Shown here: piece by piece, positions 1-64,000 of the stretch
Layout: each line of letters starts with the position of its first letter
Position numbering within the stretch: the stretch's first letter is position 1
Assembly: GCF_008728835.1 (NCBI RefSeq)
Contig: NZ_CP042582.1
Span: 3,313,001 to 3,377,000 of the forward strand
Origin: Hypericibacter adhaerens
GTDB taxonomy: Bacteria; Pseudomonadota; Alphaproteobacteria; Dongiales; Dongiaceae
Reading direction: 5' to 3'
DNA length: 64,000 nt
Notes under the pieces: model-generated
What the model was told of the DNA's origin: nothing
What the model saw: only the letters and a program-made list of their open reading frames with translations
Database searches by the model: none
Program-made: the position numbers and the translations under genes

Positions 1-369
1 GCCGGCAAGGCGGTCCATCCGAGCTATGTCGAAGGGCAGTTCCAGGGCGGCGCCGTGCAGGGCATCGGCTGGGCGCTCAACGAGGAATATATCTACGGCA
101 AGGATGGACGGCTGCAGAATGCGGGCTTCCTCGATTACCGCATCCCGGTCGCCTCGGATCTGCCGATGATCGACACCAAGATCATCGAGATCCCGAACAA
201 GGGCCACCCCTACGGCGTGCGCGGCGTCGGCGAGACATCGATCGTCCCGCCGCTCGCCGCGATCGCCAACGCGGTGTCGGCTGCGGCCGGCGTGCGCCTC
301 ACCCAGCTGCCGATGTCGCCGCCGAAGGTGCTCAAGGCGATCGAAGAAGGCGCCCGCAAGGGGCATTGA
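1..369 (+). CDS. Molybdenum hydroxylase large subunit, C-terminal end (partial)
   Basis: The reading frame is open from base 1 and ends in TGA, so only about the last 122 residues are present. The sequence matches the C-terminal part of the xanthine dehydrogenase/aldehyde oxidase molybdopterin-binding subunit. GQFQGGAVQGIGWAL lies in the cofactor-binding region, and GVRGVGETS carries the glutamate that acts as general base in this family. The protein would bind the Mo-pterin cofactor and hydroxylate a carbon next to a heteroatom or carbonyl; the substrate cannot be read from this fragment. The following MoaD-like gene overlaps its stop codon, so the two are translationally coupled. The family call is solid, the substrate unknown. 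Confidence 0.88.
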   Translation, partial: AGKAVHPSYVEGQFQGGAVQGIGWALNEEYIYGKDGRLQNAGFLDYRIPVASDLPMIDTKIIEIPNKGHPYGVRGVGETSIVPPLAAIANAVSAAAGVRLTQLPMSPPKVLKAIEEGARKGH

Positions 370-614
370 TGGTCCAGGTCGTGCTTTGGGGGTCGCTCAA
401 GCGGGCGGCCCAGGGCAAATCCCAGGTCGAGGTCGAGGCTGCGGATCTCAAGCAGCTTCTGACCCGCCTGGGCGAGGCCTATCCCGAGCTCAAGCCGCAG
501 ATCGAGCGCGGCGTGTCGGTCTCCATCGACGGCCTGATCTACACCAACAACTGGTTCCAGCCGATCCGCCCTGGTGCCGAGGTGGTGCTGCTGCCGAAGC
601 TGGCGGGCGGATGA
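369..614 (+). CDS. MoaD/ThiS-family small sulfur-carrier-like protein
   Basis: An 81-residue beta-grasp protein. Its ATG overlaps the TGA of the hydroxylase subunit by one base; a TTG three bases earlier is an alternative start. It ends in Gly-Gly (LPKLAGG), the tail that MoaD and ThiS proteins use for adenylation and thiocarboxylate formation. MoaD supplies sulfur for molybdopterin synthesis. Overlap with a Mo-enzyme subunit suggests it serves cofactor assembly or maturation of that particular enzyme rather than being the housekeeping moaD, since no moaE follows. A hairpin terminator lies 35 bp downstream. Dedicated function is inference. Confidence 0.8.
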   Translation: MVQVVLWGSLKRAAQGKSQVEVEAADLKQLLTRLGEAYPELKPQIERGVSVSIDGLIYTNNWFQPIRPGAEVVLLPKLAGG

Positions 615-648
615 GGCGGGCTCGGTCGGTTTCGTGGCTTCGATGCAG

Positions 649-674
649 AACGGCGCCCCAACGGGCGCCGTTTT
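649..674 (+). terminator. Rho-independent terminator after the MoaD-like gene
   Basis: A 10-bp perfect GC-rich stem (AACGGCGCCC / GGGCGCCGTT) with a CAAC loop is followed by Ts. It lies between two convergent genes and ends at the stop codon of the minus-strand gene, so it may serve both directions. Confidence 0.75.
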
Positions 675-1120
675 CATTGACCCGAAGCCGCCTGCTTCTT
701 CCAGTCGCCGGTCGTGTTCCACCAGCGGTTCGGGTTGGCGCTGTCGTCGAGGCCTTTGGAGCGACCGGTGAGGATCGGGTGAATCCGGATCACGGGCTCC
801 TGGTAGCTGTGCGTCTCGAAGATCGCCTCGATCACCCGGTCGAGCAGCGCCGGGTCTTCGGGCAGCTCGAACGAGAGCTCGACGACACCGGGCCGCTTGC
901 GGACCTCGGTCTCCGGTCCCGCAGCCGCTCCCTCCAAAGGACGATAGCGCTCGATGCCGGCGCTCGATTGAAAGGCGTTGCTGTCATATTTCCCCATGGC
1001 GAGGGGCGCGTGCTTCACGACCTGCCCCATGATGCGGTCCACGTCCTCGACCGGCGCCTGCACGGTCATGAGCAACCGGCGCTCCATGCGCACCGATCTG
1101 GTTTCAAAGCCGTCTTCCAT
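674..1120 (-). CDS. Small conserved protein, possibly CutA/YqfO-like fold
   Basis: A 148-residue protein of unknown function. The segment PALLDRVIEAIFETHSYQEP resembles the ferredoxin-like insert of NIF3/YqfO and CutA1 proteins, where an aromatic and Glu-Pro pair follow a helix that starts near 'vi.ai...HpYeeP'. No signal peptide or membrane segment is visible. A second Met at about residue 12 is an alternative start. It stands alone between the convergent MoaD-like gene and the upstream MORN-repeat gene. The resemblance is by eye and the biochemical role is unknown. Confidence 0.6.
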   Translation of the reverse strand: MEDGFETRSVRMERRLLMTVQAPVEDVDRIMGQVVKHAPLAMGKYDSNAFQSSAGIERYRPLEGAAAGPETEVRKRPGVVELSFELPEDPALLDRVIEAIFETHSYQEPVIRIHPILTGRSKGLDDSANPNRWWNTTGDWKKQAASGQ

Positions 1121-1186
1121 CGGTCGAGCCTCTCGCCTGTGAATCGAACGGAGCGATCTTGCGCCGGGGCTGCTGCCATCGTGCTG

Positions 1187-1582
1187 TCAGGAGACGCGGG
1201 GGCCTGAGCCGGGACTCCCGTCGGAATCTTCGGTGATCAGCTTGCCGGTTTCATCGAACCACTGATAGGTGCCGATCCTGGCCCCGTCCTTGTACCGGCC
1301 GGCTTCGCGCGGCTTCCCGTTCGGCCAGAAGCTGCGGTACTCGCCGTCGAGCCGGCCCTCGAAATAGCTGCTCTCGATATAAAGCCGCCCGTCGTCGAAC
1401 CAGACCAGACAGCGGCCGTGGAGCTTCCCGCGGCTGAACTCCGCCATGCCGATCTGAATCCCCGTCTTCGACCAGATCCGCCGCGTGCCATGCGGCTGGC
1501 CGTCGACCATCTCGGTCTCCTCGACGAAACCGCCGGCTTCGTCGGTGCGGCGGCGGATTTCGGTTTTGGACTCTTGGCACAT
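1187..1582 (-). CDS. MORN-2/YwqK-like repeat protein
   Basis: A 131-residue soluble protein built of short beta-hairpin repeats of the MORN_2 (YwqK) type. The recurring pattern is 'G..hG....w...G', for example at GQPHGTRRIW, GKLHGRCLVWFDDG, GRLDGEYRSFWPNGKP and ARIGTYQWFDETGK. Proteins of this family are often annotated as antitoxin-like or as membrane/cytoskeleton-associated scaffolds, but few have a tested function. No toxin gene is adjacent, so I do not call a toxin-antitoxin pair. Confidence 0.7.
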   Translation of the reverse strand: MCQESKTEIRRRTDEAGGFVEETEMVDGQPHGTRRIWSKTGIQIGMAEFSRGKLHGRCLVWFDDGRLYIESSYFEGRLDGEYRSFWPNGKPREAGRYKDGARIGTYQWFDETGKLITEDSDGSPGSGPRVS

Positions 1583-1612
1583 AGCGGTCTCGCTTTGTCA
1601 CGCCACCCCTGC

Positions 1613-1632
1613 CGTCATCCCCGCGAAAGCGG
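1613..1632. repeat. Fragment of the CGTCAT palindromic repeat
   Basis: CGTCATCCCCGCGAAAGCGG matches the left end of the fuller copies at 48632-48726 and 52508-52603. The right half is not recognisable here, so this is a decayed or partial copy in the gap between the MORN gene and tamB. Confidence 0.5.
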
Positions 1633-1688
1633 TGACCCACGTCAAAGCCCCGTGACCCGAATCAATGGCTCATGTTGGGGTGCGTCGT

Positions 1689-4600
1689 CTAATAGTCCAG
1701 CCGCCAATCGAGCCCGATCTGGCTCGAGCGTCCGACGCTGCTATAGCCGGTGAGGCCGCGCAGGATATCGACCTCGACCTTGGCGCGGCTGGTATCCGCC
1801 GAGGTGCCCTGCTCCACGCCGACGAAGACGCCGGGGGCCACATACTTGCCGCCGCTCACCGTGGGGCCCGTATCCTCGGTCTTGGTCGCAGGCCGGTTGG
1901 GATCGCTCGAGATCGGCGCGTTCGGGTTGGTCGAGGCCGCGCCGATATCGAGCCGGTCGAGCCCGATCGTGTCGCGCAGCCGGTCGAGGATGCCGGGTCC
2001 GCCATTGGCGAGATTGTTGGCGGCCAGGGCCAGTTGCGCGCCCTGGGCCGGCGTGATCTGGCTGGTCTCGCGCCCGAACAGCACCCGCGACAGAACCTCG
2101 TCCTGCGGCAATTGCGGGGTCGAGCTCAACGTCAGGTTCGGCGAGGTCGGGCTGCCGGTCAGGTTCGCCTGGGCGACGATGTCGCTCGCCCTGTATTCGG
2201 CCAGCACTTCCATGCGCGGCTCGTCGATCCGGCCGGAGGGAAAGGTGATGACGCCGCGCCGGATCGTGAAACTCTTGCCGAGAAGATCGATCGTGCCGCG
2301 CACGGTCTGCAGCTTCCCGCCGATCTCGGGACGATCGCTGTCGCCGGTGAGCTTGATCCGGCCGCGCCATTCGCTGTCGAGGCCATGGCCGCGCACGAAA
2401 GTCTGGCCGGGCACTGTCACGGTCAGGTCGAGCGCCACCCGCGGTCCCGGCTTGCGCTGGGCCGCCTGGCGGCGTGCCTCGGCGAGCCGTTGCGCCGTCG
2501 AATGCGGATCCCGGCTGTCGATCACCACGACATCGAGTGTGCGGACGTTGGGCGGCAGCCTGTCGGGAATGCGGAACTCGGCGCGCGGGATCGTGAGATT
2601 GGCCGTGAGTTTCGGCTCGGCCAGGCTGCCCTCGACCCCGACATCGCCATCGGCGGTCACGCGCGCCGTGTCGCTGTTGGCCACGCGCAGGCTTGCCAGA
2701 TGCGCCTTGAAATCGAGCAGGGGAGCCGGCCGGGCCGCGAGATCGATGCCGCCCGTGGCCGAGAGGTTGCCGCCTTGCGCATCCTGGGCCGAGAACCGGG
2801 TCAGATTGAGACGCGCCTGGTCCCCTTGGAGCGTCGCCTCGATGTTCCTGAGCTCGGTGCCATAGTCCTGGTTGAGATAGCGGCCTCCGCTGACCGAGAG
2901 CTGCCCGCCGGCCTCGGGAGCCGCGCGCGTGCCCGTGACCGTGAGGGCGACCTTGTACTGGCCCGAGAGCCGGTCCTCGCCCAGGGCCAGAAGCTCCACA
3001 AACCCCTCGAGGCGCCCTTCGCCGTCGAGCTTGATGGACAACGGCCGTTGCGAGGGAATGATCTCCGCACCCGAAGCGGTCAGATCCAGCGGCACCTGCC
3101 CGGTCAGCGTCAGGAGCTTGGCATCGGGCATCGAGGCCTGGCCCTCGAGCGCCAGTTGGCCCGCGCCTGGCGCCAACGACAGATCGAAATCCAGGGGCGG
3201 AATGCTGGAAGCCTCCGGATCCGTGATCTTGAGGTCGCGGCCGGCGATCGTCACCTTGCCGGCCGGTGCCGCGAGCGAGCCGGAAAGATCGGCCGCCAGA
3301 TCGAGCGTGCCGGCCATGGGGCGTTCGAGAAACCGTCCAGCGACCTCGAGCGGCAGTTTCTGGGCGTCGAGCTTGAGCATGAGGCGATCCTTGCCCATCG
3401 CCGCATCGCCGGTGACATGGCCGCCCGCCAGGTCGAGATCGAGACCGATCACCCGAGTCTCGACCGCGCCCAGCGCCAGGGTCGCCGGCTGGAGCAGCTT
3501 CGCCTCGTCCTGGTCGAGCTTGCCGGAAAAGCGCGACAGCAGGATCGACTGGCTGTCCTTGCCTTTCGACCAGCCGCCGGCGAGATCGAGGGTCAAGGGC
3601 AGGCGGCGCTGCTGATCGCCCTCCTCCCCGAGCAGCATCTCGCCCCCGGCCTGGCCATCGAAATCGATCGCGCTGTCGGAGTGGATGTCGGCATCGGCAT
3701 GGACCCGGCTGAAGCGCAGGTTGCCGCCACCGACTCCGGCCGCATCGAACGCCACCGTGCCGGCAGGATCGTTCATCAGGTTGCGCGCCCTGCCCTGGAG
3801 CTTGAGCTGGGAGAGCAGGATGGTGTCTTCGGCCGTGCCGATCTTGACGTCGCTGCCGGTGAGATTGAACTCGGCGATCTGGCCGTCTTTGGGGATCAGG
3901 TTGACGCTGGTGGTGGCGCTGCCGGCGAGCGTGATGCCCGCGACGGAGGAAAAGGGCTGCAGATCGGGAAAGGTGCCGGCGAGCTTGCCCGTCGCCAGGT
4001 CACGATCGGTGTCGTAATCGACGTCGCCGGTAAGCCGGCCGCCGCCGGCGCTCAATGCCAGCTTGCGGAGGGAAAGAATGTCGTCGGGCGGCAGCGCATA
4101 GCCGGTATCGAGCTTGGCCGGCATGCCGGCGAGGTCGAACACGGCCGAGATCGTGCCGGAAAGATCGTTGATATCGGCGACCGAGATCTGCGCCGTCAGC
4201 CTCTTGATCGGCACATTCTCGATCGCCATGTCGCGGCCCTCGATCAGGGCCTGCAGGGAAGGATGGGCCAGGCTGCCGCCGAGATCGCCGGTCACGGTGG
4301 CGTCGCCACGGATCGCGACGCGGATGGCCGGCGCCAGGGGCTCGAGCCTCGGCATGCGGGCGACGATCCGGCCGCTCAGCGCATCGCTCGCGACCGCATA
4401 TTCCGCGTTGCCGGTGAGGGTCGCCGCCGCCGCCGCGACATTGAGATTGGAGATCGCGATCCGGCCGTCGGGCTCACGCGTCGCAACCGCGTCGATCGCC
4501 ACCGAGGGCCCGAGAACGACGTCCACGGCCTGGATGCCGATACCGAAATTCTCGGTGCTCCCCTTGAGCGTCGCGGTGACCTTTCCATCGGTGCCGGTCG

Positions 4601-6146
4601 CCACCTCGCCGCCGAGCGAAACATGGCCATGCAGGCGCGGCAGCTTCACCAGCGCGCCAAAGGCCGCGATTTCCGCGACATCGAGCGAGAACCCGCCATT
4701 GGCGCCGTCGGGCGCGAACCGACCCTGCGCCGTCAAATCGAGCCCCGCGCCCTTGGCGCTCGCGTGGTCGAGGACGAGGCTCTGAGAGGCGGGCGTCACC
4801 TTGCCCGCGAGCGACCAGTCGACGCTGTCGCCCAGCCCCGCGGGCAAGGGCGCGCCCTCCTGGGTCAGGCCCGTCAGCCGGCCCTGGCCGTCGATCTGCC
4901 AACCAGTCTCTTCCCGGTCGATCGCTCCATCGGGCGTCAATGCCATCGCGGCGTCGAGATGCGCGATCCCGAACCCCTCGGCGTCGAGCCGGTCGCCGGT
5001 CAGGACGGCGTGGAGGATGGGCTTCGTCGTGCTGCCTTCAACCGTGAGGTCGAGCTGCCCGTTCCCCGCCAGCGCAGATCCCAGCAAGCCCTCCGCGGCC
5101 TTGAGGTCGGGCAAGGTCACCTTGGCGGTGCCGGCCAGGTCCTGCGTCGCATTGTTCAGCCGGGCGGAAGCGGCGAGATCGAAGGCCACGCCCGTCACCG
5201 ACAGGCTTTCGAGCGTGACGACATCGCCATCGAGGGCCGCCCGCGCGGCGAAACGGAGGCGCTCGCCCAGCAAAGGCTGCATCGAGGCCGGCGCCAGGTC
5301 CTGCTGCGTGGCACTCCCATCGAGCGTGAGACGCAGGCCCTGCCCTTGGGTCAGGCCGAGGTCGCTCTCGATCGAGGCCAGCTTGCCGACGCTGCCGGTG
5401 AGCTTTCCCTGCCAGGAGGAGAGCGGACCCGTACCGGCCAGCGCCACTGTCAGCGGTTGCGGCTCCGCTCGGTTGAGGAGGCGCGCCATGAGCTGGCCGG
5501 TGGGTTCGCTCGCATCGAGCTTGAGATCGAGGATGGCCGGGTTGCCCGACACGGTCATGGCCAGGCGTGCCTGACCCGGCGTGCCGTCGGTCCGCGCCAG
5601 GTCGAGATGAAGGTTGGCGGTCTCGCCCCCCAGTGCCGCCTGGCCCGAGAAGGTCAGCGCCGCGGGCTCGCCCAGGACCGGCTCGGCAAGAGCAAGCTGG
5701 TCGATCGCAAGTTTGTCGATCGTGAGAGCCACCGGCAGCTTCGGCAGCGACAGATCGATGCCGGCGCTCGGCTTCTGCGGCTCGCTGGCCGTTTCCGGCA
5801 TGCGCGAGACCGCGACGCGCGCCACGGTCAGAGCACGGATCGCCAGCTCCCGATGCCAGAGGGCCGAGCCGTCGATCGCGATCTGTGCCCGGTCGATCTC
5901 GAGCCAGGGGCCGGTCCGGTCGCTGACGGTGATCCGGTCGACGGTCAGATCGAAGGGCACGGAGCCGGCGAGGCCCTCGATCGCGACCGTGCTGTCTGGT
6001 GAGGACAGGACCTGCGCCAGCCTGCCGGCAAGCCACTGTTTGCCGGCGTCGCTCTGCAGGAACAGGAATCCGCCCGCCAGCGCGACGACGAGGACCGCGA
6101 AGACGGCGCCCAGACCGATCAGGATGCGACGCAGCGTGCGCTTCAT
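1689..6146 (-). CDS. tamB: Translocation and assembly module subunit TamB
   Basis: A 1485-residue protein with one N-terminal membrane anchor (about residues 8-30), then a very long run of repeating beta-strand segments, and the conserved DUF490/TamB domain at the C-terminus (roughly the last 330 residues, ending in LDWRLDY). TamB spans the periplasm from the inner membrane to the outer-membrane partner TamA. It is known to help insert certain outer-membrane proteins and, with YhdP-like proteins, to carry phospholipids outward. It follows tamA by 12 bp on the same strand, the standard arrangement. Length fits the family (about 1250-1500). Confidence 0.95.
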   Translation of the reverse strand: MKRTLRRILIGLGAVFAVLVVALAGGFLFLQSDAGKQWLAGRLAQVLSSPDSTVAIEGLAGSVPFDLTVDRITVSDRTGPWLEIDRAQIAIDGSALWHRELAIRALTVARVAVSRMPETASEPQKPSAGIDLSLPKLPVALTIDKLAIDQLALAEPVLGEPAALTFSGQAALGGETANLHLDLARTDGTPGQARLAMTVSGNPAILDLKLDASEPTGQLMARLLNRAEPQPLTVALAGTGPLSSWQGKLTGSVGKLASIESDLGLTQGQGLRLTLDGSATQQDLAPASMQPLLGERLRFAARAALDGDVVTLESLSVTGVAFDLAASARLNNATQDLAGTAKVTLPDLKAAEGLLGSALAGNGQLDLTVEGSTTKPILHAVLTGDRLDAEGFGIAHLDAAMALTPDGAIDREETGWQIDGQGRLTGLTQEGAPLPAGLGDSVDWSLAGKVTPASQSLVLDHASAKGAGLDLTAQGRFAPDGANGGFSLDVAEIAAFGALVKLPRLHGHVSLGGEVATGTDGKVTATLKGSTENFGIGIQAVDVVLGPSVAIDAVATREPDGRIAISNLNVAAAAATLTGNAEYAVASDALSGRIVARMPRLEPLAPAIRVAIRGDATVTGDLGGSLAHPSLQALIEGRDMAIENVPIKRLTAQISVADINDLSGTISAVFDLAGMPAKLDTGYALPPDDILSLRKLALSAGGGRLTGDVDYDTDRDLATGKLAGTFPDLQPFSSVAGITLAGSATTSVNLIPKDGQIAEFNLTGSDVKIGTAEDTILLSQLKLQGRARNLMNDPAGTVAFDAAGVGGGNLRFSRVHADADIHSDSAIDFDGQAGGEMLLGEEGDQQRRLPLTLDLAGGWSKGKDSQSILLSRFSGKLDQDEAKLLQPATLALGAVETRVIGLDLDLAGGHVTGDAAMGKDRLMLKLDAQKLPLEVAGRFLERPMAGTLDLAADLSGSLAAPAGKVTIAGRDLKITDPEASSIPPLDFDLSLAPGAGQLALEGQASMPDAKLLTLTGQVPLDLTASGAEIIPSQRPLSIKLDGEGRLEGFVELLALGEDRLSGQYKVALTVTGTRAAPEAGGQLSVSGGRYLNQDYGTELRNIEATLQGDQARLNLTRFSAQDAQGGNLSATGGIDLAARPAPLLDFKAHLASLRVANSDTARVTADGDVGVEGSLAEPKLTANLTIPRAEFRIPDRLPPNVRTLDVVVIDSRDPHSTAQRLAEARRQAAQRKPGPRVALDLTVTVPGQTFVRGHGLDSEWRGRIKLTGDSDRPEIGGKLQTVRGTIDLLGKSFTIRRGVITFPSGRIDEPRMEVLAEYRASDIVAQANLTGSPTSPNLTLSSTPQLPQDEVLSRVLFGRETSQITPAQGAQLALAANNLANGGPGILDRLRDTIGLDRLDIGAASTNPNAPISSDPNRPATKTEDTGPTVSGGKYVAPGVFVGVEQGTSADTSRAKVEVDILRGLTGYSSVGRSSQIGLDWRLDY

Positions 6147-6158
6147 GGAGTCTTGCGG

Positions 6159-7946
6159 TCAGAAAGCCTGCCCAAGGCTGATATAGAACTGGAACGGGTC
6201 GTCGCTCTTGCGCTTGTCGAGCGGGAAGGCGATGTCGAAACGCAGCGGGCCGATCGGGCTGTAATAGCGTACGCCCACACCGGTGCCCCAGAAAAGCCCC
6301 TCGCTGGGGTCCGGATAGCTGGTGTCGAACACGCTGCCGCCTTCGAAAAAGGTCACGAAACCGATGGTATCCGTGATCTTGGTCCTGAGCTCGATCCCCG
6401 TCTCCAGCGACGAGATGCCGCCGCGCGGATTGTTGCGTGAATCCAGCGGTCCCGCCTGCTGGTAACCATAACCGCGCACCGAACCGCCGCCGCCGGCATA
6501 GAGCCGCAGATCGCGGGGCAATTCGCCGAGCGAGACCCCGTCGAGGGAGCCGACATTGGCGAAACCGGCGAGCACGAAACGGTCGCTGTCGCCCAGCTTC
6601 TGATAGCCGCTGGCGGTGCCGCGCAGGCCGAGGAAATCGAGGCCCGTGCCGTCGATCGAGTGATAGGGCGTGACCGTGAGTCCCAGCCGGGTGCCTTCGG
6701 TCGGGTTGAGCAGGTCGTCCGTATCGTCGCGCCGGATGAAGATCGGCCAGTCCAGCACCGTATAGTCCTCGGGGCCCCGGTCGTCGCGCACATGCGCCTG
6801 CTGGTATTCCATGCCGGCGCCGCCGGTGAGGATCGAATCGAAATGGTAGATCAGGCCGGTGAAGGCCGTGGCGCGCCGGCTGTCATAGGCATCCGACTGC
6901 TCCTCGGTGAGCGCGATCTGCGAGCGCAGATCGAGATCGCGCATCAGGAAATCCGGCCGCACGAACTCGGCCAGCCCCCCCAGCTGCTCCGTCCCGATCC
7001 GCCCCTCGATATGGAGGCTCTCGCCCTCGCCGAAGAGGTTGCGATGCTCCCAGAAGGCGCGGGCGCCGGGTCCGAGGCTCGAATCGTAATAGACGCCGCC
7101 GCCGATCGTGCGCTGGCGGCGCTCGCCGAGATCGATCTTCATGGCGATGCGGCCATCCTCGCCGACGCTCTCGGCCGGCGTCACCCGCACCGTGCCGAAG
7201 AGATTGCTGTCGATGAGCGCCTTCTGCGTGGCCTGCAGCTTGCGGCTGTCATAGAGATCGCCTTCCGCCCAGGCGATGCGGCGCTCGACATAGGCCCGGT
7301 CGACGGTCTGGAGGCCGTTGATCTCGGTCGCGCCGAAGGCGGCCGGCGGACCCGGATCGAGCTTGTAGGTCACATGCATGCTGTGGTCGGCCTTGTCGAT
7401 CACCGTCTCGCGGCCGGTGCTCTTCGCGAGCGGATAGCCGTTCTCGGTGCAGCGCAGGACGAGGCGCGTCTCCGCATCGAGGATCATCGAGGCTTCGGCC
7501 CGGGCGCCGATCTCCAGGCCGAGGCTCGCGGGCGCGAAATCGACGCCGGCCGGAAGCTCGGTCCCTTCCGCGGGCTCGATCTTCACCTCGCGCAGCCGAT
7601 AGGGCTCGCCGGCCTCGACATTCACCAGCACGCGCCAGGGCGTCGCGGTCTTGTCGATCTCGTAGGTCACGACCGCGTCGTAATAGCCGGCCGAGTTCAT
7701 GACGGCGCGGAGACGGTCCATGTCGGCATTGGCGCGCCGGCGCAAGGCCGCCTCGCTGTCGGTCGGCCCGTCCTCGAACGCCACCAGCTGCGAGACCTGC
7801 TTCAGCAGGTCCTTGAGCTTGCTGCTCTCGACCCCGGCAAAGCGCGTCCCGTAGGGAATGGATGTCTCTTCCGCAAAGGCCGGCGCGGCCGCCCCGCCCA
7901 AGGCCAGGAAAGCCAGGAGGATCAGGGCTGCGAGCCGGAGGCCCAC
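6159..7946 (-). CDS. tamA: Outer-membrane assembly protein TamA (BamA/Omp85 family)
   Basis: 595 residues: a cleavable signal peptide (about 1-25), POTRA domains (about 35-265), and an Omp85 16-strand barrel (about 290-595) that ends in phenylalanine, as outer-membrane barrel proteins do. The GGGGSVRGYGYQQAGP motif is the conserved VRGF/Y loop region of the superfamily. TamA pairs with TamB, encoded just downstream. The chosen start is a GTG two bases after the stop of the Rieske gene, which implies translational coupling; no better ATG fits the signal peptide. Confidence 0.95.
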   Translation of the reverse strand: MGLRLAALILLAFLALGGAAAPAFAEETSIPYGTRFAGVESSKLKDLLKQVSQLVAFEDGPTDSEAALRRRANADMDRLRAVMNSAGYYDAVVTYEIDKTATPWRVLVNVEAGEPYRLREVKIEPAEGTELPAGVDFAPASLGLEIGARAEASMILDAETRLVLRCTENGYPLAKSTGRETVIDKADHSMHVTYKLDPGPPAAFGATEINGLQTVDRAYVERRIAWAEGDLYDSRKLQATQKALIDSNLFGTVRVTPAESVGEDGRIAMKIDLGERRQRTIGGGVYYDSSLGPGARAFWEHRNLFGEGESLHIEGRIGTEQLGGLAEFVRPDFLMRDLDLRSQIALTEEQSDAYDSRRATAFTGLIYHFDSILTGGAGMEYQQAHVRDDRGPEDYTVLDWPIFIRRDDTDDLLNPTEGTRLGLTVTPYHSIDGTGLDFLGLRGTASGYQKLGDSDRFVLAGFANVGSLDGVSLGELPRDLRLYAGGGGSVRGYGYQQAGPLDSRNNPRGGISSLETGIELRTKITDTIGFVTFFEGGSVFDTSYPDPSEGLFWGTGVGVRYYSPIGPLRFDIAFPLDKRKSDDPFQFYISLGQAF

Positions 7947-7948
7947 CC

Positions 7949-9154
7949 TCAGGGCACCGGGAGGAAATCGAGCAGCTGGCGTTGGAAGAAGGTCATCGGC
8001 GCCTCCCAGCGGGAGAGCGGGCCGATCTCGGCCACCCCGGATTCCAGCCCCTCCTGCACCGCTTCGCAGGCATAGATGTCCTCCAGCATCACCAGGTCGG
8101 ATTTCAGCGGGTGGGTGCCGGCGAGATCGATCGGCTCCTCGGGAATCCGGCCCTTGGCGCGGATGACATAGGGCGGCAGGTCCGTGATCTCGGCCATGTC
8201 GGAGCCGGCCCGGTCGAGCGCCTCGGGCATCACCCGCATACGGCTATGAACGATCGATTCCGCGGGGCCGACCGGCACGACATGGAAGGTGCTCCAGCTC
8301 GTCGCCGTCTCGAACAAGGCGACGTTCGGGAAGAGCCAGTAATAGGCGGCGCCATAGGTCCCCGGCACGCCCTCGACGGGCGGCACCGGCCCCCGGTCGT
8401 GACTGATGCCCGGCTTCAAAGGCCGGTAGAACGCGACATGGCGGCCGGCCGGCTCCCAGCGCTGCCGCGTGAAATCGCCGTCCGCCAGCGAGATGCGGTG
8501 CAGCAGCGGCAGGTGATAGCCGTCGATGAAGTTCTCGGTGACGATCTTCCAGTTGGCCTTGATCCGATAGCTGATGTCGGAGACCTCGATCAGGCGCTCG
8601 GGATCGTGCGTGCCGGTCTGAGCCGGATCGTGCAGGTCGCTGTCGTGCCGGCGCGGCACATCGGCGAGCCAGCGCTCGAACGGCTCGGCCTCCGGATCCG
8701 GATTCACGAAGACGAGATTCTTCCAGATGCCGACCCGGGCCGGCTTCAGGCCCAGGCAGCTCTTGTCGACTTCGGGGAACTGGCTGCGCTCGAAGGCGAT
8801 GGCGCTGAGCGCGCCCGACAGGTCGTAGGTCCAGCGGTGATAGAAGCAGACGATGGTGCCGCCGAGATTGCCCTGCCCCTCCTCGAGCAGACGGGCGCCG
8901 CGATGGCGGCAGACATTGTGGAAGGCCCGGATCGCGCCCTTGTCGTCGCGCAACACGATCAGCGCGTTGCCGCCCAGGCGCTGGCAGCGATAGTCGCCGG
9001 CCTTCGCGAAATCCTCGGTCATGCCCGCGAAGACCCAGGACCGGCTGAAGAGCTCGCGTTGCTCGCGCTGGAACCAGTCGGCGGAGATATAGGCCTCGAC
9101 CGGAAGGAGCTGGCGGGCTTCGGCCGGCGACGGGATCAGGCTTTCTGGCGACAT
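7949..9154 (-). CDS. Rieske aromatic-ring-hydroxylating oxygenase, alpha subunit
   Basis: 401 residues. The Rieske [2Fe-2S] motif is complete: CRH, then 17 residues, then CFYH, within residues 85-115. The mononuclear iron site is present too: NFIDGYHLPLLH supplies the two histidines and a later LEDIYACEAVQ region supplies the aspartate. Enzymes of this class use O2 and electrons from a reductase to dihydroxylate, demethylate or mono-oxygenate substrates, including choline-type quaternary amines. No reductase lies next to it. It precedes tamA by two bases, so it heads a tamAB transcript, which is unusual. The frame stays open far upstream, but only from this ATG does the protein match the family. 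Confidence 0.88.
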   Translation of the reverse strand: MSPESLIPSPAEARQLLPVEAYISADWFQREQRELFSRSWVFAGMTEDFAKAGDYRCQRLGGNALIVLRDDKGAIRAFHNVCRHRGARLLEEGQGNLGGTIVCFYHRWTYDLSGALSAIAFERSQFPEVDKSCLGLKPARVGIWKNLVFVNPDPEAEPFERWLADVPRRHDSDLHDPAQTGTHDPERLIEVSDISYRIKANWKIVTENFIDGYHLPLLHRISLADGDFTRQRWEPAGRHVAFYRPLKPGISHDRGPVPPVEGVPGTYGAAYYWLFPNVALFETATSWSTFHVVPVGPAESIVHSRMRVMPEALDRAGSDMAEITDLPPYVIRAKGRIPEEPIDLAGTHPLKSDLVMLEDIYACEAVQEGLESGVAEIGPLSRWEAPMTFFQRQLLDFLPVP

Positions 9155-9348
9155 GCGAACGAACCGGATGGCTCCGGCTTCCCCCTGGGATCGAGCGACA
9201 ACACGCAGCAGGGCTCGTCGCCGGGCCCCGATCAGCGTCCGCGAAGCCCGGCAGAAACCGTTTCCATACAAACACATAAGTCCCGGCCGGAGAAAGGGGG
9301 CTGAGGCGCCGGCCTGGAGCATAAAACGGGCCGATTCCAAGGCTTTGG

Positions 9349-9377
9349 TTGACAGGGCCCCGGCCGGTCGCCATCTT
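9349..9377 (+). promoter_or_regulatory. Promoter of the leucine leader/leuA transcript
   Basis: A perfect -35 TTGACA (9349-9354) is followed by a 17-bp spacer and CATCTT (9372-9377). The predicted start is at about 9383-9386, on top of the leader peptide ATG at 9385, so the leader would be translated from a leaderless end. This arrangement is known for trpL of rhizobia. Confidence 0.65.
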
Positions 9378-9384
9378 TCCGGCC

Positions 9385-9435
9385 ATGACCCACCGCGCGG
9401 CAACCCTTCTGCGACTTCTGAACCCGGCCTCCTGA
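9385..9435 (+). CDS. leuL: Leucine leader peptide (attenuation)
   Basis: A 16-residue reading frame, MTHRAATLLRLLNPAS, with four leucines in two Leu-Leu pairs coded CTT CTG. It sits between the promoter and leuA and is 242 bp upstream of the leuA start. Leucine-rich leader peptides control leu and ilv operons by ribosome-mediated attenuation: scarce charged tRNA-Leu stalls the ribosome and favours the antiterminator. The predicted transcription start leaves no room for a ribosome-binding site, so translation is probably leaderless. Too short for usual gene finders; the call rests on composition and position. Confidence 0.72.
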   Translation: MTHRAATLLRLLNPAS

Positions 9436-9677
9436 GAGGGGTCGGGACGTCGTCGTTTCGGGTTGTCTTGCTGCCGGTGCTGTCATGGTCACGGATCCAG
9501 GATCCGCCTTTTCTCCCTCCCCCGCGTTGATCTCTCGCCCGGACGTTGTCGCCCGGGGCGAACTCCTGCTGCGACTTCGCCGCGGTCGTCGGGACTGACG
9601 GCAGCCCGGCGGCCGTAACGCGTGCCGTATTCGCCCTTTTCGACGAATACATCCTTTCGCGAGCGGAGTTCGCAGCC
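9436..9677 (+). promoter_or_regulatory. leuA attenuator leader region
   Basis: The region between the leader peptide and leuA has several possible stems. CGGAT/ATCCG around 9492-9506 is followed by CCTTTTC, which could be a weak attenuator terminator. GTATTCG/CGAATAC forms another hairpin shortly before the leuA ribosome-binding site. I cannot fold it reliably by eye, so the exact terminator and antiterminator pairing is not assigned. GCGGAG about ten bases before the leuA ATG is the likely ribosome-binding site. Confidence 0.5.
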
Positions 9678-11357
9678 ATGATCAAGAATCCCGAGACCAA
9701 ATACCGACCTTTCGCCAGCGTCGATCTGCCCGATCGGACCTGGCCTTCGAAGCGCATCACCCAGCCGCCGCGGTGGCTCTCGACCGACTTGCGCGACGGC
9801 AACCAGTCGCTGATCGATCCCATGGACGGGCAGAAGAAGCGCCGCTTCTTCGATCTCCTGGTCAAGGCGGGCTTCAAGGAGATCGAGGTCGCCTTCCCCT
9901 CGGCGTCGCAGACCGATTTCGATTTCGTCCGCAGCCTGATCGAGCAGAAGGCGATCCCCGACGACGTCATCATCCAGGTGCTGACGCAGTCGCGCGAGGA
10001 CCTGATCAAGCGCAGCTTCGAATCCCTGCGCGGCGCCAAGCAGGCGATCGTCCATCTCTACAACGCCACCTCGCCGGTCTTCCGCCGCGTGGTGTTCGGC
10101 ATGGAGAAGGCCGACGTGATCAAGCTCGCCGTCAGCGGCGCCAAGACCATCCTGGCCGAGAGCCGCAAGCAGCCCGAGACCGACTGGAGCTTCGAATACA
10201 GCCCCGAGACCTTCACCGGAACGGAGCTCGACTTCGCGGTCGAGGTCTGCGAGGCGGTGCTCGATGTCTGGCAGCCGACGCCCGACCATCCGGCGATCCT
10301 CAACCTGCCGGCCACGGTCGAGATGTCGACGCCCAACACCTATGCCGATCAGATCGAGTGGTTCTGCCGCCGGCTCTCGCGGCGCGACAGCGTGATCGTC
10401 AGCGTGCATCCGCACAACGACCGCGGCACCGGCGTGGCCGCGGCCGAGCTCGCGGTCATGGCGGGCGCCGACCGGGTCGAAGGCTGCCTCTTCGGCAATG
10501 GCGAGCGCACGGGCAACGTCGACTTGGTGACCCTGGCGCTCAATCTCTACACCCAGGGCATCGATCCCAAGCTCGATTTCTCCGACATGCGCGAGGTCGT
10601 GCAGACGGTCGAACATTGCAACCAGATCGAAGTCCATCCGCGTCACCCTTACGCCGGCGAGCTGGTCTTCACCGCCTTCTCGGGATCCCATCAGGATGCG
10701 ATCAAGAAGGGCTTCGCCGCGCAGGAGCAGCGCAATGACGGGATCTGGGAGGTGCCCTACCTGCCGATCGATCCGGCCGATGTCGGCTGCTCCTACGAAG
10801 CGGTGATCCGCGTCAACAGCCAGTCCGGCAAGGGCGGCGTCGCCTGGATCCTCGAGCAGGACAAGGGGCTCCAGCTGCCGCGCCGGCTCCAGATCGAATT
10901 CAGCCGCGTGGTCCAGGGCATCGCCGACAAGACCAGCCGGGAGCTCAGCGCGGGCGACATCTGGACCGCGTTCCGGGACACCTATTGTCTCGAAGGCCCG
11001 CAGCCCTTCGAGCTGCTCGATTATTCCAGCAGCGCGACGCGGCGCGACAGCCATGAGCACCGCTTCACCGGCCGCATCGCCTATGGCGGCAAGGAGCAAT
11101 CGGTCGCGGGCAAGGGGAACGGCCTGATCTCGAGCGTGCTCGACGCGCTCAAGGCCGGCTGGGGCATCGAGCTCGACGTCATGGATTATCACGAGCATGC
11201 CCTCACCAAGGGCGCCCGCTCGCAGGCCGCCGCCTATGTCGAATGCCGCGCCGCCAACGGCCGGACCATCTTCGGCGTCGGCATCGACGGCGACATCGCC
11301 ACCGCCTCGGTCAAGGCGGTGCTCAGCGCCGCCAACGGCACGACGCGGGCGAACTGA
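9678..11357 (+). CDS. leuA: 2-isopropylmalate synthase
   Basis: 559 residues, the long LeuA form (about 560). It condenses acetyl-CoA with 2-oxoisovalerate, the first committed step of leucine synthesis. The N-terminal TIM barrel begins with [16 protein letters not shown], containing the metal-binding Asp of the HMGL-like family. HPHNDRGTG and [10 protein letters not shown] are the other metal and substrate motifs, and residues about 430-559 form the leucine-binding regulatory domain. The ATG at 9678 fits the family start; the frame is open further upstream but that part is leader DNA. The upstream leader peptide implies control by leucyl-tRNA charging in addition to allosteric feedback. Confidence 0.95.
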
Positions 11358-11401
11358 GCTGCCCTACGGCGTATGCCGCATCATACACCGTGCAACGGCA
11401 C

Positions 11402-11489
11402 CCCTCCCCCTACCCCCTCCCGCAAGGGGAGGGGGCGAGAAACTGAAACATCAAGCCCCCTCCCCTTGCGGGAGGGGGTAGGGGGAGGG
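11402..11489. repeat. 35-bp perfect inverted repeat between convergent genes
   Basis: Arms 11402-11436 and 11455-11489 are exact reverse complements, 35 bp each, around an 18-base spacer. They are built of C and G runs (CCCTCCCCCTACCCCCTCCC and complement). The element lies between leuA and the last gene of the polyene cluster, reading towards each other, so it can act as a two-way terminator. It looks like a mobile or dispersed palindromic element rather than an ordinary terminator, because of its length and absence of a T tract. Confidence 0.85.
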
Positions 11490-11500
11490 TCTTCAATCCC

Positions 11501-12727
11501 TCACACCCGCTTGACGATCAGCGCCGTGTTGATGCCGCCGAAGGCGAAGTTCGTCGACATGAAATGCTCGACGGCGAGCGCGCGGGGTTCCTTCATCACG
11601 TAATCGAGCGCGGCACAGCGCTCGTCCGGCTGCTCGAGATTGGCGGTCGGCACGAACCAGCCGTCGCGCATCATCTCGATGCCGAGCCAGGCCTCGATCG
11701 CGCCGCAGGCGCCGAGCGAATGGCCGAAATGGCCCTTGAGCGAATGGATCGGGACCCGCGAGCCGAACACGCCCTGGGTCGCCGTCGTCTCGGCGATGTC
11801 GCCCCACTCGGTCGCCGTGCCATGGCCGTTGACGATGCCGATCGCGTCGGGGGCGAGCCCCGCATCCTCGAGCGCCAGGCGCATCGCACCCTGCATGGTC
11901 TCGGCCTGCGGCTGCGTGACATGGTTGCCGTCCGAATTGCAGCCGAAGCCGACGATCTCGGCATGGATGCGGGCGCCGCGCGCTCGTGCCTGCTCGTACT
12001 CCTCGAGCACGAAGCTCGCCGCTCCCTCCCCGATCACCAACCCGTCCCGGTCGCGGTCATAGGGCCGCGGCGTCCGCTGCGGCTCGCCATTGCGCGTGCT
12101 GGTCGCGTAGAGCGTGTCGAAGACCGCGGCATCGGTGATGTCGAGCTCCTCGGCGCCGCCGCCGATCATGATGTCGGCCCGGCCCCAGCGGATCGATTCA
12201 TAGGCATAGCCGATGCCCTGGCTGCCCGAGGTGCAGGCGCTCGAGGTGGGGATGAAACGGCCCGTCAGCCCGAAGAAGGTGCCGATATTCACCGCCGCCG
12301 TGTGCGCCATCATCTGGATATAGCTGGTCGCGTTGAGATGGCGCGACACGCCGGCCTTCTTCAGCTCGTAGAAGCCCAGCACCGCATCGGGGCTGCCGAA
12401 GGAGGAGCCGTAGGCGATGCCGGTTCGGATCGACTTCACCCGCGGGTCGCCCAGCAGCCCCGCATCCGCCAGGGCCCGCTCGGTCGCATAGACCGCGAGC
12501 TGCGAAACGCGGCCCATGGTCCGCGTCTTCTTGCGCGGATAGCGGTCCTCGACCGAGAAATCCAGGATCGGCGCCGCGAGGCGCGTATTGACCCCGGTAA
12601 AGCGGTTCCATTCCTCCATGAAGCGCACGCCGGTACGGCCGGCGGCGAAGGCAGCGCGGATGATGGGCCAGTCTTCGCCCAGCGCCGTCACGCCGCCCAT
12701 GCCGGTCACGACGACGCGCCGGCCCAT
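11501..12727 (-). CDS. Beta-ketoacyl-ACP synthase (aryl polyene ketosynthase, FabF-like)
   Basis: 408 residues with the FabF-type thiolase fold. The active-site cysteine is in SSACTSGSQ (about Cys165). The two histidines are in NGHGTATEWGD and LKGHFGHSLGACG, so the enzyme should be a working condensing enzyme. It is the last gene of the operon. Its ATG overlaps the stop of the preceding reductase gene by one base. Aryl polyene clusters carry two active ketosynthases (ApeO and ApeR); this is one of them by position and similarity, and which one I cannot say. It would extend an ACP-bound aryl-primed polyene with malonyl-ACP. Confidence 0.88.
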   Translation of the reverse strand: MGRRVVVTGMGGVTALGEDWPIIRAAFAAGRTGVRFMEEWNRFTGVNTRLAAPILDFSVEDRYPRKKTRTMGRVSQLAVYATERALADAGLLGDPRVKSIRTGIAYGSSFGSPDAVLGFYELKKAGVSRHLNATSYIQMMAHTAAVNIGTFFGLTGRFIPTSSACTSGSQGIGYAYESIRWGRADIMIGGGAEELDITDAAVFDTLYATSTRNGEPQRTPRPYDRDRDGLVIGEGAASFVLEEYEQARARGARIHAEIVGFGCNSDGNHVTQPQAETMQGAMRLALEDAGLAPDAIGIVNGHGTATEWGDIAETTATQGVFGSRVPIHSLKGHFGHSLGACGAIEAWLGIEMMRDGWFVPTANLEQPDERCAALDYVMKEPRALAVEHFMSTNFAFGGINTALIVKRV

Positions 12728-13452
12728 CAGATCATGCCTCCATTGACCGAGATGACCTGGCGCGTGATGTAGGCGGCCTCGTCCGAGCAGAGGAAGGCCA
12801 CGGCCGCGGCGACTTCCTCGGGGCGGCCCATGCGCCGCAGCGGCACGACCTTGAGGATCTCCTCGGTCGGCAGGTCCTCGGTCATCGCCGTCTCGATCAG
12901 GCCGGGCGCCACGCAATTGACGGTGATGGCGCGCTTGGCGAGTTCGATCGCCAGCGACTTGACGGCGCCGACGATGCCGGCCTTGGCGGCCGCGTAATTG
13001 ACCTGGCCGCGATTGCCGATCAGGCCGGAGACGGAGGAAAGCGCCACGATGCGCCCGCCCTTGCGCGCCGAGACCATGGGCATCACCAGCGGGTGCAGGA
13101 TGTTGAAGAAGCCGTCGAGATTGGTGGTCAGGACCTGGTCCCAGTCCGTCTCGCTCAAAGCCGGGAAGGCGCCGTCGCGGGTGATGCCGGCATTGAGGAC
13201 GGCGCCGTAATAGGGGCCGTGCTGATCGAGATCGGTTTCCAGCCGCTCCCGGCATTGCGCGCGGTCGGCGACATCGCAGCTCAGCAACCGCCCCTGCGAA
13301 TTCGCGGCCTGGATGGCGGCCAGTGTCTCCTCGGCGCCGGCCCGGTCCTTGCCGTAATGGACGACGATGTGAAATCCGTCCTGGGCCAGGCGGATCGCGA
13401 TGGCGCGGCCGATGCCCTTGCTGGCACCGGTCACGAGGATCGTACGGCTCAT
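12727..13452 (-). CDS. 3-ketoacyl-ACP reductase (FabG-like SDR, ApeQ-type)
   Basis: 241 residues, classical short-chain dehydrogenase. TGASKGIGRA at about residue 8 is the NADP(H)-binding loop. LNAG gives the structural Asn, a Ser lies in LSSVSG, and NYAAAKAG holds the catalytic Tyr and Lys. It ends in NGGMI as FabG proteins do. It would reduce the 3-ketoacyl-ACP made by the neighbouring ketosynthases. Its ATG overlaps the stop of the dehydratase gene (ATGA), so it is tightly coupled within the polyene operon. Confidence 0.9.
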   Translation of the reverse strand: MSRTILVTGASKGIGRAIAIRLAQDGFHIVVHYGKDRAGAEETLAAIQAANSQGRLLSCDVADRAQCRERLETDLDQHGPYYGAVLNAGITRDGAFPALSETDWDQVLTTNLDGFFNILHPLVMPMVSARKGGRIVALSSVSGLIGNRGQVNYAAAKAGIVGAVKSLAIELAKRAITVNCVAPGLIETAMTEDLPTEEILKVVPLRRMGRPEEVAAAVAFLCSDEAAYITRQVISVNGGMI

Positions 13453-13928
13453 CCTGCGGCTCCCATCCCGTCTTCCGACATTCCCGGCAGCGCCGCGCCC
13501 GGCTGCAGCAGATAGACGCTCAATTGCGCCGAGGCCAGCTCGCGGCCTTCGCATTCGACGCGGCAATCGAACATGCCGAGCATGCCGTCACGGAAGAGTT
13601 CCTGGATCTTTATCAGAAGATCCCGGCCCGGCTCAAACCAGCCCACACTCGCGGCATAGCGCCGGGTGCCGAGCAGCAGCCCGATCCGCACCGGCTCGCC
13701 GGCCGCGACCGCTTCCAGTCCGGCATAGGCACCGCAGGCCTGGGCCATATATTCGATGCCCACATAGGACGGCACGCCCCTGTCGGAATCGAAGAACGGG
13801 ATTCCCGGACGGATGGAGACGAGCGCTTCGAGCCGGCCCTCCTCCCACCCTTGCACCTTGTCGATCAGCACCATCGGCGGCTTGTGCGGCAGGAGCTCGT
13901 CGACCGGATGGGGGCACGGGCGCATCAT
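13449..13928 (-). CDS. 3-hydroxyacyl-ACP dehydratase (hotdog fold, ApeP-type)
   Basis: 159 residues. The FabZ-like motif LLPHKPPMVLIDKV (about residues 13-26) has the catalytic histidine, and GIEYMAQACGAYAG carries the glutamate that pairs with it across the hotdog dimer. It would dehydrate 3-hydroxyacyl-ACP to the trans-enoyl product; without an enoyl reductase in the cluster, double bonds are kept and a polyene builds up. It overlaps both neighbours by four bases. A second, shorter dehydratase lies at 20704-21057, and aryl polyene systems normally have two that act together. Confidence 0.85.
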   Translation of the reverse strand: MMRPCPHPVDELLPHKPPMVLIDKVQGWEEGRLEALVSIRPGIPFFDSDRGVPSYVGIEYMAQACGAYAGLEAVAAGEPVRIGLLLGTRRYAASVGWFEPGRDLLIKIQELFRDGMLGMFDCRVECEGRELASAQLSVYLLQPGAALPGMSEDGMGAAG

Positions 13929-15118
13929 GCCCTTCCGAGGATCAGCGCCAGGTTGCTGCCGCCGAAGCCGAAGGAATTGCTCAGCATGGCGGTCACGCCC
14001 GCGCGCGAGAACCTCGTCCCCATGGCGGAGAGATTGAGCGCCGGCAGGGCCGGGTCCTGCGCGCCGTCCCAGAGATGCGGCGGCAGCAGGCTCTCCGGGT
14101 TGGTATCGGGGTTGAGCGTCAGCCAGAGGAACGCGGCCTCGCAGCCGCCGGCGGCGCCCAGCATATGGCCCGTCATCGCCTTGGTGGAGCTGCAGGGCAC
14201 GGATCCGCCGAACAGCCCGGCGATCGCCTTCGCCTCCATGGCATCGTTGAGCGGCGTGGCCGTGCCATGGAGATTGACATAGCCGATCTCCGACGCGGCC
14301 AGGCCCGCATCCTCCAGGGCCAGGCGGATGGCCATCGCAGCGCCCTCCCCCTCCGGATCGGGCGCCGTCGCATGATGCGCGTCCGAAGTTTCGCCCACGC
14401 CCAGGAAACGGATCGGCCCCGGGATCGGCTGCAGCAGAAAGGCCGCCGCGCCCTCGCCGATGGTGATGCCGTCGCGGTTCAGGCTGAAGGGATTGCAGCG
14501 GCTCTTCGACAGGGCCTCCAGCGAACCGAAGCCGTTGAGCGTCATCCGGCAGAGCGTGTCGGCCCCGCCCACGACGGCAGCGTCGGCCAGCCCGGCGCGG
14601 ATCAGGCGCCGCGCCGACGCGAAGACCTTCGCGCTCGAGGAGCAGGCCGTCGCCACCGTGTAGGCGGGACCTGTCAGCCCCAGCGAGCGCGCCGCGAAGT
14701 CTGCGAGGCTGCCGGTTTCCTGCATGCGGTAATCGAACCGCTGTGGCCAGCGCCCGTCGCGCCGGTAGGCGAAGAAGGCTTCCTCGCCATCGCCGATCCC
14801 GGACGTGCTGGTTCCCAGCACGACGGCGATCCGGTCGCGGCCGTAGCGTGCGGTGGCCTCCTCGATCGCCGGCGCGATCTCGGCCAAGGCCGCCCGCATC
14901 AGACGGTTGTTGCGGCTGTCATAGGCCGACAATTCGTCCGGCAGGGCGGCCAGCGGCTCGCGCACGGCGCCGACCTCGACCGCACGACCGGGCAGCAGGT
15001 CGCCGCGCACCGCGAATCCGGCCTCGCTGCCGGCAAAGAGCGCCCGCGCCACGGCGGCCTTGCCGCGACCGAGCGGCGTGACCAACCCGCAATCGGTGAC
15101 GAAGAGATCCGCGCTCAT
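13925..15118 (-). CDS. Beta-ketoacyl-ACP synthase (aryl polyene ketosynthase)
   Basis: 397 residues. The nucleophile is in VATACSSSAK (about Cys159). LHGTATPLND and AMTGHMLGAAG contain the two catalytic histidines, so all three residues are kept. It is only distantly similar to the other ketosynthase at 11501-12727, which fits the ApeO/ApeR pair of aryl polyene systems, one of which works with the chain-length-factor-like subunit (here at 24216-24950). Four-base overlaps join it to the dehydratase downstream and the lipoprotein gene upstream. Confidence 0.88.
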   Translation of the reverse strand: MSADLFVTDCGLVTPLGRGKAAVARALFAGSEAGFAVRGDLLPGRAVEVGAVREPLAALPDELSAYDSRNNRLMRAALAEIAPAIEEATARYGRDRIAVVLGTSTSGIGDGEEAFFAYRRDGRWPQRFDYRMQETGSLADFAARSLGLTGPAYTVATACSSSAKVFASARRLIRAGLADAAVVGGADTLCRMTLNGFGSLEALSKSRCNPFSLNRDGITIGEGAAAFLLQPIPGPIRFLGVGETSDAHHATAPDPEGEGAAMAIRLALEDAGLAASEIGYVNLHGTATPLNDAMEAKAIAGLFGGSVPCSSTKAMTGHMLGAAGGCEAAFLWLTLNPDTNPESLLPPHLWDGAQDPALPALNLSAMGTRFSRAGVTAMLSNSFGFGGSNLALILGRA

Positions 15119-15717
15119 GGGCTCGTCTCCGCTGTCTGGATCTCGAGATCATAGCCCCAACCCAGATTGCGGTAATGCTGGCGGCCGGACCAGGGAACGC
15201 CGGGCGTGGTGGGCTGGTAGTCCGCGATCACGATCTCCTTGCCGTCCGCGACGACCGAGCGCCGCGTCGCCGTGCTCGCCACGGTCCCGCCGGATTCCGC
15301 CAGGGCCCTGCCGACCACGGCATCCGGGAAATAGAGCAGGACCATATCGGCCAGGATGTTGTCCGGCCGCAGCTGCGAGGGGATCCAGGGCGCGGCGTCA
15401 TAGGTGATGCCGGCGTTCGTCCAGGTGATCGTCATCGCGCGCCGGCCGGTGGTGTCGAGGCCGATCATCAGGAAGCGCTCGGGCGTGGCGCTGATATGGC
15501 CCTCGAACACGTAGCTCTGATCGCCGTAATGGGCGGTGACGAGCTGCGCCACCTCGAAGGAACGGCCGAGATCGGCCGGATGCGGCATGACCAACAGCAG
15601 ATCGGGCGCGATCCGCACCGAACCAGCGGGCGGCTCGGCCGAATGCGTGGCGCAGGCCGCCAGCAGCAGCGCCGCTCCGACCGCAAGCCGCCTCGCCCTC
15701 TGTGCAAGATGCGTCAT
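15115..15717 (-). CDS. DUF3261-like lipoprotein of the polyene cluster
   Basis: 200 residues with a lipoprotein signal: hydrophobic stretch followed by ALLLAACATH, whose Cys at about 22 would be lipidated. The rest is soluble and beta-rich, and matches the DUF3261 family found beside MMPL exporters in aryl polyene loci. It is likely anchored in the outer membrane and could help place the lipid-linked pigment there together with the LolA-like protein and the MMPL exporter. Function is inferred from context only. Confidence 0.75.
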   Translation of the reverse strand: MTHLAQRARRLAVGAALLLAACATHSAEPPAGSVRIAPDLLLVMPHPADLGRSFEVAQLVTAHYGDQSYVFEGHISATPERFLMIGLDTTGRRAMTITWTNAGITYDAAPWIPSQLRPDNILADMVLLYFPDAVVGRALAESGGTVASTATRRSVVADGKEIVIADYQPTTPGVPWSGRQHYRNLGWGYDLEIQTAETSP

Positions 15718-18041
15718 CGCGACGGCTCCGGGCGGGGACGAGCGGTCCGCGCGAGCGGCGAGAACAGGAAGGCCAGCAGGATGCCGATGAGCATGGTGGT
15801 GCCGAAGGCGTGGACGGCTTGAACGGAGCTGAGCGCCAGCAGCCCGAAGGAGAGCAACGCCGTCGCCGCGGCCATGGCGACGGCCAGCATCGTGACGCGC
15901 TGGCGCTGGGCGCTCGTCTCGGCCAGGAAGATCGAATAATCGACCCCGACCGACAAGACAAGCACCAGCGCCATGCCGTCGAAGAAGGTGAAACTGGCGC
16001 CGAACCAGGCGCGCAAGGCCGGCGCCAGCAGCACGGCCAGCAGGGGCGGTGCGATCACCCGCGGGGCGGTTTTCCAGCCGTAGCGCCAGATCAGCAGGGG
16101 CGTCATCAGGGCGGCCGACAGGGCCAGCAATCCCAGCGCGCGATGGCGGTATTTGGCGAGGAGCTGGCTGAAATCGCCGGCGGGATCGATCAGCCGGACG
16201 CCAGCAAGCCCTTGCGCGGCACCTGCCAGCGCGTCGGGGCGAGCGACGCCATCGAGCTTCACCACGTGAAGGGCCCCCTTCCCGCCCGTCAGCAGCAGCG
16301 AGCCGAGGAATCCCAGCGCTCCCTCCTTGGCCACGGCCTGATCCAGCGTCAGGAAAGCGGCGTCCTCGGCAGGTGGCGGCTCGAGCTGGTCCAACCCGAG
16401 CTGGCCCAGATGCTGAGCCAGGAGCGGCCCGTCCAGCTCGCGATGGACCAGTTCGCGGTTCTGGCGCTGGCGCGCGGCCGACGGCACATACTGGGCCGGC
16501 GCCTGAAAGCCCGCCAAGGCGCCTTCGGCCAGGAGCGGCCCGAGCCGGTCGATCAAGGCCTCCTCCGTCTGCAAGGCGCTCTCGTCATCGGCGGCCTCGA
16601 CCAGGAAGAACTGCGTGCCGCCAGTGGCGCCCGTCAGCTGCTGGATCCGATCCTGCTCGGCCATGAGCGGGCCCGACAGGGATTGCATGCGGCGGACATC
16701 GTCGTCGGGATGGAACCGGACCCAGCCGCCCACGGCGATCAGAAGCAGCAGGGCTGCCCCGCCCCAGCCCCACCAGGGCGAGCGCGGTCGCAGCCACCAG
16801 CCGAGGAACGCTCCCGCCCACGAGAGAACCCGCTCGCCATGGCGCGGACGGCGGCTGTGGTCGAGCGCTGGCAGCCACAGCATGACCGTCGCCCAGGAGG
16901 CCGCCAGTCCGATCGCGGCCAGGGCCGCGATCTGGTGCAGGCCCGGAAAGGGTGCCAGGAACATGGTGAGATAGCCGATGGCGACCGTCGCCGTCGCCAG
17001 CGTGATGCCGAGCCAGACGCGGCGCAGCCGCTCGCGTGGCGCGCCGCCTTCGAGAGCGAAGATCTCGCTCAGATATTGCAGGCTGTAATCGACGGCGACG
17101 CCGATGAGGCTGACGCCGAAGAGCAGGGCGAGCACATGGAGCTCGCCGAACAGCAGCAGGCAGGCCGAGAGCGAAACCAGCACGCCGGTGCCGATCGCGA
17201 CCAGCGTGAGCCCGAGCGGCCGTACCGCGCGGAAGATCGCCAGCACCAGCAGCACGGTGCCGAGGACGGACACCAGGCCGATCGTCGAAGTCTCGCCCAT
17301 GGCCTGTTCGGCGCCGGCCTTGGCGAAGAACACCGCCCCGAGCCTCAGGACCTGCAGGTCGGCATGGGCCTGCCTCTGTGCCGCGACCGCATCGTCGAGC
17401 GCGTCGCCGAACGCCGCCTGGAACGCCAGCGCGTAAGGGTCGCCGGTGATCTGGCCGGCCAGAAGGATCCAATAGTCGCCTCCGTCCCGCAAGGCGAGCA
17501 GGCCGTCATCGAGGGACAAGCGCGAGAGCGGGACCGGCAGATGGGTCAGGAAATCGGGCAGCAGCAGATAGGGATCGCGCTGCAATAGCTTCGCATCCGC
17601 CATACCGACGAGACCATAGATCTGTGACAGCGCGCGCAGGGAAACGGCCTCGGGCTTGCCCTCGAGCAGCGACTGGCGGTCCTGCGCGGACAGCAGGCCG
17701 CGTCGGTAAGGGAAATAGAGCTCGCCGATCCGGCGCAGCCGGTCCTTGCCGAAGGAGTCCGTGGTGAGCTCCATCAGCTTCGGCTGCGTCAGCGCCGCGG
17801 CAATGGCGGTGGCGGCCGCGCGGGTCTGGTCGCGATCGGGGCCGCCGACCATGATCATGACCTGCCGCGACAGGGCGGCCGTCACGACGTCGTTCGCATG
17901 CTGTGCGTCCGCATCCTGCGCCTCGCGCGGCAGCAGAGCGAGGAGATCGGTCCGGAAGCGAAGCCCCTCGTGGAGCCTCCAGCCCAGATAAAGAGCCGCC
18001 GCCAGCACGAGAAGGAGCCAGAACAGCGCGGCGGCGCGCAT
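15714..18041 (-). CDS. MMPL/RND-type exporter of the polyene lipid
   Basis: 775 residues. One N-terminal membrane helix, a large periplasmic domain (about 35-240), five or six helices, a second periplasmic domain, and a final bundle: the two-fold RND layout. GVAVDYSLQYLSE and VGVDYSIFLAE are the paired GxxxDY motifs in the transmembrane bundles that are typical of MMPL proteins. It probably moves the finished polyene lipid across the inner membrane, powered by protons. The Met start at 18041 begins with the first membrane helix; the longer open frame upstream overlaps the LolA gene and is not used. Confidence 0.88.
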   Translation of the reverse strand: MRAAALFWLLLVLAAALYLGWRLHEGLRFRTDLLALLPREAQDADAQHANDVVTAALSRQVMIMVGGPDRDQTRAAATAIAAALTQPKLMELTTDSFGKDRLRRIGELYFPYRRGLLSAQDRQSLLEGKPEAVSLRALSQIYGLVGMADAKLLQRDPYLLLPDFLTHLPVPLSRLSLDDGLLALRDGGDYWILLAGQITGDPYALAFQAAFGDALDDAVAAQRQAHADLQVLRLGAVFFAKAGAEQAMGETSTIGLVSVLGTVLLVLAIFRAVRPLGLTLVAIGTGVLVSLSACLLLFGELHVLALLFGVSLIGVAVDYSLQYLSEIFALEGGAPRERLRRVWLGITLATATVAIGYLTMFLAPFPGLHQIAALAAIGLAASWATVMLWLPALDHSRRPRHGERVLSWAGAFLGWWLRPRSPWWGWGGAALLLLIAVGGWVRFHPDDDVRRMQSLSGPLMAEQDRIQQLTGATGGTQFFLVEAADDESALQTEEALIDRLGPLLAEGALAGFQAPAQYVPSAARQRQNRELVHRELDGPLLAQHLGQLGLDQLEPPPAEDAAFLTLDQAVAKEGALGFLGSLLLTGGKGALHVVKLDGVARPDALAGAAQGLAGVRLIDPAGDFSQLLAKYRHRALGLLALSAALMTPLLIWRYGWKTAPRVIAPPLLAVLLAPALRAWFGASFTFFDGMALVLVLSVGVDYSIFLAETSAQRQRVTMLAVAMAAATALLSFGLLALSSVQAVHAFGTTMLIGILLAFLFSPLARTARPRPEPSR

Positions 18042-18655
18042 CAGGGACCCGTCGTCGCGAAGGCCGCCGCTTCCGCCTCGCTCAAAGGCTGACCGGAGAT
18101 CGCCTGGTCGTGAAAGGCGAGCTTGTCGAAATCGCCATCGGGCTTGGTCAAAAGGATCTCGTCGATGAAAGCGCTGCCGGTCACGTCGAGCGCCTGGAAC
18201 GGCATGCCGGGATCGTCGGCCTTGCGGGGCTTGAGCGCCACCTGCCAATGCTGATCGTCGCCGCTGCGGGTCACGGTGAAGCCGGCTTCGAGCTTGGCCC
18301 AGTCACCCGTCAAGGCTCCGCTCAGCATGTCGTAGAGCTGGTTGAGGAACGGCAGCTTCGAGGCTTCCAGCTTCAGGGTCTGGTTGCCATTGACCTCCTG
18401 GGCCAGGCCCGCCGCCGTGATCACCGTGGTGATGGCGAACGGCTTCTCGGTCTGCCAGATCAAGCCGTGGCCCGGTGCCAGCACGAAGCGCCCTTCGCTG
18501 CGCAGGGGATTGGCAAAGCCCTGCAGATGGCGTTCCTGCAGGAACTGGCCCCGCAGGACCTGGCCCTCGCTGAGGCGCTTGTCGGTGGGGCCTTCGGCCA
18601 GCGCCGGGCCAAGCCCCGCCAGGAGAACCGCCAGCAGCAGAAAGAATCGCCTCAC
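18041..18655 (-). CDS. LolA-like outer-membrane lipoprotein carrier of the polyene cluster
   Basis: 204 residues with a cleavable Sec signal (about 1-20, ending ALAEG). The body matches the LolA-like fold, a half-closed beta-barrel: GQFLQERHLQGFANPLRSEGRF is close to the usual 'G.F.Q.k.l.g...pl.s.G.f' start of the family (shown here in two parts: GQFLQERHLQGF, then ANPLRSEGRF). In aryl polyene clusters such a protein is thought to ferry the hydrophobic product through the periplasm. One base of overlap with the exporter gene supports joint expression. Confidence 0.8.
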   Translation of the reverse strand: MRRFFLLLAVLLAGLGPALAEGPTDKRLSEGQVLRGQFLQERHLQGFANPLRSEGRFVLAPGHGLIWQTEKPFAITTVITAAGLAQEVNGNQTLKLEASKLPFLNQLYDMLSGALTGDWAKLEAGFTVTRSGDDQHWQVALKPRKADDPGMPFQALDVTGSAFIDEILLTKPDGDFDKLAFHDQAISGQPLSEAEAAAFATTGP

Positions 18656-19059
18656 GACCGCCCCCTCAGCCGCTCGGTCAGGGCCGGCGGAGATTCGAGG
18701 CAGAGCTCGCCGGTCGCGGCCAGCACGGCGACCTGGATCGTGGTCGCCTTGGTGAGCACCTCGCCGCTGTCCCGGTCGCGGATGCGGTAGTCGATCCTCA
18801 GCCGGTTCTCATAGTCGACGATCGCGGCGGACACCGCGATCGGCTGGCCGAACCGCAACGGGCGTACATATTTGATCCGCATATCGACGATCGGCCAGAA
18901 ATATCCCGACGCCTCCATCTCGCGAAAGCTGTAGCCGATGCTCTCCATCAGCTCGACGCGCGCCTGCTCGAAATAGCGCGGGTAGTTGCCGTGCCAGACG
19001 ATCTGCATCGGATCGAGATCGTAGAACTGCACCTTGAGGGCGATTTCGACCGACGCCAT
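18652..19059 (-). CDS. 4HBT-type acyl thioesterase
   Basis: 135 residues, hotdog thioesterase of the 4-hydroxybenzoyl-CoA/YbgC type. FYDLDPMQIVWHGNY (about residues 11-25) contains the catalytic aspartate and the conserved HGNY that starts the central helix. The start at 19059 is chosen because the family begins a few residues before this motif. It would hydrolyse acyl-ACP or acyl-CoA to release or proof-read chains. It overlaps the LolA gene by four bases and follows the glycosyltransferase fusion gene by one base. Confidence 0.85.
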   Translation of the reverse strand: MASVEIALKVQFYDLDPMQIVWHGNYPRYFEQARVELMESIGYSFREMEASGYFWPIVDMRIKYVRPLRFGQPIAVSAAIVDYENRLRIDYRIRDRDSGEVLTKATTIQVAVLAATGELCLESPPALTERLRGRS

Positions 19060-19060
19060 G

Positions 19061-20707
19061 TCAGCGAGCCCAGAAATCGAAGAAGTTGAACCATTGGAAG
19101 GGCTCCGCGCGCGCGTGATGCTCGAGCCGGCCGGCATAGCGGGCGACATAGCCGCGCAATGCCGCCTTCCGTTCGGCTCTCGGCAGAATGACCCGCTCGG
19201 CAAAGGGTTCCATGATCAATCGGTAACGCCGCCCCTGACGCAGGCAGAACATGAGATAGATCGGGCATTCGAGCAAGCTGCCCAGAATCCAGGGGCCTTC
19301 GGGGAAAGGCGCCTCCGCCCCCATGAACGGCACCCCCGTCACATGTCCTTGGACGCGGACGGGCGTCCGGTCCCCCGCAATGACGATCCATTCCCCGCGC
19401 TCGACCCTGTCCTTGAGCTCGATGGCGGTGTCGGGGCCGATCTCGGTCACCTGGAACGTGTTGAGCCCGGCCTCGGGCCGGAATTCCTGGAGGAGACGGT
19501 TATAGTTGGCGGCGTGACGGGTATGGACCAGGAGCGTCAGCCGCCGGCGCGTCGCATCGTCCAGCAGCGCCCGCGCCAGATCGGCATTGCCCAGATGCGA
19601 GACCACCATCAGCGCGCCGCGCGGGTCCTGCATCATCTTCCGGAGCGCCTCGGGGTCCGCCGCTTCCAGGGTGTCGGCCGGCAGGATGCCCGCCCAGGCG
19701 GCGAAGATATCGAGCGCGCCGGTGGCGAAGCTGAAGAAATGCCGATAGCCGTCGCGAAAGCCGGATGGCCGTCCGAGGGCCCGGGCGAGAAAGGCCCGGG
19801 AACCCGTCCGCTGCTCCCGACCGGCGCCGATACCATAGAAATAGGCGACGACCGGAACCAATACCGCTTGGCAGACGCGGCGCCCGAGAAGGCGACAGAC
19901 CGCAGCGGTGAAGCGCAGGCCCCAGAGCGCGCCGCGCTCGCGCAAGCCCGACCAGTGGGTCGCCGGCCCCGTCAGCCGCGGCGGCCGGTGCGCCAGGATC
20001 GAGGGCAGGCGACCCATCATGGCGAGGACGAGGCGCGTATGCATCCGCGTGATGCGCCAATTGTCGGCCACCAGCTTGAAGTTGGAGCTGTTGCCTTCCG
20101 GATAAATCACCTTCACGGGCAGAAGCAGCGGCGGCGCGCCGCGCCAGAAGAGCCGCACCAGGATGCTGGTGTCGAAATCCATGCGCTGTCCGACGGGCTC
20201 GCGTTCGATCACGCGCTGCACCGCCGCCAGCGGATAGATGCGAAACCCGCACATGCTGGCGACGATCCGGAAGGAGAGCGTCTCGATCCAGACCCAGAAA
20301 TCGGTGATCCAATGACCGATGCGGCGCCCGAGCGGGATGGAGCGGTCATAGAGCGGCCGGCCGCAGATCACCGCCTCGGGATGCTGCCGGCAGGCGTCGA
20401 TCATGCCCGGCAGCGCGTCCAGATCATGCTGGCCATCGGCATCAACCTGGAGAGCATGGGTGAAACCCGCCTGCAGCGCCTGCCGGAAACCGTGAATGAC
20501 GGCCGCCCCTTTGCCGCGGTTGGGCTCGAGCCTCGTCACCCACGTTTCGCGAGCCTCGTCATGGAGTGCCGCGATGACCTGGCGCGCCGGTTCGCCGCTG
20601 CCGTCATCGATCACAAAGACCGGAAGGCCTGCCGCCCGCAGCCGCGCGACGACATCGCCGATCACCCGGTGATGATCGTGGCTGGGAACGATGGCGCATA
20701 GCTTCAA
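19061..20707 (-). CDS. Glycosyltransferase 2 - LpxL-like acyltransferase fusion
   Basis: 548 residues in two domains. Residues 1-235 are a GT-A family 2 glycosyltransferase: VIDDGSGEP and QVDADGQHD are the nucleotide and metal (DxD) motifs, similar to dolichol-phosphate mannosyltransferase. Residues about 300-548 resemble lipid A lauroyl/myristoyl acyltransferases: VVSHLGNADLARALL is the HxxxxD catalytic motif, and the C-terminal FDFWAR is typical. The fusion occurs in aryl polyene loci and could attach a sugar and an acyl chain, or the polyene, to a glycolipid anchor. Substrates are inferred. Confidence 0.85.
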   Translation of the reverse strand: MKLCAIVPSHDHHRVIGDVVARLRAAGLPVFVIDDGSGEPARQVIAALHDEARETWVTRLEPNRGKGAAVIHGFRQALQAGFTHALQVDADGQHDLDALPGMIDACRQHPEAVICGRPLYDRSIPLGRRIGHWITDFWVWIETLSFRIVASMCGFRIYPLAAVQRVIEREPVGQRMDFDTSILVRLFWRGAPPLLLPVKVIYPEGNSSNFKLVADNWRITRMHTRLVLAMMGRLPSILAHRPPRLTGPATHWSGLRERGALWGLRFTAAVCRLLGRRVCQAVLVPVVAYFYGIGAGREQRTGSRAFLARALGRPSGFRDGYRHFFSFATGALDIFAAWAGILPADTLEAADPEALRKMMQDPRGALMVVSHLGNADLARALLDDATRRRLTLLVHTRHAANYNRLLQEFRPEAGLNTFQVTEIGPDTAIELKDRVERGEWIVIAGDRTPVRVQGHVTGVPFMGAEAPFPEGPWILGSLLECPIYLMFCLRQGRRYRLIMEPFAERVILPRAERKAALRGYVARYAGRLEHHARAEPFQWFNFFDFWAR

Positions 20708-21057
20708 GGTGCCGCCGTTTGCAGGTTCAGGTGGCCGGACGACATCAACAACTCCACGCTCCGATAGTCGAACAGGAGGCGCGGCCTGCGGTCGTCGCGA
20801 CGCAAGGAAAGGGTCAAGGGCACGAGGGGCCGGATGATGTTGCGGAACTTGACCTGGAATTCCCTGACCCCCGCATCGCCGGCGATCAGCCGGTGCGCCT
20901 GAGCCAGTCGCAACGCCCAGTCGATCTGCACCACCCCGGGCAGCACGGGCCTATCGGGAAAATGGCCGCGGAAGGCCTCCAGCTCTTCCGGCAGCGAGAG
21001 ATCCAGCAGCAGGGCATCGCCTTCGCGTCGTTCGGCCAGGATCGCCGGCAGCTTCAT
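20704..21057 (-). CDS. Short 3-hydroxyacyl-ACP dehydratase-like hotdog protein (ApeI-type)
   Basis: 117 residues. FRGHFPDRPVLPGVVQIDWA (about 33-52) is the FabA/FabZ-like active-site helix region with histidine and the 'PvlPGv.q' turn. Shorter than FabZ (about 150). In characterised aryl polyene systems ApeI needs ApeP as partner, and this pair (here with 13449-13928) would do the same. ATGA overlaps join it to the ligase gene before it and the fusion gene after it. Confidence 0.85.
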   Translation of the reverse strand: MKLPAILAERREGDALLLDLSLPEELEAFRGHFPDRPVLPGVVQIDWALRLAQAHRLIAGDAGVREFQVKFRNIIRPLVPLTLSLRRDDRRPRLLFDYRSVELLMSSGHLNLQTAAP

Positions 21058-22376
21058 CGCGCAGCCTCGAACAGCTTGAGGAGGTCGCTCTCGCGCCGCT
21101 TGCCGAGCTCGGCCGATGGCAGGGCCTCGACGAAGCGCCAGTGGCGCGGCGCGCTGGCCGGCTCGAGCGTCTCGGCCAGGCTGGCGCGCAGCAGCCGGCC
21201 GAACCGGAATTTGCCCAGCGCCGCCAGCCGCTCCTTGCCCGTTTCGCTCGGCAGGATGACGGCGCCCAGACGCCCGGGATTGCCCGGCAGCAGAACCACG
21301 GCGGCGGCGGCGACCCAGGGCAGCACCGACAGCGCCCGCTCGACGCCGTTCAGGCTGACCCGCCGGCCTTCGATCTTGACGATGCGATCCGCCCGGCCCA
21401 GCCAGCGGAATCCGCCCGGCACCGGCGCGATGAGATCGGCCGTGGCGATCCATTCGGGCCCGGCATAGGGCGAAAGGAGATTGAGCCGTCCTTCCTCGTC
21501 GCAGCGCAAAGTAAGACCCGGCATCGATTGCCAGGGCTGGTTCTCGCCGTTCCATTCCCGCATGGCGATGGTGCCGGTTTCCGTGCTGCCGATGATATCG
21601 GTCGGCCGTAGGCCGAGTACGCGCTCGGCCTCGAGTGCCGCCTCGTAGGTCAAAGGCGCGCCCGCCGAAAAGACGCGCGCCGGACGGCGGTCGGCCGGCA
21701 GCGGTTGCAGGCCCCCCATCCGTCCCAGATGGGCCGGGCTGCTGACGATCGTCGCGGCTGGCGTGAGGTCCCTGAGCAGTCCCTCCCAAGTCTCGTTCGT
21801 TGCGGCCTGGAACGGACGGCCGGTGGCGAGCGGCCAGGCGATCTTGTAGCTGAACCCATAGACATGCTGGTGTGGCACCGTGGAGAAGACGGTTCCCTGC
21901 CCGTCCTTTTCCCATACCGCCTGCAGCGTCTCGGCTTCGCGCTCGAACATCGCCAGGGTCTTCGGCACGCGCTTGGGCGCGCCCGTCGAACCGGAGGTGA
22001 AGAAGGTCAGGAGACAGGCCGAACCGTCGAGGGGCTCCAGGCGAGGCTCCTGACGGCCGGCCTCGCCGATCATCCGGTCATCGAGCAGGACATCGAAACT
22101 GCCGCACATCGCCTCCAGCGTGCCCGGTTGCCGGTTGGCCGGCAGCAGAACCTCGCAGCCGCCATGCATCAGCCCGAGGAGGCCGACCACGAAGCTGTAG
22201 CTGTCCTGCGCCGTCAAGGCTGCCCGTTGCCAGCCTGAAGATCGCGCCCGGGCTGCGAGCCCGGCCGCTTCGGCCGCGAGTTGCCCAAGGCTGATCGCCG
22301 CCCCGCCCCGGCAGGCGACGGGCCGGGCATCCTGCTGCCGGTCGCACAGCAGATGCGACAGAGCCCCGGCTGTCAT
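21054..22376 (-). CDS. AMP-forming aryl/acyl-ACP ligase (ApeH-type)
   Basis: 440 residues, ANL adenylating enzyme. TFFTSGSTGAPKRVPK (about 121-136) is the ATP-binding P-loop, GSTETGTIA the substrate/AMP motif, and GRADRIVKIEGRRVSLNGVE the hinge to the C-terminal domain. It is shorter than housekeeping acyl-CoA ligases (over 500), as expected for ApeH proteins, which load a 4-hydroxybenzoyl-type starter or other acid onto the cluster's ACP. Four-base overlaps on both sides. It is the likely entry point of the aryl group, but its substrate cannot be read from the sequence. Confidence 0.87.
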   Translation of the reverse strand: MTAGALSHLLCDRQQDARPVACRGGAAISLGQLAAEAAGLAARARSSGWQRAALTAQDSYSFVVGLLGLMHGGCEVLLPANRQPGTLEAMCGSFDVLLDDRMIGEAGRQEPRLEPLDGSACLLTFFTSGSTGAPKRVPKTLAMFEREAETLQAVWEKDGQGTVFSTVPHQHVYGFSYKIAWPLATGRPFQAATNETWEGLLRDLTPAATIVSSPAHLGRMGGLQPLPADRRPARVFSAGAPLTYEAALEAERVLGLRPTDIIGSTETGTIAMREWNGENQPWQSMPGLTLRCDEEGRLNLLSPYAGPEWIATADLIAPVPGGFRWLGRADRIVKIEGRRVSLNGVERALSVLPWVAAAAVVLLPGNPGRLGAVILPSETGKERLAALGKFRFGRLLRASLAETLEPASAPRHWRFVEALPSAELGKRRESDLLKLFEAAR

Positions 22377-22951
22377 GCGCGCGACCGGAGATGATGTCGC
22401 CAGGCCAGCTCACCCAGGAACAAGGCCCCCATCAGCAGATAGGAGACGAGCCCCGTCCAAAGCGTCCATTGGGACAAGGTTCCCCAAACCCCGAGGATGG
22501 CAGCGACGAAGGCGTTCGCCAGCAGGAACCCGAACCAGAGCCAGGTCACGCCGCGGGTATAGGCAACCGCTTGCGGCGGCAAAACGGGCTCGCGGATGCG
22601 CGCCATCCTCTCGACAACCGTCGGCGGCCAGATCAGCGAGCAGCCGAAGATCGCGGCGACCGCAAGGCTGATCACCACGGGATAGGCCTTGGCCGCGATC
22701 TCGCCATCGAGGGCCAGCAGCGCCACCAGGACCAGGGCCGCCACCGCGAACCCGGTGGGCAAGGCATGACCGGCAACGCGCCGCATCGCGAAGAGCCGCA
22801 GCCCGATCAGGATGAGGCCGATCGCCACCAGCCCCCACGGCCGCAAAAACGTCAGGCCGGATCGTGTCAATCCGGCGTAGACGGCGAAGGGATAAAGCAC
22901 GCCGCCGATCGCCGCCGCCAGCAGCCAGGGGTTAAGGGCGCGCCGCTGCAT
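22373..22951 (-). CDS. COG4648-like integral membrane protein of the polyene cluster
   Basis: 192 residues with about six hydrophobic segments and little else, matching the COG4648 membrane protein seen in aryl polyene and flexirubin loci. Conserved-looking features include YPFAVYAGL in the first segment and FGCSLIWPPTVVERMARI in a loop. Role unknown; it may help present the lipid intermediate to the acyl/glycosyl transferases or to the exporter. It overlaps the upstream ACP gene by 20 bases. Confidence 0.75.
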   Translation of the reverse strand: MQRRALNPWLLAAAIGGVLYPFAVYAGLTRSGLTFLRPWGLVAIGLILIGLRLFAMRRVAGHALPTGFAVAALVLVALLALDGEIAAKAYPVVISLAVAAIFGCSLIWPPTVVERMARIREPVLPPQAVAYTRGVTWLWFGFLLANAFVAAILGVWGTLSQWTLWTGLVSYLLMGALFLGELAWRHHLRSRA

Positions 22952-23198
22952 TCACCGCCAGGAGCTCTTCCACGCAATCGACCACGTCGCCGACGGTGCG
23001 CACGGCCTTGAAAGCCTCCGGCCGGATCCGCTGGCCGGTCACTTCCTGGAGCTTCACCACCAGATCGACGGCGTCGATGCTGTCCAGGTCCAGATCCTGA
23101 TAGAGCCGGGCCTCCAGCGTGACCCGCTCCGGCGGTATCTCGAACATCTCCCCCAGGAATTCTCGCAGCTGATCCAGAATCGCCTCACGAGACAACAT
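22932..23198 (-). CDS. Acyl carrier protein 2 of the polyene cluster
   Basis: 88 residues, acidic four-helix carrier protein. DLDLDSIDAVDLVVKLQ (about 36-52) contains the serine that receives 4'-phosphopantetheine. An ATG at 23198 gives the normal ACP length; longer open frame upstream is not needed. Paired with a second ACP directly upstream; aryl polyene systems use two, one for the growing chain and one with a less clear role. The divergent phosphopantetheinyl transferase at 25367 is the likely activating enzyme. Confidence 0.88.
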   Translation of the reverse strand: MLSREAILDQLREFLGEMFEIPPERVTLEARLYQDLDLDSIDAVDLVVKLQEVTGQRIRPEAFKAVRTVGDVVDCVEELLAVNAAARP

Positions 23199-23214
23199 CG
23201 CCCCCACCCCCTTG

Positions 23215-23475
23215 TCACCCACCCCTTTGACTCTCGATGAAGCGCGCCAGGCTTCGGACATTGGCGAAATGCGCCTTCACCTCGTCATTCACGGTCTCGA
23301 ACCTGATGCCGTATTGCCGACGGATGGCGACGCCGAGCTCCAGGGCGTCGATCGAATCGAGCCCCAATCCCGAGCCGAACAACGGTTCATCGCTGTCGAT
23401 TTCCGCCGGCGTGATGTCCTCGAGCTTGAGCGCCTCGATGATCAGTTTCTTGACTGCCAGTTCCGTGTCAGACAT
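23215..23475 (-). CDS. Acyl carrier protein 1 of the polyene cluster
   Basis: 86 residues. GLGLDSIDALELGVAI (about 35-50) holds the phosphopantetheine serine. It overlaps the end of the acyltransferase gene by eight bases and lies 16 bp before ACP 2. It is related to, but clearly different from, ACP 2, with a more basic first part (LAVKKLIIEALKLED), which suggests separate partners. Confidence 0.88.
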   Translation of the reverse strand: MSDTELAVKKLIIEALKLEDITPAEIDSDEPLFGSGLGLDSIDALELGVAIRRQYGIRFETVNDEVKAHFANVRSLARFIESQRGG

Positions 23476-24262
23476 TTGCAAGCCGTTCTGCGTAGTAAGC
23501 TTCCATCTGCGCCACCAGCCGGCGCGAATCCACGCTGCGGTGGCGCTCCGTCCTGAAGCGGCTGGTTTCCAGGCACTCCCCGACGACGACCCGGAAGGTC
23601 GGGCGCCGTGCCGGCACGGTCCACCAACGCTCACCCTTGCGCAAGGTCGGCGGCGTGCAGGTGATCACGACCGGCAGGATCTCCGCTTGCGTCAGCGTGG
23701 CGATGTTGGCGAAGCCACGGTGAAACCGCGGCAGGACCCCCGGGCTGCTGCGCGTGCCTTCGGGAAAGACGATAATGTTGGCCCCTTCGTCAAGCGCCTG
23801 GCGGCAGGCGCCGATCAAGGCCGGACCCTCCAGGTCGTTGCGGATATATTCCGCGCGGCGCATGAGGCCGCCGAGATAGCGATTGTCCCAGAGCTCATGC
23901 TTGACGATGCATTGCGCGTTGGGCGTGAGCGCCATGAGCATGACCACGTCGAGCAGCGACGGGTGGTTGGCGATGACCAGCCGGCCGCGCGAGCCATCGA
24001 GCTTGGCGCGCCCCTCGATCTGCAGCCGGATCAACCCCAGGCGCTGCAGCATGGCGAGATAGAAGCGGAAGACCGCCTGGATCACGCGCTGCGTGCGCTG
24101 GCGGCGATGATGGGGCGACAAGGCCAGCACCGGAAACAGCAGGGCTGCCAGGACGCTGCCGCCCAGGAAAAAGCAGGCGAACGCGAAGCCGGTCGCAAGC
24201 TGGCGATAGAGGCGATCAAGCCGCTTCCGCAAGACGCCTCCAATGCCATTGCCGGCGGGCAC
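23468..24262 (-). CDS. PlsC-type 1-acylglycerol-3-phosphate acyltransferase-like protein
   Basis: 264 residues, one or two N-terminal membrane segments (about 23-48). VIANHPSLLDVV contains the HxxxxD catalytic motif and IIVFPEGTRSSPGVL the FPEGTR acceptor/phosphate-binding motif. PlsC-like proteins occur in aryl polyene clusters and may acylate the glycerol or other lipid moiety to which the polyene is esterified. The start overlaps the chain-length-factor-like gene by 47 bases; an internal Met would shorten the protein but lose the N-terminal segment. Confidence 0.85.
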   Translation of the reverse strand: MPAGNGIGGVLRKRLDRLYRQLATGFAFACFFLGGSVLAALLFPVLALSPHHRRQRTQRVIQAVFRFYLAMLQRLGLIRLQIEGRAKLDGSRGRLVIANHPSLLDVVMLMALTPNAQCIVKHELWDNRYLGGLMRRAEYIRNDLEGPALIGACRQALDEGANIIVFPEGTRSSPGVLPRFHRGFANIATLTQAEILPVVITCTPPTLRKGERWWTVPARRPTFRVVVGECLETSRFRTERHRSVDSRRLVAQMEAYYAERLANV

Positions 24263-24950
24263 CGCGCCACGAGGTCTGGGGTTGTTCCGTCAGCAGGAAG
24301 CGCAGAAAGGCCAGGCCCGGCGATTCCGGCGGCGGCGCGCCTTCGTCGGCCGTGCCCGTGCCGAGCAGGAAGCTTTCGCCCTGCTCCGACGACAGCGAGA
24401 GGGCCATCGCCAGTGTCGGTCCCGCCTCGGTGTCGAACCGGTCGAAGGGCGATGGCAGCGGCTCGTCGTAGTAAACCAGGACCACCGGCTCCGCCGGCCG
24501 CTCCTGCAGGCAGGCGACCGCCTCGATGAATCCGGATTCGAAACTCTCGGGTCCGGCCGCCACGGCAGTATGTCCGTTGCGATTGCTTTGCGCGATCGAC
24601 AGCAACCCGGTCAGGGCATGATGGACGGAGAGAGTGAAGTCCGCCGGCGATACGGTCTCGCCCGTGCAAAGCGCGTCGAGGATCGACAAGGTGCGCCCGA
24701 ACTCGCCATGCCGGGAGGCCGAGACGATGCGGGCACGGGCGGTGTCGGGCAGCCCCCACGCGCAACGCAGCGCCGCCTGCCCCAGTGGGCTCACCCGCCG
24801 GCGCAGAAGCATGGGCACGGCGGTGGCCGAGGCGCCCGCTGGCTCGGAAGTGGACTGCCCAGCGCCGCCCGCCGCCCAGGCGCGCCAGGCGGCCTCGGAT
24901 TCCAATCCCGGCGCCCAGGCAGCCCATCCGCGGATCTTGAAGGCCAACAT
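24216..24950 (-). CDS. Ketoacyl synthase-like chain-length-factor protein (ApeC-type)
   Basis: 244 residues, the short 'Ketoacyl-synt_2' form. It has the family motifs ASRHGEFGRT and FTLSVHHALTGLLSIA, but no cysteine at the nucleophile position, so it should not condense by itself. In aryl polyene synthesis such a protein forms a heterodimer with an active ketosynthase and sets chain length. It is the first gene of the sixteen-gene minus operon. The Met at 24950 (MLAFKIRGW) fits the family N-terminus; the open frame upstream is not conserved-looking. Confidence 0.82.
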   Translation of the reverse strand: MLAFKIRGWAAWAPGLESEAAWRAWAAGGAGQSTSEPAGASATAVPMLLRRRVSPLGQAALRCAWGLPDTARARIVSASRHGEFGRTLSILDALCTGETVSPADFTLSVHHALTGLLSIAQSNRNGHTAVAAGPESFESGFIEAVACLQERPAEPVVLVYYDEPLPSPFDRFDTEAGPTLAMALSLSSEQGESFLLGTGTADEGAPPPESPGLAFLRFLLTEQPQTSWRGARRQWHWRRLAEAA

Positions 24951-25366
24951 GCTCACAGGTTGCACGCCATGGTTGTCGCTGTCACCTCGCCCCTTCAGCA
25001 CGAGCCGGGCCGCCCGCCGTCCCCGATAAACGATCAAACCGGCGCTTTGGCTCCCCGGCCTGTGGCGCGGTTGCAAGGATCGCCTTCGCCGCGGCGAACC
25101 TTCAGCAGGAATGCAGGGCCCGAAAGCCCCGTTTTTCGTGATTTAGGGCCTGCAGGACCGGCCTTGGGCAAACACCCGCGGGAAAAGGCGAGCCTGCCGG
25201 GGCGAGCCTCCCCGACTCCGACCTCACCGGCCCCCTGGGCGTCGTTCCTCCCCGATCGACGACGTCTTCTTGGGTCTCCCACCGGCGCCGGCCTGGAACG
25301 CGCTAGGACGGATCGGTCTCAACCGCTACGATTATAGGTGACAGCTAGGCAAGGTAAGGAAAAAAG
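24951..25366. promoter_or_regulatory. Divergent control region of the polyene operon and the PPTase gene
   Basis: 416 bases without a gene. On the minus strand a perfect TATAAT lies at 25331-25336 but with no good -35; used as a promoter it would give the polyene operon a leader of about 375 bases. Inside that leader are a perfect 14-bp palindrome, TTCGCCGCGGCGAA (25085-25098), and a stem GCAGGGCCC/GGGCCTGC (25113-25121 with 25146-25153). AAGGTAAGG just before 25367 is the ribosome-binding site of the PPTase. Operator and leader roles are inference. Confidence 0.45.
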
Positions 25367-26080
25367 ATGGTGGGAGGCGCCGTCTCGGTTGCCGTGGTGA
25401 CACCGGGAACCCGCACCGCTGAAATCCTGCTATCCCGCTGGGTTACCAGGGAAGACCAAGCGCATGCGCGGCGCTATCGCCGGCCGGAAGCGCAGGCACG
25501 GTCGCTCCTGGCCCATGCCGCGCTCCGGGCGCTGCTCGCCCGGCAAACCGCGCGACGCCGCTGGGTTTTCCGCTTCGATTCTACGGGCAAATTGCGGGCG
25601 ATGCCGACGGTCGGCGCGGCGGCCGCGGAGGTTTCGCTCAGCCACAGCAAAGACATGGTCGCCTGCGCCGTCAGCCATGGGGGAGCGATCGGCATCGATA
25701 TCGAGGCGCATCGGCCACGCGCTTACGACGCCATTGCGCGCTACGGCTTCGGCCCCGGCGAGCAGGCGCAGGTCGCCCGCCATGGACCTGCCGCCTTCTA
25801 TCGCATCTGGACCCTGCGCGAGGCGATGGGAAAGGCGACAGGCGAAGGCCTCGCCCTGGCGGCCGACGGACGCGACCATATCGACGCGCAACCGGAACAG
25901 GGATGCTGGACCGCGTCCCATCCGGCCGGAAGCTGGGGCTTCGCCCATTACGTGCTGGAGCCCGGCTACAGCCTGGCGCTGGCGGCGCCCGATACCGGCA
26001 ACCGGTGGCGATCCGACCGGATCGAATGGATCGATCTTTCGGCGCAAAGCCGTTCGTCGGGCCACCTGCTTTCGGGTTGA
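25367..26080 (+). CDS. 4'-phosphopantetheinyl transferase (Sfp family)
   Basis: 237 residues. The two signature motifs are IGIDIEAHRP (about 104-113, metal-binding Asp and Glu) and FYRIWTLREAMGKATGEGL (about 144-162, the WTxKExxxKxxGxG element, with Arg in place of the first Lys). VSLSHSKDMVACAVS is the conserved SHS region. It transfers phosphopantetheine from CoA to a carrier-protein serine. It is divergent from the polyene operon, so the two cluster ACPs are its likely substrates. A strong ribosome-binding site lies before the ATG. Confidence 0.9.
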   Translation: MVGGAVSVAVVTPGTRTAEILLSRWVTREDQAHARRYRRPEAQARSLLAHAALRALLARQTARRRWVFRFDSTGKLRAMPTVGAAAAEVSLSHSKDMVACAVSHGGAIGIDIEAHRPRAYDAIARYGFGPGEQAQVARHGPAAFYRIWTLREAMGKATGEGLALAADGRDHIDAQPEQGCWTASHPAGSWGFAHYVLEPGYSLALAAPDTGNRWRSDRIEWIDLSAQSRSSGHLLSG

Positions 26081-26136
26081 AAACTTCCGGTCGAAGCTCT
26101 AACTGGTTCTGCAACGCGCTTTAGGGGAAGTCATCG

Positions 26137-26526
26137 ATGAGCCGCATAGTCGTGCTGCTGTCCGCCCTGCTCGTCTTGGCGAGTTGCGCGAATACCCAGC
26201 CGGTCTACAACGTCGATCATCATCCGATGCCGGAAGCTGCCCGCAACCTGCCGGTCGATCGGATCGGCGAGCTCATCGTCAAGGCCGGCGAGCAGCGCCA
26301 ATGGACGTTCCAGCGGGCGGGGACCGGTCATCTCGTCGCGACCCAGATCGACGGACGCTATGCCGCGGTGATCGATATCTATTTCGACCAGAGCAGCTAC
26401 AGCATCACCAAGAAATCGACCTCGGGATTCCCGGAGGAGAATGGCGAGATCCATCGGCGCTACAACAACTGGATCCACTATCTCGAGGGCGACATCAATG
26501 CGCAGCTCGCCACCGCGGCGCCCTAG
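26137..26526 (+). CDS. Lipoprotein of unknown function, tandem paralogue A
   Basis: 129 residues. Signal sequence followed by LVLASCAN, with Cys17 as the likely lipidated residue. The mature part has no family I recognise. It shares 83 of 129 positions with the next gene in an ungapped alignment, including the blocks LPVDRIG, AGTGHLVATQ and RRYNNWIHYLEGDI. These invariant stretches suggest a real surface or ligand site. Alternating hydrophobic patterns point to a small beta-rich domain. It follows the PPTase gene by 56 bases, but a link to the polyene cluster is not shown. Confidence 0.75.
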   Translation: MSRIVVLLSALLVLASCANTQPVYNVDHHPMPEAARNLPVDRIGELIVKAGEQRQWTFQRAGTGHLVATQIDGRYAAVIDIYFDQSSYSITKKSTSGFPEENGEIHRRYNNWIHYLEGDINAQLATAAP

Positions 26527-26571
26527 CCTTTCCAGATCCCGACCCCATCGACGGGCACAAAGGAATCGCTG

Positions 26572-26961
26572 ATGAAACGGATCCTGGCGCTGCTGGTCAC
26601 TGTTCTGGCGCTCGCGGGCTGCATGCCGAACCAGCCTCTGTACAATGTCGACGATCACCCGATCCCGGTGGCAGCGCGGCAACTGCCGGTCGACCGCATC
26701 GGCACCCTGATCGTCGAGGCCGGACAGAAACGCAACTGGACCTTCGAGCAGGCGGGAACCGGCCATCTCGTCGCCACCCAGACGCAGCCGAAATACACGG
26801 CCGTGGTCGATATCTTTTTCGACCAGCAGGGCTACAAGATCGTGAAGAAGTCGACCACCGGCTTTTCCGACCAGAACGGCTGGATCAGCCGGCGCTACAA
26901 CAACTGGATTCACTACCTCGAAGGCGACATCGAGGAGCGGCTTTCCAACGCCAGCCCCTGA
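26572..26961 (+). CDS. Lipoprotein of unknown function, tandem paralogue B
   Basis: 129 residues, same length as its neighbour. The lipobox is LALAGCMP, with Cys17. Conserved with paralogue A: QP.YNVD.HP.P.AAR.LPVDRIG near the N-terminus, AGTGHLVATQ in the middle, and RRYNNWIHYLEGDI near the end. The N-terminal signal and the loop around residues 71-74 differ most. The 45-base gap between the genes suggests one transcript. A recent-looking but already diverged duplication; the function is unknown. Confidence 0.75.
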   Translation: MKRILALLVTVLALAGCMPNQPLYNVDDHPIPVAARQLPVDRIGTLIVEAGQKRNWTFEQAGTGHLVATQTQPKYTAVVDIFFDQQGYKIVKKSTTGFSDQNGWISRRYNNWIHYLEGDIEERLSNASP

Positions 26962-27057
26962 CGGCCTTTCTTACGCTCGGGAAATCGGCGGATTAACCAT
27001 GCTGTAAGGTTCCACAGCCCGGCGACAGCGGCCCTGTTTGCCGCTACTCTGGAGGCC

Positions 27058-27459
27058 ATGACCCGCCTCGCCAGAACGGCTTCGATGCGGAAGCTTCCCT
27101 GCTTTCGGGTCGGGCTGATTCTTTTGATGCTGCTGGGAGCGCCGATCAATCTGGCGCTTCCCGACGCCATGGCAGGAATGCCGATGCCTCCGGCGGCGAT
27201 GGCCGCGGGTCAGCAAAGCGGCTGCCCCCTGCCCGGCGGATCGGGGAACGATCACGGTTCGCTGCACGATCATGACGCCCTGTGCCTGTTCTGCACGGCG
27301 TTCGGCGGCCCCTCGCTCGCGGGCACGAGCCTGGAACTGGCGCCCCAGACCGCGTCGCCACCGGCCGCCCGCACCGCTTTCGCTCTCTCCGACCCGCAGC
27401 GGCTGAAAGGCCGCCTGGGCGGTGCGCCTTGCTGCCGGGGGCCTCCGGCGACCGTCTGA
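27058..27459 (+). CDS. Small secreted His/Cys protein, DUF2946-like
   Basis: 133 residues with an N-terminal hydrophobic segment (about 18-40), then a Met/His-rich stretch (GMPMPPAAM, HDHDALCLFC) and two Cys pairs. The pattern with CLFC followed by a low-complexity tail resembles DUF2946, small proteins found next to copper-handling genes. GGAGG lies just before the ATG. It heads a run with YcnI and CopC-CopD, so a copper-linked role is likely by context. Confidence 0.65.
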   Translation: MTRLARTASMRKLPCFRVGLILLMLLGAPINLALPDAMAGMPMPPAAMAAGQQSGCPLPGGSGNDHGSLHDHDALCLFCTAFGGPSLAGTSLELAPQTASPPAARTAFALSDPQRLKGRLGGAPCCRGPPATV

Positions 27460-27514
27460 CTGTCCGAAATCCCTCACCTTCGACGTTCGACGGGTCGTTC
27501 CCAGGAGCATTCCG

Positions 27515-28057
27515 ATGCGTATGTCCCGATTGGTCGCTGCGGCCGGCCTCGCCGCCGGCCTGGCCGTCAGCATGGCGGTCCCCGCCCTCGCCCATATCAC
27601 CTTCGCGGATCCGAACGCGCCTTCCAACGGCTTCTACAGGGCGGTGCTGCGCGTGCCGCACGGCTGCGACGGCAGCGCCACCACCGCCATCCGGATCCAG
27701 ATTCCCGAAGGTTTCATCGTCGCCCAGCCCATGCCCAAGCCGAGCTGGCAGGTGACGGTGACCGAGGGCAGCTACGGCAGGAGCTACAAATACGAAGACA
27801 CGACCATCAGCAGGGGCGTCAAGGAGATCGCCTGGGCCGGCGGCAACCTGCCGGACAATTTCTATGACGAGTTCGTGTTCCGCGTTCGCGTGACCGACAT
27901 CGCGCCCGGCACCAAAGTCTATTTCCCCGTGGTGCAGGAATGCGGCTCCAAGACCGAGCATTGGATCGAGATCCCGGCCGAAGGCAAGTCGGACGACGAC
28001 TACGAATACCCGGCGCCCGGCCTCACCATCGGCGCGCCGGCCGGCGACGACGACTGA
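27515..28057 (+). CDS. YcnI family (DUF1775) copper-related periplasmic protein
   Basis: 180 residues with a Sec signal of about 25 residues ending ALAH. The mature protein begins with His (AHITFADPNAP), which together with a conserved Trp forms the Cu(II) site in B. subtilis YcnI. GFYRAVLRVPHGCDGSATTAIRI is typical of the family (two pieces: GFYRAVLRVPHGC and DGSATTAIRI). The ATG at 27515 follows AGGAG. It sits directly before the CopC-CopD fusion gene, as in many genomes, and probably hands copper to or from it. Confidence 0.88.
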   Translation: MRMSRLVAAAGLAAGLAVSMAVPALAHITFADPNAPSNGFYRAVLRVPHGCDGSATTAIRIQIPEGFIVAQPMPKPSWQVTVTEGSYGRSYKYEDTTISRGVKEIAWAGGNLPDNFYDEFVFRVRVTDIAPGTKVYFPVVQECGSKTEHWIEIPAEGKSDDDYEYPAPGLTIGAPAGDDD

Positions 28058-28085
28058 GCCTCATGCGATGGGACGAGGGCCGGGA

Positions 28086-29681
28086 ATGCCCTCGTCCGCT
28101 CGGCCGCTCATGCCGCGCCTGCTCGCTCTCCTCACGCTGATCGCCCTGCTGCTGGGAAGCAGCCCGGCTTGGGCCCATGCCTTCCTGCTCTCCAGCTCGC
28201 CGGGCGCCGAATCGTCGCTCGACAGATCGCCGGGCTCGATCGAGCTCACTTTCAACGAGCCGATCCAGCTTCTGGCGCTCAAGCTGCTGGGCACATACAG
28301 CGAGGATCTGTCGCCCGCCACGGTCCCCACCGTGACCGAAGGCCGCGTGGTCTGGATGCTGCCGCAACCGCTGCCGACCGGACGCTATCTGGTGAGCTGG
28401 CGCGCGGGCTCGCTCGACGGCCATGTGGTCGCCGGCAGCTTCAGCTTCGCCATCGGAGAAGCAGCTTCGCCGCCACCCGCCGATAGCGGCCTTGCGATCG
28501 AGATCTGGCGCTGGCCCGATTTTACGGCCCATGTCCTGGCGCGAATCCTCGTGCTGCTCGCTGCCGGCGGTGCGCTCTTCCGTCTGTTGCTGCAGCCGCC
28601 GGAAGCGCTCATCCCCGCGCTCCGCGCACGGGAGCGGCACCTGGCTTGCCTGGGCTTTCTCGTGACCGGCCTCTTGATCGGCATCGACGGTGCGATGCGC
28701 GCGGGATTGCCCTTGAGCGGGCTCCTCGAACGGAGCGCCTGGAAAGCCGCGTTCGCAGCGCCCGGCATGCAACTCAACGAGATTTCACTGCTGGCGCTGC
28801 TGACCCTGGCGGCCGTGAGGGATCGGCCGCGACCCTTCCTGGCGCTGCAGGGTCTGGCCGCCCTCCTCGCGCTCGCCGGCTTCGGCAGCAGCGGCCATGC
28901 GCTGGCCGTCCTGCCGCCGGTGCAGGGTCAGGCCCTGATGATTCTCCATGGGCTGGCGGCCGCCCTCTGGATCGGCGCCTTCGATCCGCTGCGCCGGGCC
29001 TTCGCGCGAGAGACGGGCCCCGTCACGGCGGCGTTGTTCCACCGGTTCCAGCGCCTGGGTCTCGTCGCCGTCGGCGCCGTCGCCGCCAGCGGCGCAACCC
29101 TGGCCTGGCTCCTGCTGCCGCGATGGTCGGATCTCTGGGAAAGCCCCTATGGCTGGCGGCTCTCGGCCAAGCTGCTGGCGGTGCTGGCGATGCTCGTCAT
29201 TGCCGGCCTCAACCGCCTCTGGCTGACCTCGGCGGCGCTGAAAAACCCCGACAGGCTGAAGCACCGGCTTCTCTGGGTGCTGCGGCTCGATCTGCTGGTG
29301 GCGCTGATCGCCGTTCTGCTGGCGGTCGGCCTGTCGCTGGGGCCGCCGCCGGCCCGGTCCCTCGTTCTCGACCTCTCCGACGCGAACTACAGGATCACGC
29401 TCACCCTGACCCCGGGCCGGGCCGGCGACAACGACGCCGAGATCCGCATCGCCGATCGCGATGGCAAGCCCGTCGACCCCCAGCAGGTGGAGCTCCGCGT
29501 CGAAGCGCCCGCGGCCGGCATCGAGCCTTCGGCGCATGAAGCCCGGCCCCTCGCGCCCGGCCTCTATCGGGTCGAGCGGCTGCCGCTCTGGGCCGCGACG
29601 GGCTGGAAGCTGCGCCTCCACCTCATGATCGACGATTTCACCATGGTCATGCGCGACAGCGAGGTGACGCTGGCGCGCTGA
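28086..29681 (+). CDS. CopC-CopD fusion, copper resistance/import membrane protein
   Basis: About 531 residues from the Met at 28086; Mets at 28068 and 28110 are alternatives, and 28086 has GACGAGGG at a fair distance. After a signal ending AWA, mature CopC starts with AHAFLLSSSPG, where the first His is the Cu(II) ligand. The domain runs to about residue 125. It is followed by about eight membrane helices of CopD, with a C-terminal soluble beta domain (about 430-531). CopC binds copper in the periplasm and CopD moves it to the cytoplasm; fusions are known. Confidence 0.85.
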   Translation: MPSSARPLMPRLLALLTLIALLLGSSPAWAHAFLLSSSPGAESSLDRSPGSIELTFNEPIQLLALKLLGTYSEDLSPATVPTVTEGRVVWMLPQPLPTGRYLVSWRAGSLDGHVVAGSFSFAIGEAASPPPADSGLAIEIWRWPDFTAHVLARILVLLAAGGALFRLLLQPPEALIPALRARERHLACLGFLVTGLLIGIDGAMRAGLPLSGLLERSAWKAAFAAPGMQLNEISLLALLTLAAVRDRPRPFLALQGLAALLALAGFGSSGHALAVLPPVQGQALMILHGLAAALWIGAFDPLRRAFARETGPVTAALFHRFQRLGLVAVGAVAASGATLAWLLLPRWSDLWESPYGWRLSAKLLAVLAMLVIAGLNRLWLTSAALKNPDRLKHRLLWVLRLDLLVALIAVLLAVGLSLGPPPARSLVLDLSDANYRITLTLTPGRAGDNDAEIRIADRDGKPVDPQQVELRVEAPAAGIEPSAHEARPLAPGLYRVERLPLWAATGWKLRLHLMIDDFTMVMRDSEVTLAR

Positions 29682-29693
29682 CCGCGCGCCGGA

Positions 29694-30341
29694 TCAGGCC
29701 GCGTTCGGGAGGAAGGCCGACTGGATGAAGGCGCGGTAGAGCAGCACCTGCTGCGGCAGGATGTTCTTGTCCGCGAGCGCGCGCGACAGGACGATCGCCC
29801 CTTCGACCAGGGTGGTCAGCATGTCGGCCGTTGCATCCAGATCGATCTCGAAGCGCGGCGGATAGAGCGCCGCGATCTCGTCGAGATGGCCGCGGAAGCG
29901 GCTGCGCCAGGCCAGCAGCCCCTCGGCGTTGAGATCCCGGATTTCCCGATTGAAGAGCTGATTCTGATAGCAGATCGAGGCCGCCATGCAGCCCGGATGC
30001 ACCTCGGGCAGATTGCCCAGCATCTCGGCGAAGAGCTTGAGGGCGATCAGGAAGCTGTGGAGCGGATCCTCGTGCAGCTCCCGCGCCCGCCCGAAGACAT
30101 CGTCCAGGATGGTGCGGTCGCGCTCCAGGTAGCGCTCGAGCAGCGCCTTGGCGAGATCGGTCTTGTCCTTGAAATGATAGAAGAAGCCGCTCTTGGTGAT
30201 GCCGGCGCCCGCCACCAGCTCGTCGATCGAGGTGGCGCCGAAACCCTTCTGCAGCACGGCCACTTCGGCCAGATCCATGATCCGGTCGCGGGCAGTGACC
30301 TTGGGCTTCTGGGTCGGGCTCTGGGTCTCGGAGACAGCCAT
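29694..30341 (-). CDS. TetR/AcrR family regulator
   Basis: 215 residues from the ATG at 30341; a GTG 15 bases upstream is an alternative. The helix-turn-helix is in GATSIDELVAGAGITKSGFF (about 35-54), followed by YHFKDKTDLAKALLERY, which is the usual TetR junction. The C-terminal ligand domain (about 75-215) has no close relative I recognise. It is convergent with the copper fusion gene and divergent from the TPR gene at 30558, so the latter is the more likely target. Confidence 0.88.
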   Translation of the reverse strand: MAVSETQSPTQKPKVTARDRIMDLAEVAVLQKGFGATSIDELVAGAGITKSGFFYHFKDKTDLAKALLERYLERDRTILDDVFGRARELHEDPLHSFLIALKLFAEMLGNLPEVHPGCMAASICYQNQLFNREIRDLNAEGLLAWRSRFRGHLDEIAALYPPRFEIDLDATADMLTTLVEGAIVLSRALADKNILPQQVLLYRAFIQSAFLPNAA

Positions 30342-30557
30342 GGCGGACTTTACCACAGGTACAGTCGCATCGGCATTCTGTCCTATCGAAGCGTGAAATC
30401 AGGGTCCTAACTCATTGCCGAATCTCGGGCTATCCGGCAGGGCGGCCGCTATACCGCAAGACGGCTGGTCCGGGGCGGCGCCTTGAGTATGTTCCTGCCT
30501 CCCACGAAACCCCGGCCCAGTGCATCATGGCCGGGAGTCGAAGACAGGAGATGAGCG

Positions 30558-31901
30558 ATGACGCGCAAGGACAAATGGGGCAATCCCGTTTCGCATGGTT
30601 CAACCGACGCGGTGGCCCGCCTCGAACGCGCCACCGAGCTGCTGGCCTGCTACCAGGCCGATCCGGTCGCCGAGCTGGACACGGCGATCGCCGAGCATCC
30701 CGATCTCGTCATGGCCCACGCCATCCGCGGCGGCATCATGGCGACCACCTCCGACAAGGCTTTCGACGGCGAGCTCGCCAAGGATCTGCAGGCGGCGGAA
30801 GCACTGGCGCGCCAAGCCAATGATCGCGAGCGCGGCCATATCGCGGCACTGAAGGCCTGGCATGGCGGCGATTACGAGAAAGCGACCGAGCTCTGGGGCC
30901 GTATCGCCATGGCCTATCCGCGCGACCTCGCCGCGGTCCAGTTCGCCCATCTCGGCGATTTCTATCTGGGCTATTCCGCGATGCTGCGCGACCGCATTGC
31001 GCGAGTGCTGCCGCATTGGGACGCCTCGGTTCCCGGCCGCGGCTATGTGCTCAGCATGCATGCCTTCGGCCTCGAGGAGACGGGCGACTATGCCCATGCC
31101 GAGGAGACCGGCCGCGCCGCCATCGCGCTCAACGGCAAGGATGGCTGGGGGGTGCATGCGGTCGCCCATGTGCTGGAGATGCAGGGCCGCGCCGCCGAAG
31201 GCGCCGCCTTCCTCGGCGACAGCGCCGAGGTCTGGGCGCCGAACAGCCTCTTCTCCTTCCATAATTTCTGGCATCAGGCGCTGTTCCATCTCGACGGCGG
31301 CGATACTAAGGCCGCGCTCAAGCTTTTCGACGAGAAGATCTCGGCCGGCAATTTCGGCCAGGCGCTCGAGCTGGTCGACGGGTCGGCCCTGCTCTGGCGG
31401 CTCTCGGTGCTGGGCCACGATGTCGGCCATCGCTGGAAGGATCAGGCCGACAAGTGGGAGACCCGGATCGAGGACCGTTACTACGCCTTCAACGACATGC
31501 ACGCCATGATGGCCTTCGTCGGCGCGGACCGGCCCGCGTCGCGCAAGGCGCTGCTGGCCTCGGTCGAGAAGGCGGCCACGGCCAGCCAGGGCACCAATGC
31601 GATGATGACGCGGGAAGTGGGATTGCCGGCAGTCAAAGGCATCGAGGCCTTCGGCCGCGGCGATTATCGGGCGGCGCTCGACCTGATGCTGCCGCTCCGA
31701 GGCAAGGCCAGCCGCTTCGGCGGCAGCCACGCGCAGCGCGATGTCTTCTCCTGGACGCTGACCGAGGCGGCGATCCGCGCGGGCGACCGCGCGCTGGCCG
31801 AAACGCTCGCGGCCGAGCGGCTGGCGCTCAAGCCCGACAGCCCGCTCAACCGCGCCTGGCGCGCCCGCGCCGAGGCCGTGGCGGCGCCGAAAGCAGCCTG
31901 A
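30558..31901 (+). CDS. TTC38-like tetratricopeptide repeat protein
   Basis: 447 residues, all-helical, with TPR-like pairs throughout. It matches the TTC38 family: the pattern HIAALKAWHGGDYEKATELW (about 95-114) and the conserved GWGVHAVAHVLEMQGRAAEG and FSFHNFWHQALFHLDGG segments (each near 195-245). Those histidine-rich motifs are unusual for a scaffold TPR. No signal peptide. The gene has a good ribosome-binding site (CAGGAG) and no operon partner. Function of the family is not established. Confidence 0.8.
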   Translation: MTRKDKWGNPVSHGSTDAVARLERATELLACYQADPVAELDTAIAEHPDLVMAHAIRGGIMATTSDKAFDGELAKDLQAAEALARQANDRERGHIAALKAWHGGDYEKATELWGRIAMAYPRDLAAVQFAHLGDFYLGYSAMLRDRIARVLPHWDASVPGRGYVLSMHAFGLEETGDYAHAEETGRAAIALNGKDGWGVHAVAHVLEMQGRAAEGAAFLGDSAEVWAPNSLFSFHNFWHQALFHLDGGDTKAALKLFDEKISAGNFGQALELVDGSALLWRLSVLGHDVGHRWKDQADKWETRIEDRYYAFNDMHAMMAFVGADRPASRKALLASVEKAATASQGTNAMMTREVGLPAVKGIEAFGRGDYRAALDLMLPLRGKASRFGGSHAQRDVFSWTLTEAAIRAGDRALAETLAAERLALKPDSPLNRAWRARAEAVAAPKAA

Positions 31902-31931
31902 TCCTGCAGCGGCCGGGTGAGGGCGACGCCC

Positions 31932-32819
31932 TCACCCGCCGAAGCTGCGCCGGATATGGCTGAGCTGCAGATCGATCAGGCTGCAGGCCGGATCGCGGAG
32001 TTGGTTGACCACGTCGAAATGATCGAGCCCTTGCGGGACGACCAGGTCGGCCGACTGCCCCAGCCGTTGATAGAACCCCTTCATGTCCTCCGACTGCCGA
32101 TGGAACTCGTCGGATTCGTCCTTGGCCACCACCAATAGGAGCGGCGCCTTGACCGGATAGCGCAGGCGCAGCGGGCTGTGAGCCTGGACCTGGTTTGCCG
32201 TCAGGTGCAGCGTCTTGTTCAGGAATGAGAGCCGGATCGGCTCGAGATCGAAGATCCCGCCGATCGCACAGGCACCCGCCACCACCTTCGCCGGCAGGCC
32301 CGGTGCGAAGGACGGCCAGTCGGTCGCCAGCAGCATCGCCGCCAGATGTCCGCCCGCGGAATGACCCGCGACATAGATGCGGTTGCGGTCGCCGCCGAAC
32401 TCCGGCGCATGCTGCCAGAGCCAGGCGAGCGCCGCCCGGTTCTGGCGCACGATCTCGTCCATGTTGCCGTGCGGCGCCAGGATGAAGTTGTTCACCACCG
32501 TGGTGAAGCCGTGCGGCTTCATCCCGTCGGCGATATAGCTATAGTCGGACTTGTCGAGCGAATACCAGTAGCCGCCATGGATGAAGACATAGATCGGCGC
32601 GCCCTTCTGGTCGGCCGGGAAGATGTCGATCTTCTCCTCCGGCGTGGGCCCGAAGGGCACGTCGATGATGGCGCGGGTTCCCGCCCGCGTCACCTCGCTC
32701 CAATGCTGCCAGGACTGGAAATGCTCGCGATAGTTCGGGAAGCGCGCACGGTTGTTGTACTGCGCGTCGAGAGCGCCCTGGTCATAGCCCCGATAGATGG
32801 CCTCGGTCACTTCCGGCAC
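31932..32819 (-). CDS. Alpha/beta hydrolase, kynurenine formamidase/esterase-like
   Basis: 295 residues from a GTG at 32819, with GAGGAG ten bases upstream, inside the end of the preceding hydrolase gene. VFIHGGYWY is the oxyanion HGG motif of the hormone-sensitive-lipase/formamidase group. AGHSAGGHLAAML carries the nucleophile Ser, and LDHFDVV the catalytic His. Similar proteins are annotated as arylformamidase or carbamate/ester hydrolases. The pairing with another hydrolase and an amidohydrolase suggests a small degradation set. Substrate unknown. Confidence 0.8.
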   Translation of the reverse strand: MPEVTEAIYRGYDQGALDAQYNNRARFPNYREHFQSWQHWSEVTRAGTRAIIDVPFGPTPEEKIDIFPADQKGAPIYVFIHGGYWYSLDKSDYSYIADGMKPHGFTTVVNNFILAPHGNMDEIVRQNRAALAWLWQHAPEFGGDRNRIYVAGHSAGGHLAAMLLATDWPSFAPGLPAKVVAGACAIGGIFDLEPIRLSFLNKTLHLTANQVQAHSPLRLRYPVKAPLLLVVAKDESDEFHRQSEDMKGFYQRLGQSADLVVPQGLDHFDVVNQLRDPACSLIDLQLSHIRRSFGG

Positions 32820-32833
32820 GGGACGATCGCTCC

Positions 32834-33601
32834 TCAACTGGCTCGGGCGTAGAGCAGGTTGAAGACCGCCTCGCTGACCGCTTCGGCGCGCTCGAGCGGC
32901 GTCCAATGGCCGCAACGTCCCAGCACATGGAACTTCGAGCCGGCGAGCGCGTCGGCGACCGTCTTGGCGACGGCCGGCGGCGAGGTGGCATCCTCGTCGC
33001 CCGTGACGACGACCGCAGGGCAGCGAAGGCCCGACAGGTCGGCCGCCTGGGTGCCGGCCACCGCCTCGCAGGTCTGGGCATAGCCTTCCGGATCCTGGCG
33101 CATCACCAGCTCGCGGATGAAGCCCGCCACCTCGGGACGATGGGCCTTGGTGGAGGCCGAGGTCCCCATCTGCACCGTGATGTCGGCGATCGCCGTCAGG
33201 CCCTCGGCCCGCGCCTTCGCGGCGCGGTCCTTCAGCGCCTGGCGCGCCGGATCGGCCGGCGCCCTGATGGGACCGAACAGGGAGAGGCTGCGCACCTTGC
33301 CGGGATGCTTCGCCGCCAGATGCTGGCACAGCACGGTGCCGTAGGAATGGCCGACGAAATGGGCGGCTTCGATCTTGAGCTCGCTCATCGTCGCCAGGAT
33401 GTCCTCGACCAGGGTCTGGGTCGTGACCGGTCCATGGGTCTTGGCACGCCCCGAGCCCGCCAGGTCCTGCCGCACGGTGGTGAAGAACCGGCTGAGGATG
33501 CCGACTTGCGGCACCCAGACGTTCCCCGTGCCGCCCAGACCATGGACCAGGATGACCGGATCGCCGGTGCCCGCGACTTCAACCGTGCTGTCGACTGCCA
33601 T
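32834..33601 (-). CDS. Alpha/beta hydrolase, 3-oxoadipate enol-lactonase-like
   Basis: 255 residues. VILVHGLGGTGNVW gives the oxyanion loop, VGHSYGTVL the nucleophile elbow, and CGHWTPLERAE the catalytic His. The layout is that of PcaD-type lactonases and related esterases. No other beta-ketoadipate pathway gene is nearby, so the specific lactonase call is weak. It ends 15 bases before the GTG start of the next hydrolase gene. Confidence 0.8.
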   Translation of the reverse strand: MAVDSTVEVAGTGDPVILVHGLGGTGNVWVPQVGILSRFFTTVRQDLAGSGRAKTHGPVTTQTLVEDILATMSELKIEAAHFVGHSYGTVLCQHLAAKHPGKVRSLSLFGPIRAPADPARQALKDRAAKARAEGLTAIADITVQMGTSASTKAHRPEVAGFIRELVMRQDPEGYAQTCEAVAGTQAADLSGLRCPAVVVTGDEDATSPPAVAKTVADALAGSKFHVLGRCGHWTPLERAEAVSEAVFNLLYARAS

Positions 33602-33632
33602 ATTCGATGCCCTTCCTTGATTCAGAAACGAG

Positions 33633-33667
33633 TCAGCGGGCCTTGGGACACACCCAAGGCCCGCTGA
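33633..33667 (-). terminator. Hairpin between the amidohydrolase and hydrolase genes
   Basis: A perfect 15-bp stem (33633-33647 with 33653-33667) around a five-base loop, rich in GC. It lies between two minus-strand genes, just after the amidohydrolase stop. The T tract on the minus strand is weak (CGTTTC), so it may be a leaky terminator or an mRNA-stabilising stem. Confidence 0.65.
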
Positions 33668-33680
33668 GGATTCTCCGGCG

Positions 33681-34970
33681 TCACTCCCAGACCGAGACGA
33701 CCTGCTTGGCCTTCTGGGTTGTCTCAGCGGCGGCGCCCGGACGCTTGTGATAGGCGCCGTCCTTCATGATCATGATCAGGTTGTCGCGATCCTGCAGGAT
33801 CTTGACGTTCTCGGTCGGATTGCCGCGGACCAGCAGCAGGTCGGCGAGGTAGCCGTCCTTGATCAGGCCCAGATCCGGGATGTCCATGATCTGGCCGCCC
33901 AGCTTGGTGGCGGCGCTCAGCGCCTCGGCCGGCGTGAAGCCGATGATGTTGACGAAATGCTCGAGATCGCGGGCGTTGGTGCCGAGCGGATTCCAGGCGA
34001 AGCCGTAATCGCCGCCCGGCAGGATCCGCATGCCGCGCTTGCGCAGCTCGCCGTAGGTCTTCGAGCAGTTCTCCAGCATGGTGTACATCTCCATGTGGTC
34101 GGCGACCGCCTTGTTGATGCCCCACGGCTCCGCCTCATAGGCGGTGGTGTAGATGATCCCGATCGCCGGCGCGAGGAAGACGTCGTTCTTCTGCTCCTCC
34201 AGCAGATCGTAGGTCTCTCCCTCGATGAAATCGCAGTGATAGATGACGCGGAAATGATGCTTCAGCGCCAGCTTCACCGCGCCGTTGGCGCGGGCATGGC
34301 AGGCGAGGTAAACGCCGCGCGCATGCGCCTCCTCGGCCGCCGCCTGGACCTCGGCGTCGGTATAGGAGCATTCGCGCCCGAACTTCCGCTTCACGAAATT
34401 GTCGCCGGAGATGTTGATCTTGATCGTGTCGACGCCTTCGCGGATGCAATGGCGCACGGTCGTGCGCACGGCATCGGCGCCGTCCGCGATCAGCTCGATG
34501 CCGGTGTGATACATGTGATCCTGGCGTTCGTCGCCGAGACCGCCGGTCGAGGTGATCTCGGGCGAGGCGGCGCGCAGGCGCGGCCCCGGGAAGCGGCCGG
34601 CATTGATGGCGTTGCGGATCACCACCTCGGTCCGGAGCTTGGCCGAGGCGGCCGAGTAGAGGCTGGTGAAGCCGGAATCGAGCAGCAGCTTGGCGAACTC
34701 GAGCCCGAGCAGCAGATGCTCCTCCTGCGGGATCTCGCCCAGCTCCTTGAGCTTGCCGATATTGGTGAAGGTGATGTGCGAGTGGGCCTCGGTCATGCCC
34801 GGCATCAGCGTGTTGCCGCCGCCATCGACGACCTCCGCGCCGTCGCGCGCGAGACCGCCGCCTTTCGCCACGGTCTTGATCCGGTTGCCCTCGATCAGCA
34901 CCTCGCCCGGGAAGGGCGCGGTCCCCTCGCCGTCGAAGATCCTTACGTTCGTGAAAAGCTGCGGTTTCAT
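33681..34970 (-). CDS. Metal-dependent amidohydrolase
   Basis: 429 residues of the imidazolonepropionase/Xaa-Pro dipeptidase-like amidohydrolase branch. MPGMTEAHSHITF contains the first metal-binding HxH. Further ligands are the Lys in DTIKINISGD, the His in YLACHARANG and the one in VIYHCDFIEG, and GGDYGF supplies the aspartate. The C-terminal GYLADLLLVRGNP is typical. No signal peptide. It precedes the two alpha/beta hydrolases on the same strand, so the three may act on one amide- or ester-containing compound. Substrate unknown. Confidence 0.87.
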   Translation of the reverse strand: MKPQLFTNVRIFDGEGTAPFPGEVLIEGNRIKTVAKGGGLARDGAEVVDGGGNTLMPGMTEAHSHITFTNIGKLKELGEIPQEEHLLLGLEFAKLLLDSGFTSLYSAASAKLRTEVVIRNAINAGRFPGPRLRAASPEITSTGGLGDERQDHMYHTGIELIADGADAVRTTVRHCIREGVDTIKINISGDNFVKRKFGRECSYTDAEVQAAAEEAHARGVYLACHARANGAVKLALKHHFRVIYHCDFIEGETYDLLEEQKNDVFLAPAIGIIYTTAYEAEPWGINKAVADHMEMYTMLENCSKTYGELRKRGMRILPGGDYGFAWNPLGTNARDLEHFVNIIGFTPAEALSAATKLGGQIMDIPDLGLIKDGYLADLLLVRGNPTENVKILQDRDNLIMIMKDGAYHKRPGAAAETTQKAKQVVSVWE

Positions 34971-35000
34971 GGTTCTGGTTTCCTCCCTCAGGCGTCTGGC

Positions 35001-35423
35001 TTACTTGGGCACGGGACTCAAGGACGGTGCGACGCCGCCCGAGAAGGGCGTCGGCACGCCGGTCGACGGCAGGGTCTTGGGACAGGCGAAGGTCGGCGAG
35101 CGCGCCGAGACATGGCCGCGCAACCCGTACGGCAAGGCCGCGTCGGACAGGTTGCCGCTTTCGGATTCCTTATAGAGGCGCAACGCCTCGACGACGTCCT
35201 CCGCATGACGCGGCGTCAGGCCGCCGAAACGAAGCCGCCATTTGCCGGGCGCGTCGAAGGCCACGGCGCAGGGACGCGGGCAGCTGCCGACGCATTCGAC
35301 CATGAGGAGCTGAAGGCCGGTGGCGATGGGACTGCCGGCGATGAGCGCGCGCAGCCTCTCGCGCAATCCCGTCTCGGGAGCGCCGCCGCGTGGACAAGTC
35401 CGGCAAACCGACAAGCTATGCAT
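35001..35423 (-). CDS. DUF1636 protein, Cys-rich
   Basis: 140 residues from the ATG at 35423. The cysteines in VCRTCPRGG and in ECVGSCPRPCAVAF mimic a thioredoxin-like [2Fe-2S] ferredoxin, the pattern of DUF1636, whose members often lie near cobalamin or metal genes. The last 30 residues are low complexity and may not be part of the fold. It is divergent from the LacI regulator gene, and one of two candidate operators lies between them. Confidence 0.78.
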   Translation of the reverse strand: MHSLSVCRTCPRGGAPETGLRERLRALIAGSPIATGLQLLMVECVGSCPRPCAVAFDAPGKWRLRFGGLTPRHAEDVVEALRLYKESESGNLSDAALPYGLRGHVSARSPTFACPKTLPSTGVPTPFSGGVAPSLSPVPK

Positions 35424-35519
35424 CCGATCGGGATCCTCCCTCGGGCGCCCCGGCATTGCCGAAGAGCTGCGGCTTGGCGCCGTCTGGCCCGACACGTCGA
35501 TTGGTTTATGCACCGGTTA

Positions 35520-35533
35520 TGCACACGTGTCCA
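35520..35533. promoter_or_regulatory. Candidate LacI-family operator, distal
   Basis: TGCACACGTGTCCA differs from the perfect palindrome at 35673-35686 in one base and lies 153 bp from it, close to the start of the divergent DUF1636 gene. A central CG in a 14-bp palindrome is typical of LacI/GalR-family sites. Two sites at this spacing could allow looping. Confidence 0.6.
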
Positions 35534-35672
35534 GTCCCAAAGTGACTTCACTTCGCGCCATCGCGATCTCGCGCTGCAGCATTAGTGCCATATGGAAAGG
35601 GCTTAATTTACAGTGCGGATCGGCAATTCGAAGCGGTAGCCGCCGGCACGTCCCCGTTTCGCTTGTGATTAC

Positions 35673-35686
35673 TGCACACGTGTGCA
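35673..35686. promoter_or_regulatory. Candidate LacI-family operator, proximal
   Basis: TGCACACGTGTGCA is a perfect 14-bp palindrome with a central CG, 29 bases before the start of the LacI-family gene. Autoregulation is likely. See the related site at 35520-35533. Confidence 0.68.
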
Positions 35687-35715
35687 ACCATACGCCGCCG
35701 TCGGGGAAGGATTGC

Positions 35716-36777
35716 ATGGCCGTTACGCGGAAAACCGGAGAGGTCACGATCAAGGACATTGCCGCATCGCTCGGCATTGCCCATTCCACGGTCTCGCGGG
35801 CGCTCAACGATCATCCGCATGTCAATCCGGAAACCAAGGCCAGGGTCCGGCGCGCCGCGCAGGCGCTGGGCTACGCCGTCAATTCGGGCGCGCGGATGAT
35901 GCGTTCCGGCGCCAGCCGACTGGTCGGGCTCATCGTGCCCGACGTGCAGAACGAGTTCTACAACGCGGCCGCCAAGATCATGGCGGACTACTGCGCCGGC
36001 GAAGGCTACCAGCTCGTCCTCGCCGTCTCCGAAGACGATCCCGAGAAGGAGCTGCAGCAGGTTCAGGCGCTGCGCGAAGCGCGGGTCGCGGGCGTGCTGG
36101 TGGCGGCGACCGCGAGCCCGCGCCGCGACACGATCCAGATGCTGAAGCAGCTGCCGACCGTGCAGTTCCTGCGCCGCCATCCCGGCATTGCCGGCCATTC
36201 CGTGCGCGCGGACGACGTGCTCGGCATCCAGAAGGCGACCGCGCATCTGATCGGGCTCGGCCATCGCCGCATCGGGTATGTCGGCGTGACCGAGGAGCTC
36301 AGCACCGGCCGCGCCCGCGCGGACGGCTATCGCAACGCCTTCCTCGAGGCCCGGCTCAAGCCGAATGCCGGCCTAATGCGGCTGGGCGCGCCCCGGCCGG
36401 AGTTCGGCCGCGAAGCACTGATCGAGCTTCTGGGCCTCGCCAACCCGCCCACCGCCATCGTGGTGGCGAGCCCGCGCCTCATGCTGGGCGTGCTCGAAGG
36501 CGTCAACCGGCTGCAGCTTTCGATCCCCGAGGATCTCTCTCTGGTCGCTTACAGCGATCTCGACTGGTATCGCGTCTGGCAGCCCGCCATCACGGCGGTG
36601 GCGCTGCCCGTCGCCGACATGGCGGCCACAGCGGCCCTGTTCCTGTTCCGGCAGATCCAGCAGCGCAGCACCGAAGGTGCGGGCTCGAGCACGCCTTTCG
36701 AGCCGATCCTCAACCCGCGCGGCAGCAGCGCCGCCTTGCCCGCGACCTTGAAACCCGTGAAGAGCGCGCGGCGATGA
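35716..36777 (+). CDS. LacI/GalR family transcriptional regulator
   Basis: 353 residues. The helix-turn-helix is at about residues 10-32 (TIKDIAASLGIAHSTVSRAL), followed by the hinge helix near ARVRRAAQALGY. The periplasmic-binding-like effector domain starts at about residue 66 (RLVGLIVPDVQNEFY). The effector is unknown, but such proteins usually sense a sugar or sugar acid. GGGGAAGG precedes the ATG at 35716. It overlaps the dehydrogenase gene by four bases, so regulator and enzymes are one operon, with two matching palindromes upstream. Confidence 0.9.
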   Translation: MAVTRKTGEVTIKDIAASLGIAHSTVSRALNDHPHVNPETKARVRRAAQALGYAVNSGARMMRSGASRLVGLIVPDVQNEFYNAAAKIMADYCAGEGYQLVLAVSEDDPEKELQQVQALREARVAGVLVAATASPRRDTIQMLKQLPTVQFLRRHPGIAGHSVRADDVLGIQKATAHLIGLGHRRIGYVGVTEELSTGRARADGYRNAFLEARLKPNAGLMRLGAPRPEFGREALIELLGLANPPTAIVVASPRLMLGVLEGVNRLQLSIPEDLSLVAYSDLDWYRVWQPAITAVALPVADMAATAALFLFRQIQQRSTEGAGSSTPFEPILNPRGSSAALPATLKPVKSARR

Positions 36778-37733
36778 CCAAGATCCTGCTCACCGACTAC
36801 GCCTGGCCCGATCCCGAGGTCGAGCGCAGCGTCATCGAAGGCGCGGGCTTCACGCTGGTCGCAGGCCCTGCCAAGGCCTTGCCGCCGGCCGAGATCGTGG
36901 CGCTCGCCAAAGAGCATCGCCCGGCCGCGATCATGACCTGCTGGGCCGAGGTCACGGCGCCGGCGATCAATGCCTGCCCCGATCTCAAGATCGTGGCGCG
37001 CATCGGCGTCGGGCTCGACAATATCGACCGGGCCGCCGCGGCGGCCCGCGGCGCCGTCGTCACCAACGTGCCGGACTATTGCGTCGAGGAGGTGTCGGAC
37101 CACGCGGTCGGCATGCTGCTGGCCTGGGCGCGTGGGCTGGTCGCCTTCGACCGCGAGGTCAAGGGCGGAACCTGGGACGCCGCCGGCGCCAAGCTGCGGC
37201 GCGTGCGCGAGCTGACCGTGGGCATCGCCGGTTTCGGGCGCATCGGCCGGCGCACCCTGGCCAAGCTGCAGCCCTTCGGCTCCCGCCTGCTGGCCTTCGA
37301 CAAATATCCGCCCGCCGGCGGCTTTCCGGAGGGCGTAACCGGTGTCGATCGCGACCGGCTGCTGGCCGAGAGCGACGTCGTCATCCTGCATCTGCCGCTC
37401 AGTCCCGAGACGCGGAACTTCATCGACGCGGCGGCGCTGAAACGGATGAAGCCCGGCAGCCTGCTCGTTAATGTCAGCCGTGGCGGCCTCGTCGACAATG
37501 ACGCGTTGCTGCAGGCGCTGGAGACAGGCCCTCTGTCCGCGGCCGCGCTCGATGTGGTCGAGGGCGAGCCCAACCCGCCGCGCGCCCTGATCGGCCATCC
37601 GAAGGTGATCGCCACGCCGCATATCGCCTTCTCCTCCACCGCCTCGGTGCTGGAGCTGCGGCGGCGGTCGTCCGAGGAGGTGGTACGGGTGCTGCGCGGC
37701 GAGAAGCCCCATCACCCTTGCCCGCCGCCATGA
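36774..37733 (+). CDS. D-isomer-specific 2-hydroxyacid dehydrogenase
   Basis: 319 residues, of the phosphoglycerate dehydrogenase/C-terminal-binding-protein type. GIAGFGRIGRR is the NAD-binding GxGxxG. The active-site Arg is in VNVSRGGLVDND, the Glu in VVEGEPNP and the His in TPHIAFSS, so the catalytic set is complete. There is no C-terminal ACT domain, so it is not a typical regulated SerA. It would oxidise a 2-hydroxyacid or reduce a 2-oxoacid, next to an enolase-like enzyme and a kinase. Confidence 0.87.
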   Translation: MTKILLTDYAWPDPEVERSVIEGAGFTLVAGPAKALPPAEIVALAKEHRPAAIMTCWAEVTAPAINACPDLKIVARIGVGLDNIDRAAAAARGAVVTNVPDYCVEEVSDHAVGMLLAWARGLVAFDREVKGGTWDAAGAKLRRVRELTVGIAGFGRIGRRTLAKLQPFGSRLLAFDKYPPAGGFPEGVTGVDRDRLLAESDVVILHLPLSPETRNFIDAAALKRMKPGSLLVNVSRGGLVDNDALLQALETGPLSAAALDVVEGEPNPPRALIGHPKVIATPHIAFSSTASVLELRRRSSEEVVRVLRGEKPHHPCPPP

Positions 37734-37794
37734 CCGCCGGCTATGCGCGGGAAGCCGAAGACCGAGACCGGATTCATCATGACACGAGGACGTG

Positions 37795-39114
37795 ATGGCT
37801 GAGACGACCATCGTCGGAATCAAAGCGCGGCAGATCCTGGATTCCCGCGGCCGCCCGACGGTCGAGGCAGATATCGAGCTGGCCGGCGGCGCCACCGGCC
37901 GCGCCTCTGTCCCCTCCGGCGCCTCGACCAGCCGGGCCGAGGCCCATGAGCTGCGAGACGCGGATGCGAACCGCTATTTCGGCCGCGGCGTGAGCCGCGC
38001 CGTCGGCCATGTCCGCGGCGAGATCGCCTCGGCCTTGCTGGGCCAGGATGCAGCGGACCAGAGCGGCCTCGATCGCCGGATGCGGGAACTCGACGGCACG
38101 CCGCAGCTCGAGCGGCTCGGCGCCAATGCCGTGCTGTCGGTCTCGCTCGCCGCCTGCCGCGCGACCGCCGCCGCCCGGCAGCAGCCGCTCTATCGCCGAA
38201 TCGCCGAGCTGACCGGAACCAGGACTCCGATGCTGCCGCTGCCGATGGTCAACATCTTCAGCGGCGGGCTCCATGCCGGCCGCGGGATGGACCTGCAGGA
38301 TTTCCTGGCGATCCCGCTTGCGGCCACCGACTATGAATCCGGGCTGCATGCGATCGTGAAGGTGCGCGACGCGGCCGAAGGTGTCGTGCATCGCCATGGC
38401 GCGCCCGTGCTGCTGGCCGACGAAGGCGGGCTCAGCCCCGGCTGCGCCTCCGCCGAGATCGCGCTCGAGCTGATGGTGGAGGCGATCGAGCGGGCGGGCC
38501 TCAAGCCCGGCCTCGATATCGGCATCGCCATCGATGTCGCAGCCACCGCCCTGGTGGGGCCGGACGGCCGCTATCACCTCGCCCGCGAGGGCCACGACTA
38601 TTCGAGCGCGCAGATGATCGAGACCGTGGAGCGCTGGGTTCGCCGCTTCCCGATCGTCTCGGTCGAGGACGGGCTCCATGACGAGGATTGGAGCCATTGG
38701 CCGGAGCTGACGGCGCGGCTGCGCCATATCCAGGTCGTGGGCGACGATCTCTTCAGCACCAACCCGGCACGCATCCGGCGCGGCATCGATATCGGCGCCG
38801 CCAACAGCGCCCTGATCAAGGTCAACCAGAACGGCACGCTGAGCGGCACGCTCGAGGCGATCGCCACCTCGCGCCAGGCCGGCTATGCGACCGTGATCTC
38901 GGCCCGCTCGGGCGAGACCGCGGACAGCTTCATCGCCGACCTCGCGGTCGGCGCGCTGGGCGGGCAGATCAAGATCGGCTCGGTGCGGAACATGGAACGG
39001 CTGGAGAAATACAACCAGCTCCTGCGCATCGCCGAGGATCCGGAGGTCGGCTATGCCGGCACGAGGTTCCTCGCCTGCGACGCGCGGCCGGCCGCCGCGG
39101 CCCGGATCGCCTGA
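37795..39114 (+). CDS. Enolase paralogue with altered active site
   Basis: 439 residues, full enolase length. Metal and catalytic residues kept are Asp247 (IAIDVAA), Glu291 (VEDGL), Asp317 (GDDLF), Glu210 (ADEGG), Lys342 (IKVNQ) and Lys393 (IKIGS). Two positions differ from housekeeping enolase: the acidic residue in the QEF motif is Asp169 (LQDF), and the His of the SHRSGET motif is Ala370 (ISARSGETADS). That His contacts the substrate phosphate, so another substrate is likely. The ATG at 37795 follows GAGGA; a GTG three bases earlier is also possible. A separate housekeeping eno is expected elsewhere. Confidence 0.85.
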   Translation: MAETTIVGIKARQILDSRGRPTVEADIELAGGATGRASVPSGASTSRAEAHELRDADANRYFGRGVSRAVGHVRGEIASALLGQDAADQSGLDRRMRELDGTPQLERLGANAVLSVSLAACRATAAARQQPLYRRIAELTGTRTPMLPLPMVNIFSGGLHAGRGMDLQDFLAIPLAATDYESGLHAIVKVRDAAEGVVHRHGAPVLLADEGGLSPGCASAEIALELMVEAIERAGLKPGLDIGIAIDVAATALVGPDGRYHLAREGHDYSSAQMIETVERWVRRFPIVSVEDGLHDEDWSHWPELTARLRHIQVVGDDLFSTNPARIRRGIDIGAANSALIKVNQNGTLSGTLEAIATSRQAGYATVISARSGETADSFIADLAVGALGGQIKIGSVRNMERLEKYNQLLRIAEDPEVGYAGTRFLACDARPAAAARIA

Positions 39115-39137
39115 CCTCGTTTCCGCCCGAGAATCCG

Positions 39138-40169
39138 ATGACGGTCCCCAAGCCCGCACCCGGCAGCGAGGCGATCCCCGAATTCCCCGAGGCGATGCGC
39201 CAGTTCATGGAGCGGCTGGGTTTCGGCACCCGGCCGGACCGCGCCTATCCCCTGACCGGCGGCGTCTCTTCCGACATCTGGTTCGTCGAGGCCAAAGGCC
39301 GGCGGCTCTGCATCAAGCGCGCGCTGCCCGCCCTGCGCGTGGCGGCCGATTGGCGGGCCCCGGTCGAGCGCAACCACTTCGAATATGCCTGGTTCCAGCG
39401 CGTGGCGCGGATCCTGCCCGATGCCGTCCCGCCGCTGGTGGGGCATGACGAGCAGGCCCAGATGTTCGCGATGGCCTATCTCGAGCCCGAGCAGAACCCG
39501 CTCTGGAAACGCCAGCTGCTCGAGGGGAAGATCGACCCTGCTTTCGCCGGGCATGTCGGCGAGGCGCTGGGCGCGATCCACGCCGCGACCGCCCATGACC
39601 GCCAGACGGCGGATGAGTTCGCCACCGACGCCAATTTCCACGCCATCCGCCTCGAGCCCTATCTCGAGGCGACGGCGCGCGTCCATACCGACCTCGCCGC
39701 GGCCATCGGACGGCTGGTCGCGACCACGGCCGCGACGCGCCTCGCCCTGGTCCATGGCGATATCAGTCCGAAGAACATCCTGATCGGCCCCAAGGGCCCC
39801 GTCTTCCTCGATGCCGAATGCGCCTGGTATGGCGACCCGGCCTTCGATCTCGCCTTCTGCCTCAACCATCTGCTGCTCAAATGCCTGCCCGTGCCGCAGG
39901 GAGCGGCCCGGCTCGCGCTGTCCTTCGAGCGCATGGTGGCCGCCTATCGGGCGCGGATCGCCTGGGAGGATCCGGCCGGTTTCGAGCGGCGCTGCGCCGC
40001 CCTCCTCCCTGGCCTGCTGCTGGCGCGGGTCGACGGCAAATCGCCGGTCGAATACATCATCGAGGACAAGGACCGCGATTATGTGCGGCGCATCGCGCGG
40101 CCCCTGATCGCCGCGCCCGTCGCCACGCTCGCCGAGGTCGGCCACCGCTGGCTCGCCGGATTCCGGTAG
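39138..40169 (+). CDS. APH-type small-molecule phosphotransferase
   Basis: 343 residues with the aminoglycoside/choline kinase fold. LVHGDISPKNILI (about 211-223) is the catalytic loop with the Asp and Asn, and FLDAECAWYGDPAFDLAF (about 230-247) carries the Mg-binding DxD-like acidic residues. Lys in RLCIKRALP is the ATP lysine. It would phosphorylate a hydroxyl group of a small compound. It lies 23 bp after the enolase paralogue on the same strand, which suggests that it makes or removes the phosphorylated substrate of the neighbouring enzymes. Confidence 0.85.
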   Translation: MTVPKPAPGSEAIPEFPEAMRQFMERLGFGTRPDRAYPLTGGVSSDIWFVEAKGRRLCIKRALPALRVAADWRAPVERNHFEYAWFQRVARILPDAVPPLVGHDEQAQMFAMAYLEPEQNPLWKRQLLEGKIDPAFAGHVGEALGAIHAATAHDRQTADEFATDANFHAIRLEPYLEATARVHTDLAAAIGRLVATTAATRLALVHGDISPKNILIGPKGPVFLDAECAWYGDPAFDLAFCLNHLLLKCLPVPQGAARLALSFERMVAAYRARIAWEDPAGFERRCAALLPGLLLARVDGKSPVEYIIEDKDRDYVRRIARPLIAAPVATLAEVGHRWLAGFR

Positions 40170-40191
40170 GCTCGGGATAGCCGCCGAGCGG

Positions 40192-41412
40192 CTAGGACGC
40201 CGTCAGCCAGGTCTTCAGCTCCACCGCCGGATCCGCGGCGGCGGCCTTTGGGATCGAGCGGCGCGCCTCCAGCACCTTCTTGCCGATGCCATAGGCGAGC
40301 GCGTCGTTCATCGCATCGACCGCGACGAGCGCCTCGCCGCGGTAGTACCAGACCGATTGGCTCTGCTCGCGCTTGCCGGGGCGCAAGACGGTATCGGTAT
40401 AGCCGCGATGGAAGCCGGCGATCTGCAGCTTCACGTCATACTGGTCGGACCAGAACCAGGGCACGGGATCATAGTCCTTGGTCTCTCCGAGCATGCAGGC
40501 CGCCGCATGCTCGGCCTGCTCGATGGCGTTGCCGACGGATTCGAGCCGGATCCTCTCCCCGCGCCAGGGGAAGCTGGTGCAGTCGCCCGCGGCGAAGATG
40601 TCCGGATCCGAGGTCCGGCATTGGCCGTCGACGATGATGCCATCGTCGACATCGAGATCGGCGCGGATGGCCAGGCCCTTGTCGGGCAGCACCCCGATGC
40701 CGACGATGGCGAGATCGGCCTCGATCCGGGTTCCGTCCGCGAGCCGCGCGCCGGTCAACCGGCCTTCCGTTCCCTCCAGCCTCTCGAGCGTCACGGCCTC
40801 GCGGATCGAAACCCCGTGCCAGCCGTGGAGGGCGCGGAAATAGTCGGAGGTCAGGGGTGCAGCCACCCGCTGCAGGATGCGCTCGGCCTTCTCGATCAGG
40901 GTGACCTCGAGCCCTTTCATCCGGGCGACCGCCGCCGCCTCGAGCCCGATATAGCCGCCGCCGATCACCAGCAGCTTCTTTCCCGGCTGCAGCAGCGGCG
41001 CCAGCCGGTCGGCATCGGCGAGGCTGCGGATCCTGAGGACGCCCTCGAGCTTGCCGCCGATCGGCGCCGGCAGCACCAGCGGGCTGGCCCCGGTGGCGAG
41101 GGCGAGCTTGCTGTAGCGCAGATCCGTGCCGTCATCGAGCGAGACGGTCTTCGCGGCCGGATCGAGATGCGCGACCCGGGTGGAAAGCCGGCACTCGACC
41201 TTCTGCTCCTCGTACCAGCCGGGCGGCCGGATCAGGAGCCGGTCGAGAGCAAGCTCCCCCAGGATGTATTTCTTCGACAAGGGCGGGCGCTGATAGGGCA
41301 GGACCGGTTCCTGGCCGATCAGCAGCAGCGGCCCGTCATAGCCCAGCGCCCGCAGCTTCGCGGCCAGCGCGACGCCGGCCTGCCCGGCACCGACGACGAT
41401 GATCGGATCCAT
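40192..41412 (-). CDS. NAD(P)H-dependent ferredoxin/rubredoxin reductase
   Basis: 406 residues, FAD enzyme of the putidaredoxin reductase type. VVGAGQAGVALAAKLR is the FAD Rossmann motif, VIGGGYIGLEAAAVARMKG the NAD motif (about 145-163), and DIFAAGDC the second FAD contact. With the ferredoxin gene that precedes it in transcription, it forms the electron chain for the P450 at 43117 and perhaps for the one at 51269. Confidence 0.9.
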   Translation of the reverse strand: MDPIIVVGAGQAGVALAAKLRALGYDGPLLLIGQEPVLPYQRPPLSKKYILGELALDRLLIRPPGWYEEQKVECRLSTRVAHLDPAAKTVSLDDGTDLRYSKLALATGASPLVLPAPIGGKLEGVLRIRSLADADRLAPLLQPGKKLLVIGGGYIGLEAAAVARMKGLEVTLIEKAERILQRVAAPLTSDYFRALHGWHGVSIREAVTLERLEGTEGRLTGARLADGTRIEADLAIVGIGVLPDKGLAIRADLDVDDGIIVDGQCRTSDPDIFAAGDCTSFPWRGERIRLESVGNAIEQAEHAAACMLGETKDYDPVPWFWSDQYDVKLQIAGFHRGYTDTVLRPGKREQSQSVWYYRGEALVAVDAMNDALAYGIGKKVLEARRSIPKAAAADPAVELKTWLTAS

Positions 41413-41445
41413 GGCCCCGGCGCCCCTCAGCCCATCGGCCGACGC

Positions 41446-41763
41446 TCAGATCTCCGGCACATGCAGGACGATGCCGTCGAGCGCATCGGTCGCCTTGATC
41501 TGGCAGCTCAGCCGGCTGTTGGGCTTCCGCTCGGCCGCGGTGATCTCCAGCATGTCGCGCTCCATATCGTCGGGATGGCCCGCCTTCTCGTACCAGGCCG
41601 CATCGACATAGACATGGCAGGTGGCGCAGGAGAGGCAGCCGCCGCATTCGCCGATCACGTTGGGCACGTTGTTGGCGACCGCGGCCTCCATCAGGTTATG
41701 CCCGACCGCCACGTCGGCCGTGATCTTCCGGCCGTCCTTCAGGATCCAGGTTACTTTCGGCAC
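41446..41763 (-). CDS. [2Fe-2S] ferredoxin, adrenodoxin/putidaredoxin type
   Basis: 105 residues. The cluster ligands are in ECGGCLSCATCHVYV plus the distant Cys in RLSCQIKATDAL, the usual Cx5Cx2C...C arrangement of vertebrate-type ferredoxins. The extra Cys in CGGC replaces a Ser or Ala and is not needed. It lies between the reductase gene and the glutamine-synthetase-like gene. It should carry electrons to a bacterial class I P450. Confidence 0.9.
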   Translation of the reverse strand: MPKVTWILKDGRKITADVAVGHNLMEAAVANNVPNVIGECGGCLSCATCHVYVDAAWYEKAGHPDDMERDMLEITAAERKPNSRLSCQIKATDALDGIVLHVPEI

Positions 41764-41802
41764 GCCGCTCTCCCTTGCCGGGCCATCCGTCAGTCCCGGG
41801 TC

Positions 41803-43092
41803 TCAGACATAGTAGAGGTAATAGTCGCGGACCGCATCGCCTTCGAGGGCCGCGACGATGCCGATCTCGCCCTGCTTGATGCCGATATGGTTACCGACCA
41901 GGAGCTCGCCCACGGCCGCGACCAGCTTCTTGTCCTCGGCCAGCGCCTTCAAGGCCTCGCCCAGATTGTCGGGCACGCCGACCGTGGCGTCATGGCGCTC
42001 GATGCAGTCGGCGGTCTCCGGTGCGGGCAGCTCGTATTTACCGGTATAGCCCAGCTTCGCCGCCTGGAGCACGGTCGCGACCAGCGTATAGGGATTGGCG
42101 GCGGCGTCGCCCATGCGGTGCTCGATGCGGGCCTTCTTGCCGCCCTCGGTCGAGAGGCGCGTGGTGACGCCGCGATGATCGATACCCCAGTTGCACCAGT
42201 AGCCCGACAGGCTCGCCGGCTTCAGCCGCTCGTAGGAATTGACGGTGGGCGCCACCAGCCCCGCCATGCCGCGGTGATGATGCATCAGCCCGGCGATGCA
42301 GCCCTTGGTCAGGTCGCTGAGCTTGTCGAGATGGGCGGTGTCGCCGACGACGTTCCTGCCCTGCTTGTCGTTGAAGCTGAAATTGACATGGAGGCCGCTG
42401 CCGCCCAGCGTCGGGATCGGCTTCGGCATGAAGGTGAGGATGATGCCGTGGTCGAGCGCGATCTCGCGCGCCATGAGCCGGAACAGGAAGACGTCATCCA
42501 CGGCCTTGACCGCATCGTCATAGGTCAGGGTGAACTCGAACTGCGGCGAGTCGTATTCGGTCGTGAAGCCGTCGATCGGAAAGCCCGCCTCGCTCGCCTT
42601 GCTCCAGATCGCGTCGGTGAAGCGCAGCGGGTCGGCGAGGCGGCCGGTGCTGTACACATAGGCACCCGGCGTATGGTACGGCACCAGTCGGCCGTTCTCG
42701 TCGCGCTGGAAGGCGAAGGCCTCGAGCTCGAGCCCGACCTTGGGCGTTAAGCCCAGCGCCTGCCATTCCTTGACCGTGCGCTTCAGGAGGCTGCGGCCGC
42801 AGAGCCCCAGTGGATTGCCGTTGGTCTCGTAGAGATCGGCCATCACGACCTTGGTGTGCGGCTCCCAGCCCGGCCGGATATCGGCTTCCTTGTAGACCGC
42901 CTCCAGGTCGGGCAGGCCTTCGAGCATCGTGCCGCCCGGAGCCGGCTGCATCTGCTTGTCGTAGGTCAGCGCGAAGGTGCCCTGGCAGAAGCGCGACGCA
43001 CCGTCGCCGATCTTGCCCGCGGAGAGATACTTCCCGCGCGCGATGCTCAGGTGATCGCAAAACAGAAGCCGAAGCCGCTCGCCCGATGCCAT
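41803..43092 (-). CDS. Glutamine synthetase-like gamma-glutamyl ligase
   Basis: 429 residues, class GS type III/GlnT-PuuA branch. VGLELEAFAF holds the first metal-binding glutamates, GGSGLHVNFSFND the HxN motif, and IEHRMGDAAANPY the substrate/metal region. It lacks the N-terminal Asp-50 loop context and the adenylylation site of GlnA, so it is not the housekeeping enzyme. Relatives (PuuA, IpuC, GlnA4) glutamylate amines such as putrescine, isopropylamine or ethanolamine. In this operon with a P450 and an APC permease, an amine substrate is plausible, but not proven. Confidence 0.82.
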   Translation of the reverse strand: MASGERLRLLFCDHLSIARGKYLSAGKIGDGASRFCQGTFALTYDKQMQPAPGGTMLEGLPDLEAVYKEADIRPGWEPHTKVVMADLYETNGNPLGLCGRSLLKRTVKEWQALGLTPKVGLELEAFAFQRDENGRLVPYHTPGAYVYSTGRLADPLRFTDAIWSKASEAGFPIDGFTTEYDSPQFEFTLTYDDAVKAVDDVFLFRLMAREIALDHGIILTFMPKPIPTLGGSGLHVNFSFNDKQGRNVVGDTAHLDKLSDLTKGCIAGLMHHHRGMAGLVAPTVNSYERLKPASLSGYWCNWGIDHRGVTTRLSTEGGKKARIEHRMGDAAANPYTLVATVLQAAKLGYTGKYELPAPETADCIERHDATVGVPDNLGEALKALAEDKKLVAAVGELLVGNHIGIKQGEIGIVAALEGDAVRDYYLYYV

Positions 43093-43116
43093 TTCCCTCT
43101 CCCAGACGTCCTTTTC

Positions 43117-44379
43117 TCAGTGGACCGCAACCTGCACCGGCAGCCGCTTGATGCCGCCGATGAAGTTCGATCGCAGATATTCGTGCGGGCCCGTCTGCTC
43201 GATCCGGGCGATCCGCTTCACCATCTCCTGCAGCAGCACGCGCACCTCGAGCCGCGCCAGCCACATGCCGAGGCAGACATGCGGGCCGCCCTGGCCGAAG
43301 GCCACATGCCGGTTGGGCGTGCGGTGGAGATTGATCGTGAAGGGGCTCTCGAATGCCTGGTCGTCGCGGTTGGCGGAAATGAACCAGAGCACGACCTTGT
43401 CGCCTGCCTTGACCGACTTGCCATGCATCTCGAAATCCCGCGTCGCGGTGCGGCGGAAATGCATGGTGGGCGAGGCCCAGCGGATGAACTCGTCCGGCGC
43501 CGTCTCCCAGATATTGCCCTCGCCCGCCTTGAGCAGGCGCATCAGCTCCGGCCGGTTGGCCAGGGCATGGATCGAGGCCGCGATGGAATAGCGCGTGGTG
43601 TCGTTGCCGGCCGCGACCAGGAGGCAGAAGAAGTTCCGGAACTCCGCCTCCGAGATGACATTGCCATGGGCGTCCGGCTGCAGGATCAGGTGCAGCACGC
43701 CCGAGGTGTCGCCACGGCGGTTCTTGTCCTCCATCAGCTTCTTGGCATAATCGAAGAGATCGGCGCCGGCGGGCGAGCGGAACGGCATGAAGCGATAGGC
43801 GTCGGTATCGGCCTTGTCGAGCACATGCTCGGTGAATTCGGGATCGGTGTTGGCGATGAGCTGGTCGCCCTTCTCCACCAGCCAGTCGAGATCGGCCTCC
43901 GGCGTGCCGATGATCTGGCCCAGCATGCGCATCGGCAATTGCCGCGCCACGTCCTTGACCGCATCGAAGCTGCCGCGCGCGATCACATCGTCGAGGATGG
44001 AATCGCAGATGGCCCGGATCTGCTCCTCGAACAGCGCCACCACCGGCTTGGAGAAGGCCTTGCTCACCAGCACGCGCGTGCGCGAATGCTCCGGCGGGTC
44101 GGTCTCCTGGAAGGTGCGCCGCGCCAGATATTCCTCGTAGGTCTGGTCCTCGAGCCGGATGCCGCGCGCCGAGCTCAGGAGCTCGTAGTTCCGGTTGAGC
44201 TCGAGCACGTCGTGATGGCGGGTGATCGACCAGAAGCCCTTGGCCCCCTTCATCTCGCTCCAGGCGAGCGGGTCCTCGCGGCGCATCCGCGCGAAGGTGT
44301 TGTGCGGCGCGCCCTCGAGGAACGCGTCATGGTCGGAAAGATCGGCATGGCCGTCGTCGGTGGGGGTAAAGATCGTCAT
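43117..44379 (-). CDS. Cytochrome P450 (first)
   Basis: 420 residues, soluble bacterial P450. The heme-binding loop is AFGQGGPHVCLGMWLARLE (about 350-368), the I-helix has the normal acid-alcohol pair (VAAGNDTTRY, about 240-249), and ETAPDEFIRWASP provides the ExxR of the K-helix. It should be a class I mono-oxygenase using the ferredoxin and reductase encoded downstream. Likely reactions are hydroxylation or O-/N-dealkylation of an aromatic substrate. The gene lies between the ligase gene and the decarboxylase-like gene in the same direction. Confidence 0.92.
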   Translation of the reverse strand: MTIFTPTDDGHADLSDHDAFLEGAPHNTFARMRREDPLAWSEMKGAKGFWSITRHHDVLELNRNYELLSSARGIRLEDQTYEEYLARRTFQETDPPEHSRTRVLVSKAFSKPVVALFEEQIRAICDSILDDVIARGSFDAVKDVARQLPMRMLGQIIGTPEADLDWLVEKGDQLIANTDPEFTEHVLDKADTDAYRFMPFRSPAGADLFDYAKKLMEDKNRRGDTSGVLHLILQPDAHGNVISEAEFRNFFCLLVAAGNDTTRYSIAASIHALANRPELMRLLKAGEGNIWETAPDEFIRWASPTMHFRRTATRDFEMHGKSVKAGDKVVLWFISANRDDQAFESPFTINLHRTPNRHVAFGQGGPHVCLGMWLARLEVRVLLQEMVKRIARIEQTGPHEYLRSNFIGGIKRLPVQVAVH

Positions 44380-44407
44380 CCTGCTGTCCTCGTGAACGCC
44401 GTCCGAC

Positions 44408-45208
44408 CTACCGCCCGATGGCCGGCACCAGCGATTTGCCGCCGTTCCAGACCACGCCGATCTGCCGGTAATAGGCGCCGATCAGCTCGCGCACCTCGAG
44501 ACGGGTGAGCTCCTCGGTCGGGGAATCGAACAGCTTGAAATGGTCGATGCGGGCGCGCCAGGGCTGAGCACCTTCGAACTTGGCACCGCCGGATTCGATC
44601 AGCTCGGCATGAACATCGCCCTTGCCGTCGATCGCCGGCAGCCAGCGGTGATGCGCCATCGGATGCCCGTTCACGAAGCCGTTGCGCTCGGCAGGCTCCG
44701 TCAGCGTGATCACGGTCTCGGCCAGGCGCCGGTCGTTGGCCGCGAGCGTGGCGCCGAAGCTGCCGCCGGCCGCGACCTGGGGCGCCGGCGCGAAGGGATG
44801 CGGGCGCGTCATATGGATCGAGCCGAACTTCTTGGGATAGCCCTGATGGATGCCGCGCAGCAGGGCGAAGTCCTTGTCGACCCAGATATAGATGCAGCGC
44901 GAATAGACGCGGCCTTCGAAGGCACAGCGCACCACCGCGAAACATTCCTTGTACTGGGCGCGAACGGGATCGAGCAGCTCGGCCTTCGTGCCGCCGCAGG
45001 ACTGCCAATCGGCCCAGATCAGCGCCACGGCGCCCGGATCCTCCGGCGCCAGCGTCAAGGGCGCCGGCAGCAGCTCGGCCACCCGTGCCGGATCGGTGCG
45101 GAACTCGATGGTGAGGAGATCGCCCGCATAGAACCAGGGTGGCGCCGGCAGGAGCGACGCTTGGCCGGTGGCGCTGCGCGGATAGAAGAAGCCTTGTGGC
45201 TGTGTCAT
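44408..45208 (-). CDS. Acetoacetate decarboxylase superfamily protein
   Basis: 266 residues. The Schiff-base lysine is probably in HQGYPKKFGSIHM (about 129-141), which matches the active-site segment of acetoacetate decarboxylase, and the protein has the expected length. The superfamily also has aldolase-dehydratase members that form the same Schiff base. In a meta-cleavage operon it may act on an oxo-acid intermediate after HpaD/HpaE. Specific reaction not determined. Confidence 0.8.
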   Translation of the reverse strand: MTQPQGFFYPRSATGQASLLPAPPWFYAGDLLTIEFRTDPARVAELLPAPLTLAPEDPGAVALIWADWQSCGGTKAELLDPVRAQYKECFAVVRCAFEGRVYSRCIYIWVDKDFALLRGIHQGYPKKFGSIHMTRPHPFAPAPQVAAGGSFGATLAANDRRLAETVITLTEPAERNGFVNGHPMAHHRWLPAIDGKGDVHAELIESGGAKFEGAQPWRARIDHFKLFDSPTEELTRLEVRELIGAYYRQIGVVWNGGKSLVPAIGR

Positions 45209-45245
45209 GTCCGAACCTGTGCTGTCCCGCCCGAAACCGCCCGCG

Positions 45246-46103
45246 TCAGGTTCCGGGTTTCTTGGGCGGACGGATGCCGCGGAATTCCCACTCGCCGCCG
45301 AGTGCCGTCGACAGCACCTCCTCCGATTCCGAGGGCTGGGCGCCCAGCTCGGTGCGGATCGGCAGCGGCCCCTCGACGATCCGGTTCGAGAGCCGGCCGA
45401 GACCTTCCACCTCGACCTCGACCAGATCGCCCGGTTTCACGGGCCGCGAATTGGCGGGTGTGCCCGAGAGCAGCACGTCACCCGGCTCGAGCGTGATGTT
45501 GCGCGCGATGTCGGCCACCAGATAATTCATGTCCCAGGTCATCTCGGACGTGTTGCCGTCCTGCTTGAGCTGGCCGTTGACATAGGTGCGCAGATACTTG
45601 TTGCGGAAATCCCAGCCGGTGACGAAGCCGGGCCCCAGCGGGCAGAGCGTGTCGCTGCCCTTGACCCGCAGCATCGAGCCCGCATCCGTGTCGCGGAAAT
45701 CATGCAGGCCGAAATCGTTGGCGATGGTATAGCCGGCGATGTAATCGGCCGCCTCGGCCTGGCTGACATTGCGGCAGCGCCGGCCGATGACGATCGCGAC
45801 CTCGCCCTCGTAGTTCAGCCATTTGCAGTTCTTCGGCCGCACCACGTCGCCGCGATGGGCGTTGAGCGCCGAGAGCGGCTTCTGGAAATAGGTCGGCGTC
45901 GCCGAGAGCTTGATCTGGAATTCCTTGACCCGGCTCACATGGTTGAGATGGACCGCGATCACCTTGGTCGGCACCACGGGGGGCAGATGCACCGCATCGG
46001 CGATGGCGATGCGCCGTCCGTCGCGCGCCACCAGCTCCTCGCCCAGGCGCTCGGTCTCGACCACGGCGCCCGCCAGCAGAATCCGACGAAATTCCCGCGT
46101 CAC
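45246..46103 (-). CDS. FAH-family hydrolase/isomerase (HpaG-like)
   Basis: 285 residues, fumarylacetoacetate hydrolase fold. NYEGEVAIVIG provides the acidic metal ligands and LSGTPANSRPVKPGD is the conserved C-terminal motif. The family includes the HpaG decarboxylase/isomerase of homoprotocatechuate breakdown, and the neighbours are HpaD and HpaE, so this is the best specific guess. E. coli HpaG has two such domains; here there is one, as in many alphaproteobacteria. It lies 44 bp after hpaD in the same direction. Confidence 0.85.
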   Translation of the reverse strand: MTREFRRILLAGAVVETERLGEELVARDGRRIAIADAVHLPPVVPTKVIAVHLNHVSRVKEFQIKLSATPTYFQKPLSALNAHRGDVVRPKNCKWLNYEGEVAIVIGRRCRNVSQAEAADYIAGYTIANDFGLHDFRDTDAGSMLRVKGSDTLCPLGPGFVTGWDFRNKYLRTYVNGQLKQDGNTSEMTWDMNYLVADIARNITLEPGDVLLSGTPANSRPVKPGDLVEVEVEGLGRLSNRIVEGPLPIRTELGAQPSESEEVLSTALGGEWEFRGIRPPKKPGT

Positions 46104-46147
46104 GTTCCTCTCCCCTGCCGCGCTGCCGGCCTCTCTCGCCGGTCTTC

Positions 46148-47044
46148 TTACTCGGCCGCCCGGCGCCGGGCGTTCCAGCCTTCCCGGGGCCGGTCGAACC
46201 AGACATGGACCTGGCCGGTGCCGATCGCGTTCTCATAGTCGCTGAAGAGCCGGCCCGGCGCGGTAAACTCCTCCTCGCCCATGGCCGCGGCCATCATCAG
46301 GTAATGGCCGAAATTGGCTTCCGGCTTGAAGCGCAGGAACTCCGGCATGGTCTGCAACAGACGCGCATGCTCGCCCGCCTTCAGCCATTCGAGGCGCTCG
46401 AGATCGGCGGCCGAATGGGCCGGGCTGAAGATATGCTCGACACCGGCCGCCTCATGCTCGCGCAGCTTCTGCAGCGGCCAGAATTTGTGGCTCATGGCGC
46501 CCGAGGCCAGCAGCACGATGCGGCGGTCGAGGCTCGCGATCGTTTCGCGCAGGGCCCGCCCGACGCGGAGGAAATCCTCGGTCTCCGCCGTCTGGCAGCA
46601 GCTCACCGAGACCCAGGCCTCCCGGTCGCCCTGGAGATAGGTCAGCGGATTGACGGTCGCGTAATGGATCGGCAGGCAGGGATCGTCGATCATGGTCAGC
46701 CAGGTGCCGTGCTTGCGCCCGTTGGCGGCGGCGGCCTTGGCGAACTCGGGGTCGCCGCGAAGCTGATAGGGCACCTGCGACATGCCGCGCGGCAGCTCGT
46801 CCGACGTGAAGCGGCCGCTGCGATGGGCGTGGCCGGTGATGACGAACTCGACCGTGGTGAACCAGTGGGAGTCGAACACGATCACGAGATCGTAATCGAG
46901 CTTCGACAGCACCTCGCGCTTGAGCCGGCGGAAGCCTTCGACCACGCTGAAATCCTGGCCGTTGTTGAGCTCCTGGCGGATCTCCAGCGGCAGCATGACC
47001 GTGGGAACATGGGCGATCAGCCCGCAGCCAACGACCTCACCCAT
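46148..47044 (-). CDS. hpaD: Homoprotocatechuate 2,3-dioxygenase (LigB-type extradiol)
   Basis: 298 residues. The iron ligands are in GLIAHVPTVML and FDSHWF, and ASGAMSHKFWP and GTGQVHVWF match E. coli HpcB/HpaD well (ASGSLSHRF, GTGQVNAVF). It opens the ring of 3,4-dihydroxyphenylacetate between C2 and C3 to give 5-carboxymethyl-2-hydroxymuconate semialdehyde. GGAGG precedes the ATG at 47044, which overlaps the end of hpaE by eight bases, so the two are coupled. Confidence 0.85.
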   Translation of the reverse strand: MGEVVGCGLIAHVPTVMLPLEIRQELNNGQDFSVVEGFRRLKREVLSKLDYDLVIVFDSHWFTTVEFVITGHAHRSGRFTSDELPRGMSQVPYQLRGDPEFAKAAAANGRKHGTWLTMIDDPCLPIHYATVNPLTYLQGDREAWVSVSCCQTAETEDFLRVGRALRETIASLDRRIVLLASGAMSHKFWPLQKLREHEAAGVEHIFSPAHSAADLERLEWLKAGEHARLLQTMPEFLRFKPEANFGHYLMMAAAMGEEEFTAPGRLFSDYENAIGTGQVHVWFDRPREGWNARRRAAE

Positions 47045-48500
47045 GTTTCCTCCAGCCGTTCGGCGCAAAGACGCTGTTCTTGACGTCGCAATAGAAATCG
47101 AAGGACCAGGTCCCGCCTTCCCGCCCGATGCCGGACTTGCCGTTGCCGCCGAAAGCCTGGCGCAGATCGCGGACGAAGAAGCAGTTGTTCCAGACGAGCC
47201 CGGCCGAGACCTGCGAGGTCACGCGCTCGGCACGTGTCTCGTCGCCGGTCATGATGATCGCCGCCAGGCCATAATCGGTGTCGTTCGCCATGGCGATGGC
47301 CTCGGCCTCGTCGCGGAAGGATTGCAGGCAGAGCACAGGCCCGAACACCTCCTCGCGCAGGATCTCCGAGCCCGGCGGCGGATCGACGAACAAGGTCGGA
47401 CGATAATAGAGGCCGCCCAACTCCTTGTTGGGGCCGCCGCCCAGCGCCGGCTTCAGGCCGGCGTCGAGCGCGCGCCGCACATAGCCGTCGACCCGCTCGA
47501 AATGCGGCCGGCTGATCTGCGGGCCGATGTCGGTCGTCTCGTCGCGGGGATCGCCCTGGCGCACCGCCCTCGCCTTGGCCATGAAGGCTTCGAGGAAGCG
47601 GTCGCGGATGCTGGCCTCGACCAGAAGCCTCGTGCCGGCGAGGCAGACCTGGCCGGCATTGTCGTACTGGCCGACGGCGGTGTTCACCGCGAGATCGAGA
47701 TCGGCATCGGCGAAGACGAGATAGGGCGACTTGCCGCCGAGCTCGAAGGAGAGCGGCACCAGATTCTGGGAGGCCGAGGCCGCGATCAGCTTCGCCGTCG
47801 CGACCGAGCCGGTGAAGCTGAGCCGCCGGATCTTCGGATGGCTCGCCAGGGCCGCCCCCGCCTCGCGACCGATCCCCTGCACCACATTGAAGACGCCCTC
47901 GGGCAGGCCCGCCTCGGCCGTGATGTCGGCGAGAAGCGAAGCCGTCAGCGGCGCCCATTCCGGCGGCTTGTAGACGACGGTGCAGCCGGCCGCGAGCGCC
48001 GGCGCGATGCGCCAGGTGCCCAGCATCAGGGGCGCGTTCCAGGGCGTGATGATCGCCGCCACGCCGCTCGGGTCCCAGCTCACATGGTTGCGGTGGTTGC
48101 GGACCTCGAAATCCGGATGCTCGAGCTGCAGCAGCCAGTCGGCGAAGAAGCGGAAATTCATCGCCACCCGCGGCATCACCCCGCGGCGATGCGAGCGCAG
48201 CAGCGAGCCGTTGTCGCGGGTCTCGACCACGGCGAGGGATTCGACGCGCGCCTCGACCAGATCGGCGATCTTGTGGAGGAGCCGCGCCCGCTCCTCGCGG
48301 GAGGTGCGCGACCAGCCCTTGAAGGCCCGGTCCGCCGCCGCGACCGCGAGATCGACCTCGGCGGCACCGCCGCGCGCGAGCGCCGCGATCGGCGTCTCGT
48401 CGATCGGCGAGATGCTCTGGAACCGGTCGGCGCTGTCGATGCGCCGTCCGCCGATCCAGTGCCGGGTATCGATCTCCACGCCCTCGACGCGCGCAGACAT
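47037..48500 (-). CDS. hpaE: 5-carboxymethyl-2-hydroxymuconate semialdehyde dehydrogenase
   Basis: 487 residues, aldehyde dehydrogenase family. ITPWNAP is the NAD site, FELGGKSPYLV has the general-base Glu and GQVCLAGTRLLV the catalytic Cys. It oxidises the product of HpaD to the dicarboxylic acid. The frame is open upstream to 48569, but a 17-bp palindrome at 48513-48529 lies there, so I place the start at 48500. It is the first gene of the minus-strand catabolic operon. Confidence 0.87.
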   Translation of the reverse strand: MSARVEGVEIDTRHWIGGRRIDSADRFQSISPIDETPIAALARGGAAEVDLAVAAADRAFKGWSRTSREERARLLHKIADLVEARVESLAVVETRDNGSLLRSHRRGVMPRVAMNFRFFADWLLQLEHPDFEVRNHRNHVSWDPSGVAAIITPWNAPLMLGTWRIAPALAAGCTVVYKPPEWAPLTASLLADITAEAGLPEGVFNVVQGIGREAGAALASHPKIRRLSFTGSVATAKLIAASASQNLVPLSFELGGKSPYLVFADADLDLAVNTAVGQYDNAGQVCLAGTRLLVEASIRDRFLEAFMAKARAVRQGDPRDETTDIGPQISRPHFERVDGYVRRALDAGLKPALGGGPNKELGGLYYRPTLFVDPPPGSEILREEVFGPVLCLQSFRDEAEAIAMANDTDYGLAAIIMTGDETRAERVTSQVSAGLVWNNCFFVRDLRQAFGGNGKSGIGREGGTWSFDFYCDVKNSVFAPNGWRKHG

Positions 48501-48512
48501 GGCCGCTCCAAA

Positions 48513-48529
48513 ATCGTTCGATATCGAAT
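48513..48529. promoter_or_regulatory. Candidate MarR operator upstream of hpaE
   Basis: ATCGTTCGATATCGAAT holds a perfect 12-bp palindrome, TTCGATATCGAA, 13 bases before the hpaE ATG. It differs in one base from the site at 49534-49550 on the other side of the marR-type gene. Binding there would block the operon's promoter or start. Confidence 0.7.
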
Positions 48530-48631
48530 AATCTGGCAGAAGCCCACCTGGAGTCAAGGCGCCGGGCACCCATGCCTTTGCTTATTCAAAAGAGCCCGCG
48601 CCGCGTGAAGGGTAAGCGGGTTCGCTCCTTT

Positions 48632-48726
48632 CGTCACCCCGGCGAAGGTCGGGGTCCAGGAGCATCCGCCGACCAAGATTGGGCCCCGTCCGTGTTCGTG
48701 GATGCCGGCCTAAAGCCGGCATGACG
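48632..48726. repeat. CGTCA...TGACG palindromic repeat, copy 1
   Basis: 95 bp from CGTCACCCC to CATGACG. Each end is a hairpin of its own (CCCGGCGAAGGTCGGGG and GCCGGCCTAAAGCCGGC), and the two ends are inverted repeats of each other (TCCA near the left arm, GGAT near the right). Lined up with copy 2 it is the same element with scattered changes, mostly in the middle. It has no reading frame. It fits a REP/BIME- or MITE-like non-coding element and lies downstream of the marR-type gene. Confidence 0.8.
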
Positions 48727-48788
48727 GAGAACGCATTCTCACCCTGCATATGCCTCAAACAAAGGGAAAGGCCGAGTTCCCTGCTTCG

Positions 48789-49397
48789 TCACGGCTCTTC
48801 GCCGACCGGGCCGTCCATCTCGCCGATCGTGGCGAGGATCATGCGGATCGCTTCGGTCGCGGAATCCATCTGCCGCGCCGTCAGCTTGGCGACGATGCGG
48901 GTCTCTTCCGCGTTGAATTTCGGGAACAAACGGCTGATGAGCTCGGTGCCGCCCGCGGTCAGGTTGACGATGACCAGGCGCCGCTCCAGCTCGTTGGCGC
49001 GCCGGCGCACCAGCTTCCGGCCCTCGAGCATGTTGAGGATGCTGGAGAGCGTGCTCTTCGCCACGCCCGCCTCGACCGCGAGACGCCGGGTCTCGAGCTC
49101 GCCGAAGATCCAGAGGCACCACAGCACCACGAAGGCCGACCAATGGAGGTCGGATTCCTTGAGTACGCTACGCTCGAAATGCTGCCGGATGAAGCCCGCG
49201 GCGCGGTGGATGTTCGACACCAGCGCCATCGAATCGAGATTGATGCCGAGCCCCGCGACGCGCCGCTCGCCCAGCAGCTCCGCCAGCGGCTTCTGGGAGC
49301 GATGCGCGCGCGGCTTCTTCCCCGGCGACCCGGCATCGCCCGGCTGGCGCTTGGCCGGGCCGGAGCGGCTCGCTGCAGTGCGGCGTGACTTGGTCAA
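48789..49397 (-). CDS. MarR family regulator of the catabolic island
   Basis: 202 residues from a TTG at 49397, because AAGGAG lies six bases upstream of it; an ATG at 49445 gives a longer, basic, low-complexity start. The winged helix is in RLAVEAGVAKSTLSSILNML and the wing in RRRANELERRLVIVNLT. It is likely to sense an aromatic acid or related inducer, as HpaR/HpcR does. It lies between hpaE and the permease gene, with near-identical palindromes at 48513-48529 and 49534-49550, so it should control both sides and itself. Confidence 0.85.
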   Translation of the reverse strand: MTKSRRTAASRSGPAKRQPGDAGSPGKKPRAHRSQKPLAELLGERRVAGLGINLDSMALVSNIHRAAGFIRQHFERSVLKESDLHWSAFVVLWCLWIFGELETRRLAVEAGVAKSTLSSILNMLEGRKLVRRRANELERRLVIVNLTAGGTELISRLFPKFNAEETRIVAKLTARQMDSATEAIRMILATIGEMDGPVGEEP

Positions 49398-49533
49398 AAG
49401 CAAACTCCTTCGCAACCACCAAGCGGTTATAGCATCGCCGGGCAAAGCCGAAACAGCCGCGGCTTAACCAATCCGGCGCTCTTCCGCTCCCGGGCGCCCG
49501 ACGGCTCTCTTGCTCCGGTTCAATCTCTGTATT

Positions 49534-49550
49534 ATCGTTCGACATCGAAT
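49534..49550. promoter_or_regulatory. Candidate MarR operator, marR/permease side
   Basis: ATCGTTCGACATCGAAT matches the hpaE-proximal site in 16 of 17 bases. It lies between the divergent marR-type and permease genes, about 140 bases from each start, and can serve both promoters. Confidence 0.68.
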
Positions 49551-49693
49551 GAACGACCAGCATCGTCGCGCCGGGGCCATCCGTGCCCTGCCGGAGCGAT
49601 GCGTTCGGGCGGCGGGCGGACGACGCGCGCCACAACAGGATGGCGGGGAGACCGAGAAGAATCGGCACCTCGCGCGTGTCAGGGGAGGACAGC

Positions 49694-51166
49694 ATGGCTC
49701 AATCGACAACGGCCCAATCGACGAGCGCCAGCGGCGCATCGTCCGACCGGCTGCGGCGCAACGTTCTCGGCGTTGCCGCCGTCACCTTCTTCGTGGTTTC
49801 CGCCGCCGCGCCGCTGACGGCGGTCGCGGGCGGCTATCCGATCGCGATGCTCTTCGGCAACGGCCCCGGCGTGCCGGCGGCCGTGCTGGTCGTGACCCTG
49901 ATCCTGCTGCTCTTCTCGGTCGGCTACACCACGATGGCGCGGCATGTTTCCAATGCCGGCTCCTTCTTCGCCTTCACCTCACAGGGTCTCGGCGGCATCG
50001 CCGGCGGTGCCGCGGCTTATGTGGCCGTCCTCGCCTACAACACCATGCAGATCGGCCTCTTGGGTCTGTTCGGCGCGGTCACGGGGGCCACGCTCTCGGG
50101 CCTGTTCGGGATCGACCTGCCCTGGTGGGTCTGGTCGCTGATCGGCACCGTGATCGTCGGAATCCTCGGCTACCGACAGATCGATCTTTCGGCCAAGGTG
50201 CTGGCCGTGCTCGTCATCGCCGAATATATCGCGGTGCTGATCCTCGATGCGACGATCCTGGGTGCCGGCGGCGCCGAAGGCGTCAACCTCACCAGCTTCA
50301 CGCCCGACGCCTTCTTCAGCGGCTCCACCACGATCGGCATGCTGCTCTGCTTCGCGGCCTTCATGGGTTTCGAGGCCACCACGATCTACAGCGAAGAGGC
50401 GAAGGACCCGCAGCGGACGGTGCCGCGGGCGACCTACCTGTCGGTTCTGCTGATCGGCGTCTTCTACACCATCTCCACCTGGTGCATGGTGCTGGCCACG
50501 GGCGCCGATAATCTGCTGCCGACCTTGCAGGGCCTGCAGGACCCGACCAGCTTCGTCTTCGGCCTTTCGGACCAGTACGCGAACTCGACCCTCACCACGA
50601 TCATGAGCCTGCTCATGATCTCGAGCGTGTTCGCGGCCCTGCTGGCCTTCCACAACGCGGCGGCCCGCTATTTCTACGTGCTCGGTCGCGAGGGGCTGCT
50701 GCCCGGTCATCTGGGCAAGACGCACGACATGCACCAGAGCCCGCATCTGGGCTCGGTCCTGCAGACGGTGCTGGCGGTGATCGTGCTGCTGATCTTCGTG
50801 GTCACGGGCCAGGATCCGGTGCTGGCGCTCTTCACCTGGCTCACCAACGTCGCGACGCTGAGCGTCATCGTGCTCATGGCGCTGGCCTCCTTCTCGGTCA
50901 TCGCCTTCTTCCGGCGCGCCTCGCACCTGGAAGGCTCCGGCTTCAAGACCCTGCTGGCGCCGCTGGTGGCAGGGATCCTCCTCACCATCATCGCGGTCCT
51001 GGTGGTGGTGCATTTCGACGCGCTGACCGGTGCCCAGCCGGCGCTCGCGATCGGCCTGCCGATCCTGGTGCCGGCGGCGGCGTTGCTCGGCATCATCGCG
51101 GCGACGCGGCTGAAGCAGGCCTCGGCCGACAAGTTCGCCAAGCTGGGTGCCAATCGCGGAAGCTGA
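49694..51166 (+). CDS. APC superfamily amino acid/amine permease
   Basis: 490 residues with twelve or more hydrophobic segments, LeuT-like fold. SAAAPLTAVAGGYP in the first helix and GFEATTIYSEEAKDP in the sixth are the unwound substrate-binding parts typical of APC transporters for amino acids or amines. GGGGAGGAC precedes the ATG at 49694. It is divergent from the marR-type gene and precedes the second P450; an aromatic amine or amino acid substrate is likely by context. Confidence 0.9.
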   Translation: MAQSTTAQSTSASGASSDRLRRNVLGVAAVTFFVVSAAAPLTAVAGGYPIAMLFGNGPGVPAAVLVVTLILLLFSVGYTTMARHVSNAGSFFAFTSQGLGGIAGGAAAYVAVLAYNTMQIGLLGLFGAVTGATLSGLFGIDLPWWVWSLIGTVIVGILGYRQIDLSAKVLAVLVIAEYIAVLILDATILGAGGAEGVNLTSFTPDAFFSGSTTIGMLLCFAAFMGFEATTIYSEEAKDPQRTVPRATYLSVLLIGVFYTISTWCMVLATGADNLLPTLQGLQDPTSFVFGLSDQYANSTLTTIMSLLMISSVFAALLAFHNAAARYFYVLGREGLLPGHLGKTHDMHQSPHLGSVLQTVLAVIVLLIFVVTGQDPVLALFTWLTNVATLSVIVLMALASFSVIAFFRRASHLEGSGFKTLLAPLVAGILLTIIAVLVVVHFDALTGAQPALAIGLPILVPAAALLGIIAATRLKQASADKFAKLGANRGS

Positions 51167-51199
51167 CGGCGGCGCCGCGAATGCCGTAACGGACGAGAT

Positions 51200-51230
51200 C
51201 AGGCCAGAGGCAGCCGCCTCTGGCCTGTTT
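51200..51230 (+). terminator. Rho-independent terminator after the permease gene
   Basis: A 12-bp perfect stem (CAGGCCAGAGGC / GCCTCTGGCCTG) with an AGCC loop, followed by TTTCGTCTT. The second P450 gene starts 38 bases later, so it may need read-through or its own promoter. Confidence 0.8.
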
Positions 51231-51268
51231 CGTCTTCCACCCGCGTTGCTTCATCGGGAGAGTGAGGC

Positions 51269-52456
51269 ATGGGTTTTGCCGACCAGATCACCGTCGAGGC
51301 GCTCGACCGGGATCCCTATCCCCTCTATGCCCGCCTGCGCCGCGAGGCGCCGGTGGCCTGGGTTCCGGCCGCCAATGTCTGGTTCGTCACGCGCTGGCAG
51401 GATGTCGAGTTCGTCAGCAAGAACACGGCGCTCTTCACGGCCGAGGTGCCGAGCTCGCCGGTCGAGCGTTCCATGGGCCGGCCCACCATCCTCACCAGCG
51501 ACGGCGAGGTCCATGACGAGCTGCGCTGCGGCTTCGACAGCAAATACAAGCCCCGCGCCGTGGCCGACTATATCGACGCGCTCGCCGACCCGATCATCCA
51601 GGACCATCTCGGCCGGATCGCACCCCGGGGCCAAGCCGACCTGATCGCCGATTATTTCGAGCCCGTCTCCAGCCTCTGCCTCGCGCGCTCGCTGGGGTTC
51701 GGCCATGTGGATGCGCCGACCCTGCTGCGCTGGTTCCACGGGCTCGCCGTCGGTGCGGCCAACTACGAGAACGATCCGGCCAAGCTCGCGATCTCCGACC
51801 CGATCAACCGGGAGGTCGAGGCGGCGATCCTGCCGATCTTCGAGCGGCTCGAGCGCGAGCCCGACGGCTCGGCTCTGTCGCATATGCTCCATGACGGCAT
51901 GAAGCCGGGAAAGACGCGGCCGCGCGAGTTCCTGCTGCCCTCGATCAAGATCGCGCTCCTGGGCGGCATGCAGGAACCGGGACATGGCGCCGCCTCGACG
52001 CTTGTCGCCCTGCTCGCCGATCCGATGCAGCACCGGCTGCTGCTGGCCGATTTCGACAAGCTGCTGCCCAAGGCCGCCGACGAGGGGCTGCGCTGGATGG
52101 CGCCGATCGGAACCCAGATGCGCCAGGCGACGCGCGATGTCGAGCTCGGCGGCGTCACCATCCCGGCCGGCGCGCCGGTCGCCTCGGTCATCTCCTCGGC
52201 CAGCCGCGACGAGGCGCGCTATCGCGAGCCCGACCGCTTCGACATCCGGCGCACCGAGACCGGCCACGCGGCCTATGGCTTCGGGTCCCATTTCTGCGCC
52301 GGCCGCTGGTTCGCCCAGCGCCTCGTGGTCTCGCTGCTGCGCGCCCTGCTGCAGCGGCTCCCCGACCTGACGCTGGTGCCGGACCGGCTGCCGCAGTTCC
52401 GCGGCTGGGAGTTCCGCGCGCCGACCTCGCTCCACGTGACCTTCACGCCGAACTGA
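51269..52456 (+). CDS. Cytochrome P450 (second, atypical I-helix)
   Basis: 395 residues. Heme loop AYGFGSHFCAGRWFAQRL (about 332-349) and K-helix EGLRW are normal. The I-helix reads LLGGMQEPGHGAAS (about 233-246), where the acid-alcohol pair used for oxygen activation in most P450s is replaced by Glu-Pro. Such changes occur in some P450s that use a substrate hydroxyl or other routes to protonate the oxygen. It could use the ferredoxin/reductase pair on the other strand. It is preceded by a terminator and by GGGAG. Confidence 0.9.
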   Translation: MGFADQITVEALDRDPYPLYARLRREAPVAWVPAANVWFVTRWQDVEFVSKNTALFTAEVPSSPVERSMGRPTILTSDGEVHDELRCGFDSKYKPRAVADYIDALADPIIQDHLGRIAPRGQADLIADYFEPVSSLCLARSLGFGHVDAPTLLRWFHGLAVGAANYENDPAKLAISDPINREVEAAILPIFERLEREPDGSALSHMLHDGMKPGKTRPREFLLPSIKIALLGGMQEPGHGAASTLVALLADPMQHRLLLADFDKLLPKAADEGLRWMAPIGTQMRQATRDVELGGVTIPAGAPVASVISSASRDEARYREPDRFDIRRTETGHAAYGFGSHFCAGRWFAQRLVVSLLRALLQRLPDLTLVPDRLPQFRGWEFRAPTSLHVTFTPN

Positions 52457-52507
52457 CGGGACGGCAGGCAGCAAACCACGGCTCGAGGGAAGGCGCGTTC
52501 ACTCTCT

Positions 52508-52603
52508 CGTCATCCCCGCGAAGGCGGGGATCCATGAACACCCATCGAGCAAGATTAAGCCAAGGTCCGTGTTCATGGATGCCGGCCCAAAGCCGGCATG
52601 ACG
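52508..52603. repeat. CGTCA...TGACG palindromic repeat, copy 2
   Basis: 96 bp. The left arm CGTCATCCCCGCGAAGGCGG continues to GGATCCATGAACAC; the right arm starts GTGTTCATGGATGCCGG and ends GGCATGACG. The arms are imperfect inverted repeats of about 34 bp, and each contains its own hairpin. The middle AAGATTAAGCC matches copy 1 (AAGATTGGGCC). No coding capacity. It lies between the convergent P450 and iron-uptake genes. Confidence 0.82.
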
Positions 52604-52660
52604 AATAAAAGCTCCCGTCGTTTGTGTTTGCGTCTCAGCACGTCCCTGGGCGCAAAGAAG

Positions 52661-52690
52661 AACCGCGACGACCTCGCGGTCGCCGCGGTT
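52661..52690 (-). terminator. Terminator of the iron-uptake operon
   Basis: On the minus strand a 13-bp stem with a GCGA loop (one G-T pair) runs from 52690 to 52661 and is followed by CTTCTTT. It lies 28 bases after the stop of the last gene of the operon. Confidence 0.75.
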
Positions 52691-52718
52691 TCCGGTTCTG
52701 GTCGGCTGTAATCGAGCG

Positions 52719-53561
52719 TCAGTTCAGCCCGAGCTTCCCGCGCAGCTGGGACAGGTCCTCGGCCAGCGTGTTGACGGCGCCAGCGAGCACCTTTCGGTCC
52801 TCGTCCGTCAGCTTGTCATAGAGCTCGAAGCCGTCGCCCTTCTTGTATTTCGACAGCGTGGTATCGAGGGTCTGGAAGTTGTCGGCGACCTTCTTCACGA
52901 AGGCCGGATCGTCTTTCTCGACCAGCGGCCGGAACAGCTCGAAGATCTTGCGCGAGCCTTCGAAATTGGCCTGAAAGTCGAACAGATCGGTGTGGCTGTA
53001 GCGATCCTCCTCGCCCGAGATCTTCGTGGCGGCCACCTCTTCCATCAGCGCTGCCGCGCCGCCCACCACCTTGTCCGGCGGGAAGGTCAGCTCGGCGATG
53101 CGCTTGTTGAGCTCGTTGACGTCGGCCATCAGCTTGTCGGCGATGGGCGCCAGGCCCTCGGTGCTGTTCTTTGCCCAGAGGCCGTACTCGAGGCGATGGA
53201 AGCCGGGGAAGGTCGGATCGGCCTCGCCCTGCTCGTAATCGTCGGCGCGCGAATCGATCGAGGCGTCGAGGTCGCTGAACAGCTCGGCCACCGGCTCGAC
53301 CGCCTCGTAGCTCATGCGGGTCGGACCGAACAGCGTCTTGGCCTTGTCGATATCGCCGGCCTTGACGGCATCGGTGAAGGCCTTGGTGTCGGCCACCAGC
53401 TTCTGCAGCTTCTCGGACACGTAGATCTTGTATTCGGAGACCGGCCCCACGAGCTCCATCGGCTCGACGGCGGCACGGGCGGGAATCGCCATGCTGCCCA
53501 GCGCGACGGCCCCCAGCGTGATCGCCATCGTCGCGGCCATGAGAGGAAGGCGTAGCGTCAT
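52719..53561 (-). CDS. EfeO-like periplasmic iron-binding protein without cupredoxin domain
   Basis: 280 residues with a cleavable signal (about 1-30). The rest is the helical imelysin-like (M75) domain with GFHRLEYGLW, the HxxE iron-binding motif. There is no N-terminal cupredoxin domain, so it is EfeM-like. It resembles the C-terminal domain of the EfeO at 54932 (EDRYSHTDLFDFQANFEGSR against EDRYSHGDLADFQASLEGSR, each counted as 20). AGGAG precedes the ATG. It is the last gene of the efe operon and probably binds ferric or ferrous iron for delivery to EfeU. Confidence 0.88.
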   Translation of the reverse strand: MTLRLPLMAATMAITLGAVALGSMAIPARAAVEPMELVGPVSEYKIYVSEKLQKLVADTKAFTDAVKAGDIDKAKTLFGPTRMSYEAVEPVAELFSDLDASIDSRADDYEQGEADPTFPGFHRLEYGLWAKNSTEGLAPIADKLMADVNELNKRIAELTFPPDKVVGGAAALMEEVAATKISGEEDRYSHTDLFDFQANFEGSRKIFELFRPLVEKDDPAFVKKVADNFQTLDTTLSKYKKGDGFELYDKLTDEDRKVLAGAVNTLAEDLSQLRGKLGLN

Positions 53562-53592
53562 ATCGATAACTCCTGTCTTCTGATGCGCTTTG

Positions 53593-54915
53593 TCAGTTGC
53601 CGGGCTGAGCGGCGCCGGCAGCCTCCAGCAGTGTCCTGCCCAAAAAGTCCCTCTCATTGGCGACGCCGGGCAAGGTGAAGAAAAAGCCGCCGCCGACTGG
53701 CTTGATGTATTCCTCGAGCGGCTCGCCATCGAGCCGCTTCTGGACCGTGATGAACCCCTTCTCCAGGTCCGACTGGTAGGCGATGAACAAGAGCCCCTGG
53801 TCGAGCTGGCCCGACTTGGTGACGCCGTTCGAGTAGTTGAAAGGCCGCCGCAGGATAAGGTTGGCCTCCGATCCGTGCGTACGCGGATTGGCGAGCCGGA
53901 TATGGGCGTCGAGCGGCGTGAGCTTGCCTTCTGGATCGTTCGTGTAGTCCGGAAGGTCGTGCTCCGTGGTGCCCTGCATCGGCGCGCCGGTCGCCTTGTG
54001 GCGACCGATGATGGCCTGCTGCTCCTGCAGGGGCGTGCGGTCCCAGCGCTCGACGAAGTTGCGGATGATGCGCACCGCCTGGTAGGTGCCGTGGGTCGCC
54101 CAGCCGGGCTCGTCGCTGTCGGGCTGTACCCAGACGATGCGTTCCATCATATCGGTGTCGTGCGGGCTCGGATTGGCCGAGCCGTCGCGGAACCCGAGGA
54201 AATTGCGGGCGCTCTCCGGCGGCACGCCAGGCTTCACCAGGATGGGCGGCACCGAGCCTTCCTGCTTCCAGCGCAGCAGCAGCAGATCCGGCAGCTTCTT
54301 CACGATGTCGCGCAGCGCATGGATGTTGGTATCGGGCGTGTTCGAGCTGAACTGCAGCGAGAGATCGCCGTGGCAGAGCGACGGCTCGAGCGCGTCGTTG
54401 CGGAAGCTCGTCATGCGGATGAGACGCGCCGGCTTGTGCGGCTTGAGCCCGTAGCGCTCGTCGAACAGCGATGCGCCGATCGAAGCCGTGATCGTGAGGT
54501 TGTCCGGCGTCACCACCGGCCCCAGGATGCCGTTATCGGCCGGCGGCAGCTTCGGATCGAGCTGGGGCGGCTCGCCGCCCTGGGTGAGGAAGGCGATCCG
54601 CTCGGTCAGGATCTGGAACATCCGCACCAGATCGGCCGGCGTCTTGGCGAGCACGTCGAAGCTCGCCACCATGCCCGCTGCCGGACGCGGCGTGACGATC
54701 CCCGCCTGGCGCAGGCCGTAGAAAGGCTGGCGCTCCAGCGCCTTGTCGGAGACCGGCGCGTTGGTGACGCTTTCATTGTCGGCCTGCGCCGGCGCGCCGG
54801 CGACGAGGCTGCCGGTGAGCGCGCCGCCCGCGGCTCCCAGCCCGATCAGGACGCGACGCCGGCTTGTCGCGGTGGAATCGATCGATGCCGGCTCATTCGG
54901 TTTGCGGTCTTTCAT
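53593..54915 (-). CDS. efeB: Deferrochelatase/peroxidase EfeB (DyP-type)
   Basis: 440 residues. A Tat signal, SRRRVLIGLGAAGGALTG, lies in the first 45 residues, so heme is loaded before export. GFRDGSANP is the GxxDG motif with the catalytic aspartate, and DAHIRLANPR contains the heme-ligand histidine. EfeB oxidises ferrous iron or handles heme on the periplasmic side. ATG at 54915 follows GGGAGGGG; an earlier ATG at 54939 overlaps the upstream gene. Confidence 0.92.
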   Translation of the reverse strand: MKDRKPNEPASIDSTATSRRRVLIGLGAAGGALTGSLVAGAPAQADNESVTNAPVSDKALERQPFYGLRQAGIVTPRPAAGMVASFDVLAKTPADLVRMFQILTERIAFLTQGGEPPQLDPKLPPADNGILGPVVTPDNLTITASIGASLFDERYGLKPHKPARLIRMTSFRNDALEPSLCHGDLSLQFSSNTPDTNIHALRDIVKKLPDLLLLRWKQEGSVPPILVKPGVPPESARNFLGFRDGSANPSPHDTDMMERIVWVQPDSDEPGWATHGTYQAVRIIRNFVERWDRTPLQEQQAIIGRHKATGAPMQGTTEHDLPDYTNDPEGKLTPLDAHIRLANPRTHGSEANLILRRPFNYSNGVTKSGQLDQGLLFIAYQSDLEKGFITVQKRLDGEPLEEYIKPVGGGFFFTLPGVANERDFLGRTLLEAAGAAQPGN

Positions 54916-54931
54916 CGTCCCCTCCCAGGGC

Positions 54932-56131
54932 TCATTCAAGACCCAGTGCGGCGTTGAGCTTGGTGATCTCGGTGGAAAGCGAAGCGAACTGATCGGCGAG
55001 CGCCTTGCGGTCCGCCTCGCCCAGGCGGTCGTAGGACAGGTACTGATCCTGCGGCTTGAAGCCGGCGAGCTTGGCCGAAGTCGCCTCGAACGCGGCGTCG
55101 AGGCTCTTGGCCAGATCGGGATTGGCCTTCTCGGTCAACGGGCGCAGCAGCGTGACGATCTTGCGGCTGCCTTCGAGGCTGGCCTGGAAGTCCGCGAGGT
55201 CGCCGTGGCTGTAGCGATCCTCGTCGCCGGTGGCGGCGCTGTCGGCGACCTTGGTCAGGAGCCGCGCGGCGCTGTCCGCCATCTTCTCGGGCGGAACCTG
55301 CAGCCCGCGGACCCGCTGCTGCAGGGCGGTGACGTCGGCCAAGAGCTTGTCGGCCACGGGTGCCAGGCCTTCGGCGCTGTTGCGGGCGAAGAGCCCGTAT
55401 TCGAGACGGTGGAAGCCGCCGAAGGCGGGGTCCTCCTCCTGCTTCTCGAAATAGGTCGCGCGCGCATTGATGGCGGTGTCGAGATCGGCGAAGCGGTCGG
55501 CCACCGGCTCGAGATGCTTGTAGGCGGTGTGGGCCGGCCCATAGAGCGTCTTGGCCAGCTCGACATCGCCGGCCTTGACCGCGTCGGTGAATTGCTGAGT
55601 CGCCGTCACCAGCGCGCCCGCTTCCATGACGAGGAAGACCTTGTATTCGGCCAGCGGGCCGATGAAGGCGGTCATCGAGGGCTTGGCGGCCTCGGCGGCG
55701 GAGGCGGCCGAGGGCGTCACATGGAGCTTGCCGCGCGGATTGCTCAGCAGACCGCAGGTGATGTCGTAGTCGCCGGGCGCCAGCTTGGTCGTCATGGTCC
55801 GGCTCAGGCCCGGCGTGATGTTCTCGCGCTCCTCGACCACATAGACGCCGTCGAGGATCTCCCACTCGACGGTGCGGCTCGAGTTGTTGACGATCGTGAA
55901 GGTGCTGGGCCCGGCCGCGACCGTGATCTCGTTGGGATCGCAGGTCGCGTCGGTGATGGTGACGGTCAGGGCGCCTTCCGCGGTTCCCGTCTGGGCGCGC
56001 TTCGCCCCTTCCGAGGCGAAGTAGAAGGCGGCACCGGCGACGATCACCAGGAGCGCTGCGCCCGCGATCGCGAGCCTCATCAGCGCCGGTGCGGGGCGGC
56101 CGGGTTGGGCGGAGGGAGGATTTGACGCCAT
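54932..56131 (-). CDS. efeO: Iron uptake protein EfeO (cupredoxin + imelysin domains)
   Basis: 399 residues. One membrane anchor or uncleaved signal (about 18-40), a cupredoxin domain (about 50-140, with Cys in DATCDPNE and in YDITCGLLSNP), and the imelysin-like domain with GFHRLEYGLF (HxxE). This is the full EfeO form. It supplies EfeU with iron after oxidation at the cupredoxin site. It lies 23 bp after efeU in transcription order. Confidence 0.9.
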   Translation of the reverse strand: MASNPPSAQPGRPAPALMRLAIAGAALLVIVAGAAFYFASEGAKRAQTGTAEGALTVTITDATCDPNEITVAAGPSTFTIVNNSSRTVEWEILDGVYVVEERENITPGLSRTMTTKLAPGDYDITCGLLSNPRGKLHVTPSAASAAEAAKPSMTAFIGPLAEYKVFLVMEAGALVTATQQFTDAVKAGDVELAKTLYGPAHTAYKHLEPVADRFADLDTAINARATYFEKQEEDPAFGGFHRLEYGLFARNSAEGLAPVADKLLADVTALQQRVRGLQVPPEKMADSAARLLTKVADSAATGDEDRYSHGDLADFQASLEGSRKIVTLLRPLTEKANPDLAKSLDAAFEATSAKLAGFKPQDQYLSYDRLGEADRKALADQFASLSTEITKLNAALGLE

Positions 56132-56154
56132 GATAAAGGGGCTCGTGATCGCCG

Positions 56155-56997
56155 TCAGCGATTCGGCTGGTTGCTGGGAATGACGGCGGGACGGGCCATC
56201 GGGGGCGCAAGGAACAGGAAGAGCGTGACCGCCAGGAACAGGACATAGGCGACGACGGCACCCAAGCTGGGCGCGTCCTGGTAGCCGAAGAAGCCGGCGA
56301 AGACCGTGCCGACCGGGCTGTCCATCGGCAGCGTGCCGCTCAGATCGAAGACGACCGTCTGGAGATGGTTCCAGATGCCCGCTTCATGCAGCGAGCGCAG
56401 CGCGCCGGCGAGGATGCCGGCCGCGACCACGAGCACGAAGACGCCGGTCCAGCGGAAGAAGCGGCGCAGATTGAGCTTCACGCCGCCGACATAGATGCCG
56501 TAGCCGAGCAGCACCGCGACCAGGACGCCGAGCAGCGCGCCCAGGGGCGCGCCGCTGCCCGTGCTCTGCTGGAAGATCGCCAGCAGGAAGAAAACCGATT
56601 CCACGCCCTCGCGCGCGACCGCGAAGAAGATCATGGCGATGAGCGCCCAGGCCTGGCCGCTGGAATGCGCGAGCGCCGCATCGACCGAGGCGTGGAGCGA
56701 GGCCTTGATCGAGCGCGAGACCTTGCGCATCCAGAACACCATCGAGGTGAGCACCGCCACCGCGACGAAGCCGATGATCGCCTCGAACAGCTCCTGGAGC
56801 TTCTGCGGGAACTCGGCGCTGGCGAACTGCAACCCGGCGCCGACGAAGAGCGACATGGCGACCGCGAGCAGGATTCCGACCCATACGGTCGGCATCCAGG
56901 CGCCGCGGCCCGTCTGCTTGAGGTAGCTGGCGATCAGGCCGACGATGAGCGCGGCCTCGATGCCCTCGCGCAGCATGATCAGGAAAGGAATTAGCAT
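56155..56997 (-). CDS. efeU: Ferrous iron permease EfeU (FTR1 family)
   Basis: 280 residues, seven hydrophobic segments. Two REGxE motifs, LREGIEAAL (about 9-17) and AREGVESVF (about 129-137), are the paired iron-binding sites of FTR1/EfeU permeases. First gene of the efeUOB operon, with a Fur-box-like site 68 bases upstream of the ATG. Confidence 0.93.
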   Translation of the reverse strand: MLIPFLIMLREGIEAALIVGLIASYLKQTGRGAWMPTVWVGILLAVAMSLFVGAGLQFASAEFPQKLQELFEAIIGFVAVAVLTSMVFWMRKVSRSIKASLHASVDAALAHSSGQAWALIAMIFFAVAREGVESVFFLLAIFQQSTGSGAPLGALLGVLVAVLLGYGIYVGGVKLNLRRFFRWTGVFVLVVAAGILAGALRSLHEAGIWNHLQTVVFDLSGTLPMDSPVGTVFAGFFGYQDAPSLGAVVAYVLFLAVTLFLFLAPPMARPAVIPSNQPNR

Positions 56998-57064
56998 TGA
57001 GACGCACTCGCAAGCTGGGCGCGGAGTCCGCCCTCTGACGGGCTTGGCTCCCGCCTCACTTTAA

Positions 57065-57083
57065 GAACGACTATCATTCGCAT
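57065..57083 (-). promoter_or_regulatory. Fur-box-like site of the efe operon
   Basis: On the minus strand it reads ATGCGAATGATAGTCGTTC, where AATGATAgTCgTT matches the classical AATGATAATCATT core in 11 of 13 positions. It is the only such site seen and is in the right place to control efeU. In alphaproteobacteria Fur, Mur or Irr could bind; which one cannot be told. Confidence 0.62.
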
Positions 57084-57224
57084 AGGTGAGCGACAATGGA
57101 AAGGCGACATAATTTCGCATTTTTAATCAAGACGTTGGCATCGCTCCCCAAAGGATCGGGGTGAGCAGATCGAAAGTTAGGCGTTGCCGGCGCCGGACCC
57201 GCTCTCCTCCTGCCCGCCGCCGCT

Positions 57225-57998
57225 TCAGGTTCTGACCGACAACCCATTGTCCACAAAGAGAGTCTCGCCATTGACGAAGCTGGCTTCCTCGCTGGCCAGG
57301 AACAGCACGGCCCGCGCGATCTCGACCGGCTCGCAGATGCGACCCTGCATGTCGATGATGTCGGCCTCGCTCACATTGACCCCGTAGCCGCGCAGCGCAT
57401 TGATCTCGCGCAATCCGTGGCCGGTCCGGATGAAGCCGGGACAGACGGCGTTGCAGCGGATGTTCTGGTCGCGGTACTCGGTCGCGATCGCCTTGGTGAA
57501 GGCGTGGCAGGCGCCCTTGGTCGAGCAGTAGGCGACCTCCATTGGCGTGGCGAGGATGGCCGAAACCGAGGAGGTGTTGACGATCACGCCCTTCCCCTTC
57601 TTCAGCATCCCGGGGATCACCGCCCCGGTCATGAAGAACATCGAATGGACGTTGATGTCGAAGAGCCGCTTCCATTCGGCGGTGCTCGTCTCGTGGAACG
57701 GCTTCACGATGGTGGTGCCGGCATGGTTGTGCAGCACGTCGACCGGCCCGAAGCGCTCGGCCGCCTGGCGCACGGCGTCCGTGACGGCCTCCTCGCCCGA
57801 AACGTCGGCCTCGATCATCAGGGCTTCGGCGCCCGATGCCGTCAACTCCGCCGCCAGGTCGCGACCGGCCTGACCCAGGATATCGACGATCGTGACCTTG
57901 GCGCCCTCGGCCGCGAACAGACGCGAGGCCTCGCCGCCCACCCCCGCCGCCCCGCCCGAAACCAGCACGTGACGGCCTTCGAAACGCTTGGAACCCAT
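57225..57998 (-). CDS. Short-chain dehydrogenase/reductase
   Basis: 257 residues. The cofactor loop is SGGAAGVGGEAS rather than the usual TGxxxGxG. VDILHNHAGT-like NAG region (VLHNHAGT), Ser in NTSSVSAIL and YCSTKGACHAF (catalytic Tyr and Lys) show a complete active site. An Asp at the end of the second strand (VDILG) suggests NAD(H). Substrate unknown. The ATG at 57998 fits the family start. It is divergent from the Nramp transporter gene. Confidence 0.85.
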   Translation of the reverse strand: MGSKRFEGRHVLVSGGAAGVGGEASRLFAAEGAKVTIVDILGQAGRDLAAELTASGAEALMIEADVSGEEAVTDAVRQAAERFGPVDVLHNHAGTTIVKPFHETSTAEWKRLFDINVHSMFFMTGAVIPGMLKKGKGVIVNTSSVSAILATPMEVAYCSTKGACHAFTKAIATEYRDQNIRCNAVCPGFIRTGHGLREINALRGYGVNVSEADIIDMQGRICEPVEIARAVLFLASEEASFVNGETLFVDNGLSVRT

Positions 57999-58104
57999 GA
58001 CGCTGACGCTCTCCCTTGGATGAACAGACCCCGGTGCCTGTTGGCCCGCGCAAGAGACAATGGCGACCGCCGCGATGGCAATAGCCCATGCCGCGCTTAT
58101 CCCG

Positions 58105-58185
58105 TCCCCCCGCATCGCGGGGGAGGGTCAGGAGGGGACTGCTCGCCGACCGATGCCGCGCAGCCCCCTTCCTGACCTTCTCCCT
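58105..58185. repeat. GC-rich imperfect palindrome upstream of the Nramp gene
   Basis: GGGAGGGTCAGGAGGGG (58121-58137) pairs imperfectly with CCCCTTCCTGACCTTCTCCC (58165-58184). The left part also forms its own hairpin (CCCCCCGC / GCGGGGG). Such elements are common between genes in alphaproteobacteria. It is not the same family as the CGTCAT repeats. Confidence 0.55.
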
Positions 58186-58255
58186 TGCCGGAGGAAAGGA
58201 CATACCGAAGACCGTCGCTTGATCTGCCGCGGCGGCTCCGTCAGGTTCAGGCTTC

Positions 58256-59578
58256 ATGTATCGGTTCCCCACCACCGCCACGGCCCCCTTCTGCCCCTCC
58301 GAAGTCCGCGGCTCGGTCTTCATCGACCCGGGCCTCGCCTTGTGGCGCCGGATGCTGCGCTTCGCGGGGCCAGGGCTGCTGATCTCGGTCGGCTATATGG
58401 ACCCCGGCAACTGGGCGACCGACATCGCCGCCGGCTCCCAGTTCGGCTACAGCCTGCTCTTCGTCGTGGTGCTCTCGAGCCTCGCGGCCATCCTGCTGCA
58501 GACCTTGTGCCTGCGGCTGGGGATCGTGGCCGGCAAGGACCTGGCGCGCGCCTCGCGCGAGCGCTACCGGCCCGCCGTCTCGAACGCGATGTGGGTCTTC
58601 GCCGAGATCGCGATCATCGCCTGCGATGTCGCCGAGGTGCTGGGCTGCGCGCTGGCCTTGAAGCTGCTGCTGGGCGTGCCGCTGCCTTGGGGCATCGTGC
58701 TGACCGGCCTCGACACGGTGATCGTGCTGGGGCTGCAGGGCCGCGGCTTCCGCCGGCTCGAGGCGATCGTGCTGGGGCTGATCGCCACCATCGGCATCTG
58801 CTTCCTGCTGCAGCTCATCCTCATCGGCCCGGACATCGGCGGGATCCTGAGCGGCCTCGTGCCCCGGGTCGCCGCCTTCGAGGATACCGACGCGCTCTAC
58901 ATCTCGATCGGCATCCTCGGCGCCACCGTGATGCCGCACAACCTCTATCTCCATTCCTCGATCGTCCAGACCCGCGTCAGCGGCGAGAGCGCCCCCGCCA
59001 AGCGCAACGCGATCCGGCTCGCGACCTTGGACACCGCCGGCTCGCTGGGGCTCGCGCTGCTCGTCAATGCGGCGATCCTGATCCTCGCCGCCGCCGCGTT
59101 CCATGCGACCGGCGCCACCACCGTCACCGATATCGAGGATGCCTATCGCCTGCTCGAGCCGATCGCCGGCACGGCTTTCGCGAGCTTCCTGTTCGGGCTG
59201 GCGCTCCTCGCCTCGGGCCAGAGCTCGACCTTCACCGGCACCATCGCCGGCCAGGTGATCATGGAGGGTTTCCTCGACCTGAAGATCCCCTGCTATCAGC
59301 GCCGGCTGATCACCCGCACGCTGGCCCTGGTGCCGGCGCTCATCGGCGTGCTGACGATGGGCGAGCATGCGGTCGGCCGCCTCCTGGTCTTCAGCCAGGT
59401 GGTGTTGAGCGCGCAGCTCCCCTTCGCGATCTTCCCGCTGATCCGCCTCACCAGCGACCGCCGCGTGATGGGAGCCTTCACCAGCCCTCCCCTCCTCGCC
59501 GCGACCGCCTGGATTCTCTTTCTTGCCATCACCGCGGCCAATCTCTGGCTGCTGCTGCAGACCGTCGGCCTCGTCTGA
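58256..59578 (+). CDS. mntH: Nramp-family divalent metal transporter
   Basis: 440 residues, eleven membrane segments. YMDPGNWATDIAAGS in helix 1 contains the DPGN metal-binding motif and ATVMPHNLYLHSS in helix 6 the MPH motif with the Met that selects Mn/Fe over Ca/Mg. Proton-coupled import of manganese or iron is expected. The ribosome-binding site before the ATG is poor (CAGGTTCAGG), and I see no MntR/Mur box. Confidence 0.92.
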   Translation: MYRFPTTATAPFCPSEVRGSVFIDPGLALWRRMLRFAGPGLLISVGYMDPGNWATDIAAGSQFGYSLLFVVVLSSLAAILLQTLCLRLGIVAGKDLARASRERYRPAVSNAMWVFAEIAIIACDVAEVLGCALALKLLLGVPLPWGIVLTGLDTVIVLGLQGRGFRRLEAIVLGLIATIGICFLLQLILIGPDIGGILSGLVPRVAAFEDTDALYISIGILGATVMPHNLYLHSSIVQTRVSGESAPAKRNAIRLATLDTAGSLGLALLVNAAILILAAAAFHATGATTVTDIEDAYRLLEPIAGTAFASFLFGLALLASGQSSTFTGTIAGQVIMEGFLDLKIPCYQRRLITRTLALVPALIGVLTMGEHAVGRLLVFSQVVLSAQLPFAIFPLIRLTSDRRVMGAFTSPPLLAATAWILFLAITAANLWLLLQTVGLV

Positions 59579-59590
59579 CGGCGCCCGGCT

Positions 59591-60433
59591 TCAGGGATGG
59601 GCGACGATCAGCTTGAGAGAACCCTCGAAGAAGGGCTGCCTGCGCCAATGGCCGTGCTCCGCGTCCCAGGCGCCGCTCTCGAGATCGCGGCGCAGGCGGG
59701 TCTCGAAATCGGCGATGGCCGCCGCGTCGAGAAAGCTCCAGGCCGAGCAGGCCAGCCGCGCCTCGGGATCGAGCAGCCGTTCGGGCCGGCCGTAATAGGC
59801 CTCGTTGAAGCCGTCGGTGCAATCCAGCGGGATCGGCACCGGCCAGACCTCGGTGCGCGCGCCCAGGACCCGTGCGATGCGCGGGATCGGCGGGTAGCGG
59901 CGGGCCTCGACCGCGATCGCCGCCGGCGCATAGCGATGCAGCCAGAACCGCTCGAGCTCGTCCGGGTCGCAGGTCATGACGACGACCGGTCCCCGCGTGA
60001 CCCGGCGCATCTCGGCGAGGCCGGCCTCGAGATCGCGCCATTGATGCACGCTGAAGGTCGTCATGGAGGCGTCGAAACGGCCATCCTCGAAGGGCAGCCG
60101 CTCGGCGACCGCGTCGATCGCGGGCGGCAGATGCGCCGGCCGCTGCGCCCGCATCGAGGCCGAGGGCTCGACGGCCGTGACCGCGCGATCGGTCGGCTCG
60201 TAGGAGCCGGCACCGGCGCCGACATTGAGGACGGATTCCGCATCCTCCAGCGCCGCCACGATCATGGCGGCGATCCGGGGGTCAGGCTGGCGGAAACGCG
60301 CATAGCCGCCGCCAATCCGGCCGTAGTCGGCATCGCCGGCACTGCCATCCTGATGTCTCGCCGACAACCGCGTTTCCCCAACCGGCGTTTCAACCGAGCA
60401 GAATATTGCCGCACCGGACCGCCACGGGTCCAT
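59591..60433 (-). CDS. Class I SAM-dependent methyltransferase
   Basis: 280 residues. VLNVGAGAGSYEP (about 68-80) is motif I and TAVEPSASMRAQRP follows as the acidic SAM-binding loop. The family is the 'DYGRIGGGYARFRQPDPRI' type, annotated as small-molecule methyltransferases (pieces DYGRIGGGYARF and RQPDPRI near residue 36). The ATG at 60433 may be too far upstream; the first 30 residues look unconserved. It is convergent with mntH. Substrate unknown. Confidence 0.78.
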   Translation of the reverse strand: MDPWRSGAAIFCSVETPVGETRLSARHQDGSAGDADYGRIGGGYARFRQPDPRIAAMIVAALEDAESVLNVGAGAGSYEPTDRAVTAVEPSASMRAQRPAHLPPAIDAVAERLPFEDGRFDASMTTFSVHQWRDLEAGLAEMRRVTRGPVVVMTCDPDELERFWLHRYAPAAIAVEARRYPPIPRIARVLGARTEVWPVPIPLDCTDGFNEAYYGRPERLLDPEARLACSAWSFLDAAAIADFETRLRRDLESGAWDAEHGHWRRQPFFEGSLKLIVAHP

Positions 60434-60509
60434 GCGGGAGGGCGCCGTCAGAAAAGCGTCACAGGATCGAGCCGACAAGGACGCAACGGCACGATCGCGC
60501 CCCGTCCGG

Positions 60510-61142
60510 TCACATCGGCGGCTTGACGCCGTTCTTGCCCGCCGAGATGAAGCGGGCGACGAGCGTCCCGTCCGCATTCTTCTGCGCGAAGATCATGACA
60601 TGCGTGCCCGGCGTCAGGAGCGAGCGGTCGCCGGGCTCGATATTCACGACCGGCATGCCGTCGGGGATCGCGACCTGTTGCTGGCCATCCTTGTATTTGA
60701 CCGTGATCATGCGGCCGTTGCTGGTCGCGAGCTCGCCGACAAGGCCGTTGGTCATGCTGCTGTCGGGCGCCAGATCCCAGGGCCGATGCCCGTCGCCGGT
60801 CCCCGCCATGTCCGGCGGAAAGACATGCACCTCGAGCGCCTTCAGCGTCCCGTCCCCCTGCGGCACGGCCGTGACGCCGATGTAGCGGCCCGGCTGGATC
60901 TCCTCGACGGTGCCGAGCGTGATCGCATGCACGGAGGTCTTCCCGTCGAGCGCCACGTCGAGAACCGTGCCGCCGTTGGTCTCGACCGTCAGGGTGTCGG
61001 CGGCGACGGATTTGATCGTGCCGCGAATCCGCGCCGGCGGCGCGTCGTCGGCCCACGCCTGGCTCGCGACCAGCAACAGAACCGCTGCCAAGCCAGATCG
61101 CAACAGCGGGCCGAAGATGAAGCGGATCGACGAGTTCCTCAT
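60510..61142 (-). CDS. Secreted beta-rich protein, DUF5666-like
   Basis: 210 residues with a signal peptide of about 33 residues (ending SQAWADD). The mature part has two similar beta modules: RIRGTIKSVAADTLTVET and then a second around MITVKYKDGQQQVAIPDG. This 'v.G.v..v....ltV...g' pattern is typical of DUF5666 and OB-like secreted proteins. AGGAG precedes the ATG at 61142. It stands alone; a 12-bp palindrome (CGCCGATCGGCG, 61190-61201) lies 48 bases upstream. Confidence 0.68.
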   Translation of the reverse strand: MRNSSIRFIFGPLLRSGLAAVLLLVASQAWADDAPPARIRGTIKSVAADTLTVETNGGTVLDVALDGKTSVHAITLGTVEEIQPGRYIGVTAVPQGDGTLKALEVHVFPPDMAGTGDGHRPWDLAPDSSMTNGLVGELATSNGRMITVKYKDGQQQVAIPDGMPVVNIEPGDRSLLTPGTHVMIFAQKNADGTLVARFISAGKNGVKPPM

Positions 61143-61518
61143 CGGACGATCTCCTGCTTTCGGTGTCATCGGCAAGAATAGAAGGCTCGCGCCGATCGGC
61201 GACATTAAAAGTTCCGCAAACCCCTCCCGGTGCCGCCCCCTCCTCGGCCTTCTGCAAAGCCTGCGGCCCCGGTCCCGCGACAACGGCGTCGGTTACCTCT
61301 CTGTTCCGACAGGTAGACGGGGGGTGGCTCTCATAGACAATCGGGTCGACTGAATCGGGGCCGGCGCTGACGGATTCGGCCTCGACGGGGGGATTGCGTG
61401 GAGGGCTGCATGGCAGCATCGACGGCGCACGGCGACGGCGCCGCTCTCGCGACGGGGCGAAGCCGAGGATCATGCGCGCGAACAGCCGCCGCGACCAGCC
61501 ATGCCGCGCAAGCCGGTT
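61143..61518. other. Intergenic region, no gene seen
   Basis: 376 bases between the secreted-protein gene and the luxR-type gene, both on the minus strand. It contains the 12-bp palindrome at 61190-61201 and TATTCT on the minus strand at 61175-61180 as a possible -10. The short open frames here have no good start and no family resemblance. Nothing else is seen. Confidence 0.5.
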
Positions 61519-62316
61519 TCAGGATCGCGTTCTAGGATGCGTGCGACGCGACCTTTCCGCGGCCAGGCCGGGATCCATCATCCCCCAGCTGACGAAGCGC
61601 GCCACCGCATGGGCACGATTGACGGCGCCCAGCTTGCGGCGGGCATTGTCGACATGGAACTTCGCGGTCACCTGCGAAATGCCCAGGATCTTGGCGATCT
61701 CCCAGTCCGATTTGCCTTCGGCGACATAGGCCAGGCAATCGCGCTCGCGCGGGGTGAGCAGGCTGCCGCCCTCGACCGCCGGCGGCTCGCCGATCTCCAT
61801 GATGCGTTCCGTCAGCATCAGGCCGGCCATCTGGATCGCCGCCACCTCGTCGGGCGCGAAGCTGTCGTGCGGGAAGCCGAGGTGAAGCGAGGCGACCTTC
61901 CGGTCGGGGCCGTAGGCGGTCGAGCAGAGCGCGTCATGCATGCCCGCCTCGCTCATGGCATCCCAGTAGTCGCCGTAGGCGCGGTCGTCGCGGCTCGCGA
62001 AATCGGTGAAGCGATAGCGGGTGCGGCCTTCGCGGATCGCACCCAGCAGCGGGTTGCAGTCGAAGCAGATATAGTTGAAGGCCGAGCTTCCCTCCCAGCC
62101 GCGCCGCGCGATCCGGCGGATGAAGCCGCCGGCCTTCCAGTGCGTCGCCGAGGTCAGCGGGCCCGACGGCCGGTAATAGATGCGTGTCTGGAGATAAGAG
62201 GGGTCGAATGACGAGACGGCCTTGAAGAAGGCTTCGCTCGCGGCAACAGGGGTCGGCGCGGCCAGCACCGGCTCGGCGAGCGCCAACGCGATCGCCAATG
62301 GCGTCAACTTGTCCAT
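61519..62316 (-). CDS. LuxR-type regulator with autoinducer-domain-like N-terminus
   Basis: 265 residues. The C-terminal domain is a clear LuxR/NarL helix-turn-helix: LTPRERDCLAYVAEGKSDWE and then IAKILGISQVTAKFHVDNAR (about 188-232). The N-terminal 175 residues resemble the acyl-homoserine-lactone-binding domain, but the usual W..Y...D sites are hard to place (CFDCNPLL in the core, DYWDAM later). No luxI-type synthase is nearby, so it is an orphan or solo regulator. A possible ribosome-binding GGGGG is before the ATG. The ligand may differ from AHLs. Confidence 0.82.
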   Translation of the reverse strand: MDKLTPLAIALALAEPVLAAPTPVAASEAFFKAVSSFDPSYLQTRIYYRPSGPLTSATHWKAGGFIRRIARRGWEGSSAFNYICFDCNPLLGAIREGRTRYRFTDFASRDDRAYGDYWDAMSEAGMHDALCSTAYGPDRKVASLHLGFPHDSFAPDEVAAIQMAGLMLTERIMEIGEPPAVEGGSLLTPRERDCLAYVAEGKSDWEIAKILGISQVTAKFHVDNARRKLGAVNRAHAVARFVSWGMMDPGLAAERSRRTHPRTRS

Positions 62317-62484
62317 TCAATCCCCCAGGGCTGGGCCCCCTGAGCCGGCGGCGGGTTTCCCCCTCGGATCGCACCGCCGGACTGTGGGTTCCATTTGCTA
62401 CGCCAAATGCCGGCCCTTGTTAAGAGCGGCAAACCTTGTGCCCGCGTTTGCGCGAGGCTTCGGAGCGGCCATGAGCCTGCGGCC

Positions 62485-62509
62485 GGAGAAAATGCCTACT
62501 TCGTAGGCA
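62485..62509 (-). terminator. Rho-independent terminator of the tRNA-Ser gene
   Basis: On the minus strand TGCCTAC-GAA-GTAGGCA (62509-62493) is a perfect 7-bp stem with a three-base loop, followed by TTTTC. It lies about 67 bases after the tRNA. Confidence 0.72.
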
Positions 62510-62575
62510 CTGGCCGGAAAGCCGTTTCAGCGTCTTGGGGAACATCGCGCCCGGGCGCGACAAAGGTAAATAAGG

Positions 62576-62669
62576 TGGCGGAGGGGATGGGATTCGAACC
62601 CACGATAGGGCTTTAGGGCCCTATAACGGTTTAGCAAACCGCCGCCTTCAGCCACTCGGCCACCCCTCC
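62576..62669 (-). tRNA. tRNA-Ser (anticodon GCU)
   Basis: The minus strand reads GGAGGGG (acceptor), GTGGCCGAGTGGCTGAAGG (D arm region), anticodon loop TTTGCTAAA with GCT, a long variable arm (TAGGGCC...GGCCCTA-like pairing near 62605-62625), GGTTCGAATCC (T arm) and CCCCTCC, then discriminator G and an encoded CCA. The long variable arm confirms a class II tRNA. It has its own promoter and terminator. Confidence 0.95.
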
Positions 62670-62718
62670 GCACGACGAGAGGTTTGCCCCGGAAGGGGCC
62701 ACGGCGTATGCCGGTGCC

Positions 62719-62747
62719 GTCATAGGGGGTCCCCTCCCCTTTGTCAA
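62719..62747 (-). promoter_or_regulatory. Promoter of the tRNA-Ser gene
   Basis: On the minus strand TTGACA (62747-62742), a 17-bp spacer and TATGAC (62724-62719). This is a near-consensus sigma-70-type promoter about 43 bases before the tRNA 5' end. Confidence 0.78.
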
Positions 62748-62854
62748 TTTTTCCACGCATTTCTGCGGTTCTGGCGGGGTGTCGCAGGCCCTCCGGGCGA
62801 GCTTTCGGGGGCGCCCGAGATGCCGGCGCGGGGCCGCCCCGCCACCGAGCCGGT

Positions 62855-63376
62855 TCAGAACTGGAACAGCACGAAATGCAGGAGGGTCCCGTCGCTCACC
62901 TGGCCGCTGCCCTGGGTGTCGGCCTGCTTGAAGCGGCGGTTGAGCTCCTCGACCACCTGGTCGCGCTCGACGCTGGTGGCGCCGCGCGGGCCGCCGAGGT
63001 CGTGGATCAGCCCGTCGCGGAACTCGTCCTGGCTGATGCTCCCGTCCTGGTTGGTGTCATAGGCGCTGACCGCCTGCGACACCTCGCTCGAGGCCACGGT
63101 CCCGTCATGGTTCCGGTCGAGGGTCTGGCGCTCGGCCTCGATCTCGGCGCTGGTCAATGTGCCGTTGTGATCGGTATCGAGCGCGTCGAAGGCGTCGAGA
63201 CCCGCCTTCATCCACTCCTCCTGCGTCACCACGCCGTTATGGTCGAGGTCGGCCTGGGTGAATTCCGGCGAGGACGGAGGCCCCGGCGTCGCGGTGCAGG
63301 CCGCGAGCGCCGACAGCAACGCCCCGCCCAGGAGAAAAGCGGCGGCCTGGAAGCCGCGATGTTTCGACGATGCCAT
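62855..63376 (-). CDS. EF-hand calcium-binding lipoprotein
   Basis: 173 residues. Lipobox LSALAACTA (Cys about 26). Four EF-hand loops follow: DLDHNGVVTQEEW, DTDHNGTLTSAEI, DRNHDGTVASSEV and DTNQDGSISQDEF, each with acidic residues at positions 1, 3, 5 and 12. A degenerate fifth loop is near the end (ADTQGSGQVSD). It should bind Ca2+ at the outer membrane or in the periplasm. Single gene between the tRNA and nhaA. Role unknown. Confidence 0.85.
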   Translation of the reverse strand: MASSKHRGFQAAAFLLGGALLSALAACTATPGPPSSPEFTQADLDHNGVVTQEEWMKAGLDAFDALDTDHNGTLTSAEIEAERQTLDRNHDGTVASSEVSQAVSAYDTNQDGSISQDEFRDGLIHDLGGPRGATSVERDQVVEELNRRFKQADTQGSGQVSDGTLLHFVLFQF

Positions 63377-63455
63377 GATGACGGGCCCCCCTCGCCCGCG
63401 CCCAAGATTAAGCAGCCCGGCCGGCACCGGCAATCCGGCTTTTAGGGAGAGAGTC

Positions 63456-64000
63456 TCAGGCCGCGACCGGCGGCATGCGCGCGCTCAGCAGGCGTAGCCA
63501 GAGGTAGCCCACGATCGCCGACAGCAGGGAGCCCGCGAAGACGCCGAGGCGGATCGCGGTCGCATGCTCCAGATCCTCGAAGGCGAGCGAGCCGATGAAG
63601 AGGCTCATGGTGAAGCCGATCCCGGCCAGCATCGACACGCCGTAGAACGCGCCCCAGGTCAGGCCTTCCGGCCGGCGGCAGAGGCCGATTTTGACGGCGA
63701 TCCAGCCGACCCCGAAGATACCGATCTGCTTGCCGAGAAAGAGTCCGAGCGCGATCCCCAGCGAGAACGGCTCCACGAGGCTGCCCATCGAGATGCCGGC
63801 GAAGGAGACGCCGGCATTGGCAAAGGCGAAGATCGGCATGATCCCGAAGCTGACCCAGGGCAGCAGCATATGCTCGAGCCGTTCCAGCGGCGATTCCGCC
63901 TCCTCGCCGCGGCGCGGCGGCCGGATCGGGATGAAGATGGCGACGGTCACGCCCGCCAGGGTCGCATGGACGCCGGACTTGAGATCGCAGACCCAGATGA
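63456..64000 (-). CDS. nhaA: Na+/H+ antiporter NhaA, C-terminal part (partial)
   Basis: The gene runs off the right edge; about the last 181 residues are present. LKSGVHATLAGV just before the visible Met marks the NhaA family (helix with the KSGVHAT motif), and the membrane segments IMPIFAFANAGVSF and MLAGIGFTMSLFIGSLAF (Lys/helix X-XI region) follow. It exchanges Na+ for protons at the inner membrane. The true start lies outside the window. Confidence 0.93.
   Translation of the reverse strand, partial: IWVCDLKSGVHATLAGVTVAIFIPIRPPRRGEEAESPLERLEHMLLPWVSFGIMPIFAFANAGVSFAGISMGSLVEPFSLGIALGLFLGKQIGIFGVGWIAVKIGLCRRPEGLTWGAFYGVSMLAGIGFTMSLFIGSLAFEDLEHATAIRLGVFAGSLLSAIVGYLWLRLLSARMPPVAA

Follow-up and report, generated by a model that had tools for sequence, protein, structure and literature searches.

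The leuA gene of Hypericibacter adhaerens lies in the window, by which we mean the whole 64,000-nucleotide stretch of DNA that was analyzed, and it encodes a 2-isopropylmalate synthase of the leuA_yeast type (846.8 bits against TIGR00970, cutoff 697.4). It is preceded by a promoter, whose -35 element begins 36 nt upstream of the start codon of a short leucine-rich ORF (uORF1), and by a leader of 293 nt that contains uORF1, a second leader ORF (uORF2), the hairpins P1 and P3, the predicted long-range helix P0 and a further predicted helix, P4 (Table 1). Each ORF closes with the same two rare codons, CGA-CUU, and a GC-rich hairpin comes next. The original prediction, a leaderless leucine leader peptide upstream of leuA, was right in this observation, which proved to be conserved, and its end coordinate of 9677 is exact, the leuA ATG being at 9678; it missed uORF2, P0 and the helix between uORF2 and the leuA Shine-Dalgarno sequence. 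Just 3' of leuA, a long C/G-rich inverted repeat at 11404-11490 (CCTCCCCCTACCCCCTCCCGCAAGGGG ... CCCCTTGCGGGAGGGGGTAGGGGGAGG) resembles a dispersed palindromic repeat element.

Table 1. Features of the leuA leader region, in positions of the window; helices and ORFs are predicted.
Feature	Positions	Strand	Remark
Promoter	-35 TTGACA 9349-9354; -10 CATCTT 9372-9377	+	17-bp spacer; 7 bp, then ATG at 9385; TTGAC 35-39 nt from the ATG in relatives
uORF1, predicted leaderless leucine leader ORF	9385-9435	+	peptide MTHRAATLLRLLNPAS, then stop; promoter-to-ATG spacing kept in relatives
P0, 5' strand	9385-9406	+	first transcript nucleotides, uORF1 start codons
M1, CTG-CGA-CTT (Leu-Arg-Leu) rare-codon motif of uORF1	9409-9417	+	
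P1 hairpin	9423-9446	+	9423-9431 with 9438-9446; uORF1 stop (9433-9435) in loop
P0, 3' strand	9460-9486	+	uORF2 initiation region into its start codon
uORF2, second leader ORF	9485-9598	+	in-frame ATG in 46/52 leaders, 15.9 expected
P4, 5' strand	9558-9580	+	GCGAACTCCTGCTGCGACTTCGC; uORF2 Leu/Arg/Leu codons and preceding nucleotides
M2, CTG-CGA-CTT motif of uORF2	9569-9577	+	
P3 hairpin	9582-9616	+	9582-9593 with 9605-9616; uORF2 stop (9596-9598) in loop; no U-tract 3'
P4, 3' strand	9662-9677	+	AGCGGAGTTCGCAGCC; leuA Shine-Dalgarno (GGAG 9665-9668) to start codon
leuA, 2-isopropylmalate synthase, leuA_yeast type (TIGR00970)	9678-11357	+	559 aa

The arrangement TTGACA-N16-18-YAYNTT occurs once in the 64 kb, against 0.01 occurrences expected. 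What had been described as a good promoter is thus present, with conserved spacing, but its -10 element is weak when taken alone (3/6 to TATAAT) and a standard sigma-70 scan did not pick it up. We took relatives of LeuA from whole alphaproteobacterial genomes and from named records, which gave 124 non-duplicate upstream regions; in 93 of these (96 with a looser rule), TTGAC lies 34-40 nt 5' of the ATG that opens an ORF rich in Leu and 10-36 codons long. As a control for circularity, uORF1 was redefined solely by its frame with the CGACTN motif, ignoring the promoter, and in 66 of the 89 ORFs so defined TTGAC still lies 34-38 nt upstream of an ATG in frame, the distances peaking sharply at 35 and 36. 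Since this spacing is kept in relatives, it places the transcription start at the uORF1 ATG: the predicted first nucleotide, well supported at the sequence level, is the A of that codon or lies within a nucleotide or so of it. The comparisons bear out the proposed leaderless start on the ATG of a Leu-rich peptide, and we regard it as nearly certain that uORF1 is both leaderless and conserved. Its Leu richness, its rare Leu and Arg codons and the conserved promoter-to-ATG spacing support the view that uORF1 is ribosome-sensing in design. In the whole genome of H. adhaerens, the pattern TTGAC-N28-33-ATG-N9-39-CTNCGACTT has a single occurrence, at leuA; a pattern search of this genome for further leaderless leader peptides returned many unspecific matches.

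The conservation of the uORF1 peptide is confined to the region of the Leu-Arg-Leu codons, and its first half varies freely. CGA-CTT is found in 68 of the 93 uORF1s, a set chosen without reference to the motif, and in these 93 ORFs CGA makes up 55% of the Arg codons and CTT 41% of the Leu codons, versus 4.5% and 3.7% in the leuA coding sequences. Pairing inside the leader fails to account for the strict invariance of CGACUU(A); slow decoding would be a reasonable explanation, which we offer as a guess. We rejected, as a general feature, the possibility that the CGACTT(A) repeats form a classical 1:2/3:4 versus 2:3 antiterminator switch, as their complements are not enriched overall (mean z -0.25 +- 0.21), with occurrences in single lineages (e.g., L172, L178 and L144). 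CGACUU is also complementary to AAGUCG of the 16S rRNA, a match of six nucleotides that is probably due to chance.

In 52 leaders the CGACT motif returns about 115-230 nt downstream. An ATG in frame with this second CGA, with no stop codon between them, is present in 46 of the 52, against 15.9 expected from dinucleotide shuffles, while the same test in the two other frames finds 11 and 7; on this result we rejected M2 as a purely RNA motif lying outside any frame. The stop codon follows 18-27 nt after the CGA in 39 of the 52 leaders, and the uORF2 peptides are recognizably similar within families. In the nearest relative (LeuA 90% identical), there is hardly any change in uORF1, in P1 and P3 or around the start of uORF2, and the middle of uORF2 drifts and carries an in-frame 3-nt indel. 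The Shine-Dalgarno sequence is weak at uORF2 and clear at leuA, which would suit a uORF2 start governed by structure. From the frame statistics, uORF2 is very probably a real frame that would be translated.

The hairpins predicted downstream of the peptide and before leuA are there: the leader has an MFE z of -3.0, with strong hairpins between the uORF1 peptide and leuA. P1 and P3 are GC-rich and follow directly on M1 and M2, typically with the stop codon of the ORF in the loop. RNAalifold recovered P0, P1, P3 and P4 unprompted, and the Rfam covariance models gave no match in 9300-9720 at E <= 1. Two further structures were observed. A hairpin CGGATC-CAG-GATCCG (6 bp) followed by CCTTTTCT lies within uORF2 at 9492-9514 and was found only in the genus of the window, where the sister species keeps the stem with a different loop. 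Another hairpin (GTATTCG...CGAATAC, 9627-9650) lies just 5' of the leuA Shine-Dalgarno sequence and is kept in the sister genome.

In P0, the 5' end of the transcript would pair with the uORF2 start, in the window through 9385-9389 with 9482-9486 and 9391-9406 with 9460-9479. For the 26 nt at the 5' end of the predicted transcript, paired against a 44-nt segment around the uORF2 start, the mean z over 45 leaders was -1.72 +- 0.18, with 28 of the 45 below -1.5 and none above 1.5. Shuffles are blind to shared motifs, and we therefore re-paired 5' ends with uORF2 starts taken from other clusters. Matched pairs reached -18.0 kcal/mol versus -12.9 kcal/mol (sd 0.59) for mismatched ones, a value attained in 0/2000 permutations over 30 k-mer clusters, with P1 and P3 acting as positive controls; covariation among relatives, named earlier as a check on the leader, finds P0, P1 and P3 coevolving. 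The 5' end paired with the leuA start at background level (1534/2000 permutations as low), and pairing of the DNA upstream of the transcription start with the uORF2 start was within or near the permuted range (112/2000). An unbiased scan of 171 segment pairs ranked P1 and P3 at the top, followed by three pieces of P0. In 21 held-out leaders, for which uORF2 was picked by length and position alone, the mean z was -1.90 +- 0.42, with 10 below -1.5 and none above 1.5.

In an alignment of one family (16 leaders), standard pairs fill 79.9% of the cells of P0 and P1 taken together, versus 35-41% when the strands are slid, and the 18 doubly changed cells were reached by 0/500 shuffles. In the clade of the window, 91% of the P0 cells are paired and two doubly changed pairs occur among six sequences. 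These pair counts are inflated by related sequences and hand-set registers, part of the covariation being shared ancestry, and P0 rests more firmly on the permutation and hold-out tests. The helix is weak in some leaders (e.g., L026, L128 and L141). Taken across the set, the coevolution argues with high confidence that P0 is a real helix.

P4 has a narrower distribution. In the window, the M2 core pairs with the downstream region containing the leuA Shine-Dalgarno sequence at z -4.6; two other leaders, L138 and L140, make the pairing from different sequences (z -4.5 and -3.1), and RNAalifold finds doubly changed pairs within the helix. Over all leaders, the M2 region shows a modest enrichment for pairing with the leuA start (10/2000 permutations), and the M2 core alone shows none. 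In an equilibrium folding calculation we masked the footprint of a ribosome stalled at either motif. Masking M1 lowered the cost of opening the uORF2 start from 12.7 to 7.9 kcal/mol in the window and from 20.9 to 7.1 kcal/mol in L002, with a drop in most leaders tested. Masking M2 lowered the opening cost of leuA from 17.1 to 11.0 kcal/mol in the window, so that the start is still costly to open, and lowered it also in L188 and L194; in most other species tested, the M2 footprint did not open leuA. On the all-leader permutations and these footprint results, we rejected the pairing of M2 with the leuA Shine-Dalgarno sequence as a universal feature and kept it for the clade of the window. As P4 is a clade feature, the last step of regulation may differ elsewhere; for H. 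adhaerens itself, we tentatively propose P4 as the final step, with the doubts nearly in balance.

We suggest that leucine is sensed in two stages within the 293-nt leader, where two tandem leader ORFs control the translation of leuA by a leucine relay through P0, and we assign this reading a probability of about one half. Transcription would begin at the uORF1 ATG, and leaderless translation would start once the RNA emerges. With ample charged leucine tRNA, the ribosome on uORF1 would leave on reaching its stop codon, which lies in the loop of P1; the RNA 5' end would then pair with the uORF2 start in P0, and uORF2, with its weak Shine-Dalgarno sequence, would stay untranslated. With uORF2 silent, its stretch of Leu codons would in this clade pair with the leuA Shine-Dalgarno sequence through P4, and leuA would be off. 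When leucine is short, the ribosome would pause on CUG-CGA-CUU of uORF1, its footprint blocking P0, so that uORF2 would be translated; a ribosome pausing there on the second CUG-CGA-CUU would open P4 and allow leuA to be translated. The second step may vary by clade, with P4 acting here and Rho or other structures elsewhere. The elements from which this reading is built are visible in the sequence, namely, uORF1 with its leaderless spacing, the frame of uORF2, the coevolving P0, P1 and P3 and, in the clade of the window, P4; from them we infer that either ORF is translated, that ribosomes stall and that leucine is the signal, as well as the direction in which leuA is regulated. Speaking against the relay, P0 would hide the uORF1 start as well. 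It is possible, and we put it forward with some reserve, that the leader represents a widespread alphaproteobacterial leuA element with a leucine-sensing leaderless ORF and, locked by the 5' end of the RNA itself, a second ORF that also senses leucine, the two acting as a relay in two steps for amino acid control.

Several other mechanisms could make use of the same elements. In classical ribosome-mediated transcription attenuation, stalling at Leu codons would toggle an antiterminator against an intrinsic terminator. Ribosome-mediated attenuation with leaderless translation was the mechanism proposed in the original prediction, and of this the putative leaderless, Leu-rich sensing ORF stands, whereas neither a conserved intrinsic terminator nor an enriched antiterminator pairing was found. 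Strong hairpins and Leu codons in the leader peptide would both fit such a system, and the genus-specific CGGATC hairpin with its downstream sequence resembles a weak terminator; but this hairpin is missing from relatives and lies inside uORF2, the complement of the Leu-codon motif is enriched neither between nor after the motifs, and the T fraction after P1 and P3 across the 52 leaders (0.26 and 0.25) is that of the background (0.25). We rejected an intrinsic terminator after P1 or P3 on this lack of T enrichment, and without a U-tract after the conserved hairpins, classical attenuation of this kind is not supported and seems quite unlikely. Termination might instead depend on Rho, if a uORF2 silenced by P0 left untranslated, C-rich RNA as an entry site and transcription stopped before leuA, the translation of uORF2 being protective. 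This would account for a general P0 alongside a clade-specific P4, and it agrees with the excess of C over G in the uORF2 body in 20 of 30 clusters and with a long C-rich stretch at 9507-9542 in the window. The bias is mild, however (0.322 versus 0.254), Rho sites are not reliably recognizable from sequence, and the strong P4 of the window's clade would be left unexplained; we see the Rho version as a minority possibility.

The two remaining explanations place the function of the leader elsewhere. P0 might act mainly on the 5' end, hiding the leaderless AUG or guarding against decay after the first rounds of translation, with uORF2 secondary. Indeed, P0 starts at the first predicted nucleotide of the transcript and includes the uORF1 AUG; yet its partner is specifically the uORF2 start, the 5' end pairing no better than background with that of leuA, and uORF2 is a conserved frame, and we judge a role mainly at the 5' end to be improbable. 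The original prediction also raised a dual role like that of trpL, in which the released leader RNA or peptide acts in trans, and the leaderless start on the peptide ATG is indeed shared with trpL (PMC7298713, PMC10117765). We found nothing to support it: there is no conserved terminator or other site to release a small RNA, the peptide is conserved solely around the Leu-Arg-Leu codons, and its first half varies freely. A variable peptide is by itself compatible with a role in trans, given that peTrpL is variable, too (PMC7298713), and we consider such a role extremely unlikely here.

Simpler or differently arranged leaders precede leuA in other genomes. In Sphingomonadales, Reyranella and others, a single leuA-proximal ORF carries the same motif. 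In Sphingomonadales and relatives (L033-L050, L190 and L208), one short ORF ends in LLRLTRP or LRLIRP before its stop, with CGACTTA near leuA, and some of these leaders have TGGAC or TTGAC at about the leaderless spacing. Leu-rich short ORFs or CTNCGACTN motifs were also seen before leuA in beta- and gammaproteobacteria (L052, L054, L055, L057, L061, L062, L066, L068, L084 and L098; an example from a Halomonas leader is CTACGACTACTA) and in cyanobacteria (L064 and L085), in some cases with TTGAC some 36 nt upstream of the ATG; the motif may predate the alphaproteobacteria. The second leuA of H. adhaerens, which is of the bacterial type (L229; 1379700-1382200 of the genome), has no comparable Leu-rich leader ORF, and a related-looking stretch, CGCTTTGACTGATCCGTCCCTGA, lies upstream of it. 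In another alphaproteobacterium, a bacterial-type leuA (L027) is preceded by TTGAC at the leaderless spacing and a Leu-rich ORF of 37 codons, so that the design may not be restricted to the leuA_yeast type.

Tandem leader ORFs that open one another have been argued for a few antibiotic-resistance genes and are still disputed there. If the relay proposed here is true, dozens of divergent leaders with coevolving helices would provide a natural and widely replicated test system, in which leaderless initiation, rare-codon pausing and long-range pairing of the 5' end could be tested as a metabolic switch; leaderless leader peptides would also gain a function beyond trpL.

Leader peptides with Leu codons, rare ones included, are known from the enterobacterial leu/trp/his attenuators, E. 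coli leuL among them. The leuA leader differs from these classical attenuators in its predicted leaderless start and its second ORF, and no terminator/antiterminator pair was found in it; a terminator was sought without success, and we therefore do not class it with them. A study by Vitreschak et al. in 2004 reportedly dealt with proteobacterial attenuators. In the open literature that we searched, we found no description of a tandem-ORF relay for amino acid biosynthesis or of an alphaproteobacterial leuA leader, and leuA goes unmentioned in a survey of five RNA motifs in alphaproteobacteria (PMC1273637).

Among individual systems, trpL of Sinorhizobium meliloti (rnTrpL/peTrpL), also an alphaproteobacterium, has a transcript beginning with the AUG of a short leader peptide in which the amino acid of the pathway is abundant (PMC7298713, PMC10117765); there, in contrast, transcription is attenuated and rnTrpL is released, whereas the leuA leader has two ORFs and no conserved terminator. 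The actinobacterial LEU element (PMC1262725) likewise has a leader peptide with Leu codons before leuA, Leu codons that pair with the leuA Shine-Dalgarno sequence, and no terminator. It has one leader ORF, and the corresponding pairing is clade-specific in the present leader; the criteria for the LEU element include a conserved pseudoknot (PMC1262725), and the likeness drawn here covers the leader peptide, the Shine-Dalgarno pairing and the lack of a terminator. Mutations of the Leu codons in the LEU element gave no classical regulation (PMC1262725).

By analogy, the leader resembles most closely the tandem-leader model of ermA, in which two leader ORFs (ermAL1 and ermAL2) stand in series before the regulated gene. 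According to one published model, a stall on the first leader opens the second, and a stall on the second opens the gene (PMC8274638). The signal there is a macrolide, and gene, host group and sequence are unrelated; moreover, the first ORF of the leuA leader is predicted to be leaderless, with its own 5' end as the lock. As in ermA-type leaders, P0 overlaps the first ORF and would hide the start of the second, and the ermA-type helix that overlaps the second ORF and hides the Shine-Dalgarno sequence of the gene may have a counterpart in P4, which is strong in the clade of the window and not general.
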